Below, in pieces: positions 1-32,324 of a DNA stretch of 32,324 nt. The notes under the pieces are model-generated. The model did no database searches. It was not told where the DNA came from and worked only from the letters and a program-made list of their open reading frames with translations. Origin of the DNA: Candidatus Taylorbacteria bacterium RIFCSPHIGHO2_02_FULL_46_13 (GTDB lineage Bacteria; Patescibacteriota; Minisyncoccia; Phycocordibacterales; DSPV01); contig MHRQ01000014.1 of NCBI GenBank assembly GCA_001821015.1, forward strand, positions 1-32,324, in the 5' to 3' direction. Position 1 is the stretch's first letter. Every line of letters starts with the position of its first letter. The translations under genes and the position numbers were made by a program.

Positions 1-108
1 ATTCAAATGGGTAAATTCAGTCATAGATTTATTCTACAAGTGTTCGGATTCAAAGGTAAATTTCCAAAGGCCTGCTTCTCTGAAGCGGTGCCAACAGAAA
101 GGTTAAAG

Positions 109-633
109 ATGAAAAAAGTGACAGTTTACGAGAGTACTTCACAACTAATAATTCTTGCAACGGGCGGAACCATTGATAAATCATACGGAGTTGGTGCGGG
201 AGTACGCGAACTTTCTTTTTCTTCCGAGTCCGCAATTACGGATATCTTGCGAGAAGTTCAAGCGGCGTTGGAATATCCTATAGTTCGACTCATGGCAAAA
301 GACAGTCTGGACATGAACGACACAGATCGAGCCACTATCGTAGCAATGTGCTCGGCTGTTCCCCAGCCTCGCGTCCTCATTACGCACGGAACCGACACGA
401 TGGATAAAACTGCCGCGGCAATCGCAGCACGACGAATCGCAAAGACTATTGTGCTAACCGGAGCTGGGCAACCTGCTGTCGTTAAGGGGACTGACGCGAA
501 CTTCAATGTGGGGTTCGCACTTAGCTCGGCTTTGTCGGCAAGCCGTGGTGTGTACATCGCGATGAATGCACGTCTCTATGTGTGGAACAAGTGCAAGAAG
601 AATGAAGTCACCGGGGTTTTCGAACCCACTTGA
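109..633 (+). CDS. Asparaginase N-terminal-domain-like protein (short, standalone)
   Basis: Translation has LIILATGGTIDKSYG near the N-terminus and VLITHGTDTMDKTA, both typical of L-asparaginase N-terminal domains; ATG at 109 chosen over the upstream ORF start; stop at 631-633; no C-terminal domain follows. Confidence 0.75.
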   Translation: MKKVTVYESTSQLIILATGGTIDKSYGVGAGVRELSFSSESAITDILREVQAALEYPIVRLMAKDSLDMNDTDRATIVAMCSAVPQPRVLITHGTDTMDKTAAAIAARRIAKTIVLTGAGQPAVVKGTDANFNVGFALSSALSASRGVYIAMNARLYVWNKCKKNEVTGVFEPT

Positions 634-649
634 CACAGGATGTAAAACC

Positions 650-683
650 AAGCCGCGGGCTTCTACGGCACCGCGGCTTTTTT
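650..683 (+). terminator. Rho-independent terminator
   Basis: AAGCCGCGG-N12-CCGCGGCTTTTTTT hairpin with T-run just after the asparaginase-like ORF. Confidence 0.8.
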
Positions 684-757
684 GTTGGCGAAAAGATGGT
701 ACAATTTTTCCCATGCATACTGTTGTTTCAAAAGCCTTAAACTCTAAGCCCTAAGCT

Positions 758-3010
758 ATGTACCTCAAGTCCCTGGAGCTCTCTGGTTTTAAGTCTTTTG
801 CCAAAAAGACTGTTTTAGATTTTAACTCGCGAATTACCGGAATTGTTGGCCCTAATGGATCGGGTAAATCAAACGTAGCTGAAGCCTTTCAGTTCGTTTT
901 AGGCGAGCAATCAATCAAATCGCTTCGTGGAAAGCGCGGGGAGGACCTTATTTTCAACGGCTCAAAGACTATTGGGCGACAAAATCGTGGTGCAGTTAAA
1001 GTGACGCTGGATAATTCCAAGCGTTTATTAAATCTTGATTTTGATGAGGTGGTGTTTGAGCGTGTCGTGCATCGCGATAACAACAACGAATATTTAATAA
1101 ATGGCAGCGCTGTGCGCTTGAAGGACGTGATTGAGCTGCTCGCTCAAGCACATATGGGTCCGACGGGGCATCACATCATTTCACAAGGTGAAGCAGACCG
1201 TATTTTGAATGCTAACCTCAAGGAGAGACGTTTGATGGTTGAGGATGCGCTTGGCCTCAAATCGTATCAATACAAGCGTGCGGAAAGCGAACGTAAGCTT
1301 GAACGTACCCGTGAGAATATGTCCCAGGTAGAATCCCTCCGCCGTGAGCTTGCCCCCCATGTGAAATTCTTGCGCAAACAGGTAGAGAAAATTGAGAAGG
1401 CCAAAGAGTTACAGAAAGAACTGGTGGTTCTGTATCGTGAGTACCTTTCGTATGAGCACACCTATCTTGATGGCGAGTGGCAAGCATTACACAGAGATGA
1501 AAAGATACCCAAAGAAAAATTACAGATTCTTGAAAAAGAATTGACGCGAGCGAAAGCTGTCCTGGAAAAATCGCTGGGGCACGACAACAAGAGCGCCCAT
1601 GTGCTTGAATGTGAGCAGACCTTGCGTGATTTACGCACTCAAAAAGACGAGCTTGTCCGGGATGCGGGGCGTCTTGAGGGCGCACTTCTAAGCGAACAGC
1701 GACGACTAAAGAAACAATATGACCTTGCGAAAGTGCAGGAGTCGCGTACCGTGCCGCTTAAGGATGTGAGGAATCTAACAAGCGAAGTGGAGGATAAAAT
1801 TTCCCGAGCCGAGCGTGCGGGCGAGCTTTCCTTAATGAAGGCTATTTTATCTGAACTTAAAACCCTTCTTGTATCTTTTGTAAAGCGCTTTGAGTCTCTT
1901 GCGGATTTGGATACCTCGGCCGATGCCGAGGCGGAAATTACGCGCTTGAAATCAGAACGGGAAGTGTTGCAAGAGCGTATTGAAGGACTCATGCACAAGC
2001 AAAGTATTGCAGAAGCGCAGTATGAGAAGTTGCGAGTGGATATTGAGAAAGAGAAAGATGGGGGGCACGATGCCGAACGGGAAATATTCAAGATTGTAGC
2101 GGAACAAAATGAGTTGCGCGGAGAGATCAATCTCTTAAAGTCTCGCGAAGAACGTTTACGTATGGAACAAGAGGAATATGCGCGTGAGTTAAAAGAGGCC
2201 GAGGTTCTTGTCGGTCCCGATGTTCTGAAAAATGTTAATAATGCCGATGAATCTGGCGAAGTTTCAGAACAGCGCTCAGTGCAACATGAGCGCCGTCGTC
2301 ATTTGGAAAAAATGAAAATTCGCCTTGAAGAGCTTGGTGGCGGAGGAAGCGAGGAAGTGCTGAAAGAATATCAGGATGCTGCGGATCGCGATACATTTTT
2401 AGAGCGTGAGGTAGGGGATTTAGAACAATCGGCCGCTTCGCTTGAACAGTTGATTAAGGAGCTCACCGAGAGACTAGATTTTGAATTTAGGGAAGGGGTG
2501 CGGAAAATCAATACCCAATTTGAAGAATTTTTTAAACTGATGTTTGGCGGTGGGCACGCAAGTCTCTCGGTGGTTCGTCCGGAAAAACGTAAGCGGGTGG
2601 ATGCAGAGGAACTTTTGGATGAGGGTACTGAAGCGCCTGCTGAAGAAGAGGTGCAAGAAGGAATAGATATTAGTGTGAATTTGCCGCACAAAAAAGCGCA
2701 TAGTTTGGAAATGCTTTCTGGGGGCGAGCGTGCGCTTACCTCAATAGCTCTTTTGTTTGCGATTTCTCAAGTGAATCCTCCACCGTTTATTGTATTAGAC
2801 GAGACCGACGCGGCGCTTGATGAGGCAAATTCGCGCAAATACGGCGACATGATTGAAAATCTTTCCAAATACTCACAGCTTGTTTTAATTACTCACAATC
2901 GCGAAACCATGTCTCGCGCAGGGGTGCTCTATGGTGTTACGATGGGTCAGGATGGCGTGTCTAAACTGCTTTCCATTCAGTTTGAGGAGGCAGTTAAGGT
3001 CGCGAAGTAA
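758..3010 (+). CDS. SMC-like chromosome segregation ATPase, short (750 aa)
   Basis: Walker A GPNGSGKSN, signature LSGGERALTSIALLFAI, Walker B FIVLDETDAALDEAN, coiled-coil-like middle; about 400 aa shorter than canonical bacterial SMC. Confidence 0.9.
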   Translation: MYLKSLELSGFKSFAKKTVLDFNSRITGIVGPNGSGKSNVAEAFQFVLGEQSIKSLRGKRGEDLIFNGSKTIGRQNRGAVKVTLDNSKRLLNLDFDEVVFERVVHRDNNNEYLINGSAVRLKDVIELLAQAHMGPTGHHIISQGEADRILNANLKERRLMVEDALGLKSYQYKRAESERKLERTRENMSQVESLRRELAPHVKFLRKQVEKIEKAKELQKELVVLYREYLSYEHTYLDGEWQALHRDEKIPKEKLQILEKELTRAKAVLEKSLGHDNKSAHVLECEQTLRDLRTQKDELVRDAGRLEGALLSEQRRLKKQYDLAKVQESRTVPLKDVRNLTSEVEDKISRAERAGELSLMKAILSELKTLLVSFVKRFESLADLDTSADAEAEITRLKSEREVLQERIEGLMHKQSIAEAQYEKLRVDIEKEKDGGHDAEREIFKIVAEQNELRGEINLLKSREERLRMEQEEYARELKEAEVLVGPDVLKNVNNADESGEVSEQRSVQHERRRHLEKMKIRLEELGGGGSEEVLKEYQDAADRDTFLEREVGDLEQSAASLEQLIKELTERLDFEFREGVRKINTQFEEFFKLMFGGGHASLSVVRPEKRKRVDAEELLDEGTEAPAEEEVQEGIDISVNLPHKKAHSLEMLSGGERALTSIALLFAISQVNPPPFIVLDETDAALDEANSRKYGDMIENLSKYSQLVLITHNRETMSRAGVLYGVTMGQDGVSKLLSIQFEEAVKVAK

Positions 3011-3025
3011 TATATAATTCAGACT

Positions 3026-3655
3026 ATGAACATAGAACATATTCCACAACCTGAAGATTCTTCGGAAGACGATGGGGCAGTTTCTTTTTCCCAGGAAGGC
3101 GGTGAGAATGTTATCTTTGACAAAACGTCGGCAGATGAAAGGAAGGAAGAAATAGACAAAGAACAACAAGAGCGCGACAAACAGTTGCTCGAAAAGTTAA
3201 AAGACAGACCCGATATGGTTGAACGGCTAAGAGAGGAATTGAAGGTTGAGAATGACCCCTTGCAGAAAAAAAGCTCGCGCCAGTTGCTTTTGCGAAATAT
3301 TTCCAATGCGTTTAAAGAAACGATGGAAGAGTCTCATACTATACTGGAAATGAACCCGGGAAGCCTCTATTCTATTTTCAAGAACGCCGACGAAAAACAA
3401 GTTGAGTACTGGATCTTGCAGATTTTGGAAGGCTACCAAGAATTGGATGCAACAGAGAAAGAACGAAGGGCCTTAGGATTACGCGGGTTGAGCACATTGG
3501 TTAATCGGGATTATTTTATATCTACCGCTTCAAAATATTTGCCCGAGCTTGGGATAGATTTGGACACGTCGAAAACCACAGTTGTGTCAGTAGTTTCTTC
3601 TTCAAAAAAATCGGGATTCTTTTCTAAGATAAAAAAATTATTCGGAGGAAGATAG
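3026..3655 (+). CDS. Hypothetical charged protein with basic C-terminal tail (KKSGFFSKIKKLFGGR)
   Basis: Long ORF 16 nt after the smc-like stop; TATAAT at 3012-3017 lies 8 nt upstream of the ATG. Confidence 0.7.
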   Translation: MNIEHIPQPEDSSEDDGAVSFSQEGGENVIFDKTSADERKEEIDKEQQERDKQLLEKLKDRPDMVERLREELKVENDPLQKKSSRQLLLRNISNAFKETMEESHTILEMNPGSLYSIFKNADEKQVEYWILQILEGYQELDATEKERRALGLRGLSTLVNRDYFISTASKYLPELGIDLDTSKTTVVSVVSSSKKSGFFSKIKKLFGGR

Positions 3656-3664
3656 TCAAGAAAA

Positions 3665-3692
3665 AACACCGTCACAGGAGCGTGGCGGTGTT
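3665..3692 (-). terminator. Terminator; T-run lies on the minus strand
   Basis: AACACCGTCAC-AGGAGC-GTGGCGGTGTT hairpin preceded on + by AAAAAA (TTTTTT downstream on -). Confidence 0.7.
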
Positions 3693-3697
3693 CGTGG

Positions 3698-3717
3698 CGA
3701 GCCTCATATGAGGCTCG
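3698..3717. repeat. Perfect 20-nt palindrome CGAGCCTCATATGAGGCTCG
   Basis: Read directly; overlaps the 3' end of the minus-strand ORF. Confidence 0.9.
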
Positions 3718-4018
3718 TTCCTACGGCAAGTTGAGACTCAGCCGTCATGTTCTGAGCGAGCAAGAGAAGGTTTTCTTGGAGCACCAAAAACTTTTTGATT
3801 TTCTCGATCTGGTGAATACCGAGAGACAATTCGTACTCCACCTCGTCGTCGCGCCAGTGGAAGTTCTTGAAACGCTCGCAGCGTATGGTATTGTCGCACC
3901 TAAGTAACAGGATTTTTTCTGATGGAATAACAACGCGGTACATTGTTTTTTCCACGATTCTGCCGGTGCTGTTAATCTCCGCCCTAACCGTTTTTGGGGT
4001 AAGTAGGATGCATGTCAT
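3704..4018 (-). CDS. Hypothetical protein (104 aa)
   Basis: Minus-strand ORF with internal ATG at 4018 preceded by a strong Shine-Dalgarno (GGAGGAAAGGACAT-ATG) and followed by a minus-strand terminator; the ORF track start at 4237 would overlap rpsP. Confidence 0.65.
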   Translation of the reverse strand: MTCILLTPKTVRAEINSTGRIVEKTMYRVVIPSEKILLLRCDNTIRCERFKNFHWRDDEVEYELSLGIHQIEKIKKFLVLQENLLLLAQNMTAESQLAVGTSLI

Positions 4019-4114
4019 ATGTCCTTTCCTCCATATGGGGTTTTTGTGTGCTACTGCTTGCGCAGTTGTTCTAAGAGCATTATACCGTGTATTGATATTT
4101 AAGTCAAGGGGTAT

Positions 4115-4143
4115 TTGACTGCCTTTGGAACTTCTGCTAGCAT
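4115..4143 (+). promoter_or_regulatory. Sigma70-type promoter for rpsP, likely leaderless
   Basis: TTGACT-N17-TAGCAT, 8 nt before the ATG at 4152. Confidence 0.6.
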
Positions 4144-4151
4144 AGCAAATT

Positions 4152-4571
4152 ATGCTTAGAATTAGATTACAGAGAGTGGGGCGAAAGAATATTCCGACAT
4201 TTCGGATTGTTTTGACTGATTCAAAAAATTCCACCAAGAGCGGAAGGTATTTAGAGGTGCTCGGTTCCTACGACCCAGTCAACGACGTAAAAGAAATTAA
4301 AGAAGACCGCGTCAAATACTGGATGTCAAAAGGAGCCAAACCAACCGACACGCTTCACAATTTCCTTGTAGAGAAAAAAATTATCACGGGCAAAAAAATA
4401 AACGTTCTCCCGCGCAAGAGTCCTGTCAAAAAAGAAGAGGCTCCGGTAGTGGCCGCGCAAGCGCCTGCAACATCTACTGAGGTAACAGCACGTGAAGAAA
4501 AACCAGTTGAAGCTAAAGCGGAGACGTCCAAAGAGGAGCCTGTCACTGTAGCCGAACCGCCTAAAGCCTAA
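4152..4571 (+). CDS. rpsP: 30S ribosomal protein S16 with Ala/Glu/Lys-rich C-terminal extension
   Basis: MLRIRLQRVGRKNIPTFRIVLTDSKNSTKSGRYLEVLGSYDPV is characteristic of S16. Confidence 0.97.
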   Translation: MLRIRLQRVGRKNIPTFRIVLTDSKNSTKSGRYLEVLGSYDPVNDVKEIKEDRVKYWMSKGAKPTDTLHNFLVEKKIITGKKINVLPRKSPVKKEEAPVVAAQAPATSTEVTAREEKPVEAKAETSKEEPVTVAEPPKA

Positions 4572-4599
4572 CTAATTTTCTTGTACTGACCTAAAATCA

Positions 4600-4641
4600 A
4601 TGTATACTAACTTTACGCTATAGCGGAAAGGTAGTATACAT
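4600..4641. repeat. 42-nt near-perfect palindrome centred on CGCTATAGCG
   Basis: ATGTATACTAACTTTACGCTA / TAGCGGAAAGGTAGTATACAT: 21-nt arms with two mismatches. Confidence 0.85.
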
Positions 4642-4830
4642 ACGTGTTTTCGTTACATCTGTATTTGGAAACTACAAGACCTTCTATTTTTACGATGTCA
4701 AAATCTACTGCCGGGCCGTGAGTGAGTGGGTTGACGTATTTTAGAGGGAGTGCTAGAGTAGTTTTAGCAGTAAGAACATTCGGTCGAGACTGCAGAATTA
4801 CCAAATTACCAAAAAGATTTAAAGAATGCT

Positions 4831-5145
4831 ATGAACGAACAGGATGTCCAATTTCTGGAGTATGTTGTGAAAGCACTGGTTGACAATCCGAACGATGTGA
4901 AAATCGAACGGACAGTTGACGAGATGGGAGTGCTCTTGAAGCTCTCCATCAACCCTGCCGACATGGGTAAAGTTATCGGTCGCATGGGCAATACCGCCAA
5001 AGCTATTCGTACGCTCTTGAGAGTTGTGGGTATGAAGAACAACGCACGCGTTAATCTCAAGATTAACGAACCGGAAGGTGCGGCGCCGCGCGAAAGCAAG
5101 GCCACCAAGACGGTAGATGAAGCAATGGCGGATCTCAAACTCTAA
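4831..5145 (+). CDS. khpA: KH-domain RNA-binding protein (KhpA/YlqC type)
   Basis: YVVKALVDNPNDVKIE...MGKVIGRMGNTAKAIRTLLR (GxxG KH motif); downstream of rpsP as in many bacteria. Confidence 0.88.
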   Translation: MNEQDVQFLEYVVKALVDNPNDVKIERTVDEMGVLLKLSINPADMGKVIGRMGNTAKAIRTLLRVVGMKNNARVNLKINEPEGAAPRESKATKTVDEAMADLKL

Positions 5146-5185
5146 GAGCTTTGAGCTTAATGCGTAGGGTTTAAAGAAAAAATCA

Positions 5186-5225
5186 AAAGCAAAAACCGTG
5201 CGATATATCGCACGGTTTTTGCTTT
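5186..5225. terminator. Bidirectional terminator, 40-nt perfect palindrome
   Basis: AAAGCAAAAACCGTGCGATATATCGCACGGTTTTTGCTTT. Confidence 0.85.
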
Positions 5226-5357
5226 GACAGAAGCGGTCGTGGTTGTTCAAAGTCTAAACGCTCGCGTGCTTACACACAGGCGTTTTTTGTTGACTATTCT
5301 ACAAAATAGTTTTAATCTTGCGCCAGAAACCTCAACAACAAAAAGAAAGGAATAGTA

Positions 5358-6026
5358 ATGAACATTGTCGTATGTGGTCACGGTGCGTTTGCAAAGGAGA
5401 TTATTGCCCTTTGTACTGAAAAGAACATCAGGGCGGGGCGTTCTGATGACGAAAGAAACTTCTGCTCTAACTGTGTTGCGATCCATTGCGGTACAGGGCG
5501 TCAACTTGAGGGTTTCTTGGGCGACTGCGGCAGATTCGGAATACCAGTTATCCAAGCTTCAAGTGGCCAAAAGTTGCCGGACGACCTACCATGTCCCGTT
5601 ATTGATGCCCCCAATTTGGCATTGCCAGTCGTGCAGTTTTTGAAAGGCTTGCTCGCGTTTGTGGTGGGCTTTGAGCATCTGGGTCTGGCAAAATGTCTTG
5701 TTGAGTCCCATCAGCACACCAAGAAGAGCGTTCCGGAAACTGCCCGGCGCATGGCAGATGCCATCTGTATACCACAGGCTGATATTCATTCGGTCCGGGA
5801 TGATTATCTCCAAGAAAGCCTCGGCGTTCCGCACGAACATCTCGGACGACATGGCTATCACTGGATTAAGTTTGTTGGCGATGGTATTGAAATTGGTCTT
5901 TCCACTAAGGTCAATGGCCTGCGGCCGTATGCGCTCGGCGCGCTCCACATTGCCGAGAACGCTCTTGCGCTCCACGCAAAGGGGGCACTTGCAAACGGAC
6001 TTCATCCCGTTTCAGAGTTCATCTAA
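5358..6026 (+). CDS. DapB-like (4-hydroxy-tetrahydrodipicolinate reductase-related) protein
   Basis: N-terminal MNIVVCGHGAFAKEI resembles a Rossmann start; ESHQHTKKSVPETARRMADAI resembles the DapB EAHHRHKVDAPSGTA motif; SD AAGGAATAGTA-ATG. Confidence 0.65.
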   Translation: MNIVVCGHGAFAKEIIALCTEKNIRAGRSDDERNFCSNCVAIHCGTGRQLEGFLGDCGRFGIPVIQASSGQKLPDDLPCPVIDAPNLALPVVQFLKGLLAFVVGFEHLGLAKCLVESHQHTKKSVPETARRMADAICIPQADIHSVRDDYLQESLGVPHEHLGRHGYHWIKFVGDGIEIGLSTKVNGLRPYALGALHIAENALALHAKGALANGLHPVSEFI

Positions 6027-6045
6027 ATCAGGTAGTGTATCTGTA

Positions 6046-6076
6046 AACAGCTGGTATCACATACTCGCTGTTTTTT
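6046..6076 (+). terminator. Rho-independent terminator
   Basis: AACAGC-N15-GCTGTTTTTT. Confidence 0.65.
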
Positions 6077-6080
6077 CTTG

Positions 6081-6110
6081 CCCGCACACTAACACGTGTC
6101 AGTGTGCGGG
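6081..6110. repeat. 30-nt near-perfect palindrome CCCGCACACTAACACGTGTCAGTGTGCGGG
   Basis: One mismatched pair; no T-run follows. Confidence 0.85.
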
Positions 6111-6157
6111 ACTTGCCTTCTAAAGTCCTAAGCCCTAAGCTCTAAGTATAAAGCTAT

Positions 6158-6856
6158 ATGGTATTTCATATTGTTACCTTGTTCCCGGGCGCATTTAAAT
6201 CCTATTTGGGGGAGTCTGTTGTCGCACGTGCGATTAGAGAAAAGAGAATTGCGGTGAAGTTTTATAATCCACGGGACTATACGAAAGACAAATGGGCGCG
6301 AGTGGATCGTAGACCTTACGGCGGGGGTCCCGGCATGGTGCTTGAGGCGCCGGCATTTGTAAAAGCGATAGATTTCATTCATTCTAATATTCTCAAGAAT
6401 ATGAGAATGAAAAGAGGAGACAAATCAAAGAAATCCAAACCAGCGATCAAGACGATAATTTTTTCGGCCAATGGGAAAGAGTTTACTAATGTGTACGCGA
6501 AGAATGCATCTCAAAAATTCACCGACCTTGTTCTCGTTTGTGGTCGCTACGAGGGAATAGATGCGCGGGTTAAGAAGATTTTTAAGGCGCAGGAACTGTC
6601 AGTCGGCCCCTATATACTGACCGGTGGGGAATTGCCTGCCATGATTGTCCTTGACGCAGTTGCACGGCAAATCGAAGGGGTGCTTGGCAATTTTGATTCG
6701 GTTGAAGAAAGGCGCACCGCTTCGTCCGAGGTCTACACGCGCCCAGAAATTTTTAAGTACAAAGGCAAATTCTATCGCGTCCCCAAGATTCTTCTCTCCG
6801 GCCACCACCAAAAAATGGAGGCGTGGAAACAAAAACGTTCAAGACACGGTAAGTGA
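6158..6856 (+). CDS. trmD: tRNA (guanine-N1)-methyltransferase
   Basis: VTLFPGAFKSYLGESVVARA, RRPYGGGPGMVL, CGRYEGIDARV, LTGGELPAMIVLDAVARQIEGVLG, LLSGHHQKMEAW. Confidence 0.97.
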   Translation: MVFHIVTLFPGAFKSYLGESVVARAIREKRIAVKFYNPRDYTKDKWARVDRRPYGGGPGMVLEAPAFVKAIDFIHSNILKNMRMKRGDKSKKSKPAIKTIIFSANGKEFTNVYAKNASQKFTDLVLVCGRYEGIDARVKKIFKAQELSVGPYILTGGELPAMIVLDAVARQIEGVLGNFDSVEERRTASSEVYTRPEIFKYKGKFYRVPKILLSGHHQKMEAWKQKRSRHGK

Positions 6857-6860
6857 GCAC

Positions 6861-6885
6861 CATGTCAAGGTTCAACCTTGACATG
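6861..6885. repeat. Perfect 25-nt palindrome CATGTCAAGGTT-C-AACCTTGACATG
   Basis: Read directly, 4 nt after the trmD stop. Confidence 0.95.
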
Positions 6886-6982
6886 TCCTATAGGGTAGCG
6901 AATAAAGATAAAATATACTAGAATTAATGAAGTCCGCAGATTATAAAAAGACTTAGACCCCCATTTTAGATACGATAAAATT

Positions 6983-7573
6983 ATGAAAGAATTCTTAAGA
7001 AAAAATTTCGTCATTATACTTGCTTTTACTTTGCCGGTTCTATTGATAGTTGTTGTTGCTTTAAGCACGTATCTTCCTTCACTTTTCCTTTCTACGGACT
7101 ATAATTTTGTATATACATCATGCACTGACGGTAGGAATTATTACCCCTATCGTTGCGACGGTTATCTGCAAAAACGTTATATAGTGGTCGGTAATAAATT
7201 GGTCGTAAATCCAGTTGACATGACTCTTGACTCCAATAAGGACGGCGTGCCAGATTTTAGCGAAAAATATACTGACCGCATCTTTTTACATGACACAAAA
7301 AAGAACGAGAGTAGGGAAATAACCCTTGAGGAAGCCCAGACGATGACGCTCAATAGTCTATTGACATCACCTGATGGTGTTACCGTTTCAAGTTACTATG
7401 ATAGAAATGGTGGTGACTTCTTCTTTATTTTTGATGGTGGTTCTTCATCGTATGGGTATTACCTTACAAAAGGAAAAAGTAGAAACAAAATAAATCTGAT
7501 AAATAGTACGGATCAGTATTATTATCAAAACAATTTTCAATTTATTGGGTGGGTGTTGCCGGGTAGAAATTAA
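6983..7573 (+). CDS. Hypothetical membrane-anchored/exported protein with Ca-binding-loop-like motif
   Basis: N-terminal hydrophobic segment VIILAFTLPVLLIVVVALSTYL; DSNKDGVPDFSEKY resembles DxNxDGxxDxxE calcium loops. Confidence 0.7.
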   Translation: MKEFLRKNFVIILAFTLPVLLIVVVALSTYLPSLFLSTDYNFVYTSCTDGRNYYPYRCDGYLQKRYIVVGNKLVVNPVDMTLDSNKDGVPDFSEKYTDRIFLHDTKKNESREITLEEAQTMTLNSLLTSPDGVTVSSYYDRNGGDFFFIFDGGSSSYGYYLTKGKSRNKINLINSTDQYYYQNNFQFIGWVLPGRN

Positions 7574-7593
7574 TCACCTCTAACCATTTTTTT

Positions 7594-8563
7594 ATGAACA
7601 AAGAAGAACTACTTCAAGAGCTTTCCACTAAAATAAGTACGGGCGAGATAAGTCGCGAAGAGGTGATAAGCCGCTTTAGTCTTGCACCGACGGCACTAAG
7701 TAAAGAAGAAAGCTCGACGCATTTTTCAGTAACGAAAATGTTGTATGTTTTGGGCGCGGCCATCGTGGTTATTGGCATTATTATTTTTGTTCGTCAAATT
7801 TGGTATGACATTGGGTCTTTTGAGCGCATTTCAGTTACGTTAGGGTTGGGTTTCATTATTACGGCTATTGGGTCGGTGTTACTTAAAAATAAACCCGAGG
7901 ACAACCTTGGAACAGTCTTTCATTTTATGGGGGGCGCGTTGATCCCTGGAGGCGCGGTGGTGGCTCTTTCCGAACTCAATCTCCAGAACAGTGATTGGAC
8001 AGTCGCGCTTACATTCGGTGCTCTATTTATATTTTATGTATTACTAAATGTTGTCCATAAAAATGCTGTCCTGACTTTTTTCGCAATAGCGAATGGAACT
8101 GCCACCATTTATCTCGTTCTTAATGCGGTTACTGGCGGTCCCTTTGAGGGATGGTTTGGGATAAAAGATATCTATCAATACTTAACTATGGCAATAGGTG
8201 CGAGCTATCTGTTGCTTGGGTATGCTTTTCGTGATGGTTGGAACAAGAAACTCATCGGGATGCTCTATTTTTTCGGTATTACTGGTTTCCTTGGCGCTAC
8301 ATTTTCGCAAGTGTTCGATTCGGTTCTATGGCAAATGTTTTTCTTCCTCATTGTAATCGGCGGCCTTTCCTTGTCAGTGTATATGAGAAGTCGCATTATT
8401 TTGGTTATGAGCACTCTTTCTAATTGGTCATGTTTCGTATATCACAAGCGAATATTTTGCAGATTCACTCGGGTGGCCAATTTCGCTTGTTATCCTTGGT
8501 TTTGTATTTATTGGGCTCGGGTATTTTTCAATTAGTATCAATAAAAAATATATCGCAAAGTAG
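7594..8563 (+). pseudogene. Polytopic membrane protein (DUF2157-like by general pattern), frameshifted near the 3' end
   Basis: ORF 7594-8535 is multi-TM until about 8415, then turns into unlikely sequence; the +1 frame continues LIGHVSYITSEYFADSLGWPISLVILGFVFIGLGYFSISINKKYIAK to TAG at 8561-8563. Confidence 0.75.
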
Positions 8564-8579
8564 GTGTGTTAGAGTACCC

Positions 8580-8600
8580 TGTCAAGATTAGACCTTGACA
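8580..8600. repeat. Imperfect palindrome TGTCAAGATTAGACCTTGACA related to the 6861-6885 element
   Basis: Same TGTCAAG...CTTGACA arms as the element after trmD. Confidence 0.8.
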
Positions 8601-8644
8601 TGGTTGTGGAAGAGTGGAAAGAGAAGCGCTCTAAAAGGGTATAA
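8600..8644 (+). pseudogene. Remnant of trmD 3' end (MVVEEWKEKRSKRV*)
   Basis: Similar to the TrmD tail KMEAWKQKRSRHGK* and to the 9744-9821 copy KMQEWKKRRSKHS*. Confidence 0.7.
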
Positions 8645-8723
8645 ACTCGACTAAATATTTTATTACGTTTAAGCTAAGGCTACTGACTGATAGGCAGATT
8701 TGCGCTATCATTGCTAATAAATA

Positions 8724-9053
8724 ATGGAAATTCCAAAACTCAAATCAGATAAATATCGCAACGTACGTGGAGGCTACTCGCGCTTCTTAGATATATATTG
8801 CGATCGTTGCGGACATAAAGTGTTGGTCTATCAAAAAGATGGACCGGGTGAGTTGAAGCGACGTTACCTTGACCGAATCTCTTTTCCGAAGAAATTCACT
8901 CAATTACAGGGCTTGTCGATAAAGAAAGTCCCTAATCTGGTCTGTCCTAACTGTCATTCTTTACTTGGGATTTCTTATATATACCCGAAAGAAAAACGCT
9001 CTGCATTTCGGCTCTTTGCTGGTGCCATTAAAAAGAAAATTACTAAAAGATAA
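8724..9053 (+). CDS. Hypothetical small zinc-ribbon-like protein
   Basis: Two CxxC pairs: CDRCGHK and CPNCHS; stop followed by a terminator hairpin. Confidence 0.65.
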   Translation: MEIPKLKSDKYRNVRGGYSRFLDIYCDRCGHKVLVYQKDGPGELKRRYLDRISFPKKFTQLQGLSIKKVPNLVCPNCHSLLGISYIYPKEKRSAFRLFAGAIKKKITKR

Positions 9054-9054
9054 A

Positions 9055-9081
9055 AAAAGCCCCGACGTGAATCGGGGCTTG
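9055..9081. terminator. Terminator hairpin between convergent genes
   Basis: AAGCCCCG-acgtgaat-CGGGGCTT with A-run on + side (T-run on -). Confidence 0.8.
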
Positions 9082-9085
9082 TGAG

Positions 9086-9691
9086 CTACTGGCGCTCGCC
9101 AATAACCGTAAGGTACATCTCGTAGATTTTCTCTGCGGTCTTTCTAACTTCAAACTCACTGTTAACGATACTCCAGTCAACTACATTGTCATAGCCGCCT
9201 TGATAATAAGCCTCAAGCTCATTTAGAGCCGCCGTATAGCGACTCCGGCCTGGATCACGCCCATCCTCAAGGTGTCGCTCTATCGCGACGACATCAGGTG
9301 GTTCAACGTAGACCTTGAAGGTCTTGCCGGGGAATGCCGTAAGCATGATTTGGACTTTCTGCACTGGCCAGTCGAGAAGTGGGAAGCAGTTTTCCACAAA
9401 CGCTTTCTCAATCGGCTCTCGCGGTGTCGCGTATCGAACACCATAGAGCTCGTTTATTGCAAGAATCTTTTCTTGATTGTTCAACTCGTCGAGCACTGTA
9501 TTGCTAACAGAAACCTTATCAGTTTCTCCCGAACGTAACGCGCGGGTCATGAACGGCGAGATGTAAGCAAAGCGAGAATCAAGTTGTCTTAATTCCCGTA
9601 TGATTGCCGACTTGCCAACTCCCGAAGGACCGAACAACAAGAGGAATTTCTGGTTGGAAACTCCACGCGCAGCATTGAGCGTTGCTTTCAT
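9086..9691 (-). CDS. Guanylate kinase-like P-loop protein
   Basis: LLLFGPSGVGKSAIIREL, FMTRALRSGETDKVSVS, FKVYVEPPDVVAIERHL; start taken at internal ATG 9691. Confidence 0.75.
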   Translation of the reverse strand: MKATLNAARGVSNQKFLLLFGPSGVGKSAIIRELRQLDSRFAYISPFMTRALRSGETDKVSVSNTVLDELNNQEKILAINELYGVRYATPREPIEKAFVENCFPLLDWPVQKVQIMLTAFPGKTFKVYVEPPDVVAIERHLEDGRDPGRSRYTAALNELEAYYQGGYDNVVDWSIVNSEFEVRKTAEKIYEMYLTVIGERQ

Positions 9692-9743
9692 CGAAACGAC
9701 TGAACGCACAAACTACAATATGATTAGAGATAAGTCAATCTCT

Positions 9744-9821
9744 CGTGTACCAAAAATCCTGCTCTCCGGCCACCACCAGAAAATGCAGGAGTGGAAAAAG
9801 AGGCGTTCTAAGCACAGTTAG
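9744..9821 (+). pseudogene. Detached trmD 3' end copy (RVPKILLSGHHQKMQEWKKRRSKHS*)
   Basis: Co-linear with trmD 6776-6853 over 78 nt, roughly three quarters identical by eye, including identical CTCTCCGGCCACCACCA. Confidence 0.9.
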
Positions 9822-9877
9822 TCTTTACTTGCTGGCATTTCGCCTCCGTGATAGGGTAGCACGAGAAAGGAGGGCTT

Positions 9878-10405
9878 ATGAAAGCTCCACAAATATTGAT
9901 CATTGAACTTAGGTCACAATACACATGGCTCATTGAAAGAAGTCTGCGCGAACTGGGTGTTCGCAGCGCGATTCTATCACCTGCAAAAGCTAAGGATTGG
10001 CTCACGGCTAATCGCCCCAAGGGAATAATCCTCTCTGGTGGAGAAGCAAGTGTCAACGATATTGACCCGCCGATTCCTCCCGAGGAGCGTCTCTCCATTG
10101 TACGCTGGGCCGATATACAAGTGTCGCGCATTCTTAAGGAAAACGGCGATTACGAACGTATGTCGCAACTTGTTGTGGTGCTTCTGTGTGTTAACACGGT
10201 CGGTGTGAAAGGGGATGCGCGAGTGTATGGACCTACGGTTGGCGTGCGAGGAATAATCACCTCGGACTTCATGACCGGACGCGGGTATCAGATTCCGAAG
10301 GAAGTGAGGCGCAGGATCACTTCAACCCTTACCAAACACTCTGGTATTGTGCATGTCGGTTTTTTTGAAGAGGATAAACCTCCAGGAACGACTGAGTTTG
10401 AGTAA
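9878..10405 (+). CDS. Internally deleted GMP synthase-like protein (mini-GuaA): N-terminal part of GATase domain fused to C-terminal dimerisation domain
   Basis: QILIIELRSQYTWLIERSLRELGV...KGIILSGGEASVND matches the GuaA N-terminus; EERLSIVRWADIQVSRILKENGDYERMSQ...VGVKGDARVYGP...DFMTG...KPPGTTEFE matches the GuaA C-terminus; SD GAAAGGAGGGCTT-ATG. Confidence 0.85.
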   Translation: MKAPQILIIELRSQYTWLIERSLRELGVRSAILSPAKAKDWLTANRPKGIILSGGEASVNDIDPPIPPEERLSIVRWADIQVSRILKENGDYERMSQLVVVLLCVNTVGVKGDARVYGPTVGVRGIITSDFMTGRGYQIPKEVRRRITSTLTKHSGIVHVGFFEEDKPPGTTEFE

Positions 10406-10423
10406 GGTGTTCTTTTCAGCGCA

Positions 10424-10457
10424 AACCGCCCGAACTCTTGCTATGGGCGGTTTTTTG
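10424..10457 (+). terminator. Rho-independent terminator
   Basis: AACCGCCC-N13-GGGCGGTTTTTTG. Confidence 0.85.
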
Positions 10458-10487
10458 TTGTCTGGTGTTGTTCGCCGTGTAATCTTG

Positions 10488-10516
10488 TTGACAGCTAGAA
10501 TACGTTGGTATACAAT
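10488..10516 (+). promoter_or_regulatory. Sigma70-type promoter upstream of rpoB
   Basis: TTGACA-N17-TACAAT. Confidence 0.75.
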
Positions 10517-10522
10517 GCTTTG

Positions 10523-10783
10523 GCTAGTAGATTGAGTTACGGATGCAGTTCTAGCCATTGTTAGGCCACACCTTGCTGACCAACGTAAGCTAAAACACAA
10601 AAACAAAAAAAGAGACCCGGAAATTGTGGTCGCTTTTTCTTTTTTGTGTCTTAGCACAAGAGTGTTTTGTGGAGGCTTCGTTTATTCGCTAGCGAGTGAG
10701 GGGAGATAAAAAGTTTCTTCCTTATTCTTTCCCGAGCGACGGCAACAAAGGGTTTAATAACCTTTAATAATATACGCGTTTTT
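10523..10783 (+). promoter_or_regulatory. Long structured rpoBC leader
   Basis: ~260 nt between promoter and rpoB ATG; contains GGCTAG...CTAGCC, a terminator-like hairpin (about 10590-10656) and the motif at 10681-10766 repeated near 32 kb. Confidence 0.6.
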
Positions 10784-13700
10784 ATGACAACGAGTACCAA
10801 AACACACCAAACGGTAAGCTGGCCGAAAAAATATTTTAGCCGTTTCAAAGATGCGCTCGCGCCGTTGCCTAATTTGGTAGAGGCTCAGACAGATTCTTTC
10901 ACGTGGTTGCTTGAGAAAGGACTGAAAGAAGTTTTTAAAGAGTTTTCTCCCATCAAAGATTATTCGGATAAAAAATTTGAGCTAGAGATAACCGGTTTTA
11001 CCGTAGGGGAACCAAAGTACGACGAATATCACGCGAAGGACAATAAACTTGCCTATGAGGCACCGCTTAAGATGACGGTGCGTCTTAAAAACAAAATACA
11101 AGGAACAACCAAGGAACAAGAAATTTTCATGGCTGATTTCCCTTTGATGACGTCGCACGGTACGTTTATTATTTCAGGTGTTGAGCGGGTCATTGTGCCG
11201 CAGCTCGCGCGTTCTTTCGGTGTCTTTTTCACCAGCGAAGAAATCAAGGATAAGCGCTATTTTGGCGCGAAAATCATTCCGTCACGAGGCGTCTGGATTG
11301 AAATTGAGACGGAAGCTGACGGAGCGATTTACGTGCGCATTGACCGCAAACGCAAATTTCCGATATCTTCTCTCCTACGCGTTATTTCCAAAAAGTCTGA
11401 CAAAGATATTATCAATGCGTTTTCTAAGCACCCCTCGGCTAAAGCCTTTCTTGAGGCCTCATTTGCCAAAGATCACGCAAAAACCATTGATGAATCCTAT
11501 ATAGAAATTCACAAGCGTTTGCGTGATGGTGAGATTGGTTCGGTTGACCACGCAAAGGAGTTCATTAATGGAATCTTTAATCATGCCCGCTATGACCTTT
11601 CAAAGGTTGGCCGTTTTAAACTGAATAAACGCTTCGGTCTCCCCTTTGAAGAAAAAGATCTGGAGGAGCGCATTGTTTCATTTGATGACCTTGTGCGAAT
11701 CACGACGCATGTCGCCGAACTTAATACAACGCCGGGTGCAATAGAAGACGATATAGACCATTTAGGGTCACGTCGTGTGCGTTTTGTCGGAGAGCTTTTG
11801 CAACAGAAGATTCGCATTGGTATGTCGCAAATCAAGCGCAACATTCAGGACAGAATGTCTACGATTGATTCGGACGTAACGATGCCCGTGCAATTTATTT
11901 CCCCAAAACCGCTGCAGGCTCGCATCAAGGAATTTTTCACCACGAACCAACTTTCACAGTTTATGGCTCAAGAAAATATTCTTGCAGAGCTTGAGCATTT
12001 ACGAACCCTATCGGCGCTTGGCCCCGGAGGACTCACGCGTGAGCGTGCGGGGTTTGAAGTTCGCGACGTACATCCATCTCACTATGGCCGTTTGTGTCCT
12101 ATACACACACCTGAAGGTCCGAACATCGGGCTTATCCTTCGTCTTTCCACCTACGCACGAATCAACGAATTCGGTATGATTGAAACGCCCTATGCGAAAG
12201 TGAAGAATGGAAAAGTCACGGGTGAGATTCAGTATCTTAACGCCCTGGAAGAGGAAAATTATGATATCGCTCACGCGGCTACGGCTGTTGGTCCTGATGG
12301 AAGCATTTTGGAAAATGAAATTGAGGTGCGAACCAACGGGGAGCCCGGCCTTATTCACAAGGAAGATGTTGAATATATAGACGTTGCAACGAACCAGGCA
12401 TTTTCCATCGCAACCTCCATGATCCCATTTTTAAATCACAACGACGCCAACCGCGCGCTGATGGGCTCAAACATGCAAAAACAGGCCACCCCATGCCTTA
12501 TTCCCGAAGCCCCGCTTGTCGCTACGGGGATAGAGAGAAAGGCAGCGGCCGATACTGGGCGCGTGGTTATTTCCCAGGAAGATGGTACCGTAACGAAGGT
12601 AGATGCTCGTTTCATCGCGGTGAAAGGGCGCAGTAAAGAACGAACGTATCCTCTGGTCAATTTTTCACGGACCAATGGGTTTACCATGTTCCATCAGCGT
12701 CCGTCGGTGAATGTCGGTGATAAGGTCAAAAAGGGTGATGTGTTGGCTGATACCTCATCAAGCGACCGTGGAGAAATGGCGCTTGGTCAGAACGTTTTGA
12801 TTGCCTTCATGTCTTGGTCTGGAGCGAATTACGAGGATGCCATCATTTTGTCAGAATCGCTTGTACGCGAGAGCCGATTTGCCTCTATTCATATTGAAGA
12901 GTTTGTAGTCAATGTTCGTGACACAAAACTTGGACCTGAAATCACCACGCATGATATCCCTAATGTCGGCGAAGCAAAGCTCAAGAATCTTGACGAAGAT
13001 GGCATGATACGCATTGGCGCAGAAGTGCGCCCCGGAGACATCTTGGTTGGTAAAATTACCCCCAAAGGGGAGACGCAGCTTACGCCTGAAGAGCGTTTGC
13101 TCCGGAGTCTCTTTGGCGAAAAAGCTCGTGATGTAAAAGATACTTCCAAGCGTACCGAGAACGGAAAGCGGGGTCGTATTATCGGAGTCAAAGTGTTCTC
13201 GCGCGAAAAAGGAGACAAACTTGATTCAGGTATTATCAAGCGAATTCATATTGAAGTCGCAGAAATAAGAAATGTTTCGGTAGGAGATAAGCTCGCAGGC
13301 CGTCACGGCAACAAGGGAGTCATCTCAAAGATTTTACCGGAAGCAGACATGCCGTTTATGCCTGATGGAAGGCCGATTGATATGATTTTGACACCGCTCG
13401 GCGTGCCGTCTCGTATGAATCTCGGTCAAATTCTTGAACTACACCTCGGTCTTGCCGCGAAGACACTTGGGTATCAGGCGGTTGTGCCACCGTTCGCTGG
13501 TGCGACAGATGCCGAGATAAAAGCAGAATTAAAAGCGGCAGGCTACAGCGAGAATGGCAAGATGCGTCTGAAGGATGGGCGCACCGGAGAGGAGTTTGAA
13601 CAAGACATCGCGGTTGGATATATGTACATTATGAAGTTGCATCACATGGTTGAAGACAAGATTCATATGCGCTCTATCGGACCCTACTCTCTTATCACAC

Positions 13701-14011
13701 AGCAGCCTCTCGGGGGGAAGGCACAGGGGGGAGGCCAGCGTTTCGGAGAAATGGAAGTCTGGGCGCTTCTGGGGCACGGGGTGGCATACACTCTCCGTGA
13801 AATGCTTACGGTGAAATCGGACGACATTGTCGGTCGCGCGGCGGCGTTTGACTCCATTGTTCGGGGTGCTGATATCAGTCAGTCCAACGTCCCCGCGTCC
13901 TTTAACGTGTTGTTGAACAATTTGCGTGGGTTATCCCTTGATATCAAATTGGAGAAATCAAGCGGCGAGGTGGAAGCGTCGAAACCAAAACGTCGTAGCA
14001 CTCGGGAATAA
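10784..14011 (+). CDS. rpoB: DNA-directed RNA polymerase beta subunit
   Basis: Full-length homology pattern, e.g. HYGRLCPIHTPEGPNIGLI, GDKLAGRHGNKGVISKILP, GGQRFGEMEVWALLGHG. Confidence 0.99.
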   Translation: MTTSTKTHQTVSWPKKYFSRFKDALAPLPNLVEAQTDSFTWLLEKGLKEVFKEFSPIKDYSDKKFELEITGFTVGEPKYDEYHAKDNKLAYEAPLKMTVRLKNKIQGTTKEQEIFMADFPLMTSHGTFIISGVERVIVPQLARSFGVFFTSEEIKDKRYFGAKIIPSRGVWIEIETEADGAIYVRIDRKRKFPISSLLRVISKKSDKDIINAFSKHPSAKAFLEASFAKDHAKTIDESYIEIHKRLRDGEIGSVDHAKEFINGIFNHARYDLSKVGRFKLNKRFGLPFEEKDLEERIVSFDDLVRITTHVAELNTTPGAIEDDIDHLGSRRVRFVGELLQQKIRIGMSQIKRNIQDRMSTIDSDVTMPVQFISPKPLQARIKEFFTTNQLSQFMAQENILAELEHLRTLSALGPGGLTRERAGFEVRDVHPSHYGRLCPIHTPEGPNIGLILRLSTYARINEFGMIETPYAKVKNGKVTGEIQYLNALEEENYDIAHAATAVGPDGSILENEIEVRTNGEPGLIHKEDVEYIDVATNQAFSIATSMIPFLNHNDANRALMGSNMQKQATPCLIPEAPLVATGIERKAAADTGRVVISQEDGTVTKVDARFIAVKGRSKERTYPLVNFSRTNGFTMFHQRPSVNVGDKVKKGDVLADTSSSDRGEMALGQNVLIAFMSWSGANYEDAIILSESLVRESRFASIHIEEFVVNVRDTKLGPEITTHDIPNVGEAKLKNLDEDGMIRIGAEVRPGDILVGKITPKGETQLTPEERLLRSLFGEKARDVKDTSKRTENGKRGRIIGVKVFSREKGDKLDSGIIKRIHIEVAEIRNVSVGDKLAGRHGNKGVISKILPEADMPFMPDGRPIDMILTPLGVPSRMNLGQILELHLGLAAKTLGYQAVVPPFAGATDAEIKAELKAAGYSENGKMRLKDGRTGEEFEQDIAVGYMYIMKLHHMVEDKIHMRSIGPYSLITQQPLGGKAQGGGQRFGEMEVWALLGHGVAYTLREMLTVKSDDIVGRAAAFDSIVRGADISQSNVPASFNVLLNNLRGLSLDIKLEKSSGEVEASKPKRRSTRE

Positions 14012-14032
14012 TTCTTAACGATTTACATTCAT

Positions 14033-17000
14033 ATGATAAAAAATTATAGACTGAATACAGCTTCCGATTTTGACCGAATCAGCTTGCGTGTTGCCTCGCC
14101 GGAGCGCATTAAAGAGTGGTCATATGGGGAAGTGACCAAGCCAGAGACCATCAACTATCGCACCCAGCGCTCTGAAAAAAGCGGTCTTTTTGATGAGAAG
14201 ATTTTCGGTCCTGACAAGGATTACGAATGTTATTGCGGAAAATATAGAGGGATACGCTACAAGGGGATTGTCTGCGAGAAATGTGGTGTAGAGATAACCC
14301 GATCTATTGTCCGACGCGAACGGATGGGGCACATTGAACTTGCAAGCCCCGTTTCTCACATTTGGTTTTTACGTAGCACCCCATCACGCATCGGTCTTAT
14401 TCTTGGCATGCCGGTTGATGACCTTGAGAAGGTGATATATTTCGCCGGTTATATTGTGACGAAGGTATTTGAGGATGCGCGCGCAGAAATCTTGCGCGAC
14501 CTTGATTCGGAATTCAAGTCTAAAGTCAAGGCGGTTCATGATGACAAAACGAAAGAAGCTCTTAAAGAAATGTTTACCAATACGAAACATGAGATTGAGG
14601 GTATCAAGGCGGGTGTCGTGCTTGATGAGATTGCGTATCATAATTTTTCTGTGAAATACAGTACGCTGTTTGAGGCTGGTATTGGGGCTGAAGCGATTTA
14701 CTCGCTGTGTGAGAATTTAGATCTCTATGAACTCGTGAAGAAATTAGAAGCAAGTTATGAAAAAGTAGCGAGCATTGAACGTGAACGTATTAACAAGCGT
14801 TTGAGTATCCTTCGGGCAATGATTACTGCAGGCACTCGACCGGAGTGGATGTTTTTGACGAGAATTCCCGTCATCCCGCCTGCGCTTCGTCCGATGGTCC
14901 CGCTTGACGGCGGCCGGTTTGCCACCTCTGATGTTAACGACCTCTATCGTCGTGTCATCAATCGAAATAACCGTTTACGGAAACTCAAGGAGATCAATGC
15001 TCCTGAAGTCATTTTGAGAAACGAGAAGCGAATCTTGCAGGAGGCGGTAGACGCACTCATTGACAATTCCCTTCGTCACGGCTCTAGCATCATGTCTACC
15101 TTAAGTCAGGCGCATCGCCGACCTTTGAAATCCTTAGCGGATAATTTGAAGGGGAAGCGGGGACTCTTCCGTCAAAATCTTTTGGGTAAGCGTGTTGATT
15201 ATTCCGGGCGGTCGGTTATTGTGGTTGGTCCGGAATTGAAGATTCATCAGTGCGGTCTGCCAAAACAAATGGTACTTGAACTATTCCGTCCGTTCGTCAT
15301 TGCGAAGATCCTTGAACGAGAATTTGCGTACAATATCCGCGGAGCAAACCGTCTGATTGATGATGATGTTCCGGAAGTGTGGGCAATTTTGGAAGAGGTA
15401 ATCGCAGACAAATATGTTCTGTTAAATCGCGCTCCGACGCTCCACCGTCTCGGTATTCAAGCATTTAAACCCCTCCTGATTGAAGGAAGTGCGATTCAGG
15501 TTCACCCCTTAGTATGTAGGGCGTTTAACGCCGACTTTGATGGAGACCAAATGGCGGTTCATTTACCTCTCTCGCAAGAAGCACAGGCGGAAGCAGTCAC
15601 GATTATGGCCGCCGACAAAAATATTTTGAAGCCGGGAAGCGGAGACCCGACGATGAGTGCGAAGATGCTTGATATCGTACTCGGTTTGTTCTGGATGACA
15701 AAGGTAGTCGCACGTGAGGGGAGCGAAGCCGTTCGATATTTTGATTCTCCGGGAAGTGCGGTGGTTGCGTACAACTATAATGCGATAGGTTTCCGAGAAC
15801 TGGTGAAGATATTGGTTCCCCATGAACCACGATACGCCGAATATAAAGGTATGCTTTTGGAGACGACTGTTGGGCGTATTATTTTCAACGAAGTACTCCC
15901 AGCCGACTATGGATTCCTCAACAAAGAAATAGACCAAAAAGATATGACCAAGATGGTGGAAAATATCATAGATCGGTACGGCATTGAGAATGTTCCTCCG
16001 ATTCTTGACCACATTAAACAGCTTGGATTTTATTACGCGACACGTTCTGGCGTAACGTGGGGGATTGATGACATAAAAATTCCCGAAGGCAAAGGTGTTG
16101 TCATACAGAAGGCAAAAGTAAAGGCTGAAGAGGTCTTTGGTCAGTACCAAGCGGGCCTGCTTTCCGCCGAAGAGCGTATTCGGAAGAATGTTGAGATATG
16201 GCACGGAGCCAAAAATGAAGTAGAGCGTTTGATCCCGGAATCTATGGATAAAAATGGTTCGGTCTACGACATGTGGAAGTCTGGTGCCCGAGGCTCGCTG
16301 TCACAGGTAACGCAAATGGCCGGTATGAAAGGTCTGATTCAGAATACTGCTGGTGAAACCATTGAATTTCCGATACTCTCCTGTAGTAAAGAAGGGCTGA
16401 CCCCTATTGAGTATTTCATCACTACGCACGGTTCTCGCAAAGGACTCACCGATACAGCGCTCAATACCGCGAAGGCGGGGTATCTGACCCGGAAGCTTTT
16501 CGTGGTCGCGCAGGATGTGGTGGTGACTGAAGAGGATTGCGGTACCAAAGATTCAATCACGATAAGCACGGTGGGTAGCACCGCGGGTGTACAGATTTCC
16601 ATTGCTAAACATACGCGTGGAAGAGTTCTTGCCGAGGATCTAGAAAAAGATGGCAAAGGTATCTTCAAACGTGGGATACTTATCAGTAAAGAGATGGCAC
16701 GTAAGATTGAAGAACTCGGGTTTACCTCAGTTGCTGTTCGGTCACCGTTGGTCTGCCGTGCCTTAAAGGGTGTGTGCGTGATGTGCTATGGTCTGGACCT
16801 CGGCAAGAACAAACTTGTTGATCTTGGTGAATCCGCAGGTACGGTGGCGGCACAGGCTATTGGAGAGCCGGGCACACAGCTTACGATGCGCACCTTCCAT
16901 GCCGGTGGTACCGCTTCGGTTGGCGGTGACATTACCCAAGGTTTGCCGCGCGTTGAAGAAATCTTTGAGAAACGTTCTCCAAAAAATCCTGCAGTTGTTT

Positions 17001-17764
17001 CTGAGGTTGACGGTGTCGTGTCTGAAATAAAAGATCTTGGCAAGGAGAAGGTCATTGTGGTGATTCCGAGTCTGGAGCATCGTCCCAAGAAGAAATCCGC
17101 TGTTTCGGCGATTGAGTATTCGGTAAATTACAAACGCATGCCGTTAGTTAAAACATCTGATGCGATCAAACGCGGGGACATACTGACCGACGGTTCTGTG
17201 GATATAGACGAACTGTTCGAGAACGCCGGTCTTGAGAAAACTCAGAATTACATCATTGCTGAAGTTACTAAACCGTACGAGTTACAAGGGGAGACGGTCT
17301 CGCGCAAGCATATTGAAGTTATTGTCCGACAGATGTTCTCCCGAAAACGAATTAAAGAGATTGGCGGCACCACCTTTTCCATAGGAGAAATGGTCACGAA
17401 CGCTGAGTTGCATGTAGAGAATACAAACGCTAAAGCGCAAGGAGGCGAAGAAGCCAAAGCGTTTCAAGTGGTCATGGGGATTACCGAATCTTCGCTTACT
17501 CGACGCAGTTTCCTTTCAGCCGCGTCATTCCAACATACCGCTCGCGTGCTTATTTCAAGCGCGGTCCGAGGTGCCGTGGATCATCTACAAGGATTGATGG
17601 AAAATGTCATTATCGGGCGGCTTATTCCAGCGGGCAGCGGATTTGCAGGTAGCCCCAAACATGCGATGATTGAAAAGATTAAGGCCCAGAAAGAGGTAAT
17701 AGAACAAGAGATGCTTGCGGCCCAAACCCAGAGAGAGATGGTGCGCTCCGAGTCTTTGTCGTAG
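14033..17764 (+). CDS. rpoC: DNA-directed RNA polymerase beta' subunit
   Basis: CYCGKYRG...CEKCGVE zinc motif, NADFDGDQMAVHLPLS active site, AVAAQSIGEPGTQLTMRTFH-like motif. Confidence 0.99.
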   Translation: MIKNYRLNTASDFDRISLRVASPERIKEWSYGEVTKPETINYRTQRSEKSGLFDEKIFGPDKDYECYCGKYRGIRYKGIVCEKCGVEITRSIVRRERMGHIELASPVSHIWFLRSTPSRIGLILGMPVDDLEKVIYFAGYIVTKVFEDARAEILRDLDSEFKSKVKAVHDDKTKEALKEMFTNTKHEIEGIKAGVVLDEIAYHNFSVKYSTLFEAGIGAEAIYSLCENLDLYELVKKLEASYEKVASIERERINKRLSILRAMITAGTRPEWMFLTRIPVIPPALRPMVPLDGGRFATSDVNDLYRRVINRNNRLRKLKEINAPEVILRNEKRILQEAVDALIDNSLRHGSSIMSTLSQAHRRPLKSLADNLKGKRGLFRQNLLGKRVDYSGRSVIVVGPELKIHQCGLPKQMVLELFRPFVIAKILEREFAYNIRGANRLIDDDVPEVWAILEEVIADKYVLLNRAPTLHRLGIQAFKPLLIEGSAIQVHPLVCRAFNADFDGDQMAVHLPLSQEAQAEAVTIMAADKNILKPGSGDPTMSAKMLDIVLGLFWMTKVVAREGSEAVRYFDSPGSAVVAYNYNAIGFRELVKILVPHEPRYAEYKGMLLETTVGRIIFNEVLPADYGFLNKEIDQKDMTKMVENIIDRYGIENVPPILDHIKQLGFYYATRSGVTWGIDDIKIPEGKGVVIQKAKVKAEEVFGQYQAGLLSAEERIRKNVEIWHGAKNEVERLIPESMDKNGSVYDMWKSGARGSLSQVTQMAGMKGLIQNTAGETIEFPILSCSKEGLTPIEYFITTHGSRKGLTDTALNTAKAGYLTRKLFVVAQDVVVTEEDCGTKDSITISTVGSTAGVQISIAKHTRGRVLAEDLEKDGKGIFKRGILISKEMARKIEELGFTSVAVRSPLVCRALKGVCVMCYGLDLGKNKLVDLGESAGTVAAQAIGEPGTQLTMRTFHAGGTASVGGDITQGLPRVEEIFEKRSPKNPAVVSEVDGVVSEIKDLGKEKVIVVIPSLEHRPKKKSAVSAIEYSVNYKRMPLVKTSDAIKRGDILTDGSVDIDELFENAGLEKTQNYIIAEVTKPYELQGETVSRKHIEVIVRQMFSRKRIKEIGGTTFSIGEMVTNAELHVENTNAKAQGGEEAKAFQVVMGITESSLTRRSFLSAASFQHTARVLISSAVRGAVDHLQGLMENVIIGRLIPAGSGFAGSPKHAMIEKIKAQKEVIEQEMLAAQTQREMVRSESLS

Positions 17765-17773
17765 GTTTATCAT

Positions 17774-19528
17774 ATGCCATCGCCTGTAGAGTCAATTAAA
17801 GAGCGATTACATATCGCCGATATCATCGGTTCTTACATTAAATTGGAGAAAGCGGGGAGTAATCTGAAAGCGAAGTGCCCCTTCCACAATGAACGAACCC
17901 CCTCGTTTTTTGTTTCGCCCGCGCGGGGTAGTTATTATTGTTTCGGGTGCGGAGCAAAAGGCGATATGTTTTCGTTCGTCCAGGCCTTTGAGGGTACCGA
18001 TTTTGTCGGTGCGCTTCGCACGCTGGCGCATCGTGCGGGTATTGAGTTGGTACGCGAGGACCCGCGCGAGCGTGGCGAGCGCGAGCGGATGTTTTTGCTT
18101 TTAGAAACCGCAACGTTATTCTTTGAACGTCAGCTCAAGACACATCCGTCTGCGTTAGAGTATTTGCACGGTAGGGGTTTGTCTCTTGACAGCATCACCT
18201 CATGGCGAGTCGGTTTTGCTCCTGATGCGTGGGATACGTTTGTTACATTCGCATTGCGCGAAGGTTTTACCAAAGATGAGCTTGAAAAAGCGGGCCTGGT
18301 AAAGACTGAAGGTGCTCGCACGTATGATCGATTTCGTTCCCGAATCATGTTTCCGATATTTGACAGCACCGGTCGCGCCATTGCTTTTTCCGGAAGGATT
18401 TTGGGGAAGGAAGGAGACAGTATCCCCAAATATCTCAATAGCCCTGAAACGCCGGTGTTTTCAAAATCTGCCATACTTTATGGTTTTGATCGGGCGAAGC
18501 TTGAGATTCGACGCAAAGACTTTGCGATGCTCGTGGAGGGCCAGATGGACTTATTGATGTGTCATCAGGCGGGTTTTAAGAATACGGTTGCTTCTTCTGG
18601 GACAGCTTTCACCGAAGGCCAAATTACACTTCTCAAACGTCTCACTAAACGCTTGCTTATGGTGTACGATGCAGACAAGGCTGGGGTGCAGGCATCTCTA
18701 CGTAGCGCGTCACTAGCTCTCTCGGCAGGCATGGAAGTAAAGATTGTGGCATTACCCGCTCTCACAGACCCCGCAGAGCTTATCGCGACAGACCTCCCGC
18801 GTTTCAAAGAAAGTTTAGCGTCATCCGCGCACATCATAGATTTTTACCTTGCGGTGATGCTTAAAGAAGATCTTGATGAACGGAAACTTGCGCGTGCCAT
18901 CCGCGACCGTTTACTTCCCTATGTTGCGGCACTTGAGAGCAGTATTGAGCGGGATCATTTTATTTCCCGCATCGCCAATCGCACCGGTATCCGTGAGCAG
19001 GCAATTCGTGAAGACTTACAGAAGTCCAAAAATCCTGCGCGTTCCACTACACCTGCGGAGATTCCTAAAGAGACCGCACTCAATCCTCGCCGTCATCAAG
19101 CCGAACGATTGTTACTAGGCCTCTTGTTTTGGCAGGAACATACCAGTCCACCTGCGCTTGATGTTGTCTGGCTTAAAAAGGAGATTGAGCGTATTGTACC
19201 CACTTCGCGTGTCAAGAAACTGTTTGCGGAAGCGGAAGGTTTGCAAGATGAGTTGACCTATCAAGCTGAAAGTTATTATCGCGGGGCTGGCTCGCTTACA
19301 GAGGTAGCGCGCGATTTGCTCTCCACTCTTGAGGAAGATACGCTCAAAGAAGAACTGTCGGTCTCGTTAAAGGAGTTATTAAATGCCGAGCAAACGAAAG
19401 ATCAAGGGAGTAAAGAGATAGTATTGAAACAGTACCACACTCTAACCACAAGGCTCAACGCAGTCAAGAGAGGTCGGCAGGATTTTAATCCATCCGCAGA
19501 ATTCCCCGACGGAGCGCTGAGGGGATAG
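17774..19528 (+). CDS. dnaG: DNA primase
   Basis: CPFHNERTPSFFVSPARGSYYCFGCGAKGD zinc finger; Toprim motif VEGQMDLLMCHQAG. Confidence 0.97.
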   Translation: MPSPVESIKERLHIADIIGSYIKLEKAGSNLKAKCPFHNERTPSFFVSPARGSYYCFGCGAKGDMFSFVQAFEGTDFVGALRTLAHRAGIELVREDPRERGERERMFLLLETATLFFERQLKTHPSALEYLHGRGLSLDSITSWRVGFAPDAWDTFVTFALREGFTKDELEKAGLVKTEGARTYDRFRSRIMFPIFDSTGRAIAFSGRILGKEGDSIPKYLNSPETPVFSKSAILYGFDRAKLEIRRKDFAMLVEGQMDLLMCHQAGFKNTVASSGTAFTEGQITLLKRLTKRLLMVYDADKAGVQASLRSASLALSAGMEVKIVALPALTDPAELIATDLPRFKESLASSAHIIDFYLAVMLKEDLDERKLARAIRDRLLPYVAALESSIERDHFISRIANRTGIREQAIREDLQKSKNPARSTTPAEIPKETALNPRRHQAERLLLGLLFWQEHTSPPALDVVWLKKEIERIVPTSRVKKLFAEAEGLQDELTYQAESYYRGAGSLTEVARDLLSTLEEDTLKEELSVSLKELLNAEQTKDQGSKEIVLKQYHTLTTRLNAVKRGRQDFNPSAEFPDGALRG

Positions 19529-19577
19529 GGCGAGAGAAATTTTTTTTAATGGAGTATAATAAGGCCTTGCGTTATAT

Positions 19578-20786
19578 ATGAAAAAGCCAAAAAAAGCCCA
19601 AAAATCCCGAAAAAAAATCCGCAAGGGTAGGACCGTGCATAAGAAAATCCGCAAAGGGAAGCAGAAGAATCGGAGTGCAAAGAAGCCTAAACCCATTAAA
19701 ATATCCAAGAAAGCGAAAGCTCTGGGGGTGAAGTTGGACCATTTGCTTGTGCGTGGCAAGGAGCGAGGTTTTATCACCTATGATGAAATTCTCAAAGAGT
19801 TCCCCACGATAGAACAGGACATCATTTTTCTTGAGAATCTCTATACGAAACTGGCCGAGGCAGGCATTGATGTGTTGGAAAGCGGCGGTATGCTCGACCC
19901 TCATGTTGAAGAGGTAGGCACAAAAAAACTCGGTTATGGACGAACGGACGGCGGGTATGATTCCATTCAGATGTATCTAAAAGAAATCGGCCAATACCCC
20001 TTGATTAGCGCTGCCGATGAGCGAACGTTCGCTAAACGCATTGAGAAGGGTGATACGGAAGCAAAGAACTTGCTTGCGCGGGCAAACTTGCGTCTCGTGG
20101 TTTCTATCGCGAAACGCTACGTGGGGCGCTCTCCTGACCTCACCCTCCTTGACCTGATTCAAGAAGGGAACCTAGGACTTTTTAAGGCGGTAGATAAATT
20201 TGATTGGACCAAAGGATTTAAATTCTCTACGTACGCGACCTGGTGGATTCGCCAGGCTATTACGCGCGCCCTTGCTGATCAATCACGCACGATTCGCGTA
20301 CCGGTGCATATGGTGGAGACGATAGCAAAATACAAGCAAGTGGTTCGCCGTCTGTCTCAAGATTTGGGGCGAGATCCCTTGCCGGAAGAAATCGCCATTG
20401 AAATGGGTCTTGATGTGGAGAAGGTGTACCAAATTGAAAAAATTGACCAAGATACGCTTTCGCTTGAAAATCCGGTGGGGGATGAGGGAGATGATGGAAA
20501 ATCTACGCTCGGGGATTTTGTCTCCGATGATAAAATTCTTTCTCCTGACCAAGAATCTTCACGTCGTATTCTTGGTGATCAAGTGAAAGAAATTCTCAAT
20601 GATTTGTCTGAAAAAGAGCGCCGTATTTTGGAGATGAGACATGGTTTGACAGACGGTGTGACCCACACGCTTGAAGAAGTAGGCCAGAAATTTGGCGTGA
20701 CCCGCGAACGTATTCGTCAGATTGAAGCTAAAGCCCACGAAAAAATACGTCAGCACGAGAAGGCTTCTAAACTTAAAAGTTATTAG
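19578..20786 (+). CDS. rpoD: Primary sigma factor (sigma70 family) with Lys-rich N-terminal extension
   Basis: [75 protein letters not shown]; region 4 [19 protein letters not shown]. Confidence 0.97.
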
Positions 20787-20842
20787 AAGAAAGCTTAAAA
20801 GCTTCGGGCTTGGCGCTTAGCGCAAGAATGGGAAAAGAAAAA

Positions 20843-20870
20843 ACACCCAAGACCTGCTGGCCTAAGGTGT
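20843..20870 (-). terminator. Terminator overlapping the end of the minus-strand ORF
   Basis: ACACC...GGTGT hairpin with A-run on + (T-run on -). Confidence 0.6.
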
Positions 20871-21197
20871 TGATTTTATCTCGGACGCGCTGAGGCGTCT
20901 GCGGGGTCCGCCTTGCAAACGTCTCAACGGGTTGAGTGAAGCCCCGGCTTTTTTACGTGTTTCAATGTTGAGACGTTTTCTTGAGTGAGTAGGCATCGTA
21001 AGCGCTAACACACTCTGTGCGAATTCAGGATCTTTCAGTAATTTGCTTGTGCAGATGCTACAGACTCCTGTTTTGTTGTAACGACTCAAGATAGTCGGGC
21101 AGTACGCACATTTTTTGCCGCTTCCGTACTGGCGTGGTTTTTTGCTATCGCCAATAGACGCAAATGTTTGGCCGCTTGTCGTAGTAACATTGTTCAT
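20862..21197 (-). CDS. Hypothetical small protein with zinc-binding-like Cys4 motif
   Basis: CAYC...CSIC; strong SD AAAGGAGGGTAT-ATG at 21197. Confidence 0.7.
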   Translation of the reverse strand: MNNVTTTSGQTFASIGDSKKPRQYGSGKKCAYCPTILSRYNKTGVCSICTSKLLKDPEFAQSVLALTMPTHSRKRLNIETRKKAGASLNPLRRLQGGPRRRLSASEIKSTP

Positions 21198-21282
21198 ATA
21201 CCCTCCTTTCTTTTTATAACATATCACACTTTTTCGAGAAAGAAAAGTTTGGGAAACTTACGCTTGGTATTTTAGAAAAAAT

Positions 21283-21301
21283 TACAAGGTCCGACCTTGT
21301 A
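21283..21301. repeat. Perfect palindrome TACAAGGTC-C-GACCTTGTA
   Basis: Read directly; related to the AAGGTY/RACCTT palindromes. Confidence 0.9.
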
Positions 21302-21342
21302 GTAGGAGGTTATGCGTACGGAGTAATTGCGAAAAAAAGAAA

Positions 21343-21372
21343 AAGACCGAGTCGCTTGCGCGCCTCGGTCTT
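21343..21372 (-). terminator. Terminator for the minus-strand gene
   Basis: AAGACCGAG...CTCGGTCTT with T-run on the minus strand. Confidence 0.75.
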
Positions 21373-21395
21373 GTGTAGAAAAGCATTTCGCATTC

Positions 21396-21665
21396 TTAGC
21401 GTGCCTTTTTTATCGATGATTGGCAGAAGAGCCAGCACACAACTAAACCAACGATTCCGAGTACACTCCACCAGATAGATTGAGGTGTCAGCGGGTCAAA
21501 CTTTATGAACCCCATCAATCTGAGAATTGCCATAATGATTCCAAAAGAGGCAATATCTCTCATCACCTTCATCTTTGCTTTTCGGTCAACCTTTTGCACC
21601 AAGGCTTCTTTGTCAGATGTTTCAGCCAACTGAACAACAATTTCCGCCGCTTCTTTTCTGCTCAT
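21396..21665 (-). CDS. Hypothetical small membrane protein
   Basis: MSRKEAAEIVVQLAE...FGIIMAILRLMGFI...VLGIVGLVVCWLF; GGAG upstream of ATG 21665. Confidence 0.65.
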   Translation of the reverse strand: MSRKEAAEIVVQLAETSDKEALVQKVDRKAKMKVMRDIASFGIIMAILRLMGFIKFDPLTPQSIWWSVLGIVGLVVCWLFCQSSIKKAR

Positions 21666-21743
21666 GGTTATTCTCCAGTTTGGTTTTTTGGTCACATACA
21701 ATATGCCGTTGTCTATTAGGCACAGTAACAAATTGTTAAACCA

Positions 21744-21774
21744 TTGTCAAGGGTTTCTATTGAGATGCTATACT
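21744..21774 (+). promoter_or_regulatory. Promoter upstream of helicase gene, likely leaderless
   Basis: TTGTCA-N19-TATACT, 7 nt before GTG at 21782. Confidence 0.5.
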
Positions 21775-21781
21775 AAAGCAC

Positions 21782-24781
21782 GTGAAAAATGTTGCATTTG
21801 AAAGTGCGTATAAAGGTCTCAATATAAAGCAAAAAGAGGCTATAGATTCAATTGAGGGGCCGGTGATGGTGATTGCGGGCCCGGGCACGGGTAAAACGAC
21901 TGTGTTGACACTTCGTATCGCGCAAATCCTCTCAAAGACCGATACGCCAGCGAGCGGTATTCTTGCGCTTACCTTCACGGAATCAGGCGTACATTCCATG
22001 CGCAGGAAATTAGTGGAGTATATCGGTACCAATGCCTATCGCGTCCACATTTTTACTTTTCATGGATTCGCGCAGGAAATCATCACACGATATCCAGAAT
22101 ATTTTCCACGCATTATCGGCGGGGCAGTCATTTCAGATAGTGAGCGTTATGAAATTCTTGAAGAAGCGCTTGAGAGGGAAGAGTTTGAAATTATTCGGCC
22201 TCTCGGCAAGCCCACTCTGTATGTGCCCAAAGCTCTCTCTGTCATAAAAGACTTAAAGCGTGATGAAGTGGATCCAGCAAAACTGTCTAAAATTCTCGCA
22301 GATGAAAAGAAACGTCTCAAAGCCGCTCCTGATCGCTATCACGAGAAAGGGCGCTTAAAAGGAGAGCTAAAAAAAGAATATGTAGATTCGGTTCGTAACA
22401 ATGAGAAAAATACCGAGCTTGCGCTGTTGTACAGCGCGTACGAAAAAGCGTTGCGCAAGCGCAGTCTGTATGATTTTGAAGACATGCTCATTGAGCTTGT
22501 GCGGGCACTTCGCAAACATAAAGACCTCTTGCGAACTCTCCAAGAAGAGTATCTCTATGTGTTGGCAGACGAGCATCAAGATGCGAACAATGCCCAGAAT
22601 TCCGTTTTGGAACTTTTATGCGATTATCAGGACACACGCAATCTATTCATTGTTGGAGATGAAAAGCAGGCAATCTATCGTTTCCAGGGAGCGTCTCTGG
22701 AAAACTTCTTGTATTTCCAAAAGAAATTTCCAGAGGCGCGGGTTATTTTTTTGAATGAGAATTATCGTTCCACTCAGACTATTCTTGATGTCTCACACCA
22801 GCTTATGGCCGCTCGCTCTGGTGATGAGAAATTACGCCCTAGACTGATTTCCGCTTCACGCACCAAACATGTAGAACTTCCGATAAAGCTTTATGAATTT
22901 GAAACGAGCGAAGATGAGTATGCGGGTGTTGCGGAGGAAATCTCAAAAGCAATACATGAGGGCATTCCTGCGGAGGAAATAGCAATTTTAGTACGAACAA
23001 ATGCAGAGATATCTATTATGGGTCGTGCCCTTGCAGAGTATAAAGTGCCGCACACCTTATTTGCCGATGACGATGCGCTCGGTGATTCGGATATCGGCAA
23101 GCTTCTTCTTTTACTTCGCGCGGTTGTGTTTCCAGAGAATGACGCCCTTGTGGGGAGCATGCTTCTTATAGATTTTCTCGGCATTCATCCGCTTGATGCG
23201 GTGCGGCTCAATCGAACCGCTCGAGAGGTGCGTCGTTCACCTCTTGAGCTTATCGCGCGAGGACAGAAACGTCTTGAATTTTTGAATGAGCAGGCAGTGG
23301 ATCGTCTTTCGAGAGAATTTCTCAATTGGATGGAGCGTGTGAATAACGAGAGCGCTCTTGATTCGTTTTTGTTCATTGTACAGGGGTCAGGATTTCAGAA
23401 ATATCTCTTGAAGAAACCGGATTCTATGGAAAAGTTAGCTAAATTGGTTGGGGTCTATGATGGTATTAAAGCATTTTTAGTGACACATAAGGATGCGAAG
23501 CTGAAAGATTTTATTTCCTCCGTAGATAGATTACTGAGACATGGAAGCCCTCTGCGGTTTTCGCGAACCTCGCTTGGCGCTCGGGGTGTTTTGGTCATGA
23601 CGGCGCATAAATCAAAAGGGCTTGAGTGGCAGAGAGTGTATATCGTGAATTGTGCAGACAAGGTGTGGGGTAATCGCCGCGCGATGGGTTCATTTCGTCT
23701 TCCAGCGCCGCTCTCGTCCGCAGGAGAGAGCGAGCAGGATGACGACGAGCGGCGTCTCTTTTACGTTGCACTGACGCGCGCGAAGGAATCGGTCTCTCTT
23801 TCTTTCGCGCGTCTTGATGCACATGGCACAGAGCGCCTCGTTTCTCGCTTTGTGGAGGAATTGAGGACAGAACTTGTGGAGAAAATAGTGGGACGTAGTT
23901 TCAAGCCCGAGGAGCGGATTTTGCGCTCGCTTGAAGGGCAGAATCAAACACACTCAGCAGGTGCCTTGTGGGACAGAGCGTATTTGAGAGAGCTTTTCTT
24001 GGAGCATGGGATAAATGCGACTGCACTCAACAATTATCTGGAGTGCCCGTGGAAATATTTTTTCAAGAACCTAGTGCGTTTGCCTGATATCCCCGGCTCC
24101 TACCTTCAGTTCGGGACCGCGACGCATTCAGCGCTCAAGGCGCTCACTGATGCAAAGCGTGAGAAGAAAGAATTTAGCAAGAGAGATTTTGTGGATGTGT
24201 TCAGAAGCAGTCTTGGGCGTCTACCGCTTTCTACATCTAACCTCACGCATATACTCAAAAAAGGAGAAAGCGTGCTCCCTAAATATTTTGACGCGCGCAC
24301 ACCTTTCTGGCACGCTGATTCCCTTGCTGAGTATGTGATCACGGGCGTATTTTTGACACTGACGGACAAGAGTAATTTGCTGTTGCGTGGCCGTATAGAT
24401 AAACTGGAACTCCTCTCTGGCGGTACGGTCAATGTGGTAGATTACAAGACAGGTGCTCGCAGGACCCGTAATGATATTTTGGGTCAGACCAAAAACTCTA
24501 ATGGAGATATCAAACGACAGCTTGATTTTTACCGATTATTACTTGAGTTACACGACGGGGGTAAATATGAGATGGTTTCAGCGGGTATTGATTTTGTAGA
24601 ACCCGATGCAAAAGGGAAAATCTACCCCATTGAAAAATTCACCATGTCACATGACGACGCTCTTTCCGTTCGCGAGGAAGTTGTTCGTGTGGCGGGAGAA
24701 ATAGTAGCGTTTTCCTTTTGGGATGCTACGTGCGATGAAGATGATTGTCAGTGGTGTGGTTTAAGAAAGTTCATAGCATAG
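21782..24781 (+). CDS. UvrD/AddA-like superfamily 1 helicase fused to PD-(D/E)XK nuclease with probable Fe-S cysteines
   Basis: MVIAGPGTGKTTVLTLRIAQIL, LADEHQDANNAQ, VGDEKQAIYRFQGA, VMTAHKSKGLEW, VVDYKTG; cysteines YLECPWKYFF and CDEDDCQWCGLR. Confidence 0.93.
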   Translation: MKNVAFESAYKGLNIKQKEAIDSIEGPVMVIAGPGTGKTTVLTLRIAQILSKTDTPASGILALTFTESGVHSMRRKLVEYIGTNAYRVHIFTFHGFAQEIITRYPEYFPRIIGGAVISDSERYEILEEALEREEFEIIRPLGKPTLYVPKALSVIKDLKRDEVDPAKLSKILADEKKRLKAAPDRYHEKGRLKGELKKEYVDSVRNNEKNTELALLYSAYEKALRKRSLYDFEDMLIELVRALRKHKDLLRTLQEEYLYVLADEHQDANNAQNSVLELLCDYQDTRNLFIVGDEKQAIYRFQGASLENFLYFQKKFPEARVIFLNENYRSTQTILDVSHQLMAARSGDEKLRPRLISASRTKHVELPIKLYEFETSEDEYAGVAEEISKAIHEGIPAEEIAILVRTNAEISIMGRALAEYKVPHTLFADDDALGDSDIGKLLLLLRAVVFPENDALVGSMLLIDFLGIHPLDAVRLNRTAREVRRSPLELIARGQKRLEFLNEQAVDRLSREFLNWMERVNNESALDSFLFIVQGSGFQKYLLKKPDSMEKLAKLVGVYDGIKAFLVTHKDAKLKDFISSVDRLLRHGSPLRFSRTSLGARGVLVMTAHKSKGLEWQRVYIVNCADKVWGNRRAMGSFRLPAPLSSAGESEQDDDERRLFYVALTRAKESVSLSFARLDAHGTERLVSRFVEELRTELVEKIVGRSFKPEERILRSLEGQNQTHSAGALWDRAYLRELFLEHGINATALNNYLECPWKYFFKNLVRLPDIPGSYLQFGTATHSALKALTDAKREKKEFSKRDFVDVFRSSLGRLPLSTSNLTHILKKGESVLPKYFDARTPFWHADSLAEYVITGVFLTLTDKSNLLLRGRIDKLELLSGGTVNVVDYKTGARRTRNDILGQTKNSNGDIKRQLDFYRLLLELHDGGKYEMVSAGIDFVEPDAKGKIYPIEKFTMSHDDALSVREEVVRVAGEIVAFSFWDATCDEDDCQWCGLRKFIA

Positions 24782-24804
24782 AATCTTTCATATGAATTTC
24801 ACTA

Positions 24805-24838
24805 CCACAATAAGAATGCTATAGCATTCTTATTGTGG
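24805..24838. repeat. Perfect 34-nt palindrome centred on GCTATAGC
   Basis: CCACAATAAGAATGCTATAGCATTCTTATTGTGG. Confidence 0.95.
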
Positions 24839-24854
24839 GGGTAGGTATATAAAG

Positions 24855-24888
24855 AAATCCCCTTTAGACTGAGGCTTAAAGGGGATTT
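24855..24888. terminator. Terminator between convergent genes
   Basis: AAATCCCCTTT-N12-AAAGGGGATTT. Confidence 0.75.
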
Positions 24889-24906
24889 TACGGATAGAAT
24901 TTTAAA

Positions 24907-25743
24907 TTATTTCAGCAGTGCGTCTATGACTTTTTGAATCATAGTGTACGGGAGGGCACCGCTCATTGAGATTCGTAACTTATCGGTTGAGAACGTAAAC
25001 GGCGGATCTTGACCCGGCGCTTGACGCGAGAAGTCGTCATTAAGGCCTTGGACTACCGCCCGTGCCTCGTTGCTTATTGGTTTGCTTGAAACGAAAATCG
25101 AGAACGGGGTGCCACGCCCACCCGCGCCGACAGCCTCATCGTATGACGCTTGGACTAAACTCGTATATTTCCCGCTTGAAAGACATGTGTTGAATTGGGT
25201 AACATTGAGCCCTAAGTCTTTCGCAATAATTGGCAGTTGTGCGGCATCCAGCCCATTGTTTGACGGTGTTATTTCAAATATCTTATTTAAGTATTCCCAG
25301 AAGATCTTATTACCACCAAGCTCCGCGGCACACTCGGTTGCCTCTGATTCATAGGGCGCTTTAGGGTGAAGCTGTTCAAGAGGGAATTGGCGGTAGACCC
25401 ACAACACCGTGCCATTTTTGCCGTACGTATCGGCAACTTGGTGCATCGTTGCGTGGAATGATTTGCAGAACGGACATTCAGTGTCGCTGTATTCAACGAT
25501 GGCCAATTTTGCCGCTGGGTTGCCCAGTATATGTTCGGTTTGGCTGATTGTTTTTATTGCGATTTCGGCTTCGGTTGACAGGGCATCCGCCTGCGCCGCA
25601 CCCAAAGCGGAATTTGTGTTGCTGTTATTTGTTAGGGTGCTTGGGCTACGCGTCATGAATAAGGCACCGGCGACGAGTGCTCCTGCAATAACTATTGCGA
25701 TAGGTACCGATATACTGCTTTTGTCTCGGGGTGAATCCTCCAT
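24907..25743 (-). CDS. DsbA-family thioredoxin-like exported disulfide oxidoreductase
   Basis: N-terminal TM segment, AKLAIVEYSDTECPFCKSFHATM (CPFC active site), GGRGTPFSIFV cis-Pro region. Confidence 0.92.
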   Translation of the reverse strand: MEDSPRDKSSISVPIAIVIAGALVAGALFMTRSPSTLTNNSNTNSALGAAQADALSTEAEIAIKTISQTEHILGNPAAKLAIVEYSDTECPFCKSFHATMHQVADTYGKNGTVLWVYRQFPLEQLHPKAPYESEATECAAELGGNKIFWEYLNKIFEITPSNNGLDAAQLPIIAKDLGLNVTQFNTCLSSGKYTSLVQASYDEAVGAGGRGTPFSIFVSSKPISNEARAVVQGLNDDFSRQAPGQDPPFTFSTDKLRISMSGALPYTMIQKVIDALLK

Positions 25744-25808
25744 AGTTTTATATTAAATATTGAGCAATTGTATACAAAAGAGATTCATTTGACAACATTC
25801 CCCCGGAG

Positions 25809-26609
25809 ATGATTTTAGTGTATATTTTTCTAATGACTCTCATATTTGTCTATGCCCTTGTCAGTGTGGTCGTGGTAAGTCTTCTGTCGCTTATCGGCGC
25901 GGTGGCACTTACCTTGCGCGATAGCGTGCTTAAAAACACGATATTCGTCCTGGTGAGCCTTTCGGTCGGTGCGTTGTTCGGTGATGCCTTTTTTCACTTA
26001 ATTCCTGAAGCGTTTCGTACAGGAGGCAGTGAACAGAGCATGGCGATGTTTGTTCTCTCCGGCATCCTTCTGTTTTTCGTACTTGAGAAGTTTTTAGTAT
26101 GGCGACACCGTCATGGCGCTGACGAAGAATCTTATGAATCAGAAGCGGCTCACGGACATCTCATTAAACCGCTTGGCGGTGTAGTTCTTATTGGTGACGC
26201 CCTGCACAATTTTCTTGATGGGGTTATTATTGGGGCGAGTTACTTGGTGAATGTACCGGTGGGAATCGCAACAACCATCGCGGTCATTCTTCACGAGATA
26301 CCACAGGAGATAGGGGATTTTGGGGTACTCATTCATGCGGGGTATTCTCGCACCAAAGCCCTGTGGTTTAACTTTTTATCCGCACTCGTTTCTATAGCAG
26401 GTCTCGTAGCGGTGTTTCTACTAGGTGACGAGGTCATGGTTTTTATTCCCGCAGCACTTGCGTTTGCGGCGGGAGGATTTATCTATATTGCTGGTTCTGA
26501 TTTAGTGCCAGAAGTGCATAAAACAACTGACCCGCGCAAGTCTCTGGTACAAATGCTTTGTATACTTCTTGGGATTTGTCTGATGCTCCTTTTGCTTTTG
26601 GTTGAGTAG
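25809..26609 (+). CDS. ZIP-family metal transporter
   Basis: FGDAFFHLIPEAF, GDALHNFLDGVIIGASYL, ILHEIPQEIGDFGVL. Confidence 0.93.
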   Translation: MILVYIFLMTLIFVYALVSVVVVSLLSLIGAVALTLRDSVLKNTIFVLVSLSVGALFGDAFFHLIPEAFRTGGSEQSMAMFVLSGILLFFVLEKFLVWRHRHGADEESYESEAAHGHLIKPLGGVVLIGDALHNFLDGVIIGASYLVNVPVGIATTIAVILHEIPQEIGDFGVLIHAGYSRTKALWFNFLSALVSIAGLVAVFLLGDEVMVFIPAALAFAAGGFIYIAGSDLVPEVHKTTDPRKSLVQMLCILLGICLMLLLLLVE

Positions 26610-26620
26610 GTAAATAAATA

Positions 26621-26831
26621 GAAAAAGGACCGGAAAGACTCACTTAAGAGTGCATTCCGGTCCCATTTTTCGCGGGCAATGCCCACGCGATCCTTCAACG
26701 TCTATTGTGGAGTAAGGTTCGATCCTCCACGACGCCGCTGTCCTTCGTCCTGTCAGCCGCGAAACGCTTTATAACAGGGCGGCGCGAGCCCAAGGGGCAC
26801 CATGCTCGCACGTTAATATGTTTGGTGTCCA
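26621..26831 (-). ncRNA. Candidate structured noncoding RNA (~210 nt), family unknown
   Basis: Minus-strand TTGACA-N16-CATAAT (26865-26838), several stable hairpins, ends at GGACCGGAA...TTCCGGTCC + TTTTTC terminator (26663-26621); no ORF. Confidence 0.55.
26627..26663. terminator. Strong terminator hairpin
   Basis: GGACCGGAA...TTCCGGTCC with T-rich sequence on both sides. Confidence 0.8.
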
Positions 26832-26868
26832 AATAACATTATGCACACTTTGTATTTTTTGTCAACTG

Positions 26869-27438
26869 TTAAAACAAAGAAGAGGTTTGACCGCCTTCTT
26901 TTTTCTCCCAACCGGAGGTGTCTAGCGCGATGTCTTTGAGAACAGCGCCATCGCGATATTTAAGGTGTCCTTTTGCACGCGCGTAGTCGTACAAATCTTT
27001 GGTGAGGCGCACGTCTTCAATACAGTAGTCTATGACTTTTTGGTATTTACCATTTTTCCACCAGACGTTCGCCATGAGTCCGTCTGCGGTCTTGTTGCGT
27101 CCAAGTGTTGCAGCTCCTAGTGTGTCTAGTTTCAATCTGCGTCCTAAAACTTTTCGGACTTCTTTTAAGAGATCAACGCTTTTTATTTTTGTGAGATCTC
27201 CACGGTAGTATTTGTTGAGAAGGGGAATATCAAAGTGGTCAGAGTTAAAACCGATAAGGAGGTCGGTTTTTTCTAGAATAGGCCAGAGGTCTTTTAAGCT
27301 TTCTTGTTTGAAGCTCGTATATTTGTCAGTCTCTGAATCATGAATGCAGATACAGGCGAGGTCTAGCGACGCGGGGTCGTTGCTTCCCGTTTCATCAAAG
27401 AAATTACTTGTTTCTATATCAAAAACGATTTTGTGCAT
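26869..27438 (-). CDS. RNase H-like 3'-5' exonuclease (DnaQ/YprB-like)
   Basis: VFDIETSNF, LIGFNSDHFDIPLL, YCIEDVRLTKDLY exonuclease motifs. Confidence 0.8.
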   Translation of the reverse strand: MHKIVFDIETSNFFDETGSNDPASLDLACICIHDSETDKYTSFKQESLKDLWPILEKTDLLIGFNSDHFDIPLLNKYYRGDLTKIKSVDLLKEVRKVLGRRLKLDTLGAATLGRNKTADGLMANVWWKNGKYQKVIDYCIEDVRLTKDLYDYARAKGHLKYRDGAVLKDIALDTSGWEKKEGGQTSSLF

Positions 27439-27441
27439 TGT

Positions 27442-28683
27442 TTATAGACCTTTTACGAATCTAACGACTTCTTCTACGGGAAGTGTCTTTTCTTCCTGTG
27501 TGCGCAAGTTCTTGAGTTTATAGGCTTCGTTTTTGACCTCTGCTTCACCAACAAAGAGTGCGAAGTGGATGGATTGTTTGTCAGCAAGCTTTATTTTGTC
27601 GCCCACTTTTTTGTCCGTTAGGTCCACGGCGACATTAATTCCTGAGGTGCGAAGCGTGTAAGCAATTTTTTGTGCCGCGGGCAAGTCACTTGCGGATATG
27701 GGAATAAGATACACGTCGGTAGATGGGCGATATTCGGGCAAAAGACCACGAGTCTCCAAAAAATCTCGAATCGTAACATCTCCCATGCCAAAACCCACGG
27801 CAGGTATCGAATCTTCCCCAAATATCTCTAGAAGATTGTCGTAGCGGCCTCCGCCAAAGAGTGAGCGGTTGTTTTTTGGGTTTGTGTCAAAGACTTCAAA
27901 AACAACGTCGATGTAATAATCGAACCCACGCATGAGTGTAGGGTAGAAAGTAACGTTTTTTATATCACGTGTGGCAAGCCCTTTAATAACGTCGTTTACT
28001 AGCTCGTTGGGCGCTATATTCATATCAAACGAGTGGCTGGAAATCTTTTGCCACTCTTCTTCAAACTCTTTCGGTGTCATTTTTTCCTTGCGGTCCACGA
28101 GGCGGGCCGCCGTTGGGTAGTGAGCTCGATCAAAAAGCTTTTCTTCCAGATACGCCTGCGCAAGTTTTCGGCTATTGATTCTAATCTCAAAATCTTCGTC
28201 TTTTGCGCCGAATTTTTTCATAACATGATAGGCGAGGGAGATGATTTCCACTTCAGATTCAATACTGGCCACACCAAAGATATCGGCATTGAGTTGCCAG
28301 TGCTCTCGCAGGCGGCCACGTTGCGGCCGCTCGTATCTAAAAACGTTGGGAATTGAGTACCAACGAAGAGGGAAGGCAAGTTCGCGTCGCTTGGCGGCAA
28401 TCATTCGTGCAAGCGTTGGCGTCATCTCGGGGCGGAGCGTTACTTCTCGCTCGCCACGGTCGGTGAACGTATAGGTTTGTTCACTAACGATTTCCTCGCT
28501 GGTCTTGCTTCTATAAAGCTCTGCTGGTTCTAGAATAGATGCGCCATATTCCACATATCCATACCGCTCGGCCACGGTTCGCATCACGCTGAAAATGTAG
28601 TTCTGTACGAACATATCCTTCGGATAGAAATCGCGTACGCCTTTATAGCTCTCTGTTGAGGGGATATTTTTCTTGTCAGACAT
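27442..28683 (-). CDS. hisS: Histidyl-tRNA synthetase
   Basis: KGVRDFYPKDMF, LRPEMTPTLARM, RYERPQRGRLREHWQLNADIFG, LFGGGRYDNLLEIFG. Confidence 0.97.
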   Translation of the reverse strand: MSDKKNIPSTESYKGVRDFYPKDMFVQNYIFSVMRTVAERYGYVEYGASILEPAELYRSKTSEEIVSEQTYTFTDRGEREVTLRPEMTPTLARMIAAKRRELAFPLRWYSIPNVFRYERPQRGRLREHWQLNADIFGVASIESEVEIISLAYHVMKKFGAKDEDFEIRINSRKLAQAYLEEKLFDRAHYPTAARLVDRKEKMTPKEFEEEWQKISSHSFDMNIAPNELVNDVIKGLATRDIKNVTFYPTLMRGFDYYIDVVFEVFDTNPKNNRSLFGGGRYDNLLEIFGEDSIPAVGFGMGDVTIRDFLETRGLLPEYRPSTDVYLIPISASDLPAAQKIAYTLRTSGINVAVDLTDKKVGDKIKLADKQSIHFALFVGEAEVKNEAYKLKNLRTQEEKTLPVEEVVRFVKGL

Positions 28684-28689
28684 GTGGCA

Positions 28690-28718
28690 ATTGTAGCTCT
28701 TGGATAGCTCTTTTGCAA
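28690..28718 (-). promoter_or_regulatory. Promoter for hisS, likely leaderless
   Basis: TTGCAA-N17-TACAAT followed by 6 nt then ATG at 28683. Confidence 0.55.
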
Positions 28719-28724
28719 AAGAAA

Positions 28725-28752
28725 AAGCCCCGTGTGCGTGCACACGGGGCTT
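28725..28752 (-). terminator. Terminator of the lipoprotein gene
   Basis: AAGCCCCGTGTG-CGTG-CACACGGGGCTT, T-run on the minus strand. Confidence 0.85.
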
Positions 28753-28766
28753 GATGAAGCTCGGCT

Positions 28767-29168
28767 CTATTTCTTTTCCCGAAAAGTCACGAAGTAGCCT
28801 ACGGTCGCGCCGTAATCAAAGTGAGATACATCAACTTGCTTACTTCTTCTATCTTGGTTTCCAAATCTTCGTCTGACATCTCCGCCAATGGAGCTTACCT
28901 CAAGATTCGTATGTCTCCGCAGGAACACACTCAAGGCGTTTCCAAAATCAGCCTGTATGTAGGGGAAGTAATACACATCATTCCCATAAGCTATGGGTAA
29001 AGATACTGGTGCACCTCCAGCAGTCTTCTCTTCAGTAGAAAAAACTGCATTTTCCTGAAGACTTGGATTCAGGTAATCCCGTTGAGGTTGCGGTCGTTGT
29101 TCAGAATCGCATCCAACCCCGTACAGTAGAAACAGGGCGACTAAGCCGACAGATAAAACAACTTTCAT
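28767..29168 (-). CDS. Hypothetical lipoprotein
   Basis: MKVVLSVGLVALFLLYGVGCDSE lipobox-like signal; SD AAAGG upstream of ATG 29168. Confidence 0.7.
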   Translation of the reverse strand: MKVVLSVGLVALFLLYGVGCDSEQRPQPQRDYLNPSLQENAVFSTEEKTAGGAPVSLPIAYGNDVYYFPYIQADFGNALSVFLRRHTNLEVSSIGGDVRRRFGNQDRRSKQVDVSHFDYGATVGYFVTFREKK

Positions 29169-29284
29169 AGATAACCTTTCTGTTGATTGTTGAACTGGAA
29201 AGAACACGTTTATAAATAGAATACTAGCATATAATATAATATCCGTCAAGAGATTTCGGGAGCGACAAAATACCCTTTAGTCTC

Positions 29285-29312
29285 TTGCACTTAGCAGGGT
29301 TTAGGCTATAAT
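29285..29312 (+). promoter_or_regulatory. Promoter of RRM protein gene
   Basis: TTGCAC-N16-TATAAT; implies a ~95-nt leader. Confidence 0.6.
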
Positions 29313-29412
29313 CGTTTTATCGTAGTGTTTTCTCAATATCGGCCGTGAGTTTCTCTTGGTGCGAGTTTGGGGAAGGGTCGCGCTATGAGGAATTTAGGTA
29401 AATAGTCAATTC

Positions 29413-29685
29413 ATGGCCAAAAAGCTTTATGTCGGAGGTCTTGCGTGGGCGACAAACGATGATGGTTTGCGCGACGCATTCTCCAAAGCAGGCACGGTTA
29501 TCTCGGCGTCAGTAATGACCGACCGAATGACCGGCAAATCGCGTGGTTTCGGCTTCGTAGAGATGGAAGATGCCGATGTGGCGAAAGCGATTGAAATGTG
29601 GGATGGCAAGGATTTAGACGGTCGCAACGTACGGGTGAATGAAGCCCGTCCGCGCACCGAACGTGCTCCTCGTCGAGAATACTAA
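29413..29685 (+). CDS. RRM-domain RNA-binding protein
   Basis: RNP2 KLYVGGLAW and RNP1 KSRGFGFVEM. Confidence 0.96.
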   Translation: MAKKLYVGGLAWATNDDGLRDAFSKAGTVISASVMTDRMTGKSRGFGFVEMEDADVAKAIEMWDGKDLDGRNVRVNEARPRTERAPRREY

Positions 29686-29696
29686 TTCAAACGCTA

Positions 29697-29734
29697 AAAA
29701 CACATCGCCCTCCTTCGGAGGGCGATGTGTTTTT
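29697..29734 (+). terminator. Rho-independent terminator
   Basis: AAAACACATCGCCCTCC-TTC-GGAGGGCGATGTGTTTTT. Confidence 0.9.
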
Positions 29735-29743
29735 GATTCCGTG

Positions 29744-29795
29744 AACAACATAATTATTTAAGATTGCTATAGCAATCTTAAATAATTATGTTGTT
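29744..29795. repeat. Perfect 52-nt palindrome centred on GCTATAGC
   Basis: AACAACATAATTATTTAAGATTGCTATAGCAATCTTAAATAATTATGTTGTT. Confidence 0.95.
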
Positions 29796-29813
29796 TTCTA
29801 TCGGTTAAAGAAA

Positions 29814-29840
29814 AAAGGAAGTGATGGCATCACTTCCTTT
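29814..29840. terminator. Terminator (T-run on both strands)
   Basis: AAAGGAAGTGA-TGGCA-TCACTTCCTTT. Confidence 0.75.
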
Positions 29841-30036
29841 ATTTTTGGTCGGAGCCGTTTTTACGAGTTTCAAACTCATGCGGGTTTGCAAGTTCATTGA
29901 GTTTTGTGTCATCCCAAAGAATCCTCCAAGTACCCGACATGTGATTTACTTCCGTCACGAGGCCCGTTCTTCCTTTACCATGACCCTTCACTTTAACAAC
30001 ACGGGTCTTTCTGGCAAAACCTAGTTCTACCCTCAT
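29839..30036 (-). CDS. Small KOW/SH3-like protein, hypothetical
   Basis: SD AAAGGAG-tggtatat-ATG; MRVELGFARKTRVVKVKGHGKGRTGLVTEVNHMSGTWRILWDD. Confidence 0.65.
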   Translation of the reverse strand: MRVELGFARKTRVVKVKGHGKGRTGLVTEVNHMSGTWRILWDDTKLNELANPHEFETRKNGSDQK

Positions 30037-30196
30037 ATATACCACTCCTTTCTGTTGAGGTTTTTACTACCCACAGCATATAGATAGTTTGCAAACTGTC
30101 AAGAAGAAAGAAAGAGCTAGATTTGACTCGTTTCCAAGTGTGTTGTTTATAGTATATAGTATTGAAACATTTATCTAACACGATACGTTATACTAG

Positions 30197-30865
30197 ATGA
30201 ACGTGGTCGATATTTACTGGCGCGGGCGGACCGCCAATAGCGGTCCGCCACCTTTCAAAGGTCAAGAAGTGTCATATTTATTGCTTGAACAAAAAGAGAG
30301 TGCGGTTGGAAAGGCTTTGTCAGAAACTGACGAAGAAGTGCTTCGTCTGTCAATCGCCACTGATCCTGAGCTCTTTTCGGTGATTGTTCGCCGTTATCAA
30401 GAAGCGTTTTTGCGGAAGGCTCGATCAATTCTTAAAGACGAAGCGGAAGCGGAGGATGTAGTGCAAGAAGTTTTTGTCAAAATTTACGCAAAGGGCGCTC
30501 GGTTCCATCGGGTAGCCGGTGCCTCATTTAAATCATGGGCATACAAAATCCTCATCAATACATGTCTGACGGTTTATAGAAAGACCTCGCGCACTCGTAT
30601 CAATGTGTCTCCGGAAGAATTTGATGAGACTTTGCTTGCAGTCGCGGGTAATGATGCTTCAGAGTCGCGTCTGTCCTATGATGCTTTTCTCTCTATTCTC
30701 TCACGTATGCCGCAGACGCTCGCTTTACTCTTGCGGCGGATGGTGCTTTTTGGACAGCATCCGAAAGAGATCGCGTTGTCGGAAGGAATAAGCACTGGCG
30801 CGGTGCGAACACGGCTTCATCGCGCGCGCAGAGCATTTGAGAAGGTGCGTATAGAAATTAATTAA
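30197..30865 (+). CDS. ECF-like RNA polymerase sigma factor (start uncertain; GTG near 30269 is an alternative)
   Basis: FSVIVRRYQEAFLRKARSILKDEAEAEDVVQEVFVKIY and HPKEIALSEGISTGAVRTRLHRARRAF. Confidence 0.88.
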   Translation: MNVVDIYWRGRTANSGPPPFKGQEVSYLLLEQKESAVGKALSETDEEVLRLSIATDPELFSVIVRRYQEAFLRKARSILKDEAEAEDVVQEVFVKIYAKGARFHRVAGASFKSWAYKILINTCLTVYRKTSRTRINVSPEEFDETLLAVAGNDASESRLSYDAFLSILSRMPQTLALLLRRMVLFGQHPKEIALSEGISTGAVRTRLHRARRAFEKVRIEIN

Positions 30866-31085
30866 GAAGAATTAAGGAGTGGAAGGACTATAATTTTCTT
30901 ATCCCGTGGAATAGGAAATTCAATATTATAATGAAACATATACAAATCAACATTAGGTATAGCATAAAAAGTAAAACCCGAGGCATTATTCCACGGGATG
31001 ATGATTTTAATACTCATTCCATTCGTTAAAAATCTATCATATTATAATGATCATCCACGTGGTTCAACATTCACAAACAGAAGAG

Positions 31086-31415
31086 ATGATTATGCGACGA
31101 GTTCGCATCGTGTATTTTCTACGTTCACCACTTGGAAGATCAATTATCGCAGAGGTTGTACTTTTCTGTACTGTCCTTGCGTCAACAATGACTTTTGCTT
31201 CATTTAAAGATATTGTTTCTAATATTGGAGGAACACTTTCACAAGGTTCCTTTTTTCAATATGTATTCTCGGCTGTAGCAAATACCGAGAGGGGATTCCA
31301 AGCTCTATTACTTGTAGGTTGTGTCAGCTCTGTCTATTTTCTTTGGAACGTAGGTAAGAAAATTCCTTTTGTTTCTTTCGCACGCTTAGTACAACGACCT
31401 TTTACGCACGCCTAG
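31086..31415 (+). CDS. Hypothetical small membrane protein (start uncertain)
   Basis: Two hydrophobic segments; TATAAT at 31043-31048 argues against the ORF-track start at 31047. Confidence 0.5.
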   Translation: MIMRRVRIVYFLRSPLGRSIIAEVVLFCTVLASTMTFASFKDIVSNIGGTLSQGSFFQYVFSAVANTERGFQALLLVGCVSSVYFLWNVGKKIPFVSFARLVQRPFTHA

Positions 31416-31433
31416 AAAAGTTCACCCTCCACC

Positions 31434-31458
31434 TTCCCGAAGGTTCAACCTTCGGGAA
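31434..31458. repeat. Perfect 25-nt palindrome TTCCCGAAGGTT-C-AACCTTCGGGAA
   Basis: Shares the 13-nt core AAGGTTCAACCTT with 6861-6885. Confidence 0.95.
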
Positions 31459-31564
31459 TCCTTTTGTCGTCCCAAGGGGACGGGGTAGTAAACCTTACAG
31501 ATTCAACTATGACCCCCTGTTCATAAGTAAGTATCATAAGCCCTTTTTCAACATCTCGCATCAT
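31445..31564 (-). CDS. Candidate 39-aa small protein
   Basis: MMRDVEKGLMILTYEQGVIVESVRFTTPSPWDDKRIPEG*; GAGGAGG purine-rich sequence upstream, spacing rather long. Confidence 0.35.
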   Translation of the reverse strand: MMRDVEKGLMILTYEQGVIVESVRFTTPSPWDDKRIPEG

Positions 31565-31595
31565 TTTTCTTTCTTTTCCCTCCTCGGCAATAAAA

Positions 31596-31762
31596 CCCCG
31601 CCTCCGGAACGGCCGGTGGCGGGGGAATGTGCAAAATGTGCATCAGGAGTGCTTTGTCGCGACCTCGCTTAAGATATTCGACATTTAACAGGATTTGGTT
31701 AATGGGCCAAAAAACTGATAAATAACACTCCCCTTGGGACCTTACGGCACACTTTGTGGTGG
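31596..31762 (-). ncRNA. Candidate small RNA or attenuated leader
   Basis: Minus-strand TTGATT-N17-TATTCT (31797-31769) and CCCCGCC...GGCGGGG-TTTTATT terminator at 31624-31591. Confidence 0.45.
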
Positions 31763-31925
31763 ATTGTTAGAATAGCAAAAACTGCTCTTTGAATCAAAAG
31801 GATTTTAAGGTTTCATCCAAAGATCACTCCACCATTCAAAGGTGAGGAATAACAACACCGCCGCAGGTATGTAAATCGGCGCCAATAGTATAAAAAGAAT
31901 TCTTTTCCAAATCATGTTTTAGGTT

Positions 31926-32013
31926 TTTATTGCCAAGTGAGTGAGAGGAAAGAAAAAGTATCTTCTTTTTCTCTCCCGAGCGAGTGATGGCAACAAAGGG
32001 TTTAATACCCTTT
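31926..32013 (+). ncRNA. Second copy of the rpoB-leader RNA motif
   Basis: Extensive similarity to 10681-10766, including TCCCGAGCGA and GGCAACAAAGGGTTTAATA. Confidence 0.6.
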
Positions 32014-32121
32014 ATGTATCGCAAATACGACGAATGGCATACTAACACTAATTTTGTATTGATGTCAATATATGCAACGGCGTAAGTCAACTTCTCTTTA
32101 GGTGCAACTTTTGCTAGTATA

Positions 32122-32324
32122 GTTTCGTTCTCACAAACATATTCTGTTTTGATTCAGCGGTGGAGTGAGGCTTGGGGTGGGACCCAGCCCGCAAGACCTT
32201 GAGCGTTCTGCTTCAGAATGCGAATGGTGTACAGCTCCTGTAAGGAGGGCGCGCCTGTTCAGGCGAGTGCTCTACTTACCTTGTGCGCTGGTTTAAAACG
32301 GAATATTGTGTGTAATACATTCCG
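32122..32324 (+). ncRNA. Candidate structured RNA, truncated by window end; family unresolved
   Basis: TAGTAT at 32115-32120; GC-rich ORF-free sequence with hairpins GCGTTCTG/CAGAATGC, CTCC/GGAG, CGCCTG/CAGGCG and possible closing CAGCG/CGCTG. Confidence 0.4.

Follow-up and report, generated by a model that had tools for sequence, protein, structure and literature searches.

A 175-residue open reading frame in the window, the whole contig of 32,324 nucleotides (C14) from Candidatus Taylorbacteria bacterium RIFCSPHIGHO2_02_FULL_46_13 that we analyzed, is very probably a recently truncated guaA, that is, an ordinary and very young loss-of-function deletion. The predicted product, here called mini-GuaA, consists of GuaA residues 1 to 69, the start of the GATase domain, joined to the last 106 residues, the C-terminal XMP/dimerization domain. 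Compared with the full-length protein of a genome from the same genus (G003), it is shorter by about 339 residues, close to the 330 or so given in the original prediction, and both the Cys-His-Glu triad and the P-loop are missing.

Several searches agree with the earlier description of a GuaA-like start running straight into the GuaA C-terminal domain. Residues 6 to 62 match the N terminus of the GATase profile TIGR00888 (42.9 bits, E = 3.4e-11), residues 69 to 175 match positions 405 to 512 of the GMP synthase profile NF000848, in its C-terminal part, and the C-terminal domain PF00958 is matched with 61 bits (E = 1.2e-16; cutoff, 27 bits). In a PDB search, both pieces align to opposite ends of the same GMP synthases, e.g., 2ywb 2 to 65 and 395 to 503. 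Against NF000848 mini-GuaA scores 107.3 bits and does not reach the equivalog cutoff of 400 bits. The N-terminal piece stops short of the nucleophile-Cys region, and, as had been claimed, that region and the whole ATP pyrophosphatase (ATPPase) domain are missing; the deleted part includes the GATase triad Cys-His-Glu, the ATPPase P-loop SGGVDS, and the PFPGPG XMP loop. Neither glutamine hydrolysis nor ATP activation of XMP is possible for such a protein, and mini-GuaA is therefore no GMP synthase. The features of the locus are listed in Table 1.

Table 1. Features of the mini-GuaA locus, with two loci outside the window; positions are those of the window unless another locus is named.
Feature	Position	Strand	Basis or remark
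trmD, left syntenic marker	6158..6856	+	PF01746; 72% identity to G003 gene
Copy of trmD 3' end (84 nt), just upstream of mini gene	9739..9822	+	77% identity to 6771-6854
Promoter-like TTGCTG-N17-TAGGGT	9829..9857	+	Read in sequence
Shine-Dalgarno AAAGGAGG	9866..9873	+	Read directly in sequence
Mini-GuaA ORF, 175 aa	9878-10405	+	ORF, start, stop, and coordinates checked
N-terminal piece, residues 1-69, class I GATase beta1-alpha1-beta2-alpha2-beta3	9878..10084	+	TIGR00888 positions 1-57
Junction CCC-GAG-GAG-CGT (P68-E69-E70-R71)	10079..10090	+	Comparison with G003 full gene
C-terminal piece, residues 70-175 + stop, GMP_synt_C domain, terminal KPPGTTEFE motif	10085..10405	+	PF00958, NF000848 405-512
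Terminator-like hairpin AACCGCCC..GGGCGGTT + T run	10424..10456	+	Stem in MFE and centroid structures
rpoB, right syntenic marker	10784..14011	+	87% identity to G003 gene
guaB-purA operon, cut inside purA by contig end	L036 (G000:C4) 1-2173
Interrupted guaA of G566	L051 4154-5677	-	In-frame stop between FK and EVREL

The comparison that carries this reading is with G003, Candidatus Taylorbacteria bacterium RIFCSPHIGHO2_01_FULL_46_22b, the sole other member of the genus among the genomes compared. This genome carries an intact 514-aa guaA between trmD and rpoB, at the same locus as the mini gene, and the order ribosomal protein S16, trmD, guaA, rpoB, rpoC is common to G003 and the window; two further genes in the shared order are presumably those for smc and a KH protein. 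The G003 GuaA retains GICYGMQ, QFHPE, SGGVDS, and the PFPGPG XMP loop, and its score against NF000848 (416.5 bits) lies above the 400-bit equivalog cutoff. Residues 1 to 69 of mini-GuaA align to it without gaps at 74% identity, and the last 106 residues, also without gaps, at 57.5%. Because the alignment is ungapped on both sides of one junction, the mini gene would have arisen from the resident guaA by one deletion that kept the frame. Two marks of a gene remnant are thus present: an intact syntenic ortholog in a close relative (trmD-guaA-rpoB of G003) and the absence of residues that the original activity requires, as the 339 missing residues include both active sites. It is extremely improbable that the gene belongs to a separately evolved short family with GuaA-like ends, with no deletion of a resident gene; the size and the open frame would suit such a family, but nothing else does, and the synteny, the promoter-like element, and the ungapped two-sided alignment are all common to the full gene of G003, with further members not found in the class and phylum samples.

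At the point corresponding to the junction, the full gene of G003 reads PPE/V on the left and TE/ER on the right, a Glu codon being common to both sides. The microhomology would therefore span at least 3 nt, and as many as about 6 had the ancestor carried CCGAGG on both sides, an extent read from G003 and not from the immediate ancestor of the mini gene. The ancestral gene, for an ordinary GMP synthase of full length, would have lain between trmD and rpoB, where G003 has its guaA today. It would then have lost about 1,017 bp (339 codons) in one internal deletion, probably through slipped mispairing at a GAG codon and the few bases shared around it, and with them the remainder of the GATase domain and all of the ATPPase domain. 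The frame would have stayed open by luck (the chance expectation for an in-frame outcome of a deletion is 1 in 3), and the product would most likely be a nonfunctional remnant, too young for mutations to have accumulated; how the deletion arose, that it is young, and that the product has no function are what we infer for the mini gene.

It is distinctly improbable that the deletion is an assembly or strain artifact, i.e., that the assembly shows a misjoin or else a minority variant of a population that has full guaA. The 887-kb assembly is in 32 contigs and 95.3% complete, a degree of fragmentation consistent with a metagenome-assembled genome, and a junction at a short shared motif in a gene without decay would fit such an origin; but the motif of about 3 to 6 nt is too short for a k-mer misjoin, the change of Gly12 to Arg, seen in the mini gene only, falls inside the retained N-terminal piece, and no leftover middle fragment of guaA occurs elsewhere in the assembly. 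With a full-length GuaA query, no other guaA and no detached ATPPase or GATase piece was found in the assembly either.

The absence of a second guaA from the assembly bears on whether the cell makes GMP synthase at all. An intact guaB (500 aa, above the equivalog cutoff) lies on contig C4 and heads a guaB-purA operon that the contig end interrupts (Table 1); the rest of purA was not found in the assembly. In a relative, G155, the gene order is guaB-purA-guaA. Since the operon is cut where G155 has guaA, a second, full guaA could lie in the assembly gap after purA, and if it does, redundancy would have freed the trmD-rpoB copy for loss. The suggestion that the genome might hold a full-length guaA elsewhere is thus answered in part: none is assembled, and the gap at the end of the guaB-purA contig leaves room for one. 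It is very improbable that a full GuaA encoded in this gap is joined by a truncated copy kept as a mixed-dimer C-domain partner that tunes GMP synthesis. In G003 the situation is reversed, with guaA present and no match to guaB or purA. Among the 39 genomes of the order sample with a guaA match, 12, including G003, have no guaB match over the cutoff; the coupling of the two genes in this order is only partial.

The original prediction held that the mini gene looks maintained, citing its open frame, strong Shine-Dalgarno sequence, possible promoter, and terminator. The signals themselves are present as described. The Shine-Dalgarno sequence AAAGGAGG has a counterpart, AGAAAGGA, at the matching position before the full-length guaA of G003, and the AAAGGA ribosome-binding site is upstream of both genes. 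TTGCTG-N17-TAGGGT is likewise found upstream of the mini gene, a scan for the sigma-70 consensus did not report it at 9829..9857, and a similar layout, TTGCAA-N17-TAGGGT, precedes the G003 gene. The hairpin AACCGCCC/GGGCGGTT with its T run follows the stop codon, with a fold z-score of only -0.99. Judged by this comparison, the open frame, the Shine-Dalgarno sequence, and the promoter-like element are inherited from full guaA; being shared with the full gene of G003, they do not establish that the mini gene is maintained, and the lack of decay fits a recent deletion as well as maintenance.

The mini gene does sit directly after a trmD tail, as had been noticed; the 84-nt copy of the trmD 3' end lies 2.9 kb downstream of trmD itself. 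A weaker trmD-tail-like end (EEWKEKRSKRV, then stop; 8600-8643), whose DNA score is within chance, follows a DUF2157 membrane-protein gene (7594-8590, plus strand) that has an apparent frameshift near 8420-8450 with the frame-1 continuation ALFLIGHVSYITSEYFADSLGWPISLVILGFVFIGLGYFSISINKKYIAK. At the equivalent place G003 lacks the segment from 6857 to 9738, which may mean that genes were inserted one after another behind trmD. Adjoining the guaA remnant, a divergent second guanylate-kinase-like ORF (9086-9709, minus strand) matches PF00625 with 46.7 bits; this genome has its ordinary gmk on contig C12 (128 bits), the only kind present in G003. The trmD-guaA-rpoB interval of G003 has its own additions, several short pilin-like ORFs (LVEIMIVVAI) that flank guaA and are preceded by a repeated leader, AAACCAACCCCTG..CATCGTATGCGCAACATTTCTGGAAG.

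Selection on the retained codons was assessed in several ways. Between the mini gene and G003, 28.6% of codons differ at position 1, 21.1% at position 2, and 62.9% at position 3. Relative-rate counts, made against 14 full-length GuaAs, show the mini protein evolving no faster than that of G003, and more slowly in the C-terminal piece. It is changed at 4 of the 41 near-invariant positions in the retained pieces, of which three are changed in G003 too and one is private, the replacement of Gly12 by Arg in the DFGSQY motif. A codon model purpose-written for this case gave an omega of about 0.03 on the mini branch and 0.085 elsewhere, a difference that is not significant and values that are rough in absolute terms, synonymous change being saturated at these distances. 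For the whole mini branch, omega = 1 is rejected (2dlnL = 9.2). If the branch is allowed to end in a neutral stretch, lengths above about 0.1 neutral substitutions per codon cost about 2 or more lnL units, the branch without such a stretch amounting to about 2.6 in the same units. Relaxed selection on the remainder is thus not seen over the branch as a whole, with a neutral tail of up to about 0.1 neutral substitutions per codon allowed, and either the deletion falls in the last few percent of the branch or selection has kept the product constrained ever since. The codon analysis shows no decay on the branch and does not show maintenance; with the deletion known from one genome, it fits maintenance and recent loss equally.

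Orthologs with the same junction were sought more widely. A second mini-GuaA architecture was not found among 5 family, 399 order, 392 class, and 389 phylum genomes, draws that overlap, and two scans of an 85,488-genome collection with mini-protein patterns found no same-junction ortholog; the sole contig that they returned is the G003 contig with full-length guaA. The mini architecture is accordingly not conserved in other genomes of the sampled ranks, as expected of a remnant. Short PF00958 frames in G116, G242, G143, and G547 were rejected as mini-GuaAs because they are at contig ends, and G566 was rejected because it has a full guaA split by one in-frame stop. In the phylum sample, the short frame of G862 begins at base 2 of its contig and, like those of G1096 and G1073 (94 and 244 aa), was judged by the hit table alone. 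Mini-GuaA is also absent from the literature found by searching. The original prediction had named the combination that would speak against it, and this combination is what we see: no ortholog with the junction, and full guaA at the locus in the closest relative. Within the order, guaA is patchy, with matches in 39 of 399 genomes (about 10%). Because guaA is often absent in the order and the expression signals are merely inherited, young loss is the simpler reading; the near-invariant GATase Gly of DFGSQY, replaced by Arg12 in the mini gene only, also argues for it. Against it stand the surviving open frame and the retained codons without relaxation, as a maintained short protein would look alike, and the intact guaB in the same genome, with which GMP synthase activity would seem useful.

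Could the short protein still do something? In GuaA of Thermus thermophilus (TtGuaA), the C-domain contacts XMP through Gln424, Lys495, Ile500, and Glu501 (PMC11448925); the counterparts in mini-GuaA are Q97, K167, T172, and E173, of which Q97, K167, and E173 are conserved and Thr at the Ile500 position is the usual residue in this group. The rest of the site, formed in TtGuaA by Arg288 and Pro382-Gly383-Pro384 (PMC11448925), amounts to half of it and belonged to the domain now deleted. For TtGuaA and EcGuaA, an Arg-Asp salt bridge between subunits has been described (PMC11448925), at positions that align with His159 and Phe163 of mini-GuaA; the loss of this bridge probably predates the deletion, since G003 is also without it. 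An AlphaFold model has native-like local structure in each piece (pTM 0.59), with less confidence where the pieces join and in the C-terminal tail; the alignment behind it consists of full-length homologs, and local confidence shows only that the pieces can keep their native local structure. All confident Foldseek matches of the model are GMP synthases. Mini-GuaA could conceivably form a C-domain dimer or a scaffold, although none of these observations points to one specifically.

Taken together, we consider it unlikely that mini-GuaA is a maintained protein, i.e., a C-domain with a GATase stub kept as a heterodimer partner or inhibitor of a full GuaA from another locus or as a nucleotide-binding scaffold. 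The strong purifying signal and lack of decay over the mini branch, the conserved XMP contacts, the confident predicted local fold of the C-domain, and the room for a full GuaA after guaB-purA would all suit this reading. Against it, the architecture occurs in one genome only, half of the XMP site is gone, the salt bridge is replaced (although G003 lacks it too), full GuaA was not found in a 95%-complete assembly, and the GATase stub is merely three strands of an open sheet, carrying G12R. The proposed dominant-negative or regulatory partner, or repurposed scaffold, is left unsupported beyond the lack of decay, with no junction orthologs found and with full guaA at the G003 locus. If a short protein were kept after all, a metabolic enzyme would have shrunk to its oligomerization domain, which would be unusual. 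As a young loss, mini-GuaA adds one more case of gene loss among the reduced Patescibacteria genomes, its small value being that the gene was apparently caught just after the deletion and before decay, while the same genus still offers an intact ortholog; a further lesson is that an open frame and good expression signals do not demonstrate that a protein is maintained.

Among known systems, ordinary GuaA (NF000848; GATase, ATPPase, and GMP_synt_C) resembles mini-GuaA in both ends, in its locus, and in the C-terminal KPPxTxE(F/W)E motif, but it has the Cys-His-Glu triad, the P-loop, and the whole ATPPase domain. In split archaeal GMP synthases, such as those of M. jannaschii and P. horikoshii, the ATPPase subunit also ends in a PF00958 domain; their subunits are complete, at about 188 and 310 aa, whereas mini-GuaA is without either catalytic unit. 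A split archaeal-type enzyme was rejected for this genome, where there is only the 69-residue GATase stub and, by the full-GuaA query, no ATPPase. The mini gene also resembles the young pseudogenes and in-frame deletion remnants of reduced bacterial genomes, with which it shares occurrence in a single genome, an intact syntenic sister ortholog, a missing catalytic core, and inherited control signals, although it shows no frameshift, stop, or measurable relaxation yet. The interrupted gene of G566, from the same class, is likewise a broken guaA in a Patescibacteria genome; there the break is a nonsense codon, real or a sequencing error, whereas in mini-GuaA it is a deletion.
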